Shown here piece by piece: positions 1-64,000 of a DNA stretch of 64,000 bases. The stretch is taken from positions 1 to 64,000 of the forward strand of contig JAFTFY010000015.1 of the NCBI GenBank assembly GCA_017458185.1, given 5' to 3'. A model generated the notes under the pieces. The model was not told the origin of the DNA, did not search any database, and worked only from the letters and a program-made list of their open reading frames with translations. The translations under genes were made by a program, and so were the position numbers. Each line of letters opens with the position of its first letter. The first letter of the stretch is position 1. This stretch comes from Neisseriaceae bacterium (GTDB taxonomy: Bacteria; Pseudomonadota; Gammaproteobacteria; Burkholderiales; Neisseriaceae).

Positions 1-139
1 CATTGACCGCAAATCTTTCCCACTTTTTCTGAAAGAATGTGAGTTTAGATTTAATTATGGGACACCAAAACAGCAACTCAAAACCTTGCGAAAATGGTGT
101 GAAATTTAGCAATTTTTTGGGCTAATCTAATACAGCCCC
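1..139 (+). mobile_element. Right end of an IS1595-family (IS1016-like) insertion sequence, cut by the window edge
   Basis: The last bases of a transposase gene (stop at 107-109) are followed by a terminal inverted repeat. Its outer end, read inward on the minus strand from 139, begins GGGGCTGTATTAGATTAGCC, typical of IS1016-type ends. The element therefore ends at 139. The next eight bases (140-147, AATCAAAA) would be one copy of the 8-bp target duplication usual for this family. The other end lies outside the window, so the duplication cannot be confirmed. Confidence 0.8.
2..109 (+). CDS. IS1595-family transposase, C-terminal fragment (5' end outside window)
   Basis: The frame is open from the window edge to the TAG at 107-109. 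It encodes about 35 residues, including FPLFLKECEFRFNYG and QQLKTLRKWC, the characteristic end of ISXO2-like DDE transposases of IS1016/IS1595 elements. It would catalyse transposition of the element ending at 139. Whether the full gene is intact cannot be judged here. The family call rests on recall of this conserved C-terminus and on the adjoining inverted repeat. Confidence 0.8.
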   Translation: MDRKSFPLFLKECEFRFNYGTPKQQLKTLRKWCEI

Positions 140-791
140 AATCAAAATTATCGTCCATTGGTTTTACTTTGATATTTTCCACTCGCAACGCTTGTCCTGT
201 TTCAGCGTCAAATACATAGCGAATACTATCGGTATCTAACTTTAATTTTGTTGAACCAAAAACAAACGCCCTTTGCCAATAATCATTATTGCCAATATCT
301 GTATGGTACTGATAAGACGGCCATTCGGCATCCATTGCTGTTTTGTGTTCGCTCTTATTTTCATCATAAGCCATATCCACAAATTGCTTATGTGACAAGG
401 AAATAGTCTTACCATCAGGAGATAATACACCACCTGCCTCCTGAATATCCGATAACTTAATAGTTTCCCAATTCAAATCTTGATTTTTGACATTATTAAA
501 GAATTTTTGCAATACACCAATCCTTTCTAATTGGATATTATTGCCAATTTTATTCATATATTCTTGGGCATTGACCTGCAATTTAACTGCCACTTTTAAT
601 GGTTCTTTATCTTTATTTTTGTTTTCTACCAAAATGGTATCCATAGTTATATCTGTGGGACGATCAATATATTGTTCATCAACAATTTTATCGGCAGCAG
701 GTGCTTCTTTCTGACCCCACAAGTAGTAGGAAAGAACTTCTTGTGCATAATCGCCTTGTAATGACAGGGGTTGAACTACTGGGCTTGTCAT
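78..791 (-). CDS. Hypothetical protein, C-terminus replaced by IS insertion
   Basis: The start ATG is at 789-791 with a good AGGAG ribosome site. The 237-residue product has no signal peptide or membrane segment. It has a compact acidic C-terminal half with FVFGSTKLKLD and IRYVFDAETGQALRVEN, resembling an uncharacterised DUF (possibly DUF6402) seen in Gram-negative bacteria. The IS boundary at 139/140 falls inside the reading frame. The last 19 residues (GCIRLAQKIAKFHTIFARF) are the IS terminal repeat and transposase 3' end read backwards, and they supply the stop at 78-80. The native C-terminus is lost, so the gene is probably a truncated remnant. It lies 46 bp downstream of the next gene on the same strand and may be co-transcribed with it. 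Function unknown. Confidence 0.6.
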   Translation of the reverse strand: MTSPVVQPLSLQGDYAQEVLSYYLWGQKEAPAADKIVDEQYIDRPTDITMDTILVENKNKDKEPLKVAVKLQVNAQEYMNKIGNNIQLERIGVLQKFFNNVKNQDLNWETIKLSDIQEAGGVLSPDGKTISLSHKQFVDMAYDENKSEHKTAMDAEWPSYQYHTDIGNNDYWQRAFVFGSTKLKLDTDSIRYVFDAETGQALRVENIKVKPMDDNFDWGCIRLAQKIAKFHTIFARF

Positions 792-837
792 AGAATAAAC
801 TCCTTAATGTTAAAGTTAAAGAAAAGTAAGAATAATC

Positions 838-1653
838 TTACAGGTTGTAATAAGTAAAGTAAGGCACTTTACCGCACAAAGAAACTGGATAATACTCTAT
901 TGATGTCCAATTATTAAGCGGTTTTCGTGGAACCCATTCTGTAATTTGTGATTTAATTCTCAAAAACAATACTTGATTTAATAAATGCTCGTCATCAACA
1001 TACCAACCTATTTGTGTATCTTTGTTAAAACGCTCTGTTTCAATATATTTTCTTATTAAATTAATTTTTGATGAATTGTATTGTTTTTCAATTTCCGTTT
1101 GTTCTTTAATTATTTCTTGATAAGTTAATAAACGACAACAATCTTTTGGATAAACCATCTTCAAGCGGTCTCGTCCACTCATTACTTCAAAAGGCGTATC
1201 TTGGTCGTAATATTTGGCTTCGTATAAATATCCATCTTGTTCAGGCTTGTATACAAACTCACTACCGTTTGAATTAATTACAAGTGGGTAACAGTTATCT
1301 TCACTAAACCAACGCTTGCCCCAAAATTTTTTTTCCATTCCACATTTAGCTCCCAATTGTTCAGCAGAATATTGATCTTCAACCGCTGAACTATTTATAT
1401 TACGCTCATAATAATGCCATATGTAATCTATATCTGATTGCCAATATTGTTGCATTGCTTCTGCAAAAATCACGCCTTTATCTATCGGTTTTTTTGGAAT
1501 ACAAGATAATTCTTTTAAATATTTTTTGCGTATATAAGTCCCACTGCCATTATTTGACTTTTTACTTTGTACATATTGCAAATAAATAATGCCTGAAATA
1601 ATAGATATAAAAATAACAATATCTAATATTGCTTTAATCGGTAATTTTTTCAT
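838..1653 (-). CDS. Hypothetical membrane-anchored protein
   Basis: I chose the ATG at 1651-1653 because AGGAAA lies just upstream. An upstream ATG at 1710 would read through a DUS and lacks a ribosome site. The 271-residue product begins MKKLPIKAILDIVIFISI, with one N-terminal membrane segment (about residues 9-28) followed by a hydrophilic, Tyr-rich domain with several cysteines. The topology suggests an inner-membrane protein with a periplasmic domain. No family is recognised. It is the first gene of a likely two-gene unit with the truncated gene at 78-791. Nothing in the sequence gives a function. Confidence 0.6.
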   Translation of the reverse strand: MKKLPIKAILDIVIFISIISGIIYLQYVQSKKSNNGSGTYIRKKYLKELSCIPKKPIDKGVIFAEAMQQYWQSDIDYIWHYYERNINSSAVEDQYSAEQLGAKCGMEKKFWGKRWFSEDNCYPLVINSNGSEFVYKPEQDGYLYEAKYYDQDTPFEVMSGRDRLKMVYPKDCCRLLTYQEIIKEQTEIEKQYNSSKINLIRKYIETERFNKDTQIGWYVDDEHLLNQVLFLRIKSQITEWVPRKPLNNWTSIEYYPVSLCGKVPYFTYYNL

Positions 1654-1796
1654 TATCAATATTTCCTGTAAAAACCCTTCAGGCTGCCTGAAAACCCATA
1701 ACCACATCACAAATCACTTAAACCAAGCAATCCACTTGCCAAATAAACAGGCGAGATTATATCCCAAATAAGCCGCAAAATCAAGCAGAATTTTGC

Positions 1797-1814
1797 AAAA
1801 AAAAAAAAAAAAAA
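1797..1814 (+). repeat. 18-nt poly-A homopolymer tract
   Basis: Eighteen consecutive A residues follow TTTTGC. The tract lies between convergent repeats and about 140 bp upstream of the start of the 838-1653 gene. A run this long should vary in length by slippage, but it is not in a coding region and not close to an obvious promoter. Confidence 0.8.
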
Positions 1815-1937
1815 CAATAAGTTACGAAATATCACCTTAACAACAATTATTTGTTTAATATGGCATAAGAAACACAACTGATGATTGCTTTTCAGGCTGC
1901 CTGAAAATCATTTAAAAGCCCGTTCTTCGTAGTAAGG

Positions 1938-1980
1938 AGATTGCGTACGACTTGACTATCGTCAAGTCTCGCAATGACAG
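1938..1980 (-). repeat. CATTGCGAG/GGCAATC cassette with palindromic core
   Basis: Flanks GAGATTGCGTAC and TCGCAATGACAG surround the perfect palindrome GACTTGAC, loop TATC, GTCAAGTC (1949-1968). The flanks match other cassettes in the window, for example at 28482-28522, 30513-30552 and 41531-41573, but the core differs. Confidence 0.7.
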
Positions 1981-2021
1981 TAACTTTTTCAGGCTGTCTG
2001 AAAAAGGTGATTGTTTGTGTT

Positions 2022-2933
2022 TTACTCCCCACTTGGGGCGGCGAAATATTTTTTTTGGGCGGCAATTTTTTGCCGTGTGAGTGGCTTAATCAGCATTTTA
2101 ATGACGGCTGAAATTGGCACGACTGTTAATATCATCAATATTAAAAAAACGATATAAAACAATAAGATAAACTTGCGTAATACGGGGGAAATTTTGCCTG
2201 ATGAAATGAGCAACTTGCCCCATAAATAAAAACTTCTGCGGGCGATTTTTTCGCTGGCGATTAGGTTTTCATTGACTTTTACCGCACCCATATTGTGCCA
2301 CAGTGTTTCGTTCAGGCTGCCTGAAAGGATTGCAGTGCGTGTTTTTTCGCCAAAGCGGCGGCAGTCGGCAATGTCGGTGTCTAAAATGCCTGCCGCAGGC
2401 AAGCCAAAGGCTTGTTTTTTGCCTGTTAAAAGCCATAAGGGTGTGGTGATAAAAGACGCGGCACTGCTACATGCGTCAATTTTCACCATATTGCCGATAA
2501 GATGAGCATTCACTTTCGACAACATTTTTTTAACTTCAAGGCTTGCCATTAGCCACATATTGCGACAGCCGATTATCGTGGCAACTGGCGTGTTATTCAG
2601 CAATTTTTGGGCGGTCTCGTCTTGCAAAAAGGCAGTAATGGGTTGAGACGGCGATAAAAACCATACGGTATAAGCCAAAATAATTAAATCGTATTGATTG
2701 TGTTGCGTTTGAATCGGTTCAATTTCACACGGCTGGAAATGTACGGTTTCGGGAAAGGTGTTAAAAAACGACAAAAAACGCCACGGAAAAGCAAATTCTG
2801 TTTTGGGCTTGATGGGCAGCATTTCCACTTCAATATCGTCCGCCGCAAGCAAGGGTGCGGCAAAGTTTTCTACCATTTGCCGCAACTGCCCAGTTTGTGA
2901 GTAATAAACAATGAGAATGCGTTTTTTATCCAT
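2022..2933 (-). CDS. Flavodoxin-fold protein (annotated elsewhere as dialkylresorcinol condensing enzyme-like)
   Basis: The 303-residue product opens with a flavodoxin-type beta strand and phosphate loop, ILIVYYSQTGQLRQMVENF (residues 6-24), which suggests FMN or nucleotide binding. Later features are WFLSPSQPITAFL, a CRNMWLMASLEVKKML segment, SEKIARRSFYLWGKLL and a C-terminal hydrophobic stretch (FILLFYIVFLILMILTVVP) that likely anchors it to the membrane. From memory, this combination and length fit a group often labelled dialkylresorcinol condensing enzyme / NAD(P)H-dependent oxidoreductase. That activity is not shown by the sequence. Its stop is preceded by DUS-rich DNA, and its start is 4 bp from the stop of the upstream small membrane protein, suggesting one transcript. 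Confidence 0.65.
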   Translation of the reverse strand: MDKKRILIVYYSQTGQLRQMVENFAAPLLAADDIEVEMLPIKPKTEFAFPWRFLSFFNTFPETVHFQPCEIEPIQTQHNQYDLIILAYTVWFLSPSQPITAFLQDETAQKLLNNTPVATIIGCRNMWLMASLEVKKMLSKVNAHLIGNMVKIDACSSAASFITTPLWLLTGKKQAFGLPAAGILDTDIADCRRFGEKTRTAILSGSLNETLWHNMGAVKVNENLIASEKIARRSFYLWGKLLISSGKISPVLRKFILLFYIVFLILMILTVVPISAVIKMLIKPLTRQKIAAQKKYFAAPSGE

Positions 2934-2937
2934 TTTT

Positions 2938-3423
2938 TCAACTGCTTATATTGTTTTCAGGCTGCCTGAAAGGTTGTTCTTCTGTTGTTATTTGTTCGTT
3001 GCTGTTTTTATTTTGTTGTTCTTTACGACAAGAAACATAGTGCATACGCACAATAATGCTGTTTATCAATACAACAGGACTTAATATGGCAAACCACATG
3101 ACAAAAAACATTAGAAACAATCCGCCATATCCGCTCTCAGCACGAGCCATTGCGTAAAGTAATAAACTGGTTAATAACACCAAGGCGGTATTGCCGATAA
3201 CCATTTGCCAAGAATTTAATTTTTGCAATAGTTCGGCAATAATTGCTGGAAGTAACAACCAAACCATAGACATATAAATAAATATTGCACCAAAATTAAC
3301 CCCGCCGCCTTCGGTGTGGGCACCTTTGGCGACTAATATGGCATAAATAATAAAAATGCCTATGACAGACAACACACCCCAAATAATAAACCTAATTATG
3401 CGTTCGCTAAATGGGATATTCAT
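2938..3423 (-). CDS. Small integral membrane protein, hypothetical
   Basis: The 161-residue product has about four hydrophobic helices (near residues 9-30, 45-62, 73-92 and 101-122) and a hydrophilic C-terminal tail ending NNISS. The DNA for the tail is partly DUS (it encodes FRQPENN). The ATG at 3421-3423 is preceded by AAAGGAAT. It lies immediately upstream of the flavodoxin-fold gene on the same strand (4-bp gap), so the two are probably translated from one mRNA. No family is recognised. Confidence 0.6.
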   Translation of the reverse strand: MNIPFSERIIRFIIWGVLSVIGIFIIYAILVAKGAHTEGGGVNFGAIFIYMSMVWLLLPAIIAELLQKLNSWQMVIGNTALVLLTSLLLYAMARAESGYGGLFLMFFVMWFAILSPVVLINSIIVRMHYVSCRKEQQNKNSNEQITTEEQPFRQPENNISS

Positions 3424-3478
3424 TGATTATTCCTTTATATGATTGAGACAGGCTGCCTGAAAGGTTTTCTGTTGTTAC

Positions 3479-3538
3479 GGTGGGCAGGAATGCCCACCCT
3501 ATAAGGTTTATGTCGTTGCGGTGGGTTGAAAACCCACC
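3479..3538. repeat. Two GGTGGG...CCCACC hairpins, possible dsbC terminator
   Basis: The first hairpin is 3479-3498 (GGTGGGCA, loop GGAA, TGCCCACC). The second is 3520-3538 (GGTGGGTT, loop GAA, AACCCACC). Outer stem bases are conserved, while the inner two base pairs differ but stay complementary. They lie just past the dsbC stop and could terminate it, though no U-run follows. Confidence 0.65.
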
Positions 3539-3546
3539 CTACGATA

Positions 3547-4278
3547 TTACTGATTTTTCGCAATCGCTTCTTGCAAAGCCGCCGCAGGGGCGTAGCCTGC
3601 TTGGACTTTGCCGTTTGGAAAGACCAAAGTGGGCGTGCCTGTAAAGCCTAATTTATGGGCTAATTGTAGCGTGCGTTCAATCGGTGTATCGCAAGGTTCG
3701 ACTTGTGGAATGGGTTTATTTTCACGCATTACCGTAAGCCACGCTCCTGTGCGGTCTTTGCTACACCAAACTTGTTGCGAACGGGCTCTGGCTTGGGGGT
3801 GCAAACCATCAACAGGCATCAGGAGCGTGTAAATGGTTAAATCGGTCATTTTGGCAAATTCCGCTTCCAAACGGCGGCAAAATGGGCAGTCAATATCGTT
3901 AAACACCACAACTTTATTTTTGCCACTGCCGCGTACTTCGACAATCGCGTCTTGCAGGGGTAAATCGGCAAAATTCACTTTGTGTAAATCTTTCAAGCGG
4001 TCGGCGGTTAAGTTTTTCTTGGCTTTTAAGTCAATTAACGAGCCTTCAATTAAATAGGCAGCATTTTCATCAACATAATAAATTTCGTTGCCGTCAAACA
4101 CCACTTCATACAAGCCTTTAACAGGTGATTTTTTTACCGACTGCACTTTTAAGTTGTGTTCTTTATAACTTTCTTCTAATGCTGCTTTCACTTGTTCAGG
4201 CGTTTTGGCTTGCATATTATTATTGCACGCCGTTAATAATACTAATGCTGCGACTAATAAACTGTTTTTCCAACGCAT
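3547..4278 (-). CDS. dsbC: Thiol:disulfide interchange protein DsbC, lipoprotein form
   Basis: The start is taken at the ATG 4276-4278, which has AGGAAA upstream. The 243-residue product begins MRWKNSLLVAALVLLTAC, a signal peptide with lipobox LTAC and lipidated Cys18, as is common for Neisseriaceae DsbC. An N-terminal dimerisation domain (about 25-90) precedes a thioredoxin domain with active site CPFC (131-134) and the cis-proline loop GFTGTPTLVF. It would isomerise wrong disulfides in periplasmic proteins. Plausible clients are PilC and other surface proteins encoded nearby, though this is inference. It appears monocistronic. The flanking region 4279-4710 holds a Correia-like repeat. Confidence 0.92.
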   Translation of the reverse strand: MRWKNSLLVAALVLLTACNNNMQAKTPEQVKAALEESYKEHNLKVQSVKKSPVKGLYEVVFDGNEIYYVDENAAYLIEGSLIDLKAKKNLTADRLKDLHKVNFADLPLQDAIVEVRGSGKNKVVVFNDIDCPFCRRLEAEFAKMTDLTIYTLLMPVDGLHPQARARSQQVWCSKDRTGAWLTVMRENKPIPQVEPCDTPIERTLQLAHKLGFTGTPTLVFPNGKVQAGYAPAAALQEAIAKNQ

Positions 4279-4352
4279 TGTGTGTTTTCCTATTGATACA
4301 AAAGGCATAATAATGCCATAAAATCAAGATTTACGCTTAATAAAATATTTTC

Positions 4353-4500
4353 AGAAACCCCTGCAAAACTGGTAGATGTGCGTGCAGTTCAAAGTTATAG
4401 TAGCACAGAAAAACGAAGACATAACAAATAGTTAGGCGAGTTTTTCGAGCAACGCATAACGAAGAAATGCACCACAGATACCAGTTTTGCAGGGGTTTCT
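4353..4500. repeat. Correia-like miniature element with 22-bp terminal inverted repeats
   Basis: The arms 4353-4374 (AGAAACCCCTGCAAAACTGG plus TA) and 4479-4500 are perfect reverse complements. The interior has TATAGT, AACGAAGACATAACAAATAG, TTAGGCGAG and CAACGC, recalling the Correia element core. The ends differ from the TATAGTGGATTAA ends of Neisseria. The element is 148 bp and sits between dsbC and pilC. It may carry promoter or processing signals, as Correia elements do. Confidence 0.6.
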
Positions 4501-4649
4501 TTCAGGCTGCCTGAAAAATATATAGTCAAGCAAAAAAAACCGCTTGGCAAGCAAGCAGAAAGAAAGGAACTTTGGAAAATTGAATTTATTTATTATTGGA
4601 ATTGCTTAAAAAATCTTCTATGCAAACGAAGAAAAGATGAAGCCGTGCT

Positions 4650-4698
4650 GCTTGTGCATTTGCTTTCAACACGCAACATTGAAAGCAAATGCACAAGC
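4650..4698. repeat. 20-bp perfect palindrome, 9-nt loop, downstream of pilC
   Basis: Arms 4650-4669 and 4679-4698 are perfect reverse complements (GCTTGTGCATTTGCTTTCAA and its complement) around the loop CACGCAACA. It lies 13 bp past the pilC stop and probably ends or protects the pilC mRNA, although a U-run is not evident on the minus strand. Confidence 0.65.
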
Positions 4699-4710
4699 GG
4701 TGTTTCTCGG

Positions 4711-7700
4711 TTAGAAGATTTCTCGCCACGATATGCGGCGTACTGTTTTGTGTGATTCGCAATAAACTTCGCCCAATTCTACGGTTTCTTGATACCCTTC
4801 CGAACCTGCAACATAGCCCAAATTGGGTTTGCCTTGTAAGCAGTTGTAAGGTTGTTTGGTTATTTCGCCCAATGTTTCATCATCACCCGATTGGTATTGT
4901 CCCGCATGGTTGATTGAAAAATCTTTGATATTTTGCGAGAAAATCGAAATGGTGTTAATGCTGTCTGGATACATTTTGGACGAGATATAAGCGTCATCAT
5001 TGTAAAGATAACTTCCTGTATCCGCACCATTCAAAAGATACTTAAAGCCAATGTTTTTCTTATGAATAATGCGACCGCCATTTTCTGCACGCAACTGGAT
5101 TACCGCACTGCCGCCCGTGTATGGCGTAACGCTCGACCATTTGTAGGTGTCGGTTTCGGTGTATGTGTACTGACAAGTGCGTTGTTCTTGCGATGAAGTG
5201 CTGCTTGTAACCGTGGCACAAGGGTCATTATTGGATTGAGTGGGCGTATTAGGCGTGCCGTTACCATTGACAGGCAAGAAACTGCTCCAACCAGAACCCA
5301 CTTTGATGTCGTTACCGTCTTGATCTTTTTCTAATAAACACAATGCTTCGCCTTCGGTTTTGCCTACAAATTCGGTTTGTCCCACTTTTGTCCAGCCATT
5401 AGCGGTTGGGTCTTTTTCGTTCCACGCAGGCGGCGTACTCGAAGTGTTGTTGTTTGTACCTGCTTGTTTTTTGTAAAAACGCGTATAAACCGCCACAGAA
5501 CCCCAAACTTCATCAGGTTTCACCACAACGCGTTCGCCAGAAACGGTGTCAAGCGGAACATACCAACCTGCATATTTCAGGCTACCTTTTTCGTGAATGT
5601 CGTCATCGCTAACCATACGATAAATTTCATCGACATTGCCACTGATAAACGACAGTGTTTGTACCAACAAATCGCTTCGTTCAACAGGAGTGGCGGCTTC
5701 TTCGCTGTTATCTGTGGTCATGGGATTTAACGGTTTGATATTGTCGGATAAATCAAAGCGTTGATGAATGCCGAAAATGCCTTGCATATCGGTTTTTTCA
5801 AAATCTTCATCGTAAATATCGCTACCTGTTCCCCAAATCACCACGAATTTACCTTCGGCAATTTTAGAAATGGCAGGTTCTGCCGTAATGGGTTGTGTCG
5901 GAAATTTGCCGTCCCAAGCAGGGGCAGCGTACAGTTTTTTATACGAAATATGGTTAATATCTCGCAAATCAAAGCGATACAAATTGCCTGCATAATCGCC
6001 AGCATAAGCATAATCCGCCACACCGTCTTGATTGACATCTAACAGTGCAGGTGTGGCTAAACCACCCGTTTTGCCAATGCTGACTTTTTTACCGTTGTTG
6101 AGCAACTCGCCAATTTGTTTGTGATTTGAACCGATATTGTCTGTACCCACATCTTTACCCAATGCTTCAAACACATACAACGCCGTTTCTTGCTCTTTAA
6201 TAGACGGAAACGCAAAACCGCTACCCAGAAACACGGCTTGTGAAATACCTGTTTTCAGGTTGCGATTATTCTTCGTCCAAACATTGCTGCCCACACGAGC
6301 GATTTGCGGATTGCCTACGGTATAACCCATAGCAGAATCATCTTTGGCAGACGCTTCAAACAACGGCACAGAAGTAAGCCAAGAAGATTGTGGTGCGTCA
6401 ATACCCACAGGATCGCCTGTTTTTAAGTCTTTACCGCCCACATTGATGGCATACATACCCCTTGCACCTTGTCCCATATTTCCTGCCATAAAAATTTGCC
6501 GTTGGCGTGGATTATCAGCCGTGCCAGCGTCTGTGCGGCGAGCCGTTATACCGCCGTTAATCAAGTACAAGTGCGGATTACTTGGGCTATCTGAATAATC
6601 TTCGCGTGCAATTTTAGAAAATTTAGACGCAACCGTATCGCTGATAGAAGTTCTCGGCATAGTTGCGGGCGAATAATTGAGTTTCAAAGAATAAGGCGGT
6701 GTATCCGCAATATTGGCTGTTTTCTCGTTTTGGAAAATATACACCAAGCCGTCATTGGCGGCAGTTAGAAGAAACTCGCGTCTGCCCGAAGTGTCATCAT
6801 CGCCTGTGGGCTTTTTGCCCACTTCAAGCGTGCGTTGTCCAATCGACACAATGCCTGTATCCAAAACATCACCCATATCGTGTTCTTTTGTGGCTTGACG
6901 AATACGATACGGATTGACTTCGTAGTCATGATGCGTTTTGGCTCTGGTTTGAATATCTAAATCTGTGCCGTCACGAGCAATCCAAGGCAAGAGCGTGTCT
7001 TGATATTCATCGGTACTGTTTTGCAAACCAAATTGCTTATTTAACCAGCCAGTGGGCTTATCCAACCATTGGGCAGTGCCGTCTCCTTTGGAAATCATAG
7101 CACGGCGTTCATCAAATTTGGCACCAATGAAACTACCCAGCGTATCATCTTTCACAGGTGTGCCGTCTTCATTTAACTTGGTGAAAACTAATTCAGTGCC
7201 TGTGAGTTTTTCATTTAACCGCAAACTTGCCATAGCGTCAGGATAACCCGTAGTCAAACCCGACCCTACTTTACCTGGCGTTTGCGTAGAATAACTTTGT
7301 CGTTTTACCGTACTGTTATTTAATGCAGCAGAAGAAGAATTTGCCGAAGTGGTGCTGGTAGTGGTTTTTGGCGGACCTGCATTATCTATATCTTGGTTAT
7401 ATTGATTCTGAATAAAATCAAACATTTCCTTGAATGTTTTTTCTAATTCAGCCTCATTATTGGCATTGGCAAACCATTTACCGCCATTAGGTTTATCAGA
7501 CGCACCATTTTCCACCATTCGATAGTGCGGTAAGTTTTTCATCGGCATACCCGTCAGTTGTTCTATCGCATTCGGCTTAAAAGTTTCCGAAAAACCAATG
7601 GAAAAAGTGGTAATGGTTTGTTTGCCAGGCAAATCGGGACGAAGGTCATTTTCTTCCAAAGGTTTAGACAACCAACGCAAAGAATCTATTGCATCATAGT

Positions 7701-8796
7701 AAGTGTTTTGCATATTAAATGCGATGATTGCCTTTGTGTTGAACGGTCCGCCTTTATACCATTTCGCACGCGACATATCAGAGTTGCGTGGGAAGTATGT
7801 CATATCCCCCCAACCGCCATCTTCACCATTGCCAATTTGTCGCCAACCCATATTGTATTGATTAACTTTATGAAGTTCAGCACTACCTGTGTAAGGATAG
7901 AATACAAATTCACTTAATCCATCTCTGTCTGGGCAGTATCCATAACCATTAACAGGATCGTGCTGTTTTTTGGGACAAAGGAATTGGTAATATGAGTTGC
8001 GGTTATTTTTATCTACCCTATATTTTGGAAACACATGTTTCACATATTGAGTGGTATTAAAAATGGCGTTAATCGGAATAAAACCAGAACGATAATACCC
8101 GTCCCACTCAACATATGAGTTAGTGAATATACCATTCGCAAAAGGAGAAGCAGTATGCGGACCGCCGTTTGCCGCACCGTCTGTCATCAAAATAAGATAA
8201 TTTTTAGAACAAGCCGTTTCAGGCGTTATGCTTTTTGCCAATGTATCAGCAGCAGTAATGTAGCCTTGAACAGTTGGCGTTGCGTATCCAGACAACATCG
8301 TTCTAAAACCATCGTTGATTGCGGCTCTAACAGTTGCTTGCGAATCCGTCAAAGCAACATTGGGGTGAAGATGCGTTGCCCAACTATACGGCGTATCCTT
8401 GCCGTTCATAAAGGTAACCCCCCAACGCCCCAAAGATTCGTATTGTGGAAACAAATTATTATTGACATGAATAACCGACTCTCTACCTCTATTGCCTAAC
8501 ATTGAACCCGAATTATCTAAATACAGCATAATATTGGGTTTGCTCACATTGGGCGTGGTTGTGGTTGCAGTAATGGTTTTGGTATCGATCGATTGAACCG
8601 TATGCGTTTGGGTGTGGGTCAGAATTTCGGTTTGACCTGGATTGAGCAAATGCAACGGAGCGTGTGAAAACGGCGTATCATCAGCCGCCAATGCAGGGGC
8701 AAAAAATAAATTGAATGCCATAACATTCAACGCAAATTGTGCCATATTGGCAGACCGCCCAATATGCTTTGGCTTTATTTTGTGGGGACTACTCAT
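4711..8796 (-). CDS. pilC: PilC/PilY1-type type IV pilus tip adhesin
   Basis: The 1361-residue product starts with a signal peptide (cleavage near ALA-AD, residues 36-40). A von Willebrand A-like domain follows, with the MIDAS motif DNSGSM (94-99) and LMTDGAANGG. The C-terminal half is the PilC/PilY1 beta-propeller. It contains the calcium loop LLDVNQDGVADYAYAGD (about 915-930) and NLYRFDL, and it ends in a Cys-containing domain. These proteins sit at the pilus tip and outer membrane, promote pilus extension and mediate adherence. In Neisseria, PilC is also needed for DNA uptake, which fits the DUS-rich genome. The gene is a single transcription unit between DUS-rich spacers. I see no poly-G phase-variation tract in the signal region, unlike gonococcal pilC. 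The length is larger than the roughly 1050 residues usual in Neisseria. Confidence 0.93.
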   Translation of the reverse strand: MSSPHKIKPKHIGRSANMAQFALNVMAFNLFFAPALAADDTPFSHAPLHLLNPGQTEILTHTQTHTVQSIDTKTITATTTTPNVSKPNIMLYLDNSGSMLGNRGRESVIHVNNNLFPQYESLGRWGVTFMNGKDTPYSWATHLHPNVALTDSQATVRAAINDGFRTMLSGYATPTVQGYITAADTLAKSITPETACSKNYLILMTDGAANGGPHTASPFANGIFTNSYVEWDGYYRSGFIPINAIFNTTQYVKHVFPKYRVDKNNRNSYYQFLCPKKQHDPVNGYGYCPDRDGLSEFVFYPYTGSAELHKVNQYNMGWRQIGNGEDGGWGDMTYFPRNSDMSRAKWYKGGPFNTKAIIAFNMQNTYYDAIDSLRWLSKPLEENDLRPDLPGKQTITTFSIGFSETFKPNAIEQLTGMPMKNLPHYRMVENGASDKPNGGKWFANANNEAELEKTFKEMFDFIQNQYNQDIDNAGPPKTTTSTTSANSSSAALNNSTVKRQSYSTQTPGKVGSGLTTGYPDAMASLRLNEKLTGTELVFTKLNEDGTPVKDDTLGSFIGAKFDERRAMISKGDGTAQWLDKPTGWLNKQFGLQNSTDEYQDTLLPWIARDGTDLDIQTRAKTHHDYEVNPYRIRQATKEHDMGDVLDTGIVSIGQRTLEVGKKPTGDDDTSGRREFLLTAANDGLVYIFQNEKTANIADTPPYSLKLNYSPATMPRTSISDTVASKFSKIAREDYSDSPSNPHLYLINGGITARRTDAGTADNPRQRQIFMAGNMGQGARGMYAINVGGKDLKTGDPVGIDAPQSSWLTSVPLFEASAKDDSAMGYTVGNPQIARVGSNVWTKNNRNLKTGISQAVFLGSGFAFPSIKEQETALYVFEALGKDVGTDNIGSNHKQIGELLNNGKKVSIGKTGGLATPALLDVNQDGVADYAYAGDYAGNLYRFDLRDINHISYKKLYAAPAWDGKFPTQPITAEPAISKIAEGKFVVIWGTGSDIYDEDFEKTDMQGIFGIHQRFDLSDNIKPLNPMTTDNSEEAATPVERSDLLVQTLSFISGNVDEIYRMVSDDDIHEKGSLKYAGWYVPLDTVSGERVVVKPDEVWGSVAVYTRFYKKQAGTNNNTSSTPPAWNEKDPTANGWTKVGQTEFVGKTEGEALCLLEKDQDGNDIKVGSGWSSFLPVNGNGTPNTPTQSNNDPCATVTSSTSSQEQRTCQYTYTETDTYKWSSVTPYTGGSAVIQLRAENGGRIIHKKNIGFKYLLNGADTGSYLYNDDAYISSKMYPDSINTISIFSQNIKDFSINHAGQYQSGDDETLGEITKQPYNCLQGKPNLGYVAGSEGYQETVELGEVYCESHKTVRRISWREIF

Positions 8797-9486
8797 GTTC
8801 AGACTCCTGTAGGTTTTTTGTCATCAATGATGAATGGGTGCGACTATATCGCCTACCAAAAGCCCTGAAAAATGAGTTATTTTCATACAGCGTATTGTTT
8901 TATCCGTGCATATGAAATTTCATCATATATAAAATTTATCATAATAATTGCTTATTATTTTACACTTTTTTAATTACCAAAAAATAATTTCATTATAAAT
9001 AAAAAACAGGACGGAAATGTTCCTGTTATTGTAAAAAATATTTTCAAGCATATTATTTTTATATTATTGATTAAAAATTATTTTTTATTTAATTAGATAA
9101 AGACATTATCAATAAAATAAAAACTAATATACTTTGTATTTTTAAATATTACTTTTAACAAATATAAATTTTTATACCCATTTTATTAAATAACACAAGA
9201 ATAAATATCTTGTAAAAAAATGCTTTCAGGCAGCCTGAAAAATAACTGTTATAACAAGATGAATTTTTTGCCACAGTAATCTTCCGATAAATCAGCGTAA
9301 GCGATTTATATCTCAATAAATTATTTGCAACAACTGGCAAATGGTTAAAAATTTTTTGGGTGATTAAAACAAACCAATTTCATCATCGGAACATTCGTTT
9401 TTTTAAAGTCCAATATTCAAACAGACTTAAAAATGAAAATTTTTTATACATAAAAAAGCCTTTCAGGCTGCCTGAAAACGAAACTT

Positions 9487-9543
9487 ATTTTGACGCAGTC
9501 AAAATCTTTATTTGCAAAGCAAATAAAGGATTGCGAAGCAATC
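9487..9543. repeat. Array of three abutting perfect palindromes
   Basis: 9487-9505 is ATTTTGAC, loop GCA, GTCAAAAT. 9506-9528 is CTTTATTTGC, loop AAA, and its complement. 9529-9543 is GATTGC, loop GAA, GCAATC. They touch end to end without spacers, share no stem sequence, and each closes a three-base loop with C-G. The array lies just after a DUS. Confidence 0.8.
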
Positions 9544-9583
9544 AAGTTGCGTTTCAACGAGCCGTAAGGCGAAGTTAAAAACA

Positions 9584-9610
9584 AAAAACGCCCTGATTGG
9601 GGGCGTTTTT
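9584..9610 (-). terminator. Rho-independent terminator of ddh
   Basis: AAAAACGCCC and GGGCGTTTTT pair around a short loop. The hairpin is 15 bp downstream of the ddh stop and has a U-run on the transcribed strand. Confidence 0.8.
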
Positions 9611-9624
9611 GTGTGTCAGATAAA

Positions 9625-10608
9625 TTACAACATTTCTCGCCGCAATTCATCGGCTGATTTGGGCGACAAGAGTGCTGGGGCAATATCAAACACCGTATAA
9701 GCACCGCTATTGCCTTGCTGGTTTAAGCGATACGCCGCTCTTGCGTATGCCACTAATACGCTTGCCGTAAATTCAGGGTTAGAATCTAATTTCAGCGAAA
9801 ATTCAATAATGTGTTTGGTTTCGCCATTTTCGCCTGTTTGCCCACTTCGCAGAACAAAACCGCCGTGCGGAATGCCGCCGTGTTCGCGTTTTAAAGTTTC
9901 CAAGTCGATAAAATGCACTGTGGTGTCGTAATCGGCAAAATAGTTGGGCATAGTTTTGATTTCATGCTCAATTTTTGCTTTATCCGCACCGTCTTTCACC
10001 ACCACAAAACACTCACGCAAATGTTTTTCTCGGGTGCTTAAATCAGGATTTTTGCCTTGACGCACGCTTTCCAAAGCGGTTTCAATCGGCACAGTGTATT
10101 GTCTTGCGTCCAAAACGCCGTCAATGCGGCGGATTGCGTCCGAATGTCCTTGACTGACCCCTTTGCCCCAGAAAGTGTAACTGTTGCCAACCGTCAGCAC
10201 GCTTTCGCCGATTAAGCGATTGAGCGAGAACAAACCAGGATCCCAGCCCACTGCAATCACGCCGACATTTTTACCGCCTTTGGCAGCGTTATCCACCGCC
10301 GCAAAATGTTCAGGAATTTTAGCGTGGGTGTCGAAACTATCCACCACATTAAAATATTTAACAAATTCAGGCGTTTGCGTAGGTAAATCAGTCGCACTGC
10401 CACCACACAACACCAACACATCAAACTTGCCTGTGTGGCTTAAAATTTCATCAACCGAAAACACCGCCGCACCGTAAGTTTTCACCGCAGACGGATTGCG
10501 GCGTGTAAAAACGCCATAAAATGCCATATCAGAGCAATTTCGCACAGCCAACTCCACGCCACGCCCCAAATTACCGTAACCCAAAACGGCGATTTTAATT
10601 TTATTCAT
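9625..10608 (-). CDS. ddh: meso-Diaminopimelate D-dehydrogenase
   Basis: The start is taken at the ATG 10606-10608 (AAGGATAA upstream), giving MNKIKIAVLGYGNLGRG, with a Rossmann GxGxxG at residues 10-15. An upstream ATG lacks a ribosome site. The 327-residue length, VLVLCGGSATDLPTQTPEFVKYFNVVDSFD region, GWDPGLFSLNR and GKGVSQGHSDAIRRI match Ddh (EC 1.4.1.16). Ddh reductively aminates tetrahydrodipicolinate to meso-DAP with NADPH, a one-step bypass of the succinylase route to lysine and peptidoglycan. It is a stand-alone gene with its own terminator. The upstream spacer is AT-rich. Confidence 0.92.
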   Translation of the reverse strand: MNKIKIAVLGYGNLGRGVELAVRNCSDMAFYGVFTRRNPSAVKTYGAAVFSVDEILSHTGKFDVLVLCGGSATDLPTQTPEFVKYFNVVDSFDTHAKIPEHFAAVDNAAKGGKNVGVIAVGWDPGLFSLNRLIGESVLTVGNSYTFWGKGVSQGHSDAIRRIDGVLDARQYTVPIETALESVRQGKNPDLSTREKHLRECFVVVKDGADKAKIEHEIKTMPNYFADYDTTVHFIDLETLKREHGGIPHGGFVLRSGQTGENGETKHIIEFSLKLDSNPEFTASVLVAYARAAYRLNQQGNSGAYTVFDIAPALLSPKSADELRREML

Positions 10609-10851
10609 TGCATTATCCTTTTTCATCAAATTATGTGACATTATAATATCGTTACATAAGCATAAAATTTTATTTTATCTATTTTTATTGATATTTTTTC
10701 TATGATAAATAATATTTATTAAGATTTTATTTCCGTATTTTGTATTTTTGTAGAATGAATAGATAAAATATTATATTTTATAAATATTTTAGAATTTTAT
10801 TTCAAAAATAATAAAAAAACGCATTTTTATACTTGTTTCAGGCAGCCTGAA
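10609..10851. other. AT-rich spacer upstream of ddh
   Basis: Very AT-rich DNA with no open frame of note and one DUS near 10838-10854. The ddh promoter is presumably here, but no single box pair stands out. Confidence 0.5.
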
Positions 10852-11046
10852 AGCAATGAGCAATGAGAAATTAGCAATGAGCAATGATTTTGTTTTGCCT
10901 TGCGGCAAAACGGATTGTTTTTAAGATAACGCTTCGATTTTATGTTCAGGCAGCCTGAAAACAAAATCGAAGCGTTATCTCAACATATTAGTCAATCCGC
11001 AGGATTGACATAACAACTGCTCACTGCTAACTACTCACTGCCAACT
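10852..11046. repeat. Composite inverted repeat element, complete copy (A)
   Basis: The order from left is: AGCAATGAGCAATGAG tail; hairpin 10892-10911 (GTTTTGCC, TTGC, GGCAAAAC); AGATAACGCTTCGATTTT (10924-10941); a DUS; the mirrored AAAATCGAAGCGTTATCT (10963-10980); hairpin 10991-11009 (GTCAATCC, GCA, GGATTGAC); mirrored CTGCTCACTGC tail. The last codons and stop of the S9 peptidase gene lie inside the right tail, so the element directly abuts that gene's 3' end and may act as its terminator. Confidence 0.8.
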
Positions 11047-13045
11047 GCCTTTGCAAAAACTGTATCACCACTGCGGTGTTTTTTGCCGCTGTATTAAGCG
11101 AAGTGTTGCCGTCGTGTCCGCCGCTTTCATTCAGATACAACAAGGCATTGGCGTGTTTTTCGGTTAATTTGGCGTATAACTTCATGGCGTGAATGGGGGT
11201 TACGCGGTCATCGGCTAAATCTGTGGTGATTAAAGTCGCGGGCAAGTCGCCAGCCACATTATCTAATTGGGCGATTGGGGACAGTCGTTGTAAGGTTGCC
11301 TGAAAGTCCGTGTTACTCGGGTCGCCGTATTCGTCTATCCAAGACGCACCTGCCCCAAATTGCGTGTAGTGCAACATATCGGCAAGTGGTACTTCGGCAA
11401 CCACTGCTGCCATTTTTTGCGGTATTTGGCACATCGCGGCGGCGGCAATTAACGCCCCGTTACTGCCGCCTTGCACAGCGGTTTTGGCAGGCGTTGTTAA
11501 GTTTTTGTGCTGAATATCGTCAATCACTGCCACTAAATCTTCTACTGCTTTATATTTATGCTCTCGTTGTGCGGCATAATGCCAATCCACGCCCAATTCG
11601 CCGCCGCCACGCACGCAGGCAAAAACGATGGCACCACCCAATTCTAACCAGTGTTTGCCCAAAATTTCTTGATAATTGGGCAAGGTATTTTCGCCAAAAC
11701 CGCCATACACCAAAACAATCGTGGGCGTATTGGGATTGGCTTGTTTGCCACACCAAAAATAAGGAATTGCCGTGCCGTCTTGGCTTGTTGCCGTATCTTG
11801 TTTTAATTCAATATTTTCTAAATCAAACACAGGGCGGCGGCGGCGTATCACGCTTAACTCATCGCACCCTGCGTCCCAAAGATACAACACAGGCGGATTG
11901 ATTGCGTCTTCTGCCAAAAAATAAAACACATCGCCGCCCAATGGCTGGTCGGTGAGTTCTATGGTTTTTGCTACAACCTGCGGTGCTGCCACTTCTCGCC
12001 ACGCACCGCCTTCGTTAAGTTGCCATGCTTTGAGCCTGCCTGAAACATTGTCTAAATAATAAATCAACACAAAATGGCGTGAAGTTTCAACTAGTTGCAA
12101 ACTTTGTTTATCCTGCGGATTAAACAGTACAAACGATTCTAACAACTGTCCTTTGGCAAATTTCACCGCGATTAGGCTGCCTGAACGATGTGTTTGCTTG
12201 GTGCGTTTCCATGTCTTTTGCAGACGCAACAGCAAAAAGCCGCCCAAAACGCCGCACAATTCCGCACCGTCTGGCAAGGGCAGAGCCACAGGCTCATCGT
12301 TTTTATCAACCACAAAATATTCAGGCGTAAAAAAGCCGTGATTGACACAAATAATGTCCAAATCCTTGCCCTGCGTATCCAAATACCGCCACGCATCAAC
12401 GCCGACTACATTAGGGGCTGCCTGAAAAATAGGCTTTGCCGTCTCAAAACTATCGCCACGCTGAAACAACCACACTTCTCGCGGATAGCCACTGTGCGTT
12501 AAATGGCGTTCGTCAAACGCAGGACACACCCACAGGCTGTCTTTATCTCGCCACGCAATATGATTTTTACCGCAGGGAAAATGAAAACCGTTTTCCACAA
12601 TTTTTTTATCAATAAAATCAAACTCTAATGTAAAAGCCGCATCCGAACCTTGTGGCGATAAAAACAGCAACGCCCGATTAGGATTAGTCTCGCAATGCGT
12701 AACCCCTGACAGATAAACACTTTCGCCCAATATTTCATCAAAATCAGCCACAGAAAACAAAATTTCCCAATCAGGGATTGCCGCACGATAATACTGGGCA
12801 TTGCACCGCCGATAAACGCCTTTGGGATAATGTTCGTCTTGCAAAAAGTGATACATCACATCATTGTGTTCTTCGCACAAAGGAATGTGGTGCGTGTCGG
12901 AGAGCATTTGCCGAATATCTTGCTGCAAGGCATAAAATTCAGGATTTTGGCACAACAAAATTTCCGTGCATTGCGAAGCCGTCTTGGCAAACAACAGCGT
13001 CTCATCAGAAAGTGTTTCTAAATCAGGGCGATAAGGGGTAAGCAT
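11027..13045 (-). CDS. Prolyl oligopeptidase-family serine peptidase (S9A)
   Basis: The 672-residue cytoplasmic protein has no signal peptide. An N-terminal seven-bladed beta-propeller region (about 60-400) caps a C-terminal alpha/beta hydrolase. The catalytic Ser is in GGSNGA (about 526), the Asp in DLADDRVTP (about 611) and the His in SGGHDG (about 643). The oxyanion motif region IVLVYGGFG and CVRGGGELG are typical of family S9A. It would cleave short peptides, usually after proline. It stands alone, with a DUS pair in the 13046-13224 spacer upstream and the composite repeat at its 3' end. Prolyl oligopeptidase versus oligopeptidase B specificity cannot be settled, but the sequence is closer to the former. 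Confidence 0.88.
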   Translation of the reverse strand: MLTPYRPDLETLSDETLLFAKTASQCTEILLCQNPEFYALQQDIRQMLSDTHHIPLCEEHNDVMYHFLQDEHYPKGVYRRCNAQYYRAAIPDWEILFSVADFDEILGESVYLSGVTHCETNPNRALLFLSPQGSDAAFTLEFDFIDKKIVENGFHFPCGKNHIAWRDKDSLWVCPAFDERHLTHSGYPREVWLFQRGDSFETAKPIFQAAPNVVGVDAWRYLDTQGKDLDIICVNHGFFTPEYFVVDKNDEPVALPLPDGAELCGVLGGFLLLRLQKTWKRTKQTHRSGSLIAVKFAKGQLLESFVLFNPQDKQSLQLVETSRHFVLIYYLDNVSGRLKAWQLNEGGAWREVAAPQVVAKTIELTDQPLGGDVFYFLAEDAINPPVLYLWDAGCDELSVIRRRRPVFDLENIELKQDTATSQDGTAIPYFWCGKQANPNTPTIVLVYGGFGENTLPNYQEILGKHWLELGGAIVFACVRGGGELGVDWHYAAQREHKYKAVEDLVAVIDDIQHKNLTTPAKTAVQGGSNGALIAAAAMCQIPQKMAAVVAEVPLADMLHYTQFGAGASWIDEYGDPSNTDFQATLQRLSPIAQLDNVAGDLPATLITTDLADDRVTPIHAMKLYAKLTEKHANALLYLNESGGHDGNTSLNTAAKNTAVVIQFLQRQLAVSS

Positions 13046-13224
13046 GGTTTTGATTTTTCAATAAATTGAACAAAAATTGATTTTATGCGATTTTTCAGGC
13101 TGCCTGAAAGGTTTTTTCACATTTTCTCCTAATTTTCAGGCTGCCTGAAATTAAATCCATATATTTTCCATAAATCGGTTAGAATGATGTGTTTTACTCG
13201 ATTGAAAAGATAGAAAGAAATACG

Positions 13225-14778
13225 ATGAAAATAGGTATCCCAAAAGAGAGTTTGGACGGCGAAAAACGCGTTGCCGCCACGCCGACTACGGTTGCCCAGT
13301 TAATTAAGTTGGGATTTTCTGTTGCGGTTGAAAGTGGTGCAGGTAAGTTGTCTGGCTTTGCTGATGAAGATTATGTTGCGGCAGGGGCGGAAGTTGCGGA
13401 CAGTGTTTGGTCATCGGATATAGTGTATAAAATCAATGCACCTGCCGATGAAGAAATCGCTACTATGAATGAAAATGCGGTGTTGGTGTCGTTCGTGCAA
13501 CCTGCACAACACCCTGTTTTGGTTGAAAAATTAAAAGATAAAAAAATCACTTCTATGGCTGTGGATATGGTGCCGCGTATTTCGCGTGCTCAATCTATGG
13601 ATGTGCTGTCGTCTATGGCAAATATCAGCGGTTATCGTGCGGTGGTGGAAGCGGCTCATGCTTTTGGGCGTTTTTTCACGGGGCAAATTACTGCCGCAGG
13701 CAAAGTGCCGCCTGCCAAAGTTTTGGTGATTGGTGCAGGTGTGGCAGGGCTGGCAGCGATTGGTGCGGCTCATTCTTTGGGTGCGGAAGTGTATGCGTTT
13801 GATACGCGTCCCGAAGTGGCTGAACAAATTGAGTCTATGGGCGGTCATTTCTTGAAATTGGACTTCAAAGAAGAAGATACAGGTTCGGGCGATGGCTACG
13901 CCAAAGTGATGAGCGAAGAATTTATCGCCGCCGAAATGGCTTTGTTTGCCGAACAAGCCAAAGTGGTGGATATTATTATTACCACAGCCGCCATACCAGG
14001 TAAGGCATCACCCAAACTCATCACCCGCGAAATGGTCGATAGTATGAAACGCGGCTCGGTGATTGTGGATTTAGCCGCCAGTGGCGGCGGTAACTGCGAA
14101 TACACCGTACCAGGTAAGGCGGTGATGACACCAAACGGTGTACGCATTGTGGGTTATACCGATTTGGCAAATCGCTTGTCGGGTCAGTCTTCGCAACTTT
14201 ATGCAACGAATTTGGTGAATTTAAGCAAATTGTTGTCGCCTGAAAAAAATGGCGAAATTGTGTTGAATTTTGAAGACCCGATTATTCGCAATATGACGGT
14301 TACACACCAAGGCGAAGTGATGTATCCGCCGCCGCCGATTCAAGTGTCTGCCGCTCCGAAACAGGAACAGCAAACTGTAGAGCCTGCCCCTGTTAAGGAA
14401 GATAAGCCCACACCAGCATGGAAACGCTTATTGCCTGCGGTATTAGGAGCGGCAGCAATTTTGTTCATTGGTGCGGTTGCTCCTGACGAGTTTTTAACCC
14501 ACTTTATCGTCTTCGCCCTGTCGTGCGTCATCGGCTATTATGTGGTGTGGAATGTAACCCATTCTTTACACACGCCGCTCATGTCGGTTACAAATGCCAT
14601 TTCGGGCATTATTATTGTCGGAGCGTTGCTACAAATTTCGCAGGGTGATGAATCTTCGCCCGCAGGCTACGGTTTTGCGTCATTGTTAGCGTTTATCGGC
14701 ATATTTTTGGTGAGCATTAACATATTTGGCGGCTTTTTCGTTACGCGCCGAATGCTCAATATGTTCCGCAAAGGTTAA
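13225..14778 (+). CDS. pntA: NAD(P) transhydrogenase subunit alpha
   Basis: The start is at the ATG 13225 ([15 protein letters not shown] upstream). An in-frame start at 13189 would add 12 residues that do not look conserved. The 517-residue product is the NAD(H)-binding domain I (dI) with [18 protein letters not shown] and [11 protein letters not shown], then a Pro-rich linker (about 380-405). About four membrane helices at the C-terminus follow. With PntB it forms the proton-translocating transhydrogenase of the inner membrane, which makes NADPH from NADH using the proton gradient. The spacing to pntB is 12 bp, so they are one operon. A -10-like TAGAAT lies at 13180-13185. Confidence 0.95.
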
Positions 14779-14790
14779 GGGGGATTGATT

Positions 14791-16176
14791 ATGGCAACAG
14801 GAATCGTTACTTCCGCTTACATTATTGCGGCAATCTTTTTCATTTTGGCACTCGCAGGTTTGTCCAAACAAGAAACCGCCAAAAACGGCAATATGTTTGG
14901 CATGATTGGTATGGCAATCGCCCTAATCGCCACGATTTTCAGCGAAGATGTACAAGGTTTAGGCTGGATTATCATTGCGATGATTGCAGGCGGTGCGGTG
15001 GGCGTTTATAAAGCCAAAAAAGTCGAAATGACACAAATGCCTGAATTGATTGCATTACTGCACAGTTTTGTCGGCTTAACCGCTGTTTTAGTGGGCTTTA
15101 ACAGTTTTATCCAGTCGGATATGTTAGAAAACCCCGATATGGAAACCGTGCATTTAATTGAAGTCTTTTTAGGCGTATTTATTGGTGCGGTAACCTTTAC
15201 AGGCTCGATTGTGGCTTGGGGCAAACTGAAAGGCAAAATCAGCGGCAAACCGATGACACTGCCCCACAAACACCTGCTTAATTTAGCGGCGTTAATCGTG
15301 TCATTTGTGTTGCTGATTATCTTTGTTGCGGTTGAAGGCTCTTGGTTCTGTTTAATCTTAATGACCATTATCGCTTTGGCATTCGGCTGGCATTTGGTGG
15401 CGTCTATCGGTGGTGCGGATATGCCTGTGGTGGTTTCAATGCTGAACTCCTATTCAGGCTGGGCAGCCGCTGCCGCAGGTTTTATGTTAAGCAACGACTT
15501 GTTGATTGTAACAGGTGCATTAGTCGGTTCATCAGGGGCGATTTTGTCCTACATTATGTGCCGTGCAATGAACCGCTCGTTTATTTCCGTGATTGCAGGC
15601 GGCTTCGGCACAGACGGCTCGTCAAGTGCGTCCAGTGAAGAAGTCGGCGAATATCGAGAAGTCAAACCTGCCGATGTGGCTGATATGCTCAAAAATGCAA
15701 ACAGCGTGATTATCACACCAGGCTATGGCATGGCAGTGGCACAAGCACAATATCCAGTGGCAGAAATCACCGAAAAACTGCGTCAAAAAGGGGTAAGCGT
15801 GCGTTTTGGCATACACCCTGTTGCAGGACGCTTACCTGGACATATGAATGTACTTTTGGCAGAAGCCAAAGTACCGTATGACATTGTGTTGGAAATGGAC
15901 GAAATCAATGACGACTTCGCCGACACTGATGTGGTTTTGGTGATTGGTGCAAACGACACCGTCAATCCAGCAGCCATGACTGACCCCAACAGCCCGATTG
16001 CAGGTATGCCCGTGCTGCGTGTGTGGGAAGCCAAAACGGTTGTGGTCTTCAAACGCTCCATGAACACAGGCTACGCAGGCGTGCAAAATCCATTATTCTT
16101 CAATGAAAACAGCGTGATGTGCTTCGGCGACGCCAAAGCAACGGTTGATGAAATTTTGCATTGTTTGAATGGCTAA
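14791..16176 (+). CDS. pntB: NAD(P) transhydrogenase subunit beta
   Basis: The ATG at 14791 follows AAGGGGGA. The in-frame TTG at 14785 is too close to that site. The 461-residue product (E. coli PntB 462) has about eight or nine membrane helices in residues 1-260, including the conserved [20 protein letters not shown] stretch. The C-terminal NADP(H)-binding domain III has [11 protein letters not shown] and [14 protein letters not shown]. It partners PntA. A strong terminator follows at 16184-16207. Confidence 0.96.
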
Positions 16177-16183
16177 TAAAATA

Positions 16184-16212
16184 AAACGGTATCGCAAGAT
16201 ACCGTTTTTTTT
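16184..16212 (+). terminator. Rho-independent terminator of pntAB
   Basis: AAACGGTATC and GATACCGTTT pair around GCAA, followed by a T-run. A DUS follows directly. Confidence 0.85.
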
Positions 16213-16233
16213 CAGGCAGCCTGAAAAAAGATA

Positions 16234-16277
16234 CTGTCATTACGAACATTAACAAAGTTAATGCGTAGTAATCTCCT
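16234..16277 (+). repeat. Divergent palindrome cassette
   Basis: Flanks TGTCATTACGAA and CGTAGTAATCTCC are a diverged form of TGTCATTGCGAG / CGTGGCAATCTC. They enclose the palindrome CATTAAC, AAA, GTTAATG (16247-16263). Confidence 0.6.
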
Positions 16278-16330
16278 GACTACGAAGAGTAGCACTGCAA
16301 AAAATCTTTCAGGCAGCCTGAAATAAAAAA

Positions 16331-16573
16331 TCAAGCGATTAAGTTTAATGCTTTTGCCACTTCATACACATACAGTACGGTAAATGGAATAGCGACCACA
16401 AGCCATGCTCGAAAAAAATTCTTTTTCGTAGGCGTTGTGGCAGTAAATGAAAAAATCGATAATAAAATAATATTCAAAATAGGAATATTGGCCAAAATAA
16501 CCATTCCTATCCAATAAGGAATACTAATAATATTTTCTGTATTATCTTTTTGTATATTTACTTGTTTATACAT
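16331..16573 (-). CDS. Small hydrophobic protein, hypothetical
   Basis: The 80-residue protein has two predicted membrane helices (about 19-43 and 53-73) separated by a basic loop (PTKKNFFRA). The ATG is preceded by ATGGAAATTAAAA, a plausible ribosome site. It is 18 bp downstream of another small membrane protein gene, likely in the same transcript. No family is recognised. Confidence 0.55.
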   Translation of the reverse strand: MYKQVNIQKDNTENIISIPYWIGMVILANIPILNIILLSIFSFTATTPTKKNFFRAWLVVAIPFTVLYVYEVAKALNLIA

Positions 16574-16591
16574 TTTTAATTTCCATATTGA

Positions 16592-16921
16592 TTATTTTGA
16601 CGAGTACATTATCATACCTAAAAATAAACCAATGATAAAAGCCATAATATAAACAATAAATAAAGCAATAGAGAAATTTTTTAAGTTTTTGTTTTTTGTA
16701 ATAAAAAATAAAACAACAGGTATAGCAAAAGTAGATAATAAGTTAATCCCATATTGCTTATTAAACATTGCAGGGAACAGATATATAGGCAATATAATGA
16801 TTAACCATTCCAAAAACGAAACCACACGCACTTGTTCGCCTGTTTTTTGGTATTTGGATTTTTGGGAAATAAAATCGTTTTCACTTTGTGGCGGTGAATA
16901 TGGATTGTCGTAGTCTTGCAT
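16592..16921 (-). CDS. Small membrane protein with NPYSPP N-terminus, hypothetical
   Basis: The 109-residue protein starts MQDYDNPYSPPQSE, a Pro/Tyr-rich cytoplasmic N-terminus seen in several small bacterial membrane proteins. It then has three or so hydrophobic helices (about 35-52, 60-75 and 82-104). AAAGGAAA lies upstream of the ATG. It is paired with the 80-residue membrane protein downstream. Function unknown. Confidence 0.6.
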   Translation of the reverse strand: MQDYDNPYSPPQSENDFISQKSKYQKTGEQVRVVSFLEWLIIILPIYLFPAMFNKQYGINLLSTFAIPVVLFFITKNKNLKNFSIALFIVYIMAFIIGLFLGMIMYSSK

Positions 16922-16983
16922 TATTTAATTTCCTTTTATCAATTTTCTTTTTTCAGGCAGCCTGAAAGCACTTCCCGTGCAGG

Positions 16984-17018
16984 AAATAAATCCGCCCCTT
17001 TCAAGGCGGATTTTATTT
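16984..17018 (-). terminator. Terminator of the Sel1-repeat gene
   Basis: AAATAAATCCGCC and GGCGGATTTTATTT form a hairpin six bases past the stop of the gene at 17024-17530. Confidence 0.75.
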
Positions 17019-17023
17019 CAACA

Positions 17024-17530
17024 TTATTTACCCATTCTGCGGCGGACATTTTCCAACGCTTCTTGCGAACGCTTATGCCCGCGTGCGGCGGCTTTACTGA
17101 AATGGTATTCGGCTTTTTTCAAATCCACAGCCGTGCCGTAGCCGTTTTCGTACATCACGCCTAAATTAAAATTAGCCGCTACATCGTTTCTTTCTTCGGC
17201 AGATTGGTGCAATAATTGCAAGGCTTTTTCATCATTATTTTGCGTATTATCACGCGTATATAAACCAGCCAAGTTGTTTTGTGCCATTTTATTGCCTTGT
17301 TTGGCAGATTTTTCTAACCATTCATAGGCTTGACTGTCGTTGCGTTCCACACCCCAGCCGCGTTTGTACATTGTTCCCAAAATGGCTTGGGCATTGGGAT
17401 TCCCCTCTTCTGCCGCTCGCTGAATTTCGGGTAAGTGGCGAATGTAATCTTCTTTGATTTCTGCCACTGTTTTGGCAGTTGCTATATTCAAAGAACACAA
17501 TAATGCTGCAAATAATAAGGCTTTTTTCAT
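17024..17530 (-). CDS. Sel1-like repeat protein, secreted
   Basis: The 168-residue product has a signal peptide (MKKALLFAALLCSLNIATA, cleavage near residue 19) and about three Sel1/TPR-like repeats. These are visible as AQAILGTMYKRGWGV, AQNNLAGLYTRD and ANFNLGVMYENGYGT, with the A-W/Y-LEKSA signature between them. Sel1 repeats form alpha-solenoids for protein-protein contact, so a periplasmic scaffold role is likely but the partner is unknown. It has its own terminator, with palindrome-rich DNA upstream. Confidence 0.82.
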   Translation of the reverse strand: MKKALLFAALLCSLNIATAKTVAEIKEDYIRHLPEIQRAAEEGNPNAQAILGTMYKRGWGVERNDSQAYEWLEKSAKQGNKMAQNNLAGLYTRDNTQNNDEKALQLLHQSAEERNDVAANFNLGVMYENGYGTAVDLKKAEYHFSKAAARGHKRSQEALENVRRRMGK

Positions 17531-17668
17531 TGAAAACTCTCCAAAAGATAAAGGTTGAAAGGTGTGTTGATTATCGCATTAAAACCTTTTGCAACGCAAA
17601 ATAAACACCTGATGAAAGGACATTTATAGACAAAAAAACAACATTCAGGCTGCCTGAAATAAGGTTTC

Positions 17669-17750
17669 GTTGATACGAAGTATCAACCTTTGATAAACGC
17701 AGTTTATCAAAGAAGATGACGAAGTCATCAAACCGAACAAAGGCGAAGCC
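17669..17750. repeat. Array of GNA-loop palindromes
   Basis: 17669-17687 is GTTGATAC, GAA, GTATCAAC. 17688-17712 is an 11-bp stem CTTTGATAAAC around GCA. 17715-17729 is GATGAC, GAA, GTCATC. 17742-17750 is GGC, GAA, GCC. The first two abut exactly. Stem sequences are unrelated, but all loops are GNA closed by C-G. The array follows a DUS at 17645-17658. Confidence 0.8.
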
Positions 17751-17760
17751 AAAAGTCGTA

Positions 17761-18210
17761 TTACGCAATAATTTCTTGATAATAAATAAAATGTTCGGCA
17801 ATTCGGGCAAAGATTTCCATAAGTTGTTTATCTTGCGGCGTTTTCATTTGGCTGATTTTATGGGCAAATGGTTCGGGCAGAATATCAATCAGCAAAAAGC
17901 GTTTATTATCTTGAACATAAACTAATGCACGGTCTGATGTGCGAAGACGGTGATTTTGCCAGTTTTTATTCCATTTATCTGACTGAATTTTATCCAATAA
18001 AGGAACTAAATGCGTGTGTCGCAACACATAATTTTTGCCATTCACTTTGGGTGTGATATAAGCGGTATCTTTACCAAATTCATAAAAATCATCTTCACCG
18101 TTTTCACCTGCCATTTTCCATTCACGAAAGAGATTGATTAACTCCTGTGGGTCGGCATTATTATTGAATAACGATTGAGAGAGTTGAGTGGTTATTTCTA
18201 CGCTTATCAT
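17761..18210 (-). CDS. YafO-like type II toxin (putative mRNA interferase)
   Basis: The 149-residue protein shares the pattern of the YafO family. FGKDTAYITP corresponds to the FGRDALY region, TSDRALVYVQDNKRFLLIDILPE to the central strand block, and MEIFARIAEHF to the C-terminal helix. YafO cleaves mRNA on the ribosome near the start codon. The ATG overlaps the stop of the upstream 83-residue gene (ATGA, 18207-18210), the classic antitoxin-toxin coupling. Family membership is by eye and distant. Active-site residues of YafO are not well enough defined for a residue check. Confidence 0.65.
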   Translation of the reverse strand: MISVEITTQLSQSLFNNNADPQELINLFREWKMAGENGEDDFYEFGKDTAYITPKVNGKNYVLRHTHLVPLLDKIQSDKWNKNWQNHRLRTSDRALVYVQDNKRFLLIDILPEPFAHKISQMKTPQDKQLMEIFARIAEHFIYYQEIIA

Positions 18211-18458
18211 TGAGTAATACCGTAGCGTTGATAAACCGCATTTTCATCAGAAAAATCTTTGGCTTGTTCAATTTGTTCAAACAAATGGGTGTGTTCTGCT
18301 GATAACTTCGGCACTTGTCTATATTGTTTGTTTTTATAATTTTCTATATAAAAATCAAACATTTTTAACAATATTTCGTGGCGTTTTTCGCCTGTTTCTT
18401 GTTCCAAATGAATTAAGGCTTGCTCACGAATGGCATTGAGTTCAAGTTGTGCTAACAT
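18207..18458 (-). CDS. Putative antitoxin partner of the YafO-like toxin
   Basis: The 83-residue protein has a good AGGAG site before the ATG. It has a helical N-terminus (MLAQLELNAIREQALIHLEQ) and a charged C-terminal tail (FSDENAVYQRYGITQ) of the kind that wraps a toxin. I do not see a Phd/YefM fold like the usual YafN partner, so the antitoxin family is unassigned. The 4-bp overlap with the toxin and the gene order antitoxin-toxin support the pairing. Autoregulation is expected but no operator was identified. Confidence 0.6.
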   Translation of the reverse strand: MLAQLELNAIREQALIHLEQETGEKRHEILLKMFDFYIENYKNKQYRQVPKLSAEHTHLFEQIEQAKDFSDENAVYQRYGITQ

Positions 18459-18500
18459 TTTTTATACTCCTGTTTCTTATGGTTTATTTTACAATAAAAA

Positions 18501-18532
18501 CAGGCTGCCTGAAACATTCAGGCAGCCTGAAA
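18501..18532. terminator. Inverted DUS pair downstream of glyA
   Basis: Two oppositely oriented uptake sequences, CAGGCTGCCTGA (18501-18512) and TCAGGCAGCCTG (18518-18529), pair over 12 bp with a 5-nt loop. Such pairs often serve as terminators in Neisseriaceae. This one lies 17 bp past the glyA stop. Confidence 0.7.
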
Positions 18533-18548
18533 CATTATTTACGGCAAA

Positions 18549-19796
18549 TTAACCATACACAGGCAATTTGTCGCACAGTGCTTTTACTTTTTTAGCCACT
18601 TCGGCAATCACGGTTTCGTTTTCGGGGTTATCCAAAACATCGGCGATTAAGTTGCCTAATTCACGCGTTTCTTCTTCCTTAAAGCCGCGTGTAGTCATGG
18701 CTGCCGTTCCAAGACGAATGCCTGATGTTACAAACGGTTTTTCAGGGTCGTTTGGAATGGCGTTTTTATTCACCGTGATATGTGCCAAGCCCAAAGCCGC
18801 TTCGGCTGCTTTGCCTGTTAAGTTTTTGGGGCGTAAATCAACCAAGAATACATGGCTTTCCGTTCTGCCTGAAACGATACGAAGTCCGCGTTCAATCAAG
18901 GTTTGAGCCAAAACTTTGGCATTCGCTTTCACTTGTTTGCCATACGCTTTAAATTCAGGTTGCAAAGCTTCTTTGAATGCCACCGCTTTGGCAGCAATCA
19001 CATGCATTAACGGTCCGCCTTGTAACGATGGGAAAATAGCGGAGTTCAAGGCTTTGGCGTGTTCTTCACTGCGGCACATAATCACGCCGCCACGCGGACC
19101 ACGCAAGGTTTTGTGCGTGGTTGTGGTTACAAAATCGGCAAACGGCACAGGGTTAGGATATTCACCTGCGGCAACCAAACCAGCGTAATGAGCCATATCC
19201 ACAAACAAATACGCCCCCACTTTATCGGCAATTTCACGGAATTTTGCCCAGTCAATTTCCAAAGCGTAGGCAGAAGCCCCTGCGACAATCATTTTGGGCT
19301 TGTGTTCCAACGCCAAGCGTTCCACTTCGGCGTAGTTCAACACTTCGTTTTCGTCTAAACCGTAAGCAATGGCGTTATACAACTTGCCTGAAATATTCAC
19401 AGACGCACCGTGCGTTAAATGTCCGCCGTGTGCCAAACTCATACCCAAAATGGTGTCCCCAGGTTTCAATACAGACGCATACACCGCCTGATTGGCTTGC
19501 GAACCTGAATGCGGCTGAACATTGGCATAAGCCGCACCGAAGAGTTGTTTTAAGCGGTCAATCGCCAACTGTTCAACCACATCAACATGTTCGCAACCGC
19601 CGTAATAGCGTTTGGCAGGATAACCTTCGGCGTATTTGTTGGTCAGTTGCGAACCTTGTGCTTGCATAACAGCACAACTGACATAGTTTTCAGACGCAAT
19701 CAACTCCACATGGTCTTGCTGGCGAGTTTCTTCGGCGTGAATGGCTGCCGCTAATTCGGGGTCGAAATTTTCAATGGTGATTTGTTTGGAAAACAT
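18549..19796 (-). CDS. glyA: Serine hydroxymethyltransferase
   Basis: The 415-residue PLP enzyme converts serine and tetrahydrofolate to glycine and methylene-THF, the main one-carbon source. Conserved features are [10 protein letters not shown] near the N-terminus, [15 protein letters not shown], the PLP-lysine motif [14 protein letters not shown] and [11 protein letters not shown]. The length equals the family norm (E. coli 417). AAGGATTAAAA precedes the ATG. It appears monocistronic. One-carbon flow links it to ahcY in the same window. Confidence 0.97.
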
Positions 19797-19911
19797 TTTT
19801 AATCCTTAATTTGAATACGCAAAAGGTGAAATTATACCGATTGTTTGAATGACGGTTTTGAAAAAGTTTCAGGCAGCCTGAAAAAATTTTATAGGAATAT
19901 AGGCAAAATAA

Positions 19912-19943
19912 AAACAGCGAAAGCCCAAAAACTTTCGCTGTTT
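19912..19943 (-). terminator. Rho-independent terminator of aroG
   Basis: AAACAGCGAAAG and CTTTCGCTGTTT pair around an 8-nt loop. A DUS lies between it and the aroG stop. Confidence 0.75.
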
Positions 19944-19966
19944 GGATTATTCAGGCTGCCTGAAAC

Positions 19967-21016
19967 TTACCCATTGCGTTTTTTAACCGCTTCTGCCAAG
20001 CGAGCCAATACGCTTTCGGTGCTGTCCCAGCCGATACATGCGTCTGTAATGCTTTGACCGTAGGTTTCGGGCTTGTCTTGTCTGCCTTCTACCAAGTGGC
20101 TTTCAATCATCACGCCCATAATATCGAAGTTGCCACTTTCAATTTGGCGTGCCACTTCTTCGGCAACTTCGGGCTGACGGCGATAGTCTTTTTTGCTGTT
20201 GGCATGGCTTAAATCAATCATCACGCGATGACCTGCGATATTAGCTTTTTGTAAAGCACTCACGGCACCCGCCACATCGTCCGCAGAATAATTAGGCTCT
20301 TTGCCGCCACGCAAAATAATATGACAATCGGGGTTGCCGTCTGTTGCCACAATCGCCGAATGACCTGCTTTGGTAACCGATAAAAAGTGGTGTGGATTGG
20401 TTGCCGCACCAATCGCGTCAATGGCAATTTTCAGGTTGCCGTCTGTGCCGTTTTTGAAGCCCACGGGGCAGGACAAACCAGACGCTAACTCACGATGTAC
20501 TTGGCTTTCGGTGGTTCTTGCCCCAATCGCCCCCCAACTGATTAAGTCGGCATAATATTGCGGCGTAATCATATCCAAAAATTCCGTTCCCGCAGGCACG
20601 CCTTTGTTATTGATTTCTAACAACAAACGGCGAGCCAAACGCAAGCCTGCGTTAATGTCGTGCGTGCCGTTCAAATGCGGGTCGTTAATCAAACCTTTCC
20701 AACCCACAGTGGTGCGGGGTTTTTCAAAATACACCCGCATAATAATCAACAATTCGTTTTTGTATTGGTCGATTAACGGACGCAGGCGGTCGGCGTATTC
20801 CAAAGCCGCTTTTGGGTCGTGAATGGAGCAAGGCCCTACAATTACCGCCAAGCGTTTATCATTTTGATGAATAATATCAGCAACTTCGCTTCGTGCGTTA
20901 TGCACAGTGGCAGACGCCATTTCGGATATGGGCAGTTCATACAAATGAGCAATCGGCGGCAGTAACTCTTTGATTTCTCTAATGCGTGTGTCGTCTGTGT
21001 TCATCATAGCATTCAT
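19967..21016 (-). CDS. aroG: 3-Deoxy-7-phosphoheptulonate (DAHP) synthase, class I AroG type
   Basis: The 349-residue enzyme condenses PEP and erythrose-4-phosphate in the first step of aromatic amino acid synthesis. It matches E. coli AroG along its length: IREIKELLPP, GPCSIHDP, RVYFEKPRTTVGWKGLINDP, SWGAIGARTTESQVHRELASGLS, KNGTDG and SDACIGW-like end. It is closest to the Phe-sensitive isozyme, but the allosteric specificity cannot be read by eye. The start could be the ATG at 21016 or one of two ATGs 9-12 bp downstream. The ribosome site is weak for all. Confidence 0.94.
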   Translation of the reverse strand: MNAMMNTDDTRIREIKELLPPIAHLYELPISEMASATVHNARSEVADIIHQNDKRLAVIVGPCSIHDPKAALEYADRLRPLIDQYKNELLIIMRVYFEKPRTTVGWKGLINDPHLNGTHDINAGLRLARRLLLEINNKGVPAGTEFLDMITPQYYADLISWGAIGARTTESQVHRELASGLSCPVGFKNGTDGNLKIAIDAIGAATNPHHFLSVTKAGHSAIVATDGNPDCHIILRGGKEPNYSADDVAGAVSALQKANIAGHRVMIDLSHANSKKDYRRQPEVAEEVARQIESGNFDIMGVMIESHLVEGRQDKPETYGQSITDACIGWDSTESVLARLAEAVKKRNG

Positions 21017-21188
21017 AATATTTGTCTCTATATTTAAAAAGGAAAGTCGTCAAGGTTAAACCGATAAACAAAAAAAATCAAGTATTTAATGGTTTTTATG
21101 GCAATAAAAATAGAAATTTATATAAAAATCGGCATTTTTGTGCTTTTTATATGCGTTTTGAAAGAATATTTAGCAGAAAATGCCAAAA

Positions 21189-21290
21189 ACAGTGAGCAGT
21201 TAGAAATGGGCAATGAGCAATGTGCTTTTCGTTTTGCCTTATCAGGCAAAACGATTTATTTTTAGATAACGCTTCGAGTTTTTTTCAGGC
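21189..21290 (+). repeat. Composite repeat element, half copy (B)
   Basis: It holds the tail AGTGAGCAGTTAG...CAATGAGCAATG, a hairpin at 21230-21253 (10-bp stem CGTTTTGCCT, loop TATC), then AGATAACGCTTCGA (21264-21277) and a degenerate DUS. The mirrored half is missing. It lies between aroG and mltG. Confidence 0.75.
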
Positions 21291-21317
21291 TGAAAAACAA
21301 ATACAGTAACGCCGTAG

Positions 21318-21444
21318 GGTGGGTTTTCAACCCACCAACAACGCCGATAGGCGTTGCTTTTGGCATTTTCAGGCAGCCTGAACCATTTTCTAATCATCAT
21401 TCCATTCCGCCCTATCGGGCGGCTGGTGGGCTGGGAAGCCCACC
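21318..21444. repeat. Cluster of GGTGGG hairpins and GATA-loop palindromes
   Basis: 21318-21336 is GGTGGGTT, TTC, AACCCACC. 21339-21356 is CAACGCC, GATA, GGCGTTG. 21408-21421 is CGCCC, TATC, GGGCG. 21425-21444 is GGTGGGCT, GGGA, AGCCCACC. A DUS sits at about 21369-21382. The cluster fills the space downstream of mltG together with the half composite element. No gene is present in 21017-21463. Confidence 0.7.
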
Positions 21445-21463
21445 TACGGCTCATTGTTTGAAC

Positions 21464-22465
21464 TTATTTCTTCTTCAAAATATGTTCTCGCACGGCGTTA
21501 TTGTGTTCGCTTAAAGTGTTGCTAAACTGGCTTTCGCCTGAACCGTCTGATTTGGCGACAAAGTAAAGGTAAGGCACATCGGCGGGGTGTGCGGCGGCGT
21601 GTAAAGACGCTAATGACGGTGCGGCAATCGGCGTGGGCGGCAAGCCTGCTCTGGTGTAGGTGTTATATGGCGTGTCGGTTTGTAAATCGGCTTTGTGGAT
21701 TTTGCCCTGATATTTGTCGCCCATGCCGTAAATCACTGTGGGGTCGGTTTGCAGCCGCATATTGTGTTTTAGGCGGTTGGCAAATACGGCTGATACCAAA
21801 GCCCTGTCGTCTTTATGCCCTGTTTCTTTTTCAATAATGCTTGCCATAATCAATAATTCGTAAGGCGATTTATAAGGCAAGTTTTCATTACGATTTTGCC
21901 ACGCATTATTTAAATGTTTTTGCATGGTTTTATAGGCAATGCGATATACATCGGTTTCTTTGGGTGTGCCATTAAAAAGATAAGTATCAGGAAATAAAAG
22001 TCCTTCTAAACTTTCGTATTCTGTATTGGGGTCTAATAATTGCAGTATTTCTTTATCCGATAAATTTTGCACATTATTATTCAGGCTGCCTGAACGATAT
22101 ATTCTGGTACGCATTTGTTGAATGGTAAAACCCTCTGGCAAACGCACCGAAGTTTTTTCTGGTGTGGCGGTGGATAAATAACGCACCATATCCATAGTGG
22201 ATAAATTGCCCGAAATAGGATATGTTCCTGTTTTTAACATACCGCCATGATAACGGCTAAATAAGATAAAGGCTTTTTCATTGTGAATCAGATTATCTTG
22301 TTTTAATTTTTTGGCAATCGCCTGCCAGTTATCGCCTTGATTGATGGTTAAGCGATAATTTTGCGGCATGGTGTGTGGTGTGGTGAGTAAATAATAAGAC
22401 GCACCTGCCGTAATCAGAGCAAATAAAAATAACGATAAGATGATGAATATAAAAAACTTTTTCAC
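21464..22465 (-). CDS. mltG: Endolytic murein transglycosylase MltG
   Basis: I prefer the GTG at 22463-22465 because GGAGAAAA lies directly before it. An ATG four codons upstream (22477) has no ribosome site of its own. The 333-residue protein has one N-terminal membrane helix (KKFFIFIILSLFLFALIT). A LysM-like region (INQGDNWQAIAKKL) and the YceG domain follow. The catalytic Glu is in MASIIEKETG, and LQTDPTVIYGMG and TYTRAGLPPTPIAAPS are the conserved end. It cuts nascent glycan strands at the inner membrane and sets strand length. The stop lies in palindrome-rich DNA. Confidence 0.94.
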   Translation of the reverse strand: MKKFFIFIILSLFLFALITAGASYYLLTTPHTMPQNYRLTINQGDNWQAIAKKLKQDNLIHNEKAFILFSRYHGGMLKTGTYPISGNLSTMDMVRYLSTATPEKTSVRLPEGFTIQQMRTRIYRSGSLNNNVQNLSDKEILQLLDPNTEYESLEGLLFPDTYLFNGTPKETDVYRIAYKTMQKHLNNAWQNRNENLPYKSPYELLIMASIIEKETGHKDDRALVSAVFANRLKHNMRLQTDPTVIYGMGDKYQGKIHKADLQTDTPYNTYTRAGLPPTPIAAPSLASLHAAAHPADVPYLYFVAKSDGSGESQFSNTLSEHNNAVREHILKKK

Positions 22466-22490
22466 ACTTTTCTCCATTTATATTGATTAC

Positions 22491-23504
22491 TCAAAAATCA
22501 CTTCTTGGATAAAACTCTTCTCTTTCTTGTGGCGGCGGTACAAATTGTTGATAAACAGGAGCGTTTTGTGTATTGTTTTCATTATTTTGATGATTATTTT
22601 CAGGCTGCCTTGTTTGTTTATTTTCTACCCATTTTTCTATTGCGGTTAAATATTCATCTCTAACAATGCCTTTTAATGATTCTTTATCTATAAAAAGTTC
22701 AATATTGCCATAAGCATAAGGGGCAACTTCATACGGATTGTAGGCAAAAACAAAACCGTTTTGACTTAACCGCCAGTTTGTGGAAGTGGTAAATGGAAAA
22801 GTTTGATTAAACCCTGCGATTTCTTCATCGCTTAATGCGTGTTCTTGTTTTAATAATTGAATAAAGGCTTGTTGTTGTAATTGGTTTAATGCGTTTATGG
22901 ATTGTTTGTTCATTAAAATTTGTTCTAATGGCACTTTTTTTCCTGTTTTTAAATCCAGCACAATAAAATAAATGGTATTTAAGCCATGTGCGGCGTGTTC
23001 GTAATATAAATACTGTTCTTTTTGAAAAACAGCCAAATGATTGGCTTTTCCTAAAAAAGATAATGCAGTATTTTGTTCCACTGTATAAGCATTTTCTTCG
23101 CTACCGCCATTAAGCGTTGATTTTTTTAGATTTTCTAAAACTTGACTTTCGTCTTTTGTGCTGTCCCATTCAATTTCTTTATCTAAAAATGCTGATAACC
23201 ACGCCAAATTGCCGCATTGCAAACGCACGAGTTTGATTGAACTGCACCGATTGGGGTCTTTTTTATCAAAACAATAGTTTTGTTGATATTCCTGCGAAGT
23301 GATTTCTAACACATCAGGCGGGAGGGGCATTTTTTCTTGCGGCTTCGCCTGATTTGCTTGATTTTGCGGCGTATTTTCTGCCTGCACCGTTTTTTCAGGC
23401 TGCCCTAACGCTTGCTTGCGTTTTTCATAATTTTTTTGAAAATCGCAAGCGGTGAGTAATAAAACAATGGATAAAATTGCGGTAATGGTTTGTTTTATCA
23501 TCAT
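22491..23504 (-). CDS. Lipoprotein with DUF3298/RsiV-like C-terminal domain
   Basis: The 337-residue product has a lipoprotein signal (MMIKQTITAILSIVLLLTAC, lipidated Cys at residue 20). A Gln/Pro-rich linker follows. The C-terminal domain has NTIYFIVLDLKTGKKVPLEQ and NGFVFAYNPYEVAPYA, the hallmark of the DUF3298/RsiV fold. That fold is lysozyme-binding in RsiV but of unknown role in most lipoproteins. The gene is upstream of mltG on the same strand, 25 bp from its start, so the two may be co-transcribed and share an envelope role. Its extreme C-terminus (QTRQPENNHQNNEN) is encoded partly by a DUS. AGGAAAAT serves either of two adjacent ATGs. Confidence 0.78.
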   Translation of the reverse strand: MMIKQTITAILSIVLLLTACDFQKNYEKRKQALGQPEKTVQAENTPQNQANQAKPQEKMPLPPDVLEITSQEYQQNYCFDKKDPNRCSSIKLVRLQCGNLAWLSAFLDKEIEWDSTKDESQVLENLKKSTLNGGSEENAYTVEQNTALSFLGKANHLAVFQKEQYLYYEHAAHGLNTIYFIVLDLKTGKKVPLEQILMNKQSINALNQLQQQAFIQLLKQEHALSDEEIAGFNQTFPFTTSTNWRLSQNGFVFAYNPYEVAPYAYGNIELFIDKESLKGIVRDEYLTAIEKWVENKQTRQPENNHQNNENNTQNAPVYQQFVPPPQEREEFYPRSDF

Positions 23505-23541
23505 ATTTTCCTGTTTTCAGGCTGCCTGAAATTATATCAAT

Positions 23542-23629
23542 CAACGCCTTGCGGCGTTGCGGTGGGCAAGAATGCCCACCCTATACATTTCGTTCTGAAA
23601 ATGAACAGCGTGGGCAACAAGTTGCCCAC
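23542..23629. repeat. Three palindromes downstream of ahcY
   Basis: 23542-23559 is CAACGCC, TTGC, GGCGTTG. 23561-23580 is GGTGGGCA, AGAA, TGCCCACC. 23610-23629 is GTGGGCAAC, AA, GTTGCCCAC. They fill the gap between the lipoprotein gene start and the ahcY stop, so they may terminate ahcY. Confidence 0.75.
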
Positions 23630-23637
23630 CCTACGAT

Positions 23638-25029
23638 TTAATAGCGATAATGTTCAGGCTTATATGGTCCTTGTTTTGGCACGCCGATATAGGCGGCTTG
23701 TTCGTCTGTCAGTTCAGTTAATTTTGCTCCGATACGGTCTAAATGCAAGCGGGCGACCATTTCGTCCAAGTGTTTGGGCAGAATATACACTTGTTTTTGA
23801 TATTCGGCGGTACGCGTAAATAACTCAATTTGGGCTAATACTTGGTTGGTAAAACTGTTGCTCATCACAAAACTGGGGTGTCCTGTGGCACAGCCTAAAT
23901 TGACCAGTCTGCCTTCGGCTAACAAAATAATGCGTTTGCCGTCTGGGAAAATAATGTGATCAACTTGTGGTTTAATGTTTTCCCATTTGTATTGACGCAA
24001 ACTCGCCACATCAATTTCGCTATCAAAATGCCCGATATTGCACACAATCGCTTGATTTTTCATCATTTTCATATTGTCATGCGTAATCACACGAATATTG
24101 CCTGTTGTGGTAACAAAAATATCGGCAAGGCTTGCCGCTTCTTCCATGGTAACCACACGATAGCCCTCCATTGCCGCTTGCAAGGCACAGATTGGGTCGA
24201 TTTCGGTAATCCACACCGTTGCCCCCAAGCCACGCAGGCTTTGGGCACAGCCCTTACCCACATCGCCATAACCTGCAACTAATGCGATTTTGCCCGCAAT
24301 CATCACATCGGTAGCGCGTTTAATGCCATCAACCAAACTTTCACGGCAACCATACAGATTATCAAATTTCGACTTGGTAACGCTGTCATTCACATTAATC
24401 GCAGGGCAAGGCAAATCGCCTTTACTTTGCATTTGATACAAGCGATGAACGCCTGTTGTGGTTTCTTCGGTAACGCCCTTAATGTGGGCAAGCCGTTTGG
24501 AATACCAGTTTGCGTCTTGTTGTAAATGCGTTTTTATAGACGCAAACAAATGTTTTTCTTCATCATTTTGCGGATTTTGAATGACGCTCGCGTCTTTTTC
24601 GGCTTTACTGCCCAAAACCAAAAGCATAGTCGCATCGCCGCCGTCATCTAAAATCATATTAGAAAAACCGCCGTCTGCCCATTCAAAAATCTTGTGGGCG
24701 TATTCCCAGTATTCCGCCACACTCTCGCCTTTTTTGGCAAACACAGGAATATTTGCCTTCGCCATAGCCGCCGCCGCATTGTCTTGGGTTGAAAAAATAT
24801 TGCAAGAAGCCCAACGCAATTCTGCCCCTAATGCAACTAATGTTTCCATTAACACCGCCGTTTGAATGGTCATATGCAGGCTGCCTGAAATTCTTGCCCC
24901 TTTCAAAGGCTGTTTGTCGGCAAATTTTTCACGCAACGCCATTAAACCTGGCATTTCGGTTTCAGCAATCGCAATTTCCTTACGCCCCCAGTCGGCAAGA
25001 GAAATATCGGTAATAGCAAAGTCGGTCAT
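23638..25029 (-). CDS. ahcY: Adenosylhomocysteinase
   Basis: The 463-residue NAD-dependent hydrolase splits S-adenosylhomocysteine to adenosine and homocysteine, clearing the product inhibitor of methyltransferases. Visible are [29 protein letters not shown], the NAD-binding [18 protein letters not shown] and ending [12 protein letters not shown]. The bacterial insertion of about 40 residues is present, giving the usual bacterial length. CAGGATT precedes the ATG. DUS and palindromes occupy both flanks. One DUS lies inside the gene near 24880. Confidence 0.97.
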
Positions 25030-25362
25030 TTGAATAATCCTGTTTGAAAATTGATTAAAGGGGAAGATTATAACAAGTTTAACTTCGCCTTGCGGCTGGT
25101 TTAAACTTCGTTTCAGGTAGCCTGAAAGCCCTTGCCGTCATTGCGAGCCGACAGACAGTTGTTAGCGGTTTCACCGCTTACAACTGTGTCGCCCCGAGCG
25201 TCAAGCGTGGGGGTCAGAGCCACAAGGCAAGGCGTGGCAATCTCCGCACGCAAGGAGAACGGATTTAATGATTTCAGGCAGCCTGAAAGCGTTTTGCTGT
25301 TGGGGTAAATATGGCATAATTGCATTTTTTACAGGCTGCCTGAAAGTGTTTTTTTAATTATT

Positions 25363-25435
25363 TCTCACACAGACACGGAGAACACGGAGATTTTAACTAT
25401 TTGATACACTCCGTGCTCTCCGTGTCTTGGTGAGA
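25363..25435. repeat. Inverted repeat with ACACGGAG motifs
   Basis: The left arm 25363-25389 (TCTCACACAGACACGGAG followed by AACACGGAG) is nearly complementary to the right arm 25409-25435 (CTCCGTGCTCTCCGTGTC followed by TTGGTGAGA). The loop is 19 nt and AT-rich. The arm itself contains two ACACGGAG units. Confidence 0.7.
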
Positions 25436-25464
25436 GATAAATCAAATTTTCAGGCAGCCTGAAA

Positions 25465-25492
25465 AAACGCTCCGAACAAATCGGAGCGTTTT
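25465..25492 (-). terminator. Rho-independent terminator of gpmI
   Basis: AACGCTCCGA and TCGGAGCGTT pair around ACAAA, with flanking A and T runs, 38 bp past the gpmI stop. Confidence 0.8.
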
Positions 25493-25529
25493 TAGTTGCA
25501 CCACAATAAAGTAATATGAACCTTAAACC

Positions 25530-27164
25530 TTATTTGCTAATCAAACTTTCGCCTGTCATTTCAGCAGGTTGTGGCAAACCTAAAATTTTCAGCATTGTTG
25601 GCGAAACATCTTTCAGGAAGCCTCCTGATTTAAGTTTGGCTTTTTTATCTTTGCTGATATAAATCAACGGCACATGGTTAGTGGTGTGTTGCACATGCGG
25701 TTGTTTATTCACTTCGTCATACATCACTTCGCAGTTACCGTGATCGGAAGTAATCAGCACCGCACCGCCTTTGGCTAATGTAGCGTCCGTAATGTCGTTC
25801 ATCGCTTTATCCACGCTTTCAACTGCTTTTTTGGCAGCCTCCAACGAACCTGTGTGTCCGACCATATCGGTGTTCGCAAAGTTGGTGATAATCACTTCAT
25901 ATTTGCCACTATTGACCGCTTCAACTACTTTTTGAGCAATTTCAGGCGTGGACATTTCAGGTTTCAAATCATAAGAAGCCACTTTGGGAGACGGAATAAC
26001 CACACGGTCTTCGTTAGGATAAGGCTGTTCGTTGCCGCCGTTGAAGAAATAAGTTACATGAGCATATTTTTCCGTTTCAGCAATGCGTAATTGACGCAAA
26101 CCTTTGCCTGCAATATATTCACCAAAGCCATTTTGCACAGGTTGCGGTTCAAACATTACATCGTTTTTGAACTGTTCGCCGTAACTGGTCAAAGTAGCAA
26201 AATAGCCTAATTTCGGGCGTTTTTTGCGTTTGAAACCGTCAAAATCGTCCCAAGTAAAGGCTTGGGTTAAAGCTCCGGCACGATCGGCACGGAAGTTCAT
26301 ATACAACACCACATCGCCGTCTTTCACCACATTTTTGGCATCAACCAAAGTGGTTTTCATTTCTTTATCTTTTTCCTTGCGAGCATAGGCTTTTTCCAAA
26401 GCCTCCATTGCCGATTTGGCTTTATAGGGAGCACCAGAACCTGTCAAACTGTCATATACAGGCAGAACTTTTTCCCATTTTTTATCTCTGTCCATACCCC
26501 AAACACGACCTGACACCGTGCCTATGCTGACTTGTTTGTGTTTGCCCACATAATCTTGTAAAACTTGCAAATATTTTTTGGCACTGATAGGCGGTGCGTC
26601 AATACCGTCTGTAATGGGGTGAACCACAATGCGTTCAACACCTTGTGCTAATGCAACATCCATAACCGCCAGCGTATGATTCATATGGCTGTGAATACCG
26701 CCGTCCGACCACAAGGTGATAATGTGCATTGTATGACCTTTACTCGCCTGAATCGCTTTTTGTAAAGTAGGATTTTCGGCTAATTTATTTTCTTCAATCG
26801 CCACATCAACCCGAGTGATATTTTGGTTAATCAAACGACCGCCGCCAATGTGCATATGTCCCACTTCGGAACTGCCAACATTGCCTTGTGGCAAGCCCAC
26901 AGCACGCCCTGACGCTTCCAAAGTGGTGTGTGGATATTCTTGATACACACGGTCTAAAAACGGTGTTGCGGCTTGGGTAACCGAATTATCAGGAGCGTCT
27001 TCACGCACACCAAAACCGTCCGAAATTAACAATACCAAAGGTTTGGTTTTCAGTTTAGGAGCAGTTGCCACACCGTCAGGTGCTTTGGCAGATTGACAGC
27101 CCATTAAAGCGGTTAATGCCAATGCTGGCAATACTTTGAACAAAAGCGTTCTACGAGAAGCCAT
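25530..27164 (-). CDS. gpmI: 2,3-Bisphosphoglycerate-independent phosphoglycerate mutase with Tat-like lipoprotein signal
   Basis: The enzyme core (about residues 42-540) is a standard cofactor-independent PGM of the alkaline phosphatase superfamily. It has VLLISDGFGVRED, the catalytic serine loop GSSEVGHMHIGGGR, SDGGIHSH, FRADRAG, NFANTDMVGHTG and TSDHGNCE, covering the Mn-binding residues. The N-terminus is unusual: MASRRTLLFKVLPALALTALMGC, then QSAKAPDG. It looks like a twin-arginine (SRRTLLFK) signal followed by a lipobox (ALMGC, lipidated Cys23). The predicted product would be an exported, lipid-anchored glycolytic enzyme. AAAGGAACTC before the ATG supports this start, so the signal is not an over-extended call. 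Confidence 0.9.
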   Translation of the reverse strand: MASRRTLLFKVLPALALTALMGCQSAKAPDGVATAPKLKTKPLVLLISDGFGVREDAPDNSVTQAATPFLDRVYQEYPHTTLEASGRAVGLPQGNVGSSEVGHMHIGGGRLINQNITRVDVAIEENKLAENPTLQKAIQASKGHTMHIITLWSDGGIHSHMNHTLAVMDVALAQGVERIVVHPITDGIDAPPISAKKYLQVLQDYVGKHKQVSIGTVSGRVWGMDRDKKWEKVLPVYDSLTGSGAPYKAKSAMEALEKAYARKEKDKEMKTTLVDAKNVVKDGDVVLYMNFRADRAGALTQAFTWDDFDGFKRKKRPKLGYFATLTSYGEQFKNDVMFEPQPVQNGFGEYIAGKGLRQLRIAETEKYAHVTYFFNGGNEQPYPNEDRVVIPSPKVASYDLKPEMSTPEIAQKVVEAVNSGKYEVIITNFANTDMVGHTGSLEAAKKAVESVDKAMNDITDATLAKGGAVLITSDHGNCEVMYDEVNKQPHVQHTTNHVPLIYISKDKKAKLKSGGFLKDVSPTMLKILGLPQPAEMTGESLISK

Positions 27165-27388
27165 TTGAGTTCCTTTTCAAGTTACAAAAAATGCTCAATT
27201 ATACTCCATTTTTTAGTTTATTTATGATGGTAATTGCTACTTTATATTTCAGGCTGCCTGAAACAGTGTAGGACGGACGAAGTGAGATTAAAAAAAGCAC
27301 TGCTTTTAGTAGAATATTATTTATTTATTTAATACAATCGCAACAATTTGATAAGTAAAGTCAAACCGATTAAATAGAAATAAAGCAA

Positions 27389-28327
27389 ATGAAATCAAAC
27401 ACCAAAACCATTACCCTTGCCAATCCACGCGGATTTTGTGCTGGTGTGGATAGAGCAATCAATATTGTTGAAAAAGCGTTAGCCAAGCATGGTTCGCCGA
27501 TTTTTGTGCGTCATGAAGTGGTGCATAATCGCTTTGTGGTGGATAATCTAAAAGCCAAAGGCGTTGTTTTTATTGAAGATTTAGACGAAGTGCCACAGGG
27601 AGCAGTGCTGATTTATTCGGCTCATGGCGTGTCGTTAGCGGTGCAGCAAGAAGCCGAAAAACGCGGCTTTCAAATTTATGATGCCACTTGCCCTTTGGTT
27701 ACCAAAGTGCATAAGGAAGTGCAACGCTTAAACGAGCAAGGTTACCAAATTGTGATGATTGGTCATAAGGGACACCCCGAAGTGGCTGGCACAATGGGGC
27801 AAATTGCCGATAAAATGCTGTTAGTGGAAACCGCCAATGATGTGGCCAATTTGTCGGTTAAAAATCCCGAAAAATTAGCGTTTGTCAGCCAAACCACACT
27901 GTCAGTTGATGAAACGGCAGATATTGTGGCGGCTTTGCGTCAAAAATTTCCGCAAATTATCAGCCCCAATAAAGACGATATTTGCTACGCCACACAAAAT
28001 CGACAAGACGCCGTTAAAGCATTGGCAGATACTTGCGATTTGGTGATTGTGGTAGGCTCGCCAAACAGTTCTAACAGCAATCGCTTGCGAGAAACCGCCG
28101 CCAAACGCGGCGTGTGTGCGGTGATGATTGATAATGTGGGCGAATTGGATCCCGCCTTATTATCAGGCAAAAATCACATAGGCATTACCGCAGGAGCGTC
28201 CGCCCCTGAAATATTGGTACAAGAATTAGTCGCCCTGTTGCAGTCTTTGGGCTATGTGTTAGAACATAATCCACAAGGTATGGAAGAAAATATCTCGTTT
28301 GTGTTGCCGAAGGGGTTAAGGCAGTGA
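27389..28327 (+). CDS. ispH: 4-Hydroxy-3-methylbut-2-enyl diphosphate reductase
   Basis: The 312-residue iron-sulfur enzyme makes IPP and DMAPP in the last step of the MEP isoprenoid pathway. Cluster cysteines appear in [26 protein letters not shown] and [20 protein letters not shown]-like ending [12 protein letters not shown] completes the family length (E. coli 316). The ribosome site is weak (AAATAAAGCAA). The stop codon TGA is part of the GCAGTGAGCAGTGAG tail of composite repeat C, so the repeat begins right at the gene end. Confidence 0.96.
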
Positions 28328-28676
28328 GCAGTGAGCAATGAGCAGTGATTATGTCAATCCTGCGGATTGACGGATATTTTTTAGATAACGCTTCGACAGT
28401 TTTTCAGGCTGCCTGAAATGGTTTTTGTATTGCCGTTACAAAGCCTTGCGGCTTTGTGTTAATGACTGCGTCATTAACTGGATTGCCACGATTTGAACTT
28501 TCGTTCAAATCTCGCAATGACACAATCGGCTTGCAATGACACAGTTGTTTCGCAATGACACGGTTCTTTACTTTCAGGCTGCCTGAAAGATAAAATCGAA
28601 GCGTTATCTAATATAAAACAGTCAAGCCTGATAAGGCTTGACTTAATAACTGCTCACTGCCCACTGCTAACTGTTT
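28321..28676. repeat. Composite inverted repeat element with expanded centre (C)
   Basis: The left half is GCAGTGAGCAGTGAGC, hairpin 28353-28371 (GTCAATCC, TGC, GGATTGAC), AGATAACGCTTCGA (28383-28396) and a DUS. The right half is a DUS, AAAATCGAAGCGTTATCT (28592-28609), hairpin 28621-28642 (GTCAAGCCT, GATA, AGGCTTGAC) and CTGCTCACTGCCCACTGC. Between the two DUS copies lie about 170 bp of palindromes and cassette repeats. The element fills the whole gap between the convergent genes ispH and iscS. Confidence 0.8.
28438..28522. repeat. Three palindromes and a CATTGCGAG cassette inside element C
   Basis: 28438-28457 is ACAAAGCC, TTGC, GGCTTTGT. 28458-28478 is GTTAATGAC, TGC, GTCATTAAC, directly abutting the first. 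28490-28511 has the 9-bp stem GATTTGAAC with loop TTTC, framed by GGATTGCCAC and TCGCAATGACA. Confidence 0.8.
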
Positions 28677-29883
28677 AATGAGCATTCCATGCCACGGTGT
28701 TTAAATCTACGCCGTCTTTGTACATTTCCCACAGGGGCGATAAATCCCGCAGTCTGCCTATGCGTTCGACAATTAGGTTGGCGGCGAAGTTGATTTCGTC
28801 AAGCGTGGTAAAGCGCCCGAATGTAATGCGTAGGGACGAGTGGGCTAATTCGTCATTGCGTCCTAATGCACGCAAAACATAAGACGGTTCTAAACTGGCG
28901 GAAGTGCAGGCGGAACCGCTGGATACGCACAACTCTTTCACCGCCATCATCAGGCTTTCGCCCTCAACAAAATTGAAACTCACATTCAAGTTTTGCGGTA
29001 TGCGGCGGTTTAAGTCGCCGTTGATATACACTTCTTCTATCTCTTTGATTCCATTCAAAAATTGTGTGCGTAATTCAAGGGCTTTTGCGTTGTCGTCTGC
29101 CATTCCTAATCGTGCCAAGCGATAGGCTTCGCCCATACCCACAATTTGGTGCGTGGGCAGTGTGCCGCTTCTGAACCCCCGTTCATGTCCGCCGCCGTGC
29201 ATTTGGGCTTCTAATCGCACTCTTGGTTTGCGTCTGATATACAACGCTCCCACGCCTTTGGGACCATAGATTTTATGGGCAGAAAGGCTCATTAAATCAA
29301 TGTGTTGCGTTTGTACATCAAGCGGCATTTTGCCTGCGGCTTGGGCTGCGTCTGTATGAAATAAAACGCCTTTTTCTCGGCAGATTTTGCCTATGGTTTC
29401 AATATCTTGGATTACGCCGATTTCGTTATTGACGCTCATCACCGATACCAACACGGTATCAGGGCGGATTGCGTCTTTAAGTTCATCTAAATCCAACAAA
29501 CCGTTTTCTTTTACGCCCAAATAGGAAATTTCAAAACCTGTTCGTTCTAACTCACGGCAAGTGTCTAACACTGCTTTGTGTTCGGTTTTCACGGTGATAA
29601 TGTGTTTGCCCTTGCCTTGATAAAAATGTGCTGCCCCTTTAATCGCCAAATTGTCCGACTCGGTTGCTCCTGATGTAAAAACAATTTCGCGTGGGTCAGC
29701 GTTAATTAACGCCGCAATTTCGGCACGAGCGTTTTCCACGGCTTCTTCTGCCGCCCAGCCGTAAGCGTGGGACGAAGACGCAGGATTGCCAAATTGTTCG
29801 CATAAATAGGGAATCATTTTTTCTGCCACACGGCTATCCACAGGCGTTGTGGCGGCATAATCTAAATATACTGGGGTTTTCAT
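28675..29883 (-). CDS. iscS: Cysteine desulfurase IscS
   Basis: The 402-residue PLP enzyme takes sulfur from cysteine for Fe-S clusters, tRNA thiolation and other uses. The PLP lysine is Lys204 ([12 protein letters not shown]) and the catalytic Cys326 is in [10 protein letters not shown]. The C-terminus ends in [16 protein letters not shown], the IscU-contact region. AAGGAC precedes the ATG. It follows iscR by 12 bp in the same operon. Unlike most isc operons, iscU does not follow, because the composite repeat and convergent ispH do. Confidence 0.97.
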
Positions 29884-29895
29884 CTTTGTGTGTCC

Positions 29896-30345
29896 TTATT
29901 CGTTTGTATTTTTAAAGGCTGCCTGAAAAGATACGCTATTATCAGGCAAATTATTCATATCTGCCAAAGAGATAGACGATAAATACTGGTGCGTTGCCAC
30001 GCTTAAATTCTGCCACAGGCGATGAGCCAAACAGGACTTTCCTTTCAAGCAGTTGCCCTGCCCACGACACACGGACGCGTCCATAGAATCTTCCACAGCA
30101 TGCACAATTTCGGCAATGTTAATTTCGTTTGCCTTGCGGGCTAACACATAACCGCCGCCTGGCCCACGCAGGCTTTGAACCAAGCCGTTTCGACGCAATT
30201 TATTGAACAACTGCTCCAAATAAGGCTTGGAAATATTTTGCCGCTCGCTAATGTCTTCCAAGCGAACAGGCACATTGTTGCCTGTGTGCATTGCTAAATC
30301 TAACATCGCATTCACCGCAAAGCGACCACGCGTCGTGAGTTTCAT
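29896..30345 (-). CDS. iscR: Fe-S cluster regulator IscR
   Basis: The 149-residue Rrf2-family regulator has an N-terminal winged helix (MKLTTRGRFAVNAMLDLA, recognition helix SKPYLEQLFNKLRRNGLV). Its [2Fe-2S] ligands are Cys93, Cys99, Cys105 and His108, the same spacing as E. coli IscR. With cluster bound it represses isc genes, so iscRS is presumably autoregulated. AAAAAGGAAC precedes the ATG. The upstream region is almost entirely palindromic repeats, so I could not pick out an IscR box or promoter. Confidence 0.96.
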   Translation of the reverse strand: MKLTTRGRFAVNAMLDLAMHTGNNVPVRLEDISERQNISKPYLEQLFNKLRRNGLVQSLRGPGGGYVLARKANEINIAEIVHAVEDSMDASVCRGQGNCLKGKSCLAHRLWQNLSVATHQYLSSISLADMNNLPDNSVSFQAAFKNTNE

Positions 30346-30761
30346 TTGGTGTTCCTTTTTCGTTTGTATTTTCAGGCTGCCTGAAATGACATAGCCGTTG
30401 GCGATTTATCGCCTTACGGATAAGTCATTGCGAGCGTCCGCAGGACGCGTGGCAAGCCCCTTATCGTTTGGGTTGGTTAAACTTTTCAGGCTGCCTGAAA
30501 ATAAAATCCGTGTCATTGCGAGATTTTTCCGTAGGAAAAATCGTGGCAATCTAGTTCAAACCACAGGTTTGAACAAACGCCGATAGGCGTTTTAGTCGTT
30601 TTGCAAAAAGCCATTTAGGTAACTTTTAATCATTACGAATACTACCATTACAACGCCTTGCGGCGTTGGTAAAAAATCTAACGATTTTTTACTGGATTGC
30701 CACGCCGTGATAAATCACGGCTCGCAATGACACACAGTTTTAATTTAGGCTGCCTGAAAGA
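30346..30761. repeat. Palindrome array upstream of iscR
   Basis: Eight perfect palindromes are present: 30400-30413 (GGCGA), 30434-30448 (GCGTCC, GCA), 30522-30542 (GATTTTTCC, GTA), 30554-30574 (GTTCAAACC, ACA), 30575-30592 (AAACGCC, GATA), 30651-30668 (CAACGCC, TTGC), 30669-30692 (10-bp stem GTAAAAAATC, TAAC) and 30704-30721 (GCCGTGA, TAAA). Three of them sit in GTCATTGCGAG/CGTGGCAATC frames. DUS copies lie near 30371, 30484 and 30748. No gene is present. Confidence 0.85.
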
Positions 30762-30956
30762 TTATTTCTTTGCTTTATCCGCAATCAGCACGCCTGCTTG
30801 GGCGAAGTTTTCAGGCTGCATATCTTCAATATTCAACCACACATTTTGCTTATCAATGTGCAAACTTTCTGCCACAGCCTGTGTAACCTTTTCGGCTAAT
30901 AAGCGTTTGGTTTCCACGCTGCGACCTGACATCATTTTAATATTTACAATCGGCAT
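30762..30956 (-). CDS. 4-Oxalocrotonate tautomerase-family protein
   Basis: The start is set at the ATG 30954-30956 so that the mature protein begins with the catalytic Pro1 (MPIVNIKMMSGRS). Starts seven codons or fewer upstream would bury this proline. The 64-residue protein has the beta-alpha-beta fold with a typical second half, VTQAVAESLHIDKQNVWLNIEDM. Such hexameric enzymes shift double bonds in 2-hydroxymuconate-like keto-enols. The physiological substrate here is unknown. It stands alone between repeats and the divergent sdh operon. Confidence 0.85.
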   Translation of the reverse strand: MPIVNIKMMSGRSVETKRLLAEKVTQAVAESLHIDKQNVWLNIEDMQPENFAQAGVLIADKAKK

Positions 30957-31214
30957 TGTATTCTTCATTCCTAACAATCAGCACGCTATTATATGCCTTT
31001 TTTGACTATTTTAATCAATATTGATTCAGGCTGCCTGAAATAATAGAGATTAACTATCAAATAGCCACAACAATAAGCAATAATCAAACACGCACCGCAA
31101 AATTAACACCGTCTAACGATTGACAACACCCCCTAAAACAGGGTAAATTGCGTAGTTTCGAGAATATCTCACGGAATTGTGCACTGCCCAAGTTTAAACT
31201 TTGAGGAACACCTA

Positions 31215-31592
31215 ATGAAAAAACAAATCAAGTATATTGATGTGCCGTATCTCGCATCGAGAATGTCGATTACGGCTATCGTTTCCATACTGCACCGCAT
31301 TACAGGCATTGCTTTATGTGCCTGTTTGCCCATTATCTTGTGGCTGTTTTCAGGCAGCCTGAACAGTCAAGAGGGGTTTGACCTTTATCAATCTATTGTG
31401 GGCAATCCATTAGCCAAACTGATTTTAATCGGTATTTTGTGGGCGTATTTGCACCACGCATTTGCAGGCATTCGTTTTTTGCTTTTAGACTTACATAAAG
31501 GTTTAGAAGCCAAAACTGCCCAAAAAACAGCAAAAATCGTGGCGATTGCCGCTCCGATTGTGGCGTTAATTATGGGAGTAATATTATGGTAA
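31215..31592 (+). CDS. sdhC: Succinate dehydrogenase cytochrome b556 subunit
   Basis: The start is at ATG 31215 with TTGAGGAAC upstream. The 125-residue protein has three membrane helices. The conserved SILHRITGIAL carries quinone-site residues, and HHAFAGIRFLLLDLH carries the haem-ligand histidine. It anchors SdhAB and with SdhD binds haem b and ubiquinone. An in-frame DUS encodes FSGSLNS in the first periplasmic loop. It is the first gene of the sdhCDAB-sdhE operon and overlaps sdhD by 7 bp. Confidence 0.94.
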   Translation: MKKQIKYIDVPYLASRMSITAIVSILHRITGIALCACLPIILWLFSGSLNSQEGFDLYQSIVGNPLAKLILIGILWAYLHHAFAGIRFLLLDLHKGLEAKTAQKTAKIVAIAAPIVALIMGVILW

Positions 31593-31939
31593 GGTCAAAA
31601 CGCAAACTCACAGGTGCCCATTACGGTATTCGCGACTGGTTGTTGCAACGCTTAACCGCTGTGGTGATGTTGGCATACACCATTTTCTTATTATTAGGCT
31701 TGTTGTTTATCCCCAAAGATTACGCAGGTTGGCAAGCATTTTTTTCATGCACCATTGTGCGTGTTTTCACCCAAGTAACTGTGCTTGCATTGCTTGCCCA
31801 TGTGTGGGTAGGCATTCGTGATGTGTGGATGGACTACATCAAACCATTAGGCTTGCGTTTAACCGCACACACACTAACCATTCTGTGGTTAGTGGGTACT
31901 TTGGTTTATTCTATTAAAGTGATTTGGGGGGTAGCATGA
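31586..31939 (+). CDS. sdhD: Succinate dehydrogenase membrane anchor subunit
   Basis: The 117-residue product has three membrane helices with the SdhD signature HVWVGIRDVWMDYIK (haem histidine and quinone aspartate) and the N-terminal SKRKLTGAHYGIRDWLLQR. It overlaps both neighbours (sdhC by 7 bp, sdhA by ATGA), indicating translational coupling in the complex II operon. Confidence 0.94.
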   Translation: MVRSKRKLTGAHYGIRDWLLQRLTAVVMLAYTIFLLLGLLFIPKDYAGWQAFFSCTIVRVFTQVTVLALLAHVWVGIRDVWMDYIKPLGLRLTAHTLTILWLVGTLVYSIKVIWGVA

Positions 31940-33720
31940 GTTTTCCTGTTCGTCATTTCGATGCCGTGATTGTCGGCGGCGGCGGTGCGGGTTTGCGTGC
32001 CGCATTACAATTATCCAAAGCGGGCTTAAAAACCGTTGTATTATCCAAAGTATTTCCGACTCGCTCGCACACTGTGGCAGCACAAGGCGGCGTTTCAGCG
32101 TCATTAGGCAATGTCAATCCAGACCACTGGACTTACCATATGTATGACACCGTTAAAGGTTCAGACTGGTTGGGCGACCAAGACGCAATCGAATTTATGA
32201 CTCGCCGTGCGCCCGAAGCGGTGATTGAATTGGAACACATGGGCATGCCCTTTGACCGTGTGGAAAGCGGTATGATTTACCAACGCCCATTTGGCGGACA
32301 CACTCGCCCAGAAGACCCAGAAGACAGCCACAGCAAACGCATTCCAGTAGAACGCGCTTGTGCAGCCGCTGACCGTACAGGACACGCAATGTTGCATACC
32401 TTGTATCAACAAAATGTGCGTGCGAATACGCAATTCTTTGTGGAATGGTCGGCTTTGGACTTAATCCGTGATGACGAGGGTGCGGTAGTCGGCGTGGTCG
32501 CTATGGAAATGGAAACAGGCGATGTGTATATTTTGCACGCCAAAGCGGTGTTATTTGCCACAGGCGGTGCAGGTCGCATTTATGCGTCATCAACCAACGC
32601 TTATATGAACACAGGCGATGGTTTGGGTATGACCGCACGGGCTGGCATTCCTTTGGAAGATATGGAATTTTGGCAATTTCACCCCACAGGTGTGGCTGGT
32701 GCAGGTGTCTTGATTACCGAAGGCGTGCGTGGTGAAGGCGGTATTTTGTTAAATAGCGAGGGTGAAGCCTTTATGGCTCGCTATGCCCCAACCGTAAAAG
32801 ACTTGGCAAGCCGTGATGTGGTTTCTCGTGCTATGGCGATTGAAATTCACGAGGGTCGTGGTTGTGGCCCAAATAAAGACCATATCTTGTTGAAGATTGA
32901 CCATATCGGAGCAGACAAAATCATCAACAAATTACCAGGTATTCGCGAAATTTCGATTAACTTCGCAGGGGTTGATCCGATTAAAGACCCGATTCCTGTT
33001 GTACCGACTAACCACTATATGATGGGCGGCATTCCCACGAACTATCATGGCGAAGTGGTTGCTCCCAAAGGCGATGATTTAGAAGCCGTTGTACCAGGTT
33101 TTTACGCCGCAGGTGAATGTGCTTGTGCGTCCGTGCATGGGGCAAATCGTCTCGGCACCAACTCCTTATTAGACTTGGTTGTATTCGGTAAATCCGCAGG
33201 CGACAGTATGATTGAATACATTAAATCGCAAAAAGAACTGCGTCCCTTGCCAAAAAACGCAGGTGCAGCCACCAAAGCTCGTTTGGACAGATTAGAAAAC
33301 CAAACAGGCGGTGAAAATGTTGATGAAGTTCGCCGTGATTTACAACGCACCATTCAAGCACACGCAGGCGTGTTCCGTACAGATGCGATTTTGAAAGAAG
33401 GCGTTGCCAAAGTGTTTGAAATTGCCGAACGCGTTAAACGCACCGAAATCAAAGACAAGAGCCGTGTTTGGAATACCGCACGCTTGGAAGCGTTGGAATT
33501 AGACAACCTAATCGAAGTTGCCAAAGCCACGATTGTTTCTGCCGAAGCCCGCAAAGAATCTCGCGGGGCACATGCGTCAGACGATCACCCCGAACGCGAT
33601 GATGTGAATTGGATGAAACACACGCTGTATCATGCCGATACCAACACATTAAGTTACAAACCTGTGCATACTCAACCTTTGACAGTGGAATATATCCAGC
33701 CTGCCAAACGAGTTTATTAA
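31936..33720 (+). CDS. sdhA: Succinate dehydrogenase flavoprotein subunit
   Basis: The ATG at 31936 overlaps the sdhD stop (ATGA). The 594-residue product has the FAD-binding GGGGAGLRAALQL, the covalent FAD histidine His45 in SHTVAAQGG, the substrate-site motif EFWQFHPTGVAGAG and HGANRLGTNSLLDLVVFG. It oxidises succinate to fumarate in the TCA cycle and passes electrons to SdhB. The length matches E. coli SdhA (588). Confidence 0.97.
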   Translation: MSFPVRHFDAVIVGGGGAGLRAALQLSKAGLKTVVLSKVFPTRSHTVAAQGGVSASLGNVNPDHWTYHMYDTVKGSDWLGDQDAIEFMTRRAPEAVIELEHMGMPFDRVESGMIYQRPFGGHTRPEDPEDSHSKRIPVERACAAADRTGHAMLHTLYQQNVRANTQFFVEWSALDLIRDDEGAVVGVVAMEMETGDVYILHAKAVLFATGGAGRIYASSTNAYMNTGDGLGMTARAGIPLEDMEFWQFHPTGVAGAGVLITEGVRGEGGILLNSEGEAFMARYAPTVKDLASRDVVSRAMAIEIHEGRGCGPNKDHILLKIDHIGADKIINKLPGIREISINFAGVDPIKDPIPVVPTNHYMMGGIPTNYHGEVVAPKGDDLEAVVPGFYAAGECACASVHGANRLGTNSLLDLVVFGKSAGDSMIEYIKSQKELRPLPKNAGAATKARLDRLENQTGGENVDEVRRDLQRTIQAHAGVFRTDAILKEGVAKVFEIAERVKRTEIKDKSRVWNTARLEALELDNLIEVAKATIVSAEARKESRGAHASDDHPERDDVNWMKHTLYHADTNTLSYKPVHTQPLTVEYIQPAKRVY

Positions 33721-33740
33721 AAGAATAAGGACGCAAATCA

Positions 33741-34445
33741 ATGGAAAAAGTTCGTTTTCAGGTTTATCGCTATAATCCCGACAAAGACGATAAACCCTAT
33801 TTTCAAGATTACGAAGTCGAAATTGAGCCGACTGATGTCAAACTGTTGGACGCTCTGATTAAACTCAAAGCACAGGACGATTCTTTATCGTTCCGCCGTT
33901 CCTGCCGTGAAGGTATTTGCGGTTCGGACGGTATGAATATCAACGGTAAAAACGGTTTAGCGTGCTTGACCAACATTCGTGATTTACAACAACCGATTCA
34001 TTTAGCCCCCTTACCTGGTTTGCCTGTGATTCGTGATTTAATTGTGGATATGACACAATTTTTCAAACAATATCACTCCATCAAACCGTATGTGGTCAAT
34101 GACGAACCTGCACCCGAACGCGAACGCTATCAATCACAAGAAGACCGCAAAGAATTAGACGGCTTATACGAATGTATCTTGTGTGCGTGCTGTTCGACTT
34201 CTTGTCCGTCATTCTGGTGGAATCCCGACAAATTTGTTGGTCCATCAGGCTTATTGAATGCGTATCGTTTCATCATTGACTCGCGTGATACCATCACCAA
34301 CGAACGGTTAGACAACTTGGACGACCCATACCGCCTGTTCCGTTGTCATACCATTATGAACTGCGTTGATGTTTGCCCGAAACACTTAAACCCCACTCGT
34401 GCGATTGGCAAAATCAAAGAGTTAATGTTACACCGTTTCGTATGA
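33741..34445 (+). CDS. sdhB: Succinate dehydrogenase iron-sulfur subunit
   Basis: The 234-residue product carries three clusters. The [2Fe-2S] ligands are in CREGICGSDGMNINGKNGLAC-type spacing (residues about 55-75), the [4Fe-4S] in CILCACCSTSCPSFWW, and the [3Fe-4S] in CHTIMNCVDVCPK. AATAAGGACGC precedes the ATG. Its stop overlaps the sdhE start. Confidence 0.97.
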   Translation: MEKVRFQVYRYNPDKDDKPYFQDYEVEIEPTDVKLLDALIKLKAQDDSLSFRRSCREGICGSDGMNINGKNGLACLTNIRDLQQPIHLAPLPGLPVIRDLIVDMTQFFKQYHSIKPYVVNDEPAPERERYQSQEDRKELDGLYECILCACCSTSCPSFWWNPDKFVGPSGLLNAYRFIIDSRDTITNERLDNLDDPYRLFRCHTIMNCVDVCPKHLNPTRAIGKIKELMLHRFV

Positions 34446-34696
34446 CGAATGCGTTAAACAACTATCAACGAAAAGTCCGTTGGCAAATGCGTAGGGGCTT
34501 GTTGGAACTAAATATTGTGTTTAATCGCTTTATTGACAATGGCGGTTTTGCACAGTTAGACGAACAAGAACTACGCATTTTAGAAGACATTTTGACTTGG
34601 AACGACCAAGACTTATTGCAGGTAATGCTTGGTTGTAAAACAGTCGAAGAACCGTTTCAGGCAGCCCTGATACGGAAAATCCGTGGCGATGAATGA
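34442..34696 (+). CDS. sdhE: FAD assembly factor SdhE
   Basis: The 84-residue protein (start overlapping the sdhB stop, ATGA) has the RGxxE motif in RRGLLELN (Arg18-Gly19 to Glu22), essential for covalent flavinylation of SdhA in this family. Helical features such as ELRILEDILTWNDQDLLQ match SdhE/Sdh5. Its place after sdhB fits its job. A start 23 codons upstream inside sdhB is open but has no conserved sequence. A DUS follows at about 34708-34724. Confidence 0.95.
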   Translation: MTNALNNYQRKVRWQMRRGLLELNIVFNRFIDNGGFAQLDEQELRILEDILTWNDQDLLQVMLGCKTVEEPFQAALIRKIRGDE

Positions 34697-34781
34697 GTTA
34701 CTTTATTTTCAGGCAGCCTGAAAAGCAAAGCAACTGTTTAAAACGCTAAATATGAACAATTCTTAAAATGGAGAACATTCT

Positions 34782-36065
34782 ATGTCCAAGACAGCAACAT
34801 TGAATATCACTGGTCAAGAGCCTTTGGAATTACCCGTAATGGAAGGCACATTAGGTCCTGATGTGATTGACATTCGCACCATTTACGCCAAAACAGGTGC
34901 ATTCACATTTGACCCAGGTTTCACTTCCACTTCTGCCTGTGAATCCAAAATCACCTTTATTGACGGCGGCAAAGGTCAGTTGTACTATCGTGGTTATCCG
35001 ATTGAACAACTTGCTGAACACAGCGACTATTTGGAAACCTGCTATTTGTTGTTATACGGCGAATTGCCCAACAAAGAACAAAAAGCCGCTTTTGAACAAG
35101 ACATTACTTACCACACATTAGTGCATGACCAACTGGCTCGTTTTTTCAACGGTTTCCGCCGTGATGCACACCCCATGGCAATGATGGTAGGTGTGGTTGG
35201 TGCTTTGTCTGCGTTCTACCAAGACAGTTTGGAAATCACCAACCCCGAACACCGCCGTTTGGCAGAAAATCGCCTGATTTCCAAAATCCCAACATTAGCC
35301 GCCATGTGCTTCCGTTATTCTCGTGGCTTGCCATTTGTGTATCCACGCAATGACTTATCATATACCGAAAACTTTATGTATATGATGTTCTCCACACCGT
35401 GTGAAGAATACAAACCCAACCCTGTATTGGTTCGTGCATTAGACCGCATTTTCATCTTGCATGCTGACCACGAACAAAACGCTTCTACTTCAACCGTGCG
35501 TTTGGCTGGTTCTTCTGGTGCAAACCCATTCGCGTGTATTGCCGCAGGTATTGCGTGTCTTTGGGGTCCTGCACACGGCGGTGCCAACGAAGCCGTATTA
35601 AAAATGTTAGACGAAATCGGCGATGTATCCCGCGTGCCTGAATTTATGGAAGGCGTGAAAGCCAAGAAATACCGCTTAATGGGCTTTGGACACCGTGTTT
35701 ATAAAAACATGGATCCGCGTGCCAAAATTATGAAACAAACCTGCGATGAAGTGCTGAACGAATTAGGCTTACAAGACAGCCCCAAATTCAAGTTGGCTAT
35801 GGCATTAGAACAAATCGCCCTGAACGATCCATACTTCATCGAGAAAAAACTCTATCCCAATGTCGATTTCTATTCAGGCATTGTGTTGAGTGCTTTGGGC
35901 ATTCCTGTTTCGATGTTCACCGTAATTTTCGCCTTGGCACGCACCGTAGGCTGGATTTCCCACTGGCACGAAATGATTGCCGAACCCACACAAAAAATCG
36001 GTCGTCCGCGTCAGTTATACACAGGTGCAACCCGCCGCGACTATGTTCCAGTGGAACAACGCTAA
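34782..36065 (+). CDS. gltA: Citrate synthase
   Basis: The 427-residue type II (hexameric, Gram-negative) citrate synthase condenses oxaloacetate and acetyl-CoA. Conserved features are [19 protein letters not shown], the catalytic-site [49 protein letters not shown] and the final [24 protein letters not shown] precedes the ATG. The sdhCDAB-sdhE-gltA order is the Neisseriaceae TCA block. The gene is followed by a terminator at 36083-36108. Confidence 0.97.
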
Positions 36066-36082
36066 TTGCATGTTTCGCAATA

Positions 36083-36108
36083 AAAACGGATACGCTTGTA
36101 TCCGTTTT
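36083..36108 (+). terminator. Rho-independent terminator of gltA
   Basis: AAAACGGATA and TATCCGTTTT pair around CGCTTG, followed by more T residues. Confidence 0.85.
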
Positions 36109-36141
36109 TTGTGTGTATGATATTTTCAGGCTGCCTGAAAA

Positions 36142-36170
36142 AAACTCCGTTTTCATTAAACGGAGTTTTA
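36142..36170 (-). terminator. Terminator of phaB
   Basis: AAAACTCCGTTT and AAACGGAGTTTT pair around TCATT. The hairpin lies 19 bp past the phaB stop and also faces gltA, so it could work both ways. Confidence 0.8.
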
Positions 36171-36188
36171 ATTTCAATACCAAGCAAC

Positions 36189-36926
36189 CTAACCCATAAA
36201 CAAGCCGCCATTGCAAGCAAAATTAGCACCTGTGGTGAAACTCGCGTCTTCGCTGGCAAGCCAAGAAACAATCGACGCAATTTCATGTGGCTGACCCAAG
36301 CGTTTTACAGGAATAGTTGCCACAATTTTTTCCAAAATATCAGGACGAATGGCGGTTACCATATCCGTGCCGATATAGCCTGGACTCACCGTATTCACCG
36401 TAACCCCTTTGCTTGCCACTTCTTGTGCCAGAGCCATTGCAAAACCGTGCATACCTGCTTTGGCGGCAGAATAATTGGTTTGCCCCGCTTGACCTTTTTG
36501 TCCATTGACCGAACTCATTTGAATAATGCGTCCCCAGCCGCGTTCCACCATATCGGCAATCACCTGCTTGGTTACATTAAACATACTGCCCAAGTTTGTA
36601 TCAATCACCGCTTGCCAATCTTCGTGGGTCATTTTCATAAACATACGGTCGCGTGTAATGCCTGCGTTATTCACCAACACATCAATCGCTCCGTGCTGTT
36701 CTTTGGCAAGCGCAAACGCATCGACTGTGGATTGCCAATCTGCCACATTGCCCACGCTGTGATAAAACACAAAACCATCGGCTTTTTGTTCGTCCAACCA
36801 TTTTTGATAATCGCGAGTAGGACCACAACCCGCAATCACTTTAAAACCGTCTTGGTACAAACGGCGGCAAATAGCCGTTCCAATACCCCCCATACCCCCT
36901 GTTACATACGCGACTTTTTGAGTCAT
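36189..36926 (-). CDS. phaB: Acetoacetyl-CoA reductase (SDR family, PhaB type)
   Basis: The 245-residue short-chain dehydrogenase matches Cupriavidus PhaB closely. It has VTGGMGGIGTAICRRL (NADPH site), GCGPTRDYQKWLDEQKA, NVADWQSTVDAF, NNAGITRDRMF, the catalytic YSAAK after SSVNGQKGQAGQTN, VNTVSPGYIGTDMV and the final NGGLFMG. It would reduce acetoacetyl-CoA to (R)-3-hydroxybutyryl-CoA for polyhydroxyalkanoate synthesis. No phaA or phaC is in the window, so a role in PHA storage is inferred from similarity only. A FabG-like role is the alternative, but the PhaB-specific signatures argue against it. Confidence 0.9.
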   Translation of the reverse strand: MTQKVAYVTGGMGGIGTAICRRLYQDGFKVIAGCGPTRDYQKWLDEQKADGFVFYHSVGNVADWQSTVDAFALAKEQHGAIDVLVNNAGITRDRMFMKMTHEDWQAVIDTNLGSMFNVTKQVIADMVERGWGRIIQMSSVNGQKGQAGQTNYSAAKAGMHGFAMALAQEVASKGVTVNTVSPGYIGTDMVTAIRPDILEKIVATIPVKRLGQPHEIASIVSWLASEDASFTTGANFACNGGLFMG

Positions 36927-37077
36927 TTCTGTTCTCCTTAATTTTCGTCAAAAATGGAAACGCTGAAAACATCTTGTTATCATCAGCGTGAATCAAGTCT
37001 AAATAAGCCTATCAGAAAAATCAATGTGATTTTGTTGTGCGGTGAAACAAGCACAGCAAACGATTTGCCTTTATTTT

Positions 37078-37184
37078 TATAGTTAATTCAGACCAAACGA
37101 AGCCAAGACGGCGAAGACGCAGACAGTATAACTAATACGGCAAGTCGAGCCAACGCAGGATAATTTTGGTATGAATTGACTATA
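37078..37184. repeat. Correia-like element, 107 bp
   Basis: It starts TATAGTTAATTCAGACCA and ends with a near complement (TGGTATGAATTGACTATA). The interior GACGGCGAAGACGCAGACAG, then TATAACTAATACGGCAAG and CGAGCCAACGC, follows the classic Correia element order. The TA target duplication is at the ends. It lies in the divergent gap between phaB and the methyltransferase gene. Confidence 0.8.
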
Positions 37185-37347
37185 TCAATAAGTCATCGGG
37201 TTTTTAGGCAGCCTGAAAAAATTGGAATAAAAACGCAATGCCACAATAACGCTGTGTGGCATTGTGTTGTGCCTTATGGCAAAATGGAGTTGTTGCGATT
37301 TTTAATCACGAAACTTTTCAGGCAGCCTATGAAACAAAGGAACAACG

Positions 37348-37941
37348 ATGAATACACTGCCCCATAACATTTTGACTTTTGTCCATTCCTTGCTTTCGCA
37401 ACACTTGAAAACAGGTGATTGTGTGGCAGATTGCACCGCTGGCAACGGTAACGATACGCTTTTTTTGGCTGAAACTGTGGGCAAAACGGGGAAAATTTGG
37501 GCGTTTGATATTCAAGAAGTCGCCCTACACAACACCCGCCAACGCTTGCAAGACGCAGGATTAAGTGAGCCTGTTGAACTGATTTTAGACGGACACCAAA
37601 ATATAGACCAGCACATTCAACAACCATTGGACGCAGTGATGTTTAATTTAGGCTACTTGCCACAGGGCGATAAACATTGCACCACACAAACGGATAGCAC
37701 CCTAATAGCAATAAAAAAGTCTTTGAAATTATTAAGAAAAAATGGCATATTAAGCGTGGTTTTGTATGGCGGACATGCGGCAGGTGTGGCTGAATGTGCG
37801 GCAATAGAACAATTTTCAGGCAGCCTTAAACAACAGGATTATGATATTTTGCGTTATCAGTTTGCCAACCGCCCAAAAACCGCCCCTTATGCTTTGATTT
37901 TTCGTAAAATGACTGATGAAATTATTTTTCAGGCAGCCTGA
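37348..37941 (+). CDS. Class I SAM-dependent methyltransferase, YtqB/MnmM-like
   Basis: The 197-residue protein has the SAM-binding motif DCTAGNGNDTLFLAE, an acidic strand end (IWAFDIQ) and NLGYLPQGDKHCTTQTDSTL, the hallmark of the YtqB/MnmM group. That group methylates 5-aminomethyl-2-thiouridine in tRNA of some bacteria. AAAGGAAC precedes the ATG. The last codons TTT CAG GCA GCC TGA (FQAA-stop) are a DUS. The next gene starts 27 bp later and is also an RNA-modifying enzyme. The exact substrate is inferred from family resemblance. Confidence 0.82.
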   Translation: MNTLPHNILTFVHSLLSQHLKTGDCVADCTAGNGNDTLFLAETVGKTGKIWAFDIQEVALHNTRQRLQDAGLSEPVELILDGHQNIDQHIQQPLDAVMFNLGYLPQGDKHCTTQTDSTLIAIKKSLKLLRKNGILSVVLYGGHAAGVAECAAIEQFSGSLKQQDYDILRYQFANRPKTAPYALIFRKMTDEIIFQAA

Positions 37942-37968
37942 AAATAATATAACCATTTGAAATAAAAT

Positions 37969-38532
37969 ATGTTAATAGCCTTTAACAAACCTTTTGGCGT
38001 GATTTGTCAATTTTCGCCTGACGGCAAGCATAAAACGCTTAAAGATTATATTAACCTGCCGAATGTATATCCTGCTGGGCGTTTGGATACCGACAGCGAA
38101 GGCTTGTTGTTGCTGACTGATAACGGGGCATTGCAACACAAAATCACGCACCCCAAACGCCATATTGCCAAAACTTATTTAGCCCAAGTCGAAGGTGTGG
38201 CGACTGACAATCATCTTGCTTTATTTCGTCAAGGTATTGAATTAAAAGAATTTAAAACCAAACCTGCGATTACTCAAATTATCAGCGAGCCACAATGGCT
38301 GTGGCAACGAGAGCCGCACATTCGCTACCGCAAAAGCGTGCCAGACACATGGTTACAAATCACCATAAAAGAGGGTAAAAACCGCCAAGTGCGGCGAATG
38401 TGTGCGGCTGTGGGCTTACCCTGCCTGCGTTTGGTGCGTTGCCAAATCGGAGCGTTGCATATACAAGACCTAAATTTAGGCTTGGGCGAATGGTGCGAAG
38501 TGTTGGAAAAACAACTATTTCAGGCTGCCTGA
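37969..38532 (+). CDS. rluE: 23S rRNA pseudouridine synthase, RluE-like
   Basis: The 187-residue protein lacks the S4 domain and has the RsuA/RluE catalytic motif PAGRLDTDSEGLLLLT (catalytic Asp in GRLD), FNKPFGVICQF and KEGKNRQVRRMCAAVGLPCLRLVR. Size and motifs fit RluE, which modifies U2457 of 23S rRNA. No clear ribosome site precedes the ATG. Translation may be coupled to the preceding methyltransferase. The C-terminus FQAA-stop is again a DUS. Confidence 0.9.
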   Translation: MLIAFNKPFGVICQFSPDGKHKTLKDYINLPNVYPAGRLDTDSEGLLLLTDNGALQHKITHPKRHIAKTYLAQVEGVATDNHLALFRQGIELKEFKTKPAITQIISEPQWLWQREPHIRYRKSVPDTWLQITIKEGKNRQVRRMCAAVGLPCLRLVRCQIGALHIQDLNLGLGEWCEVLEKQLFQAA

Positions 38533-38618
38533 ATATTGATATAACGATTGTAATTATATCAGTTTTGATATAAACTCTATTCCCTATAAAAAATTTATTA
38601 TGAGAACTCTATAACTTT

Positions 38619-38946
38619 ATGAAAGATTTAATATTTTTAGGCAACTCATTAGAATGTGTGCGAAATTTTCCGCCGAGCGTGAAAAATCAAGCGGGTTATT
38701 CCTTGCACTTAATTCAAAATGGCGGTAGAGCCGTTGATGAGAAACCATTTAAGACCGTTGGGCAGGGTGAATGAAATTCGTATTCGAGATAAAAATGGAG
38801 CGTTTCGTATTATGTATGTTGCCAAATTTCTTGACGCAGTTTATGTTCTACACGCTTTTCAGAAAAAGACGCAAAAAACTGCCAAAGCCGATATAGAACT
38901 GGCACGACAACGCTATTTGTGGTTGATTTCATCAAGAAAGGAATAA
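38619..38946 (+). pseudogene. HigB/Gp49-like toxin gene with a frameshift
   Basis: Frame one from the ATG at 38619 encodes MKDLIFLGNSLECVRNFPPS and continues to KPFKTVGQGE, stopping at 38772. The +1 frame carries on at VNEIRIRDKNGAFRIMYVAKF, then VLHAFQKKTQKTAKADIELARQRY, to the stop at 38946. Together these make a full-length phage-derived Gp49-like/HigB toxin of about 109 residues. The break lies at GGGCAGGGTGAATG (38760-38773), consistent with a 1-nt gain or 2-nt loss. Only the C-terminal part has an unbroken frame (from 38719). It is followed three bases later by the HTH partner gene. A sequencing error or programmed shift is possible but unproven. Confidence 0.78.
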
Positions 38947-38949
38947 TAA

Positions 38950-39228
38950 ATGGAACAAACAAAAGTCAAATCCGTGTGGAACGCCATTTGCGACACACCA
39001 CAAGATGCAGCAAATTTTCGCATTCGTGCTGAATTGATGAGCGAAATTACACAAATCATCAAAGCCAAACACTGGACACAAACCGTTGCTGCTAAAAAAT
39101 GTGGCTTAACACAACCCAGAATGAACGATTTGCTTACAGGAAAAATCGATAAATTTTCCATAGACGCATTGGTTAATATTTCTGAACAATTAGGCGGACA
39201 TATTACAATGTCTTTTCAGGCTGCCTGA
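38950..39228 (+). CDS. XRE-family HTH antitoxin (HigA-like)
   Basis: The 92-residue protein has a helix-turn-helix (WTQTVAAKKCGLTQPRMNDLLTGKID, about 40-66) and the N-terminal extension typical of antitoxins paired with Gp49-like toxins. AAGGAATAA precedes the ATG. It lies 3 bp after the frameshifted toxin gene, so it may now be an orphan antitoxin. Its last codons FQAA-stop are a DUS (about 39213-39230). It likely represses its own operon. Confidence 0.85.
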   Translation: MEQTKVKSVWNAICDTPQDAANFRIRAELMSEITQIIKAKHWTQTVAAKKCGLTQPRMNDLLTGKIDKFSIDALVNISEQLGGHITMSFQAA

Positions 39229-39317
39229 AACAATTTTTTGCACTGCCATTCTCCGTAGTTAGGGGATTGCTTTGCAAAGGCTCGTAATGACAGTAATTTT
39301 TTCAGGCAGCCTGAAAA

Positions 39318-39348
39318 AAAACGGCACTGCCCAACGCAATGCCGTTTT
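39318..39348. terminator. Bidirectional terminator between HTH gene and ABC lipoprotein gene
   Basis: AAAACGGCA and TGCCGTTTT pair around a 13-nt loop, with A-run and T-run flanks. It serves the convergent genes on both sides. A DUS precedes it at about 39299-39315. Confidence 0.75.
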
Positions 39349-39366
39349 ATTGTCTATCAATAAAAA

Positions 39367-40395
39367 TTATTTCGCCGCGTCTTCAACTACTTTTTGTGCG
39401 GATTGAATTAAATCTGCTGATAATTCAATACCTTGCACTTTGGCGTGATTAGGGCTGACATGCAGGTCTAATTTTTCCATAGTGCGGGGTTTAATGTCGC
39501 CTGCTTTCGCACCATTCAAAATATCGGCGGCAATTTTGCCTGTTTCACGACCCACTTCTTTATAATTTACGCCCAAAGCAGCCACTGCACCGCGTGGCAC
39601 GGAGTCGGTGTCGGACGCAACCAAAGGAATTTGCACTTCTTTGGCGGCTTGATACATCGACTCGTAAGCCGATACCACATTGTTATCCAAAGAAGTGTAA
39701 ATCAAATCTGCTTTACCTTTCAAGGACTTGGTTGCATTAGGAATATCAACCGTTTTTTCCGCAGACTTGGCAACCACTTTAATGCCTTGCGGTTCTAACA
39801 ATTCGGTCAGTTGTTTTAAGACAATCGTGGAATTAACTTCACCAGGGCTATACACATAACCCACTGATTTCAAATTAGGAACCACTTTTTTCATTAAGTC
39901 AATTTGTGGCTCTAATGGCAATAAGTCGGATACGCCTGTTACATTCGTGCCAGACGCTTCCCAAGACGGCACTAATTTGGCTTCCACAGGGTCGGTTACC
40001 GCAGAGAATACCAAAGGAATGGTGTCGGTGTTGGCTTTAATGGCTTGGGCAGACGGTGTGGCAATGGCGATAATCACATCAGGATTGCTGCCGACAAACT
40101 GTTTGGCAATTTGCGAAGCCGTGCCTGCATTGCCTTGTGCCGATTGAAAATTCACTTTCAAATTTTCGCCTTCTTTGAAACCTTGTTCGGCTAATTCTTC
40201 AATCACGCCTTGACGCACCAAGTTCAAAGCGGGGTGTTCCACAAACGAAGTAATCGCCACTTGTTTGACCACAGCAGGAGCAGGTGTATCGGGCGTAGCA
40301 GGAGCAGGGGCGGCGGCTTGTTCAGACGGCGAGCAAGCAGTTAAAAATCCCGCCGCAATCAGCGATACGGGCAACAGTTTGCGTAAGATGTTCAT
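39367..40395 (-). CDS. ABC transporter substrate-binding lipoprotein (TrpX/ABC_sub_bind family)
   Basis: The ATG at 40393-40395 is used (AAGGATTG upstream). The TTG one codon earlier is unlikely. The 342-residue product begins MNILRKLLPVSLIAAGFLTAC, a lipoprotein signal (lipidated Cys about 21), then an Ala/Pro-rich linker. The periplasmic binding domain has VAITSFVEHPALNLVRQGVIEEL, AQGNAGTASQIAKQF, IAIATPSAQAI and TDSVPRGAVAALGVNY. This is PF04392, whose members include tryptophan/tyrosine-binding TrpX. No permease or ATPase gene is adjacent, which is unusual for the family. Confidence 0.88.
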   Translation of the reverse strand: MNILRKLLPVSLIAAGFLTACSPSEQAAAPAPATPDTPAPAVVKQVAITSFVEHPALNLVRQGVIEELAEQGFKEGENLKVNFQSAQGNAGTASQIAKQFVGSNPDVIIAIATPSAQAIKANTDTIPLVFSAVTDPVEAKLVPSWEASGTNVTGVSDLLPLEPQIDLMKKVVPNLKSVGYVYSPGEVNSTIVLKQLTELLEPQGIKVVAKSAEKTVDIPNATKSLKGKADLIYTSLDNNVVSAYESMYQAAKEVQIPLVASDTDSVPRGAVAALGVNYKEVGRETGKIAADILNGAKAGDIKPRTMEKLDLHVSPNHAKVQGIELSADLIQSAQKVVEDAAK

Positions 40396-40623
40396 CAAGC
40401 AATCCTTTTATCAGTTACAAAAATTTTTTAATTATAAGCGTTTTTATGCGGTTTGTGCAGTCATTATTGTTCTTAAATAAGCGTTCAGGCAGCCTGAAAA
40501 TACATAACCCAATCCACATTAAATAAAAACTATCTCTTTAATTTATCATTTTCTGCTTGTCGAAAAAGAAAAAATAGCCCATAGTACGCCCTTTTATAGC
40601 AAACATATTTTCAGGAGTAATAA

Positions 40624-41241
40624 ATGGCAGTATTAGTTGCAAAACCCGCCCCATTCTTTTGTTGCGACAACAAAACATTCCCCGCTGTTTTGGGCAATGG
40701 CGAAATTGTTGAAGATTTCAACTTCAAAAAAGCCACACAAGGCAAATACACCGTTGTTTTCTTTTATCCAATGGACTTTACCTTTGTTTGTCCGTCTGAA
40801 ATTTTGGCGTTCAACAACCGTTTGGAAGAGTTCAAACAACGCAATGTAGAATTGATTTCCGTTTCTATCGACAGCCAATTCACCCACAACGCATGGCGTG
40901 AAACCCCTGTGGAAAAAGGCGGTATCGGCAAAGTAGGCTTTACGATGGTTGCCGATGTCAAAGGCGAAATCATTCGTGCCTACGATGTGGAAAGCGAAGG
41001 CGGCGTGGCATTCCGTGGTTCGTTCTTAATCGACAAAAACGGCGTGGTACAACACCAAGTAGTCAATAATCTGCCTTTGGGTCGCAATGTTGATGAAATG
41101 TTGCGAATGATTGACGCTTTGCAATTTACCGAAGAAAACGGCGAAGTCTGCCCCGCAGGCTGGCACAAAGGCGAAGCAGGTATGAAACCAAATGCAGCAG
41201 GCGTGGCTTCTTACTTGGCAAGCAATGCTCAAAAATTGTAA
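40624..41241 (+). CDS. Typical 2-Cys peroxiredoxin (AhpC/Prx1)
   Basis: The 205-residue protein has the peroxidatic Cys56 in DFTFVCPSE and the resolving Cys176 in EVCPAGW. PMDFTFVCP, GGIGKVGFTMVAD and FRGSFLIDKNGVV are typical of Prx1/AhpC. It reduces hydrogen peroxide and organic peroxides using thioredoxin or AhpF-like donors. No ahpF is adjacent. TTCAGGAGTAATAA precedes the ATG and a terminator follows. It appears monocistronic, and no OxyR site was recognised. Confidence 0.94.
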   Translation: MAVLVAKPAPFFCCDNKTFPAVLGNGEIVEDFNFKKATQGKYTVVFFYPMDFTFVCPSEILAFNNRLEEFKQRNVELISVSIDSQFTHNAWRETPVEKGGIGKVGFTMVADVKGEIIRAYDVESEGGVAFRGSFLIDKNGVVQHQVVNNLPLGRNVDEMLRMIDALQFTEENGEVCPAGWHKGEAGMKPNAAGVASYLASNAQKL

Positions 41242-41256
41242 TTAGCTTTTATGGCA

Positions 41257-41284
41257 AAAAGCACCGTAATAGGTGCTTTTTTTA
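41257..41284 (+). terminator. Rho-independent terminator of the peroxiredoxin gene
   Basis: AAAAGCACC and GGTGCTTTT pair around GTAATA, followed by T residues and then a DUS. Confidence 0.85.
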
Positions 41285-41423
41285 TTTTCAGGCAGCCTGA
41301 AAGGCAGTTGCCCACCGTAACGACAAAAAGCAATATCGGCACGCTGAAAGATAAAAATCAATGCCTATGGCGTTGTGGTGGGCAAGACGGCATTTCGTTT
41401 TAGAAAGTTTTACAGGAGTTTTT

Positions 41424-41529
41424 TATAGTCGTTTCAGAGCAAAAGCATGCAAGGCAACGAGCCTACGACAGTATAAATCACACGGCAAGGCGAAGTAACG
41501 CCGCAGGGTTTTGTTATGAAACGACGATA
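41424..41529. repeat. Correia-like element, 106 bp
   Basis: The ends TATAGTCGTTTCA and its near complement (TGAAACGACGATA) enclose GCAAGGCAACGAGCCTACGA, then CAGTATAAATCACACGGCAA and GGCGAAGTAACGCCGCAGGG. The internal order mirrors the Neisseria Correia element, while the terminal repeat differs. Confidence 0.8.
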
Positions 41530-41530
41530 C

Positions 41531-41654
41531 TGTCATTGCGAGACTTGAACGAGAGTTCAAGTCGTGGCAATCTCCCAACTACGAAGAACACACCGAATGA
41601 TTACCGCCGTAGGGTGGGCTTGCCAGCCCACCGACAACGCCGATAGGCGTTGTC
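41531..41654. repeat. CATTGCGAG cassette plus two further palindromes
   Basis: TGTCATTGCGA and CGTGGCAATCTC frame the palindrome 41542-41563 (GACTTGAAC, GAGA, GTTCAAGTC). Downstream are 41613-41632 (GGTGGGCT, TGCC, AGCCCACC) and the abutting 41633-41654 (GACAACGCC, GATA, GGCGTTGTC). Confidence 0.8.
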
Positions 41655-41864
41655 GTTAAACAATTTCAGGCAACCTAAATCATTTTCTTTGATTATTTTA
41701 CACCGCTCTTATCGGCGTGGTTTGATAGGCTGGCAAGCCCACCCTACGACATTTCTGTTTTTGATTTGCGTTTTCAGGCAGCCTGAAAGACCGAAAAAGC
41801 TACATTCAGTTAAAATTAAGATTAAGTAAAAACAAGGCATTGCGATAAAATTCATCATCGTTTA

Positions 41865-41893
41865 TTGACATAACGCAAGGTTTATATTATTCT
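41865..41893 (+). promoter_or_regulatory. Candidate sigma-70 promoter of the atp operon
   Basis: TTGACA at 41865-41870 and TATTCT at 41888-41893 are separated by 17 bp, ahead of atpB at 41974. A DUS follows in the leader. The match is by eye only. Confidence 0.5.
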
Positions 41894-41973
41894 TCACAGG
41901 TTTTATTAGTGTAAATTATTTCAGGCTGCCTGAAAAAGTGGGCAGTTGATAATTTCAATCTTGGAATCAAATT

Positions 41974-42837
41974 ATGGCAACAGAACACGAAGCAATGTCA
42001 GGTGCAGAATACATCAAACACCACTTGGTGCATTTTAGCAATCAAAGTACGCCACAAACAAACATCATTGATTTTAATTATCTTAACTTGGACAGCATTA
42101 TTCTTTCCATTGTTTTAGGCGGTTTAGGCTGTTTCTTCTTGTGGCGAGCCGCACAAAAAGCGTCATCTGGCAAGCCAAGTCGTTTTCTTGCTGCTGTTGA
42201 AATTTTGATTGAATGGGTGGATAAATCCAGTAAAGACATTATTCACAACGAACAAACCCGTAAATTGGTGTCGCCTTTGGCTCTGACTGTGTTCGTGTGG
42301 ATTTTTTTAATGAACGCTATGGATTTGTTGCCTGTGGATTTACTGCCGTGGGCGTGGCAGCACATTACGGGCGACCATCACGCTTATTTGCGTGTTGTGC
42401 CGACTGCGGACATTAACACGCCATTGGCTATGGCGATTGGCGTTTTGGCTTTGTGCCTGTTCTATAATGTTAAAGTCAAAGGCTTGGGCGGCTGGATGCA
42501 CGAAATGCTCACCGCACCCTTTGGTAAAAGCCCATTCTTGTGGGTGTTCAACTTTGTTCTGAATATCATCGAATTTGTTGCCAAAACTGTATCGCACGGC
42601 TTGCGGTTATTCGGCAACATGTACGCAGGCGAACTCGTCTTCTTGCTCATCGCTATGTTAGGCGGTGCTTGGGCAAGCGGCGGCTCGGTAGGTTTTCTTG
42701 ATCCAATCTTATACATTGGTCATATCTTGGCAGGTGCGGTGTGGGCGATTTTCCACATTCTGATTATCCTGTTGCAAGCATTCATCTTTATGACACTGGC
42801 ATTGGTATATATTGGACAAGCCCACGATTCACACTAA
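41974..42837 (+). CDS. atpB: F1Fo ATP synthase subunit a
   Basis: The 287-residue membrane protein of the Fo sector has about five or six helices. The essential half-channel arginine is in SHGLRLFGNMYAGE. Others are NAMDLLPVDLLPW and the final helix LQAFIFMTLALVYIGQAH. It is the first gene of the complete atpBEFHAGDC operon here. Confidence 0.96.
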   Translation: MATEHEAMSGAEYIKHHLVHFSNQSTPQTNIIDFNYLNLDSIILSIVLGGLGCFFLWRAAQKASSGKPSRFLAAVEILIEWVDKSSKDIIHNEQTRKLVSPLALTVFVWIFLMNAMDLLPVDLLPWAWQHITGDHHAYLRVVPTADINTPLAMAIGVLALCLFYNVKVKGLGGWMHEMLTAPFGKSPFLWVFNFVLNIIEFVAKTVSHGLRLFGNMYAGELVFLLIAMLGGAWASGGSVGFLDPILYIGHILAGAVWAIFHILIILLQAFIFMTLALVYIGQAHDSH

Positions 42838-42889
42838 TGGTGTGTGTGGCACAAGTTTTGACTGAGTGTTATCCCAAACGCTTGGTTAA

Positions 42890-43180
<291 letters not shown>

Positions 43181-43232
43181 TAGCAATTAACACAAGGTAT
43201 TTATCGATTAACAAACAACGATAGGTGATACC

Positions 43233-43703
43233 GTGAATATCAATGCAACCTTAATTGCACAACTGATTGTCTTTGGTATTTTGGTGTGGTTTACAATGAA
43301 ATTCATTTGGCCGCCCGTTATCAAAGCATTAGATGAGCGTGCAAACAAAATTGCCGAAGGTTTGGCAGCAGCCGAACGCGGCAAGAGTGATTTTGAACAG
43401 GCAGAGAAACGCGTCGCAGCAATTTTAGCCGAAGGTCGCCAGCAAGTAGCCGAAATGGTTGCTAATGCCGACAAACGCGCTGCTGAAATTATGGAAGCCG
43501 CAAAACAACAAGCGTCTGACGAAGCAGCCAAAATTTTGGCTCAAGCCCGTGCTGATGTGGCACAAGAAGCCAACCGTGCGAGAGAAGCGTTACGCAATCA
43601 AGTGGGTATTTTAGCCGTTAAAGGGGCAGAACAAATTTTGCGTCGTGAAATTGACGCAAACGCACATTCTGACCTTTTGGGTGCCTTAAAACAGGAGTTG
43701 TAA
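43233..43703 (+). CDS. atpF: F1Fo ATP synthase subunit b
   Basis: It uses a GTG start at 43233 with AGGTGA upstream. The 156-residue product has an N-terminal membrane helix ([20 protein letters not shown]). A long Ala/Glu/Lys-rich coiled coil (about 35-140) forms the peripheral stalk. The start agrees with the conserved MNINATL N-terminus of Neisseria. Confidence 0.95.
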
Positions 43704-43706
43704 TTC

Positions 43707-44249
43707 ATGGCTGAGTTCGCAACCGTAGCACGACCGTATGCCAAAGCCCTTTATGGTTTGGCACGACAATATGGTCAAACCCGCGTTTGGGGTGATGATT
43801 TGGCATTGTTGGCAAAAATCGTTGTCGAACCAAAGGTTAGCAAAGTGCTTTCTCGCCCTGAATTGAATCCAACACAGCGTGGCGAAATCCTGCTCAAACT
43901 TTTATCTTCCGAAAAAATGGTTGATAAGCGTTTGCACAATTTCGTATTTGTTCTTTCCGAAAACAATCGTTTAGGCGTTTTGCCTGCTATTTATGAGCAG
44001 TATCGCGACTTTATGTTGTCGGAAGAACAGACACAACAGGTCGTTGTTTATAGTGCGTTCCCTTTATCTGGTGCTGAACAAGCCGATTTGGTTTCCTTGT
44101 TAGAAAATCGTTTGGACACCAAATTACAAGTTCGTGTGGAAGTTGATCCTGCCTTAATTGGCGGTATCAAAATCGAATTTGGCGACCAAGTATTGGATAT
44201 GTCTGTGCAAAACAAATTGAACGCCCTATATGCGGCAGTAACAAATTAG
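43707..44249 (+). CDS. atpH: F1Fo ATP synthase subunit delta
   Basis: The 180-residue OSCP-type subunit links the stalk to F1. The N-terminal ARPYAKALYGLARQYG and C-terminal DPALIGGIKIEFGDQVLDMSV are family signatures. It begins 3 bp after the atpF stop. Confidence 0.95.
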   Translation: MAEFATVARPYAKALYGLARQYGQTRVWGDDLALLAKIVVEPKVSKVLSRPELNPTQRGEILLKLLSSEKMVDKRLHNFVFVLSENNRLGVLPAIYEQYRDFMLSEEQTQQVVVYSAFPLSGAEQADLVSLLENRLDTKLQVRVEVDPALIGGIKIEFGDQVLDMSVQNKLNALYAAVTN

Positions 44250-44258
44250 GAGATTTTC

Positions 44259-45806
44259 ATGCAGCTTAATCCTGCAGAGATTAGCGATCTGATTCGCGAG
44301 AAAATTGAACACCTGTCCGATAATGCGGAAATTCGCACACGCGGTACAGTGATGTCTGTAACTGACGGTATTGTCCGTATTCATGGCTTGTCCGATGTTA
44401 TGCAGGGTGAGATGATTGAATTCCCTGGCAACACATTCGGTTTGGCGATGAACTTGGAACGCGACTTTGTCGGTGCAGTGGTGTTAGGTGAGTACGGTCA
44501 TATCCGTGAAGGGGACGAAGTAACCTGCACAGGTCGTATTTTGGAAGTACCCATTGGACGGGAATTAGTGGGTCGTGTGGTTGATGCTTTGGGTCGTCCG
44601 ATTGACGGTAAAGGTCCGATTAAAACACAATTAACCGCACCGATTGAAAAAATCGCCCCAGGTGTGATTGCCCGTAAATCAGTGGATCAACCCGTGCAAA
44701 CAGGTTTGAAATCCATTGACTCTATGGTGCCGATTGGTCGCGGACAACGCGAGTTAATCATTGGCGACCGTCAAACAGGTAAAACCGCTGTGGCATTGGA
44801 CGCGATTGTCAATCAAAAAGGTACAGGCGTTACCTGTATTTATGTGGCGATTGGTCAAAAAGCATCGTCTATTGCGAATGTGGTGCGTAAATTGGAAGAA
44901 CACGGTGCGATGGAACACACCATCATCGTTGCCGCTTCCGCATCAGAAGCCGCTGCTTTGCAATATATTGCACCTTATTCAGGCTGCACTATGGGCGAAT
45001 TCTTCCGCGACCGTGGCGAAGACGCTTTGATTATTTATGACGACTTGTCTAAACAAGCCGTAGCATACCGTCAAATTTCCCTGTTGTTACGCCGTCCGCC
45101 AGGACGCGAAGCGTATCCTGGTGATGTATTCTACTTACACAGTCGCTTGTTAGAGCGTGCCGCTCGCATTAACGCCGATGAAGTAGAAAAACTGACAGGC
45201 GGCGAAGTGAAAGGCAAAACAGGTTCATTAACTGCCTTGCCGATTATCGAAACCCAAGCAGGCGATGTGTCGGCATTCGTGCCTACGAATGTGATTTCCA
45301 TTACAGACGGTCAAATCTTCTTGGAAACCGACTTATTCAACGCAGGTATTCGTCCTGCCATTAACGCAGGTATTTCGGTATCTCGTGTGGGTGGTGCGGC
45401 TCAAACCAAAGTTATCAAAAAATTGGGTGGCGGTATTCGTTTGGCTCTGGCTCAATATCGTGAATTGGCAGCGTTCTCTCAATTTGCGTCCGACTTGGAC
45501 GAAGCGACACGCAAACAACTGCGTCATGGTGAAGTGGTTACCGAATTGATGAAACAAAAACAATTCAGCACTTTATCGGTGGCAGAAATGGCTTTGACTT
45601 TGTGGGCAATCAACAACGGTTCATACGAAGATGTGCCTGTGAATAAAGCTTTGCATTTTGAAAGTGAATTTTTAGCCCACATTCGCACCCAACACGCTGA
45701 TTTACTCAAAGCGATTGACGATACAGGTGCAATGAGTGATGAACAACAAGAAGTGCTGAAAAAAGCTATGCAAACTTTCAAAACCGCATACGGCGTTTCT
45801 GCTTAA
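44259..45806 (+). CDS. atpA: F1Fo ATP synthase subunit alpha
   Basis: The 515-residue non-catalytic nucleotide-binding subunit has the P-loop [13 protein letters not shown], the arginine-finger region [12 protein letters not shown], and [20 protein letters not shown]. The length is typical (E. coli 513). TTAGGAGATTTTC precedes the ATG. Confidence 0.98.
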
Positions 45807-45823
45807 ATCAACGGAGTGGGTAA

Positions 45824-46696
45824 ATGGCAGTAGGAAAAGAGATTCTCACCAAAATACGCACCACGCAAAGTACGCAGAAGATTACCAAAGCCATGCAAAT
45901 GGTTTCCACTTCAAAAATGCGTAAAACCCAAGAGCGTATGCGTTTAGCACGCCCTTATGCGGAAAAAGTGCGTAAAGTGATGGGGCATTTGGCAGCAGCC
46001 AACACCGAAATTTCGTTGCCGATTTTGGAAAAACGCGACAATATCCGCCACGCCGCTATTATCTTAATTACTTCTGATAAAGGCTTGTGCGGTGGTTTGA
46101 ACGCCAATGTGTTGAAAAAATTCTTCGCATTGGTGCAAGACTACCAACAAAAAGGTGTGAGTGTTGATGTGGTGTGTTTTGGTTCCAAGGGTTTAGCCGC
46201 CGCACAACGCGTTGGCTTAAATGTGATTGCCAGTGCCACAGGTTTGGGTGATACCCCCCATTTGGAAGTGTTATTAGGCAGCCTGAAAGTGGTTTATGAA
46301 CGCTACAACAATCGTGAGATTGATGCCGTGCATATGGTTTATTCAGGCTTCATCAACACCATGAAACAAGAGCCACGCAGTGAAATCTTGTTACCAATTG
46401 GTGAAGATGTCTTGCAAGTCAAACCTGAATCCAAACACAGTTGGGACTATATCTACGAGCCAGACCCCACAACGGTATTAGACTTTTTAATTCACCGTTA
46501 TATTGAATCGGTGATTTATCAAGCGGTAAGCGACAACATGGCATCAGAACAAGCCGCTCGCATGGTGGCGATGAAAGCCGCTACCGACAACGCAGGTAAT
46601 GTCATTAAAGAACTTCGCTTGATTTACAACAAATCGCGTCAAGCGGCGATTACCACAGAGTTGTCGGAAATCGTGGCAGGTGCAGCCGCCGTGTAA
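45824..46696 (+). CDS. atpG: F1Fo ATP synthase subunit gamma
   Basis: The 290-residue central rotor shaft has the N-terminal KIRTTQSTQKITKAMQMVSTSKM and C-terminal MKAATDNAGNVIKELRLIYNK-like conserved coiled coil. A DUS-like sequence within the gene (about 46276) encodes LGSLK in frame. Confidence 0.97.
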   Translation: MAVGKEILTKIRTTQSTQKITKAMQMVSTSKMRKTQERMRLARPYAEKVRKVMGHLAAANTEISLPILEKRDNIRHAAIILITSDKGLCGGLNANVLKKFFALVQDYQQKGVSVDVVCFGSKGLAAAQRVGLNVIASATGLGDTPHLEVLLGSLKVVYERYNNREIDAVHMVYSGFINTMKQEPRSEILLPIGEDVLQVKPESKHSWDYIYEPDPTTVLDFLIHRYIESVIYQAVSDNMASEQAARMVAMKAATDNAGNVIKELRLIYNKSRQAAITTELSEIVAGAAAV

Positions 46697-46726
46697 GGTG
46701 TAAGAGTTTAACATTTAATAGGATAA

Positions 46727-48130
<1,404 letters not shown>

Positions 48131-48141
48131 GGGGGTGGTGT

Positions 48142-48567
48142 ATGAACACCATGCGAGTTGAAATAGTCAGCAACGAACAGAATATTTATTCAGGCGAAGC
48201 CACATTCGTTGTTGTCCCCACACAAACAGGCGAATTAGGGATTTACCCACGCCATGTGCCGATTATGAACTTGGTGCGTCCTGGTGTCGTGCGGATTACC
48301 GTGCCTAACCAAGAGCAAGAAGTGTTATTAGCGGTATCAGGCGGTTTATTAGAAGTTCGCCCTGACAAACTGACGATTTTAGCCGAAGTAGCCGTGCGTT
48401 CGGACGAAATGGATCAAGCCCGTGCGGAAGAAGCCCGCAAAAATGCGGAAGAACGCTTAAAATCCGCCACAGACGCAAAATCCACAGCAGCAGCCGAAGC
48501 CGCATTGGCAGCAGCGATTGCCGAACTCAAAACTTTGGACTATATCCGCAGCCAAAGACACAAATAA
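48142..48567 (+). CDS. atpC: F1Fo ATP synthase subunit epsilon
   Basis: The 141-residue subunit has the N-terminal beta sandwich (FVVVPTQTGELGIYPRHVPIM) and C-terminal helices (ARAEEARKNAEERLKSA). GGGGGTGG precedes the ATG at 48142. A second in-frame ATG nine bases later is possible. It is the last gene of the operon, followed by a terminator. Confidence 0.96.
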   Translation: MNTMRVEIVSNEQNIYSGEATFVVVPTQTGELGIYPRHVPIMNLVRPGVVRITVPNQEQEVLLAVSGGLLEVRPDKLTILAEVAVRSDEMDQARAEEARKNAEERLKSATDAKSTAAAEAALAAAIAELKTLDYIRSQRHK

Positions 48568-48585
48568 CAGTTTGTTTTGTAAGAG

Positions 48586-48613
48586 AAAACGCTATATTTT
48601 ATATAGCGTTTTT
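48586..48613 (+). terminator. Rho-independent terminator of the atp operon
   Basis: AAAACGCTATAT and ATATAGCGTTTT pair around TTT, followed by T residues and a DUS. Confidence 0.85.
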
Positions 48614-48933
48614 TATTTTTCAGGCAGCCTGAAACCTTTGCAAAACTCAATCTAAAACAAAAAAGCGTCCGTTAAAGGGTGAGCAGGCTACCCACCAACA
48701 ACGCCGATAGGCGTTGATTACTCATTGTTTTTTATGAATATTTCTCCCTGTCGGGCGAATGGTGGGCTGGAAAGCCCACCCTATAACGATTGCATTTATT
48801 ATATGTAAAAATAGGTTTTGCAAAGCTTTCAGCCTGGAAGGAAATGAGCAGTGAGCAGTGAGAAAAGAGAAAAGAGAGAGTAACTTGTTGCCCATGCAGT
48901 ACAAAACGCTTTCAGGCTGCCTGAAAGTACAAA
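48614..48933. other. Repeat-filled gap between atpC and the adhesin gene
   Basis: No gene is seen. It holds a DUS near 48617-48633, palindromes at 48699-48716 (CAACGCC, GATA, GGCGTTG) and 48761-48780 (GGTGGGCT, GGAA, AGCCCACC), a fragment of the composite element tail (ATGAGCAGTGAGCAGTGAG, about 48844-48862), and a DUS near 48911-48926. Confidence 0.65.
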
Positions 48934-48959
48934 AAAGCGGAATGTTGTCATTCCGCTTT
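48934..48959 (-). terminator. Terminator of the trimeric autotransporter gene
   Basis: AAAGCGGAATG and CATTCCGCTTT pair around TTGT, 28 bp past the stop of the adhesin gene. Confidence 0.8.
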
Positions 48960-48987
48960 GTTTATTTCAATGCTCAATCAAGCACGA

Positions 48988-51900
48988 TTACCATTGATAA
49001 CCTGCACCGATTGTGCCGCCGACATTACCGCGAGAGTTGCCGCTGGCTGTGGCTTTGAATACCCAGTTACCGCTATCGGAAATGGAAGACAAGCCCAAAG
49101 CGTAACCTTGTTCGCCTTTGTAATGACCGCCTGCAATGGCGACCATACTCTTACCAGGTAAGTAGGCTTGTGGTAAGCCTGCGGTTGCCATAGCCTGTGC
49201 CACACCTGCGTAGGCGTTGTTTTCCACTTGTTGAACATGTTGTTCAATCGGACGCAAATCAGGCTGTTTAGCATTGATGACTGTGGTTTGTTGTTTCACA
49301 GGGTCGCCATTTGCATCAACTTTCACATCTGTCGCATTGGGGTCTGTGGTTGTGCCACCTGTGGTTGTAACATACAACGGATTACCTGCTGCGTCTGTGT
49401 TGTCTTCATAGTTAAAGACAACATTCTCGCCTGCTTTAATGCCGCTTGCATAACCTGGTGTACCGCTAATGGTTACAGTATTGGTTGCACCATCAACATT
49501 CACATTTACACCGTCTGCACCCTTAAAGTCGTAGTTTGCAAAGTCATAGGTTTTATCGCCTACGGTAACATTATCCACTTTGCCGTTGCTACCTACGGTG
49601 TATTGTGGCAATACAGCATACAGTTGCGAGCCGTTGATTGCGTCTGTACTTGTTGCAGAGATTTCACCTGCGGCGACATTTTTGATTTGTCTTTCCGCAC
49701 CACTGCTACCCACAGAAACCACAGAACCATTACCGATAGTGGAAGTATTACCCGCAAAGCCACTGTAAGTAATACCGCCCACTGTTGCTTCATTGGTAGG
49801 TTTGAATGTTGCCGCACCGTCCGAGCCATCGCCCAAGACCACTGCACCGTCCATACCTGCAGCTACGGTAACATTGTTACCCACAACCACAGTGTTATTC
49901 GCATCAATCTTATTGTCATTACCCAACACATGGCTGTTTGTGCCTGTTACCACATTTGGGTCGCCGATTGCGGTACTGCTGTTGCCTGAAACCACATTGC
50001 CCGCACCCACCGAAATGGATTTTTCACCAGTGGCTTCGGCTCCTGCACCTACGGCAATAGCATTCACGCCGTCAGACAATGCACCTTTACCCAAAGAAAC
50101 GCCATTTTCTTGGTTCGATTGTGCTTGATAACCGATTGAAGTGGAATACGCACCTTTTGCCGAAGAATCCACAGTATTGCTTGCCTGTACTTCGGGAACA
50201 ACTACACCGTCATTGGTATGAACAAACTTAATACCTTGTTCATTCATTTTGCTTACGGCTTCAACCACATTGTTGGTCAGGTATTCGGTTTGACCTTCAA
50301 CATTGTAGGTTTTCAGGGTGTATTCTTCGCCATTTGTGCCAGTGGTTTTCACTACGCCATTAGCGTCTTTATTAGCCGCACCAACCACATCTTCGATTTG
50401 GGCAACATTCACCGCGTCATTAGAGCCATCAGCACCTTTATTAACATTGGTGATATTCACAGGGTTATTATTCGCACCTTGACCCAAGTTCAGGCTGCCT
50501 GAATCACCATTTACCGTAACACTGTTATCAGGGTTAGTGTTATTAAAGGTAATTGAGCCGCCATTTTGGTTGCTACCGTCAATGGTTACCGAACCTGCGT
50601 TTGGCGTACCGTTAGCAGTGCCGTCAGAAGTGCCGCCGACATTGACTTTATTTTGCAAGCCCACAACCACATCTGTGCCGTCTCCGCCTTGTGTGGGTTG
50701 TTTGATGACTTTCACATTTTCATCGCCCACAAAGGTAACGCCAGAACCTTCGGTTTTAGCCACACCGTCAATGGTGGTGGTGCTTTGGTTGCCTGTGCCG
50801 TCATCGGCAGTAATCACAAACGGTCTGCCGCCGCCACTGCTTGAACCACCGCCAACCACAAACTCGCCATCGCTATTGACGGTTACAGGGTTACCACTTG
50901 GATCAACAATACCCACCACATAGTTGCCGTCTTGGTCAAGTTTCAACTGGTTGCCGTTGGTATCCACAATCTTGGCATTGAATGTTAATTCTTTACCGTT
51001 TTGGACAATATCCATACCATCGCCTGCAATGAATTTCACTTCATTGCCTGCATTAACCAAGACAGGATTAGCCGCACCTGCACGACCTTGTGAAGACACA
51101 AACCAACCTGCATTGTTAATGGCGGTTTGCACATCGCCTGCGGTTACCAAAGCGTTGTTATTAGCGGGAGCATTGACTACGCCTGTGGTGTTATTCACAG
51201 TCAAAGGCGTGGTATTAGCGTTAAATTTAATCACGCCGCTGTCATATGCCGCACTAACGGTATCGCTATTGCCAAACGCCACAGTATCGCCGTGTTGCAC
51301 AAAGTCTGCGTCTTGACCACCTACTTTTAAGTTCCAACCTGCGTTCAACACATCGCCCACGGTTGCGGCTTCGTTTTTCACGCTATTGAAGTTAGCAGGT
51401 GCATTGTCAGGGTTAATCACTTGACCTTTATCATCTTTGCTGGCAGGGTCTTTTAAGTGGCTTGCCACATTAGTGATTGAACCTTGTGTATCGCCAAAGT
51501 CAATATTACCTGCGGTAATGTTGGTTACAGGGCTACCGCTTGCAATATCATCGCCGCCCACTTTCAGGCTGCCTTTGTCGGTTAAATCGACTTCATCGTT
51601 TAAGGCAATATCGTAAGTCGGATTACCGTTAGCGTCTGTTTTTTCTTCAAGTTTCAGGTTGCCACCGTCTGCGGCGTTGGTTGTTGCGTCTTGACCGCCA
51701 TTCACGGTTACGCCTGTAACGGTGTTGTCATTGCCATCGCCAAAGTTATAGGTAACATCGTTGCCTTTATCGTCTTTGGTGGTAATTGTGGCAACATCAC
51801 CGCCTTTGTTGGTAATGTCATCGCCTTGACCGTCTTTGAACACATAGTCTGTGGCAAAGGTGAAGTTGCTACCGTCTTGGGTAACTTTCACACCTTGACC

Positions 51901-54900
51901 TGCCACCAAGCCTACGCGGTCGCCTGCGTTAATGAGTTCATCTTTGGCGTTAGCCGTTGCACCCACACCTGCTTTCCAGCCTGCATGGTTAATAGCGTTT
52001 TGAACTTGGTTGCTGTCCCAGTATTCATCGCCAGTGCCGCCTGTAACTTTACCTGCGTCAGCGTTGGTTACTGTGGTATCAACTTTGCTATCACCTGCTT
52101 TGGCAATATCAAACGAAATCGCACCTGTTGCGTTGTCATATTTCGCTTTTGTGCCTGTGCCGTCTGCAAACGCAACGGTATCGCCGTGATTAACAAAGTC
52201 TTGAACGGTGTTGCCTACTTTCAAGTTCCAGCCGACATTTCTCACATCACCCACTGTGGCGGCTTGGTCATCTGTTGTACCAGTCGCTACACTTGGTGCA
52301 GTGGTATCGCCTGTTTTGGTGAAGTGTTGTGCCAAGCCGTCAATGCTGCCTGAATTAGGTGTTGTGGTATCACCAAAGGTAATTTTATTACCTTCGATAT
52401 TTGTGCTACCACCCTTGCCGTTATTAACATTCAGGCTGCCTGAATTACCTTTATCATCGCCTAATTTAACATCGTTATTTAAGGCAATATCGTATTGATG
52501 ACTGTCGCCTGTACCTTTATCAGTCAGTTTCAGGTTGCCTGTGGTGCTGTTGGCATTTTCACCTTGTGCGGTTAAAGAAGTAACATCGTTACCATCGCCA
52601 CCGCCGATATTGTAGGTAATGGTTTTACCTGCGTCATCTTTGGTTTCGATTGCCGTTACATCACCGCCTGCGTTGGTAACATCATTACCGTCTTTATCTT
52701 TGAAAACATAATCGCTTTCAACGGTAAAGGTTTGTTTTGCAGCGTCCAGTTCAACTTTAACGCCGTTTTTGCCTTGAATGGTAACTTTGTCGCCTGTGGC
52801 AACAAACGCATTGTTGGTGCTATCAGACGCAACCCAGCCTGAACTGTTGATTGCCGTTGCCAAATCACCTGCGGTAACGATTTTATTTTCATCGCCGCTT
52901 GTAATCACCACTTTACCCACATTTGAATCTGTTGGGTCGGTAATTACCGTTTCAGGTGTCGTGGTTTCAATACCAACGGTGTAAGTAGTCGATTTATCGC
53001 CGTTTTTGGTTTCACTAACCGTAATCGGCGAACCGCTTTCTTTTTCCACAATAGTTTTTGTGGCTTTGATTGCGTCTTCAATCGTATCTTCACCCGTACC
53101 CGCAATGTTTTTGCCGATAATCGTGCCGATTTCGCCGTAAGCGTCATCAGTATTAACGGTGAAACTTTCGCCCAACACGCCTGTGCCGCCTGTGATATTG
53201 CCTTGTGCATCAACCGTACCGCCACCTGCCAAAGAGTAGCCCATATTATCCACAGCCAAAGCCACGGTATATAACTGATCGCCATTCACAGCGTCTGTTG
53301 AGCCTTTTTCGGTGCGACCTGCGGCAACGCCTTTAATTTGGCGTAATTGACCTTGTTCCGCACCCACATTAAAGGTTGCTACTGGATATTTACCACCAGA
53401 ACTATCATCAAAGCCCCCATTGTCTGTTAAACTGGACGGACGGAACTCAAATTTGTTGGGATTTAAGTCAGAATCTACCGCACTGGACGCCGCAGAACCC
53501 GAACCAATCACCACCGCATTTGGTGTATTTTGTGTGATATTCAAGCCAGTGCCAATCACCACCATATTTTCGGCTCTATTTGGTGTTGAAGAACCTGCAC
53601 CAATTACCACATTGCCTGTGCCGTTATTATTAACGGTTGCACTTTTACCAATCGCAATACTGTCTGCAACATTATTGCCAATTTTGGCATTTTCACCCAC
53701 AGCCACAGAGCCTGTGGAACTATTAGCCACATTTGCCGCAGTGGCAGCATTACCGCCAGAATTAGCCACAACGGGGATAGAAACGGTGTATTCCGCACCA
53801 TTGCCCGAAGTATCTTCAACTTTCACCGAGCCTGTGCCGACAACGGTTACAGGCGTATTCGGACCTGTAACATTGTAAGTATCGCCACCTAATTTGTAGG
53901 TTTTGTTACCCACTTTCACCGATTTGGCTTTGTCTGTGGCTTGTGCTTCTTGTGTTGCGGCTTCATCGGCATAGAATGTAACATTTGCCGACAAATCCAA
54001 AACACTGTCTTTATTGTCTGTGTTTGGCGTAATGGTAATGGATTGATCGTTTGAAGTGAAATTCACCGTATCGCCGTGTGCGACAAAATCCACTGCCGAA
54101 CCATTTGCTTTTAAGCCCCAGCCTGCATTGAGCAAATCACCCAAAGTTGCGGCTTGGTTGGTTTGCGTAGCAAAGTTAGCAGGTGCATTGTTAGCAGGCA
54201 TAGTGGTGCTATTGCCCACTGTATCAAAATGGGTTTTCACACCGTCAATCACGCCTTGATTGCTCACATTACCTTGATTATCCGTAAAGGTAATCGTGCC
54301 ACCATTAGCCGTGCCGTCAATCTCCACAGGGCTGCCTGAAACCGTATCACCCACAGTAATCTTGTCTGCCAAGTCAAACGAAATATCTTCGTTATTCGTT
54401 GGGTCAAGGGCAATCGCAATATTACCGTCAGTGTTGGTTAAGTTGCGTTTATCACTTGGCTTGGTAACCGTAGTATCATCACCACCAACGGTTAAATTCC
54501 AGTTATTTTCACCCGAACCGCCGCCTGTAATATTGTAGGTAACAGTTTTACCAGCACCGTCTGTGGTTTCAATCTTGGTTACATCACCGCCTGTGTCGGT
54601 AACATCGGTATCACCATTTTTGAACACATAATCACTATTCAAAGTCAAGGTTTGACCGTTTTGGTTCAAACTTAAACCTTTACCAGCGTTAATATTCACG
54701 GTGTTGTCATACTTAACTTCTGCCGCTTTGCCACCATTTTGATTAACACCGTCATCTTGCCCTTGAATATTCCATTTCCAGTTTTTGGCAACTTCGTTAA
54801 TGGTTTGGGTAACCTGTCCTGCAGTTAAAATTTCGCTCGCTTCACCAGCAGGTGTTGAAGTAATATTTGTAACGGTTGGGGCTTTACCCGCAGTATTCAC

Positions 54901-57603
54901 CGAAAACGAAATCACGCCGTCTTTACTATCGTATTGAGCATTAACGGTTTTGCTATCACCAAATTTCACCGTATCGCCGTGTTGCACAAAGTCTGCCGCT
55001 TGCAGGTTGCCGTTATCATCGGCTACTTGCAAATTCCAGCCAGCGTTCAGCACATCGCCCACGGTTGCGGCTTCGTTTTTCTCATTGGTGAAATTAGACG
55101 GTTTATTAGCGTCATTCATTGCCGTATCAGTTGCGGTCTGGTCTTTCAAATGACTTGCCACGCCGTTAATCACGCCTTGATTGCTGGCTGTGCCGTCTGC
55201 ATTAGTAAAGGTAATCGAACCGCCATTAGCCGTGCCGTCAATCACCACAGGTTTATCGCCACTTGTGGGGTCTTTTGACGCTGGCGTACCAATGGTTACA
55301 ACATTAGCCAAGTCAAAGGAAATATCCGCTTTTGTGGGATCGCTTGCGTCAGTTGTTTGATTGATAACAATATTATCGCTATCTTTCAGGTTGCGTTTAG
55401 CGTTGGGTGCGGTTGCGGAAGAACTTTCATCATTAACGGTTAAGTTCCAGTTATTTTCACCCGAACCGCCTGTTGCAGAAATTTTACCGTTTTCATCAAT
55501 GGTAATATTGTCGCCTGCGGTGTAGTTAGCGAAGTTGTAAGTTTTATCGCCAATTTTAACCGATTTAGCATTGTCTTTATCTGCACCAGTTCCACCTACG
55601 GTTGTATATTCAGGCAACACGGCATGCAACTGCGAACCGTTAATAGCGTCTGTGGAGTTCGGACCGATACGACCTGCGGCAACATTTTTAATGCGGCGTT
55701 CTTGTCCTGCACTACCTACGCTCACAATACCACCAACAACTTGCGTGTTTCCTTGTGCGTCAAGTTCTGCTTCGCCATTTTGATTTACTTGAACAGTTTG
55801 ACCTTTAAAACCACCGTAAGTAATACCACCAACTGTGGCACTATTCACCAAATCGGTAACAGCCGCACCGCCTTGTGCTTTTGTGGTTGAACCTGCACCT
55901 AAATAAACCGAATTAGCAAGGGTTGCGTCCCCACCTAAATTGGCATTGCCTACACTGCTACCCAAAACAAAGGTGTTTGCAGTGGTAACATTATTGCTGT
56001 TACCGATAACATAACTGCCATTACTTGCATTGCCACTATCAACCGTATTACCTGAACCAAATGAACCGCTGTTCATACTGGTAACCGTATTACCTGTACC
56101 AAAGGTAATGGATTGCGTATTGCTTGTTGTATTGCTTTGACCATAAGCCAAAGATTGATAACCTGTGGATTTATTGCCTGTACCAATCGCAATGGATTCT
56201 TGACCTAATGCTTCATTATCCACACCCATTGCCACCGTGTTACCTTCTTTGGATAAATTTTTTGTACCCACAGCAACGGAGTTTGCTCCTAATGATTCGT
56301 TCAGGTAGCCCATTGCAGAAGAATAAGCACCTTCGGCTTGTGAAGTACCAACGGCGTTGGCATAATTACCCACCGCAGTTGCACCCGTACCAAAAGCGTT
56401 TGTACGAGTGCCTTTGGCAGTTGCCCCTGTACCTACGGCATTGGCATACCGACCTTCAGCCCGTGCAACCGTACCCACTGACAAAGAAGATTCACCACTT
56501 GCCACCGCATTCATACCGATTGCGTCTGATAAATTGCCTGTGGCTTGTGCTTTTGCACCCAAAGCCATTGCAATATCACCTGACGCCATTGTGGTGTCTT
56601 TATAAGGGGCTGCACCCAAAATATTGGTTATAGATTCAGGTACATAATCACTGTGTGTTAATGTTACATTTGACGCGTCGGCTTGGTCTTGGAACTCTTG
56701 ACCAATATCCATTAAACCTTTTTGAATGGCTTTAATTGTATTCAAAGATTGTGCAAAACCTGCGTCATTTTCGCCTTGCACTTTACCGTTAGCGTCAAAG
56801 GTTTTGCCTGTACCATCACCGACATCATCGCCGCCAATCGCAATAGACGCAACGCCTAATGCCATTGTGTTACCACCTACGGCTATTGATTGATGAGAAA
56901 AGGCTTGGGCATTATCACCCACCGCAATATTTTGACCTTGATTGATGTTGTTAGAAATGCGGGTTTTTCCTGCGTCATTATGTTTGTCGCTCACCACAAT
57001 CGACTTACCAAGTGCATTTGTGCCTTGTGCCACGCTGTTGCCGTTAGGATTAAGCAACTTGCTAAAATCAATTTTACCAGTGGCACTATCGCGTTCTAAC
57101 ACGGTTGCCATAGCACGGGCATTACGACCCACTGCTACCGTGCCTTTACCGTATGTAATTGTCCCCGTACTTGGATCGCCGTTAAAAGGCAAACCACCTT
57201 TACCACCAATCGAAACCGCACCATTACCGTCTGCTTGGGCTTCTGAACCAACAACGGTTTCACCGCCTTTGGAACGCTTATTATTAACGGCTTTACCAGA
57301 AACTTTGGCATTTGCACCAATAACAGTAACGCCTTTTTTCTCACCAGCAGACAAACCACCTGCTTTGGCAACTGCACCATTACCAATACAAACAATGCTG
57401 TCTTCGTTGTCGCACTCAATACCTGTGCCAGCAGTAATAGGAGCAGCACCTGCTACGCCCGCAACGGCTACTAAACCTGCGGCTGCCATTGCTTTAACAA
57501 CAGCACTCTTGCCTGATGATTTGGTGTGTGTTTTGGCAGTTTCACAAACAGCCACCCATGTGCCTGTGGTTTCGTTATACACAGTACGATAAATCTTGTT
57601 CAT
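48988..57603 (-). CDS. Giant trimeric autotransporter adhesin (YadA/Hsf-like)
   Basis: The start is the ATG at 57601-57603 (AGGGAAA upstream), giving MNKIYRTVYNETTGTWVAV, an ESPR extended signal peptide, with the hydrophobic core and AGAAP cleavage near residue 55. An ATG 24 codons upstream only adds an unrelated stretch. The 2871-residue product has a YadA-like head (AVGxxAxAxGxxSxAxG repeats, about 90-520). A long passenger follows, with repeats NNWNLTV, AATVGDVLNAGWNL, FVQHGDTVKFGDS and GDVTKIET. A second head region with SIGYQAQSNQENGVSLGKGA and the neck ATSTDAINGSQL come next. The C-terminal anchor IEQHVQQVENNAYAG to GTIGAGYQW ends in Trp. It should form a surface trimer binding host cells or matrix. 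DUS copies are read in frame as SGSLN/SGSID. The ESPR and size resemble the Kingella and Neisseria Hsf-type adhesins. Confidence 0.94.
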   Translation of the reverse strand: MNKIYRTVYNETTGTWVAVCETAKTHTKSSGKSAVVKAMAAAGLVAVAGVAGAAPITAGTGIECDNEDSIVCIGNGAVAKAGGLSAGEKKGVTVIGANAKVSGKAVNNKRSKGGETVVGSEAQADGNGAVSIGGKGGLPFNGDPSTGTITYGKGTVAVGRNARAMATVLERDSATGKIDFSKLLNPNGNSVAQGTNALGKSIVVSDKHNDAGKTRISNNINQGQNIAVGDNAQAFSHQSIAVGGNTMALGVASIAIGGDDVGDGTGKTFDANGKVQGENDAGFAQSLNTIKAIQKGLMDIGQEFQDQADASNVTLTHSDYVPESITNILGAAPYKDTTMASGDIAMALGAKAQATGNLSDAIGMNAVASGESSLSVGTVARAEGRYANAVGTGATAKGTRTNAFGTGATAVGNYANAVGTSQAEGAYSSAMGYLNESLGANSVAVGTKNLSKEGNTVAMGVDNEALGQESIAIGTGNKSTGYQSLAYGQSNTTSNTQSITFGTGNTVTSMNSGSFGSGNTVDSGNASNGSYVIGNSNNVTTANTFVLGSSVGNANLGGDATLANSVYLGAGSTTKAQGGAAVTDLVNSATVGGITYGGFKGQTVQVNQNGEAELDAQGNTQVVGGIVSVGSAGQERRIKNVAAGRIGPNSTDAINGSQLHAVLPEYTTVGGTGADKDNAKSVKIGDKTYNFANYTAGDNITIDENGKISATGGSGENNWNLTVNDESSSATAPNAKRNLKDSDNIVINQTTDASDPTKADISFDLANVVTIGTPASKDPTSGDKPVVIDGTANGGSITFTNADGTASNQGVINGVASHLKDQTATDTAMNDANKPSNFTNEKNEAATVGDVLNAGWNLQVADDNGNLQAADFVQHGDTVKFGDSKTVNAQYDSKDGVISFSVNTAGKAPTVTNITSTPAGEASEILTAGQVTQTINEVAKNWKWNIQGQDDGVNQNGGKAAEVKYDNTVNINAGKGLSLNQNGQTLTLNSDYVFKNGDTDVTDTGGDVTKIETTDGAGKTVTYNITGGGSGENNWNLTVGGDDTTVTKPSDKRNLTNTDGNIAIALDPTNNEDISFDLADKITVGDTVSGSPVEIDGTANGGTITFTDNQGNVSNQGVIDGVKTHFDTVGNSTTMPANNAPANFATQTNQAATLGDLLNAGWGLKANGSAVDFVAHGDTVNFTSNDQSITITPNTDNKDSVLDLSANVTFYADEAATQEAQATDKAKSVKVGNKTYKLGGDTYNVTGPNTPVTVVGTGSVKVEDTSGNGAEYTVSIPVVANSGGNAATAANVANSSTGSVAVGENAKIGNNVADSIAIGKSATVNNNGTGNVVIGAGSSTPNRAENMVVIGTGLNITQNTPNAVVIGSGSAASSAVDSDLNPNKFEFRPSSLTDNGGFDDSSGGKYPVATFNVGAEQGQLRQIKGVAAGRTEKGSTDAVNGDQLYTVALAVDNMGYSLAGGGTVDAQGNITGGTGVLGESFTVNTDDAYGEIGTIIGKNIAGTGEDTIEDAIKATKTIVEKESGSPITVSETKNGDKSTTYTVGIETTTPETVITDPTDSNVGKVVITSGDENKIVTAGDLATAINSSGWVASDSTNNAFVATGDKVTIQGKNGVKVELDAAKQTFTVESDYVFKDKDGNDVTNAGGDVTAIETKDDAGKTITYNIGGGDGNDVTSLTAQGENANSTTGNLKLTDKGTGDSHQYDIALNNDVKLGDDKGNSGSLNVNNGKGGSTNIEGNKITFGDTTTPNSGSIDGLAQHFTKTGDTTAPSVATGTTDDQAATVGDVRNVGWNLKVGNTVQDFVNHGDTVAFADGTGTKAKYDNATGAISFDIAKAGDSKVDTTVTNADAGKVTGGTGDEYWDSNQVQNAINHAGWKAGVGATANAKDELINAGDRVGLVAGQGVKVTQDGSNFTFATDYVFKDGQGDDITNKGGDVATITTKDDKGNDVTYNFGDGNDNTVTGVTVNGGQDATTNAADGGNLKLEEKTDANGNPTYDIALNDEVDLTDKGSLKVGGDDIASGSPVTNITAGNIDFGDTQGSITNVASHLKDPASKDDKGQVINPDNAPANFNSVKNEAATVGDVLNAGWNLKVGGQDADFVQHGDTVAFGNSDTVSAAYDSGVIKFNANTTPLTVNNTTGVVNAPANNNALVTAGDVQTAINNAGWFVSSQGRAGAANPVLVNAGNEVKFIAGDGMDIVQNGKELTFNAKIVDTNGNQLKLDQDGNYVVGIVDPSGNPVTVNSDGEFVVGGGSSSGGGRPFVITADDGTGNQSTTTIDGVAKTEGSGVTFVGDENVKVIKQPTQGGDGTDVVVGLQNKVNVGGTSDGTANGTPNAGSVTIDGSNQNGGSITFNNTNPDNSVTVNGDSGSLNLGQGANNNPVNITNVNKGADGSNDAVNVAQIEDVVGAANKDANGVVKTTGTNGEEYTLKTYNVEGQTEYLTNNVVEAVSKMNEQGIKFVHTNDGVVVPEVQASNTVDSSAKGAYSTSIGYQAQSNQENGVSLGKGALSDGVNAIAVGAGAEATGEKSISVGAGNVVSGNSSTAIGDPNVVTGTNSHVLGNDNKIDANNTVVVGNNVTVAAGMDGAVVLGDGSDGAATFKPTNEATVGGITYSGFAGNTSTIGNGSVVSVGSSGAERQIKNVAAGEISATSTDAINGSQLYAVLPQYTVGSNGKVDNVTVGDKTYDFANYDFKGADGVNVNVDGATNTVTISGTPGYASGIKAGENVVFNYEDNTDAAGNPLYVTTTGGTTTDPNATDVKVDANGDPVKQQTTVINAKQPDLRPIEQHVQQVENNAYAGVAQAMATAGLPQAYLPGKSMVAIAGGHYKGEQGYALGLSSISDSGNWVFKATASGNSRGNVGGTIGAGYQW

Positions 57604-58010
57604 AGCGGTTTCCCTATTCAAGTTGGATAAAACAAAAAACAAAACGACATACAAGAAAAAGCGTTTTGCAAACAATTTAACAAAACAATCGTGGCATAAA
57701 CTGTGCCACTTACAACAGTTACTCGCAACTTGCGATAACCATTAAAAATAATTCAGTTTGTTCTTATAAACGCTTTTCTGAAATTTGTCTTAAATTTGCG
57801 ATAAACGGAAATAAAAAACGGTTAAACGGTAAAAGAAATTGATTAAATGAACAGTTTTCAGGCAGCAATCGTAGGGGGGCTCGCAATGACGATAGGGCTG
57901 CCTGAAAATAAGTTTCGTTAAATATTGCTTTGTTATGCTTGTGCGTTTTACGCTGTGCGGATAACGGTGTAGAATGTTACGATTTTTTGAATAAAGGCTA
58001 ATATTTAAAT
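57604..58010. other. Divergent promoter region between the adhesin and tamA
   Basis: No gene is seen. A split DUS palindrome, TTTTCAGGCAG (57855-57865) and CTGCCTGAAAA (57898-57908), brackets 32 bp that contain GCTCGCAATGACGAT, a fragment of the CATTGCGAG cassette. A promoter candidate for tamA lies at 57947-57975. Confidence 0.6.
57947..57975 (+). promoter_or_regulatory. Candidate sigma-70 promoter of tamA
   Basis: TTTACG (57947-57952) and TAGAAT (57970-57975) are 17 bp apart, 35 bp ahead of the tamA ATG. Judged by eye only. Confidence 0.5.
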
Positions 58011-60335
58011 ATGAAACGGTTGGCGTTGTGGTGTGCGATGACGGCGGTGTCTTGTGTGGCTTGGGCTGATGATGATACGGCTCTTGGACAAAGTTCGCCT
58101 AATAAAACCGTTTCAGGCAGCCTGAATTTGGTTACAGAAAACAATCAAACAACGGTTGCGGATAATTCAAATAGTTTGCCATCGAAAAACAATACAACGA
58201 CACCTGCGGTGTCGGCGGTGGGCTGGGAAGCCCACCCTACGGCGGTTACGGAAAGCGATAAAACGCTTGCAAAAACGAATAATGCGACAACTACGGCGGT
58301 TCGGAATAATCAAACAGCGGTTTTGGCTGATAATCAACACCTTTCAGGCAGCCTGAAAAATAATCAGTCAAATAATGCTCAACGAGCAGAAAATACAACA
58401 CATACTCATTTCAATCATTCAAACAGTTCGCAAGCGGATAGTGAAAAAATTTCAGGCAGCCTGAAAGATAATCAAGCAGATAATGAAGCAGTTTATCCTT
58501 ACAAAAGTTCAGGTAGCCTAAACATAGTCAATAATCAAAACACAGCGACAGGGGCGAATAATGAAACTGTTTCAGGCAGCCTGAAAGGTAATCAGGCAAA
58601 CAATCAGCCCAGAACTCGCCGTGTGCCGAAAGATAATTATCAGTTAAATTTATCCGTCAGTGGCGATGAAAGCGATTTGACCACAAACAATAAATTAGCC
58701 GACTTATTAAAAGAACATTTGTCGCTCTACAACCGCCAGAAAACACCCAATATGGACGCAGACCAAATTGCGTTTTTGGTGCAGGAAACAGCCAGCGAAG
58801 TGGCTCAAATTGTGGCTACCGAAGGTTTTTTTAATAGCCAAACCGAAGTAGTGGAAAACGGCAATCAATATACGATAAAGGTGAATTTAGGCAAACGCAC
58901 AAGGGTTGATAATGTGATTTTGGTGTTAGACGGTGCGGTGTTGGAAGATAATGAGTTGCCCTTGTTTTACCGTCAGTTATTAGGCGAATGGGCTTTGCCA
59001 ATGGGCGAGCCCTTTCGTCAGGAAGACTGGGCAGACAGTAAGTCGGCGGCTTTGTCGGGCGTGCAACGCCGTAAATATCCATTAGCCAAAATCACGGAAA
59101 GTTCTGCCAAAATCAATAAAGAAAATAATACGGCAGAATTAACCGTCATTATCGACAGCAAACCGATTGTTTATTTTGGCGATATTTCCATTGACGGCAT
59201 CAAACGCTACCCTGAATCCATTCCCCGTAATCTTGCTCCGTTTTCTCGTGGAGCAGTGTATGACTTTGATAAATTAGCCGATTATCAGGAATATTTGGAG
59301 CAGGACGGACATTACGGCACAGTGGCAGCGTATGCAGATTTGGATAATGTGTCGGAAGATTATTTTGTGCCTGTGAAAGTCAATTTAGTGGAAGTGCCCC
59401 GCCAAAAGGTTGATGTGGGCTTGCAGTATGATACATTAGACGGCGTGGGTACGCGTTTGGGCTACACGCATTACAATATGTTCAAACGGGGTTATACGGG
59501 TTCGGCAGTGTTGTCGGCAAATCGTTATGAGCAGTCGTTAGGTTTGGGTATTGCTCAACCCAGAGACGATAAAGGGCATTTTTATACTTCATCTATTAAC
59601 TTCAAAAACAAAGAGTTACAAGGTGTTGAAACCAAAACGCTTGCCACTGGTTTGTGGAAAGCACGGGTGCGAAATAATATTGATTCACGCATGGGCGTGG
59701 AATATTATTTGGAAGACGCACGCATTAAAGGCGGCGAAAAATTAGGCACGAGTTATGCGACTATGCTGACGGCTTCGTGGAAAAGCAACCGCATTCGCAC
59801 CAAAGAACGCCCTGCAAATGGTTGGTATTTTTCGGGCAAAGTGGGTTCAACGCTGGGCACGGCGTTATCTACGGCAAATGTGCAACGCATTACAGCGGAC
59901 GCAGCGTATTATTTTACGCCTGAACAAAAAAAATACGGCACTTTTATTGCCAAAGGCGGCGTGGGGTATGTGCATACGGATAATCAGGCGAAAGTGCCCA
60001 GCGAATTGCTGTTTCGCATAGGCGGTATGGACACGGTGCGGGGCTATGAAAATGAAAGTATCGGCATACCAGGTGAGAATGGCAGCGTTTTGGGCGGCAC
60101 GGCAATGGCAAACTGGGGCTTGGAATATCAATATCCGATTTATAAAAACTTTGCGTTGGCGTTGTTTCATGACGCAGGCGATGTGAAAAATAAATTTCAG
60201 GATATGAAATTCAAACACGCCACAGGCACAGGCGTGCGTTGGTTCTCGCCCTTTGCACCGCTGTCGTTCGATATTGCCTACGCCCACGATACGCAAAAAA
60301 TTGCGTGGTATGTGATGTTGGGGACAAGGTTTTAA
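58011..60335 (+). CDS. tamA: TamA outer-membrane translocation protein with repeat-built N-terminal extension
   Basis: The 774-residue BamA/TamA (Omp85) protein has a signal peptide (MKRLALWCAMTAVSCVAWA). Three POTRA domains lie at about 205-435, starting NYQLNLSVSGDESDL and including RTRVDNVILVLDG. A 16-strand barrel follows with GVGTRLGYTHYNMFKRGYTG, FRIGGMDTVRGYENESIG and the final strand AWYVMLGTRF. With TamB it inserts outer-membrane proteins. Residues about 20-205 are extra compared with the usual 580-615. This region is Asn/Thr-rich and made of SGSLK/SGSLN units read from DUS copies (58111, 58342, 58450, 58508, 58570), plus VGWEAHPT read from a GGTGGG hairpin (58217-58236). tamB follows 2 bp after the stop. 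Confidence 0.93.
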   Translation: MKRLALWCAMTAVSCVAWADDDTALGQSSPNKTVSGSLNLVTENNQTTVADNSNSLPSKNNTTTPAVSAVGWEAHPTAVTESDKTLAKTNNATTTAVRNNQTAVLADNQHLSGSLKNNQSNNAQRAENTTHTHFNHSNSSQADSEKISGSLKDNQADNEAVYPYKSSGSLNIVNNQNTATGANNETVSGSLKGNQANNQPRTRRVPKDNYQLNLSVSGDESDLTTNNKLADLLKEHLSLYNRQKTPNMDADQIAFLVQETASEVAQIVATEGFFNSQTEVVENGNQYTIKVNLGKRTRVDNVILVLDGAVLEDNELPLFYRQLLGEWALPMGEPFRQEDWADSKSAALSGVQRRKYPLAKITESSAKINKENNTAELTVIIDSKPIVYFGDISIDGIKRYPESIPRNLAPFSRGAVYDFDKLADYQEYLEQDGHYGTVAAYADLDNVSEDYFVPVKVNLVEVPRQKVDVGLQYDTLDGVGTRLGYTHYNMFKRGYTGSAVLSANRYEQSLGLGIAQPRDDKGHFYTSSINFKNKELQGVETKTLATGLWKARVRNNIDSRMGVEYYLEDARIKGGEKLGTSYATMLTASWKSNRIRTKERPANGWYFSGKVGSTLGTALSTANVQRITADAAYYFTPEQKKYGTFIAKGGVGYVHTDNQAKVPSELLFRIGGMDTVRGYENESIGIPGENGSVLGGTAMANWGLEYQYPIYKNFALALFHDAGDVKNKFQDMKFKHATGTGVRWFSPFAPLSFDIAYAHDTQKIAWYVMLGTRF
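58111..58586 (+). repeat. In-frame DUS and hairpin repeats inside tamA
   Basis: DUS copies TTTCAGGCAGCCTGAA begin near 58111, 58342, 58450 and 58570, with a variant (TCAGGTAGCCTAAA) at about 58509. All are read in the same frame as SGSL(K/N). The hairpin GGTGGGCT, GGGA, AGCCCACC lies at 58217-58236. Several units are followed by a codon string for xNQxxN, so the protein repeat is roughly SGSLKxNQxxN. Confidence 0.85.
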
Positions 60336-60337
60336 AT

Positions 60338-63300
60338 ATGTCAGACGAACAACAAAACCCAGAAACAACGCAGCCTGAAAAAACGGCAACGCCCCGCAAA
60401 AAGGGCAGGGTTCGCCGTGTTTTTAAGTGGCTGTTTGTGTGCGTGGGTGTTTTGTTGATTGTGTTGTCGGCTACGCTTTATTATTTACTTGCCACGCATT
60501 CGGGCTTAAAAACTTTGGCTTTTAGGCTGCCTGAAAAAACAGGTATCACCGTTAAGGCGGACAATTTGCAAGGCACGGTGTGGCGTGGGTTTTCGGCTGA
60601 AAATATCTCTGTTACCAATCCACAAGGTTTGGACATTGCCTTGTCGGCAGTAAAATTAGACTGGCAAGCCAATGAAATTTGGAAAAGACATTTACATATC
60701 AAACACTTACAATTAGGAAAATTGTATCTCAACGCTTTTCCTGAAAGTGAGAAAAAACACGAAACGCCGCCTGCCAAAATGCCTGACAGTGTGGGTTTGC
60801 CGCTTAAAATTACCGTAGAAAAACTAAGCACGGACGGCGTGTTTTTGGGCGAAAATAAAACCGTGTTAATCAAACAAGGGGCGTTGTCTTACGCTTACGA
60901 CCACAAACAACACGCCGCCAATATTGATATTTTAGAAAGCGAATGGGGAACTTTGAAAGGTAACGCCACGCTCATCAACCAAACGCCGTTTGCCCTAAAC
61001 GGCAAAATCGACTTAAACGGCACCATCAATCAAGAAGTGGCGACTGGCACGATTAACCTTTCAGGCAGCCTGAAAGATTTATCCGTGCAGTCGGCACTCT
61101 CATCTGCGTCTGCAGTGTTGAATATGGACGCAACCGTGTCGCCGTTTGTGGAAAATATGGCAGGCAAGGCTCATCATATTACCGTGCAAGTGGCAAATAT
61201 CAATCCACGAGATTTTTGGCACACCGCACCCATTGCCCAAACTTCGCTTTTTTTGAATATTCAACCCAATCAAACGCACGAGCATTTAAGCGGTTTATTG
61301 GTGTTGGCAAACGAAAAACCGCAAGCGGTGGATTTAGGCGGCTTGCCCTTTTCGGCGGCAAATAGCGAATTTGATTTACACACAGACGGCTTATTGCAAC
61401 TACATTGGCTGTCTTTGGATTTTTTGAATAACGGCAATATTAACCTTTCAGGCAGCATTAAAAACGAGTTGGATTTAACCGCAGAAATTAAAAAACTTAC
61501 GCTGTCGGATATTTTATCCACGCAATCCAAACTGCCTTTGGACGGACAAATCACCGTTACAGGCAAAAATGACGAACCCAAAATTGCGTGGGATTTTACG
61601 CGTGGCAAATTAGTCGCCCAAGGCGAATTAGATATTATTAAAGACAATCAAGGCACGGCGTTAAACTTAAAAACCGCCGCATTTCACGACAGTCAAGGCG
61701 GTGTGGCAGATATTTCAGGCAACCTGAAATTGTATGACACAATGCCGTTAGATTTTGTTTTGAATAGCAAAAATTTTAACCCTGTGGTGTTTGGCGATTT
61801 GTCGCCGCAGGGTAAGGTCAATGGCACGGCAAAGGTTTCAGGCAGCCTATTAGACACGCCTAATATTGTGGCAGAATTATTATTTAAAGACAGCGTTGTA
61901 TCTAATATGCCATTGAATATTAACGGAAAAGTGCAATATGCAGACAATCATATTGCCCCGTCTAAAATCGACTTGCGTTTGGGCGAAAATAAAATTTTGG
62001 CGGACGGTTCTTTGGGCAGAATGGGCGACAAAATGAATGTTGATATTACTGCCCCCACGCTGGCTCAATTTGGTTTTGGCTTTTCAGGCAGCCTGAAAAC
62101 ACAGGGTTTTATTGCCGATGATTTTCAACATTTAAAAGCCAATTTAAGCGGTAACGCCAACGGCTTTGCTTATCGAGATATAGTTAAATTACAACAACTT
62201 AACTTTGATATTATCGCATCGCCCGACCAAACCGCTCCCCTAAAAATTGTGTTGGACGGCAATCATTTAACCGTGCCGAGCGTGAATATCAGCACGGTGA
62301 AAATCGACTTAAACGGCACACAGGCGGCACATAACTTAACCGCCAATGCGGATTTAGTGGCGTTAGATAAGCCCTATCGAGCCGATATTGCGGCAAGCGG
62401 CGGTTTGGATAAAGCGTATAACTGGCGTGGGGTTGTGTCGAAATTCAATGCTCACCGCACGGTGGAAGTGGCGTTGGAAAATCCTGTTAAACTCACCGCA
62501 GGCAGCCAGTTAGTGGAATTAGGGCAGGCAAAATGGCGGGTGTTTGGCGGTTCGCTTAATTTGCAGCATTTTTCGTGGCGGCAAAAAGGCGGCATCAAAA
62601 CGCAAGGCAAGGCGGACAATATTCAACTGTCGCATTTGAAAAACATTGTTGAAATGCCTGTGGAACAAAACTTGGTGCTTGCCGCCGACTGGGATTTGCA
62701 ATATGACGCAAACGCCAAAGGCGTGCTGAACATTCATCGGCAATCGGGCGACATCACCATTCCAGGCAAAAAACGCACGGTAGGCTTGAATAAATTTGAA
62801 TATCACGCACAATTATTCGCTAATAAAATCAGCAATAAACTCGTTGCCGAAACCGCATTTGGTAATGCAGACGCGGCACTCGATATATCGCAAACATTTG
62901 GCGACAATATTCTTGCCGCCCCCATTTCAGGCAGCCTGAAATTAGTGTCAGACGATTTATCCAAAATCAAAGCCTTTCTGCCGCCTGATATGGACTTGGG
63001 CGGCAAGTTGTGGGCAGATACCGCCATTCGTGGCACAGTGGGCGACCCTTTGCTTTCAGGCCATCTCAACGCTGAAAAACTGCGTTATATTCAATGGAGT
63101 ACAGGCGTTGTGGTGAATAATGGCACGCTTAAATCGCGTTTTGACGGCAATCGTTGGATTATTGACGGCTTAACATTCCTGCACGAACGAACAGGCGGCA
63201 AGATTGATATTACAGGCGAAGTGGTTCGCACAGGCTTTCAGCCAGACGCACATTTGAGCGTGGTGTTCGATAAATACCCCGTTTTGCGACACCCCGACCG

Positions 63301-64000
63301 CCGCGTTACCATTAGCGGCAAGTCGGATATTCATTATGCGGACGATAAAGGCTTGGTTTTGGCAGGCGGTTTGAAGTTGGACGAAGCCAAGTTCGACTTT
63401 CCCAAAGCAGGCATGCCCCAAGTTGATGACGATGTCGTTGTGTTAGGCGAAGAGAATAAAAAACAACCAGCGTCATCAATGTTATTAGCCATAGACTTGG
63501 ATTTAGACTTAAATGACGCATTCACCTTTTCAGGCAGCGGTTTAAATGTGGTGATGGGCGGCAAATTAAACTTAAATGCCAAACCCAAAGAAGACATTAA
63601 ATTATTAGGCACGGTGAATGTCGTTTCAGGACGCTACAAAGCCTACGGACAAGATTTGGAAATTCAAAAAGGACAAATCACCTTTGTCGGACCGATTGAC
63701 AACCCAGCGTTGAACATTCGTGCAGTCAGAAGAATGTCGCCAGTCGGAGCAGGTGTGGAAGTTACAGGCTTTTTAGCCAAACCCAGAGCGGTTTTAGTGG
63801 CAGACGAAGCCATGAGCGACAAAGACAAATTAGCATGGTTGGTATTAGGCAGAAGTGCCGCTTCGGGCGATGACGCAGCGTTAGCCGCCGCCGCAGGTTC
63901 AATGTTGGCAGGCAGCATGAACAACAAAATCGGCTTATTTGACGACATCGGCTTAACCAGCCGCGAAACCAGAAACAGCAACACAGGCGAAGTGAATCCC
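60338..64000 (+). CDS. tamB: TamB translocation and assembly protein, 3' end beyond window
   Basis: The frame is open from the ATG at 60338 to the last base of the window (1221 codons, no stop). The product starts MSDEQQNPETTQPEKTATPR, then an inner-membrane helix (WLFVCVGVLLIVLSATLYYL, about 32-51). A long periplasmic beta-taco region of repeated strands follows. The DUF490/TamB C-terminal domain has VSGRYKAYGQDLEIQKGQ, FVGPIDNPALNIRAVR, DKLAWLVLGR and IGLTSRETRN. Only a short C-terminus is missing. TamB spans the periplasm and works with TamA, encoded 2 bp upstream, in outer-membrane protein and lipid transport. Many DUS copies are read in frame as SGSLK. Confidence 0.94.
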   Translation, partial: MSDEQQNPETTQPEKTATPRKKGRVRRVFKWLFVCVGVLLIVLSATLYYLLATHSGLKTLAFRLPEKTGITVKADNLQGTVWRGFSAENISVTNPQGLDIALSAVKLDWQANEIWKRHLHIKHLQLGKLYLNAFPESEKKHETPPAKMPDSVGLPLKITVEKLSTDGVFLGENKTVLIKQGALSYAYDHKQHAANIDILESEWGTLKGNATLINQTPFALNGKIDLNGTINQEVATGTINLSGSLKDLSVQSALSSASAVLNMDATVSPFVENMAGKAHHITVQVANINPRDFWHTAPIAQTSLFLNIQPNQTHEHLSGLLVLANEKPQAVDLGGLPFSAANSEFDLHTDGLLQLHWLSLDFLNNGNINLSGSIKNELDLTAEIKKLTLSDILSTQSKLPLDGQITVTGKNDEPKIAWDFTRGKLVAQGELDIIKDNQGTALNLKTAAFHDSQGGVADISGNLKLYDTMPLDFVLNSKNFNPVVFGDLSPQGKVNGTAKVSGSLLDTPNIVAELLFKDSVVSNMPLNINGKVQYADNHIAPSKIDLRLGENKILADGSLGRMGDKMNVDITAPTLAQFGFGFSGSLKTQGFIADDFQHLKANLSGNANGFAYRDIVKLQQLNFDIIASPDQTAPLKIVLDGNHLTVPSVNISTVKIDLNGTQAAHNLTANADLVALDKPYRADIAASGGLDKAYNWRGVVSKFNAHRTVEVALENPVKLTAGSQLVELGQAKWRVFGGSLNLQHFSWRQKGGIKTQGKADNIQLSHLKNIVEMPVEQNLVLAADWDLQYDANAKGVLNIHRQSGDITIPGKKRTVGLNKFEYHAQLFANKISNKLVAETAFGNADAALDISQTFGDNILAAPISGSLKLVSDDLSKIKAFLPPDMDLGGKLWADTAIRGTVGDPLLSGHLNAEKLRYIQWSTGVVVNNGTLKSRFDGNRWIIDGLTFLHERTGGKIDITGEVVRTGFQPDAHLSVVFDKYPVLRHPDRRVTISGKSDIHYADDKGLVLAGGLKLDEAKFDFPKAGMPQVDDDVVVLGEENKKQPASSMLLAIDLDLDLNDAFTFSGSGLNVVMGGKLNLNAKPKEDIKLLGTVNVVSGRYKAYGQDLEIQKGQITFVGPIDNPALNIRAVRRMSPVGAGVEVTGFLAKPRAVLVADEAMSDKDKLAWLVLGRSAASGDDAALAAAAGSMLAGSMNNKIGLFDDIGLTSRETRNSNTGEVNP

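Follow-up and report, generated by a model that had tools for sequence, protein, structure and literature searches.

The window, a 64,000-nucleotide stretch of a Neisseriaceae genome, carries upstream of iscR an array of eight perfect hairpins (30400-30413, 30434-30448, 30522-30542, 30554-30574, 30575-30592, 30651-30668, 30669-30692, and 30704-30721), all of them where the initial annotation had placed them and with two pairs in exact contact as it described (30554-30574 with 30575-30592, and 30651-30668 with 30669-30692). That annotation took the stems to be mutually unrelated and not to be copies of one repeat, neither of which holds: the hairpins at 30575-30592 and 30651-30668 are one AACGCC hairpin, and those at 30434-30448, 30522-30542, and 30704-30721 lie in copies of one frame, ATTGCGA-hairpin-GTGGCAA. 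We find that 30510-30733 is a single inverted-repeat (head-to-head) element of roughly 220 bases with the order TGTC-ATTGCGA-H1-GTGGCAATCNA-H2-H3-linker-H4-H5-TGGATTGCCAC-H6-TCGCAATGACA.

The element opens with a left REP on the forward strand (30511-30553), composed of the tag TGTC (30511-30514), ATTGCGA (30515-30521), hairpin H1 (GATTTTTCC-GTA-GGAAAAATC, 30522-30542), and GTGGCAATCTA (30543-30553). It closes with an inverted right REP on the reverse strand (30693-30732), in which TGGATTGCCAC (30693-30703) is followed by H6 (GCCGTGAT-AA-ATCACGGC, 30704-30721), TCGCAAT (30722-30728), and the tag GACA (30729-30732). Between them lie the variable slots H2 (GTTCAAACC-ACA-GGTTTGAAC, 30554-30574) and H5 (GTAAAAAATC-TAAC-GATTTTTTAC, 30669-30692), the slots H3 (AAACGCC-GATA-GGCGTTT, 30575-30592) and H4 (CAACGCC-TTGC-GGCGTTG, 30651-30668), both mostly of the AACGCC type, and a central linker (30593-30650) that can be aligned among copies. 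The predicted fold of this copy as single-stranded DNA has one long outer stem with side hairpins, reaching -69.2 kcal/mol for 30510-30737 (z -13.1; 0 of 200 shuffles as good). Rfam returns nothing in the window at gathering scores.

Left of the element, two copies of an 18-bp palindrome with a DNA uptake sequence (DUS) of the SimDUS dialect (TTTTCAGGCTGCCTGAAA, 30369-30386 and 30483-30500) enclose a 96-bp block (30387-30482). The block holds a single forward-strand CGTC-type REP (30423-30455: tag AGTC, ATTGCGA, hairpin GCGTCC-GCA-GGACGC at 30434-30448, and GTGGCAA) and, upstream of it, the hairpin GGCGAT-TT-ATCGCC (30400-30413), in whose slot related or other hairpins precede some other REP copies. 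G003, a relative from the same genus, lacks the block and has one DUS copy there, as if the DUS copies served as recombination borders (30369-30500). The DUS AGGCTGCCTGAA occurs 62 times in the window, on both strands, and its dialect, assigned from PMC10715097, suggests a place for the genome near Alysiella, Simonsiella, and Kingella oralis. Outside 62 of 106 frame copies a DUS is no more than 60 nt away, compared with 4 of 100 at 600 nt, which makes transformation and DUS-to-DUS recombination plausible routes of change.

Similar arrays had also been claimed at four other places in the window. The one at 28438-28511 belongs to the right half of the same element, with three hairpins on the reverse strand (28438-28522). 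The array at 41542-41654 is one frame copy beside a GTAG-tagged repeat (41531-41655, forward strand: a single CGTC-type REP with H1 GACTTGAAC, then a GTAG-tagged REP at 41613-41632 and an AACGCC hairpin at 41632-41655), and the arrays at 9487-9543 and 17669-17729 belong to another frame family, also with variable hairpins.

The frame is abundant across the 2.13-Mb genome, where the pattern CATTGCGAG N(4-34) GTGGCAA has 109 forward and 103 reverse matches (212 in all; the reversed control has 0). Among the roughly 100 of these 212 copies that were listed, the cores differ and are mostly self-complementary, for example ATTTTTTC-GCA-GAAAAAAT, CCGTGAT-GAA-ATCACGG, and ACAGGAC-GAA-GTCCTGT. Detailed counts were made on the window and 40 further stretches of the same genome (843,744 bp, of which 142.6 kb are intergenic). 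With DUS hairpins set aside and a stem of at least 7 bp and a loop of 2-5 nt required, the 142.6 kb of intergenic DNA contain 740 hairpins, where dinucleotide shuffles give 71.9 +/- 7.6. Abutting pairs (within 2 nt, loops of 3-5 nt) number 104, and each of 10 shuffles has 0. Hairpin density and abutting, the two quantities that the initial annotation proposed to compare with shuffled DNA, are thus both far above it, and chance is rejected as an explanation. Of 614 loops of 3-4 nt, 555 have G or A as first letter and A as last letter on one strand or the other, a share that is about a third in shuffles. For H1, in the direction from tag to loop, 76 of the 103 stems have such a loop and 12 have its opposite.

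Nineteen stretches in 844 kb are two-ended, and 14 of them, in an alignment read by eye, share the full architecture TGTC, ATTGCGA, H1, GTGGCAATCCA, H2, H3, linker, H4, H5, TGGATTGCCAC, H6, TCGCAAT, GACA; in the remaining five, which are shorter or differently built inside, the inner H2-H5 architecture is incomplete. Linkers align among the 14 copies while H1, H2, H5, and H6 differ. One set of stems supplies H1 and H6 and another supplies H2 and H5, and H3 and H4 are mostly of the AACGCC type. A stricter pattern yields 17 complete dimers, none of which has an identical core at both ends; the first seven core letters are common to both ends in 1 of the 17, compared with 2.65 expected at random.

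What is kept within a copy is pairing. Of 106 H1 stems, 91 are perfect, 12 have one mismatch, 2 have two mismatches, and 1 is unfoldable. Among the 75 distinct cores of this genome, 59 pair perfectly over the five outer pairs, compared with 17% when arms are taken from different copies, which bears out the earlier proposal that self-complementarity and not stem sequence is conserved. The same holds in G064, a genome of another genus, in which 19 of 30 cores pair perfectly among the copies listed (6% across copies); small sets from other genomes show weak pairing or are too small to be informative, with 1 of 4 (G127), 2 of 4 (G257), 6 of 6 (G202), 0 of 6 (G434), and 1 of 2 (G162) perfect. Stems vary even within a closely related subfamily of eight copies (L135, L143, L145, L151, L155, L161, L163, and L172), in which the 275-347 bp that follow H1 on the right have 87-97% identity in the listed pairs, and H1 itself takes five stems (GACAGGAC, GCCGTGAT, GCCGAGAC, GCCGAAAC, and GCCGTCT); GCCGAGAC and GCCGAAAC are one pair apart. 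An estimate with DNA energy parameters gave no demonstration of better folding by the tag strand than by its complement: the tag strand is better in 25 of 72 cores and equal in 35 of 72.

We distinguish five frame families (A-E), all of them with hairpin slots that hold several stems: the CGTC frame (A), a hairpin beside AAGCGTTATCT (B), two hairpins between CACACGGATT and AATCCGTGTG (C), GTAG-GGTGGG...CCCACC, often with a second hairpin (D), and the family of the arrays at 9487 and 17669 (E). Slots of different frames have stems in common: seven loop-proximal 7-mers are shared, compared with 0.56 expected from column shuffles (0 of 1,000 as high), such as TTTTGCC in the H2 slot of A (23 copies) and in B (10), and GAATTGC in the H2 slot of A (7) and in C (6). 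Within the CGTC frame, 48 copies with H1 and H2 about 11 bp apart carry 20 and 19 stems, respectively, in 37 combinations, with a mutual information of 2.10 (1.96 +/- 0.10 shuffled; 155 of 2,000 shuffles as high). Neighboring H1 and H2 are thus almost unlinked, which is weak evidence for exchange, as fast stem change would erase linkage too.

We compared orthologous sites in G003 and in a second relative of the genus, G001, counting only slots placed no more than 6 bases apart. This left out 2 duplicates and 12 rows (6 same, 6 different) whose offset was larger, and the slot patterns capture some hairpins only. Of 36 orthologous slots within aligned blocks, 29 keep their stem (2 of them with a one-arm mismatch) and 7 differ, the split being 16 same and 3 different in G001 and 13 same and 4 different in G003. 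At the seven changed slots, 2-4 pairs differ in both arms, counted from the nearer matching end (7 pairs at L196 if the loop is set one pair further in), and none differs by a single pair; the blocks that hold them are 4-13% diverged, and at 6 of the 7 the relative's stem is present in the pool of that slot in our genome. Three changed loci have matching flanks on both sides. At L210/L220 the stem is GTCAAGCC against GTTTTGCC, with the frame and the unique DNA to its right matching; at L196/L222 it is GTTTTGCC against GTCAAGCC; and in the window the family B hairpin GTCAATCC (28353-28371) faces TCGTTTTGCC in G001 (L175). At this last locus H1, the outer hairpin, is identical letter for letter in G001, and by eye H2 and H3 of the nearby element (28438-28478) differ in both arms (GTTAAAACC against GTTAATGAC, and AAACGCC against ACAAAGCC). 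Elsewhere, L174/L227 has a unique DNA anchor on one side and L202/L014 matches on the left side only. At L227 our genome and G003 share GATTTTGCT where G001 has GATTTGAAC, next to near-identical DNA on the right. At L195/L151 it is G003 that stands apart from our genome and G001 alike, and the block concerned, about 87% identical, was probably imported whole. An apparent change at L187/L223 proved to be a mispairing of two neighboring copies.

At the window element itself, G003 (about 97% identical) keeps every stem and differs in one loop, and G001 has another element, of GTAG type (ATAG-tagged), at that site, a presence/absence difference between orthologous sites of the REPIN kind; no clean empty site was seen among the loci aligned. 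The initial annotation proposed to see whether whole palindromes change together between strains. Whole-stem changes in both arms occur, as above, and single-arm differences occur as well, in 9 of 35 (G001) and 5 of 41 (G003) orthologous hairpins, sets that include chance hairpins in coding DNA. None of these 76 hairpins was classed as having a single compensated pair, and the two single-pair compensations that we find both lie at one locus, L183/L137. These two, together with the two subfamily stems that are one pair apart, indicate that gradual change also happens; with the single-arm differences, the compensations show ordinary drift and slow compensation at work as well, a point against the reading that we favor below.

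All 7 genomes of the genus have the exact frame, in 3 to 212 copies, as does G064 with 121; among the 83 genomes of the family, four more show a single match apiece, in which no hairpin is visible by eye. Hairpin density is 5.1 per kb in our genome, 4.5 in G001, and 5.7 in G003, the three sampled of the genus, 2.1 in G064, and 0.3 to 2.1 in nine genomes of other genera. Apart from those three of the genus, no sampled genome showed abutting pairs, the samples outside our own genome being small. A laxer frame, GTCATTGCGAG...GGCAATC, is found in 51 of 369 genomes of the class (our own included), from 42 of 272 genera. By eye its cores vary and are often self-complementary, and the highest count in a sampled genome from outside the family is 83 copies.

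The closest published relatives are the CGTC-tagged REPs (Di Nocera et al. 2013, PMC3733652), described as including dRS3 of Neisseria, with an unpaired tag (CGTC, TGTC, or CCTC) on one side, a short unpaired tail that fits CCA, stems of 8-9 bp, and loops of 4-5 nt, as mostly forming head-to-head dimers apparently without a dedicated transposase, and as having stem and loop variants within a family. The initial annotation knew of no named element class that behaves this way, a view that is not supported, since the tag, the head-to-head pairing, and, in about half of the copies, the tail are close to what PMC3733652 describes. In 844 kb, the tag is TGTC in 74 and CGTC in 27 of 106 copies, the tail is CCA in 56, CTC in 26, and another sequence in 24, and tags lie outside in 20 of 28 neighbor pairs less than 400 bp apart. 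The A-T first and second stem pairs (ATTGC...GCAAT) are present as well, with the final T in 103 of 106, a feature that follows largely by construction, every letter of it but that T being demanded by the search frame ATTGCGA...GTGGCAA. The likeness extends to the CGTC/TGTC tag, the AT first pairs, the head-to-head dimers, and the stem and loop variants, and in about half of the copies to a CCA tail. Unlike those REPs, the frame has no continuous 8-9 bp stem; five outer pairs (ATTGC/GCAAT) and an internal loop (GA/GTG) carry an upper stem of 6-10 bp with dozens of sequences. Its loops are mostly 3-4 nt (3 nt in 59, 4 nt in 24, 5 nt in 13, 2 nt in 5, and 6 nt in 2 of the 103 stems with at most one mismatch), its spacer holds four more hairpins, and its stems differ at some orthologous sites. 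Because its loops are short, its upper stem varies, and an internal loop interrupts the stem, we file it as a variant outside the four published CGTC families.

Family D is a GTAG REP family (68 GTAG or ATAG ends among 73 hairpins, a hairpin tagged at both ends counting twice). Its repeats lie in the window at 3479-3538, 21318-21356, 23542-23629, 48699-48780, and 58198-58236, and a second hairpin adjoins four of the five. The genome's single Y1_Tnp match is a RAYT (NF047646, 170.5 bits against a cut-off of 80; G000:C13:10415-10948, which is L193 1354-1890, reverse strand) that is flanked on both sides by D repeats in inverted orientation (L193 1313-1351 and 1963-2001), an AACGCC hairpin accompanying each, and the RAYT with these repeats is a REPtron; a relative of it in G003, 70% identical, also lies between D repeats. 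A cognate RAYT flanked by its own REP is thus found for the GGTGGG repeats of family D and not for the CGTC frame. No CGTC frame is present in the 3-kb locus of our RAYT or beside that of G003, so that by the Y1_Tnp search the frame resembles the CGTC-tagged REPs in having no RAYT association. This RAYT was also considered as the mobilizer of the CGTC frame and was rejected: the only match to Y1_Tnp, the one family searched, is flanked by GTAG-GGTGGG repeats. No match to our RAYT was found in G064 (with its 121 frame copies), in G001 (85% complete), or in G005. The AACGCC hairpin sits both in the CGTC element and beside the GTAG REPs that flank the RAYT, which is a lead rather than a link; it is possible that this hairpin bridges the two REP superfamilies.

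Comparison with REPINs and their RAYTs (Bertels and Rainey 2011, PMC3116915) shows the same inverted REP pair with a folding spacer, for which compensatory changes are reported there, and family D adds a RAYT between inverted GTAG REPs. Unlike in those systems, the CGTC frame was found without a RAYT association, and its most variable part is the REP's own upper stem. In E. coli, where three REP types (y, z1, and z2) are described, PMC8266576 assigns the upper stem-loop a non-specific, structural role in TnpA-REP activity, names the tag, bulge, and lower-stem positions as those that matter, and adds that cleavage suffers when the otherwise perfect stem of a group 3 REP contains a mismatch. The frame has the same division into a constant tag, lower stem, and internal loop and a free upper stem, mostly perfect here, but its tag is CGTC/TGTC where that of E. 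coli is GTAG, and an enzyme corresponding to TnpA-REP would be putative. By analogy with GTAG REPs, cleavage at the tag in single-stranded DNA would be expected, although it is no published feature of CGTC REPs.

The element is thus of a known kind, a REPIN-like mobile repeat, and the unusual part is the diversity of its stems. Judging from these sequences, we lean slightly toward a reading in which two CGTC-tagged REPs stand head to head around a structured spacer, with tags and frames constant and an upper stem that is likely read by shape only: the stems would vary freely because the enzyme that spread the element probably reads their shape and not their letters. A single-strand enzyme, perhaps a RAYT-like HuH transposase, would read the tag, lower stem, and internal loop by sequence and the upper stem by shape. 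Dispersed copies would recombine or undergo gene conversion with one another, and this would be the main way in which stems change, both arms at once; copies, often beside a DUS, might be exchanged with imported DNA in a presumably transformable lineage. New stem sequences would arise more slowly, through point change and compensation. A further-reaching version, rather doubtful in our view, would have the hairpins of the genus be exchangeable cassettes that form a common pool for at least three frames differing in sequence, are replaced whole as stem-loops at fixed sites, and evolve as shape units independent of the frames. Their exchange would then be the work of a process aimed at hairpins, such as a HuH enzyme or gene conversion set off by hairpins, in a lineage without a recognized SbcD. 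SbcD, a subunit of the hairpin nuclease SbcCD, has no match over the cut-off in our genome, where sequence reading identifies the one weak match as a membrane-type metallophosphoesterase. Among the 83 genomes of Neisseriaceae no more than 5 have SbcD above its cut-off, none of them in this genus, so that loss of SbcCD, judged on SbcD alone, is permissive at most and not supported as the specific cause.

The competing account that we take most seriously, although it too is somewhat unlikely, involves no stem-level exchange: larger DUS-bounded blocks would be replaced by transformation, or another copy would insert independently at the same site. In its favor, the 96 bp at 30387-30482 are present or absent exactly between two 18-bp DUS copies and a larger DUS-bounded block (L159 16769-17582) is missing in G001; the block at L195, only about 87% identical, and the GTAG-type element of G001 at the window site fit as well. 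At L210/L220, L196/L222, and L175/window, however, both immediate flanks match around the changed hairpin. Mixing of repeat copies by short-read assembly might mimic such changes, and both relatives are draft assemblies, G001 in about 240 contigs and G003, listed with 7% contamination, in about 320; we regard this as highly improbable, given that stem diversity is found inside our own genome of 40 contigs, that at L210/L220 and L174/L227 unique DNA is no more than about 100 bases away from the hairpins, themselves about 20 bp long, and that the state at L227 is common to G003 and our genome.

Selection on transcribed RNA (terminators or RNase sites) would let stems drift pair by pair through compensation, in keeping with one-step neighbors in the pools, such as GTTTTGCC, GTTCTGCC, and GTCCTGCC, with the G.T pairs that make up 5 of the 12 single mismatches in H1, and with the two compensations at L183/L137. 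The hairpin at 30575-30592 is terminator-like, yet terminator-like sites are in no clear excess (3 against 1.5 +/- 1.1). This account is unlikely, as the 7 changed sites among 36 differ by 2-4 pairs and none by one in blocks 4-13% diverged, and the same stems recur across different repeat families. The fold-back templating suggested by the initial annotation, a quasipalindrome correction in which one arm is copied from the other during replication, would give perfect palindromes without selection, and has a precedent in the template-switch mutation at quasipalindromes described for E. coli (PMC7202029). Stems that are mostly perfect whatever their sequence, and the enriched G/A...A loops, would suit it. 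We consider it very unlikely: the independent change of single arms that was named as speaking against it is what G001 and G003 display, persisting at 14 of 76 orthologous hairpins, with no single compensated pair classed among the 76, and the two compensations lie elsewhere. Six of the seven changed sites, moreover, differ by stems from the genome's own pool, and the hairpins hold fixed frames and fixed places in the element.

REP families are commonly sorted by stem and loop sequence. Here the stem varies and the frame is kept, so that a search built on stems could break one family up into dozens or overlook it, as the initial annotation did. Should the shape of the stems be all that is read, and should copies trade them, the genus would be a natural experiment on what a REP enzyme has to recognize. 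The finding also bears on the old question of REP evolution by gene conversion, with which Higgins et al. (1988) are reportedly linked. Among the papers listed by literature searches, none was recognized as reporting stem exchange of this kind, those listed for the letters of the frame look unrelated, and PMC12306157 has nothing further on stem or spacer change. A reading by shape, if true, would reopen what mobilizes the CGTC REPs, which PMC3733652 describes as apparently lacking a dedicated transposase.

Two other groups of elements recall parts of the array. Organelle double-hairpin elements are short and mobile, with hairpins of differing stem sequence. They share with our element the differing stems and are unlike it in their organelle host, and they are not known to have tags or REP pairing. 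The Correia elements and MITEs of Neisseria have TA-bounded inverted repeats; Correia elements are not known to have swappable hairpin slots. A composite element of about 345 bp (subfamily "a"), with ends TATAGTCAAACAACTTCAAAAT and ATTTTGAAGTTGTTTGACTATA and a CGTC dimer inside, is present at L135, L137, L151, L155, L161, L163, and L172, and with its TATAGTCAAACAACTTCAAAAT ends presumably resembles a Correia-type TA-bounded element. At L159 16769-17582, in the block missing in G001, a sequence that we take to resemble a Correia element lies within a CGTC element, in a tandem duplicate with DUS borders.
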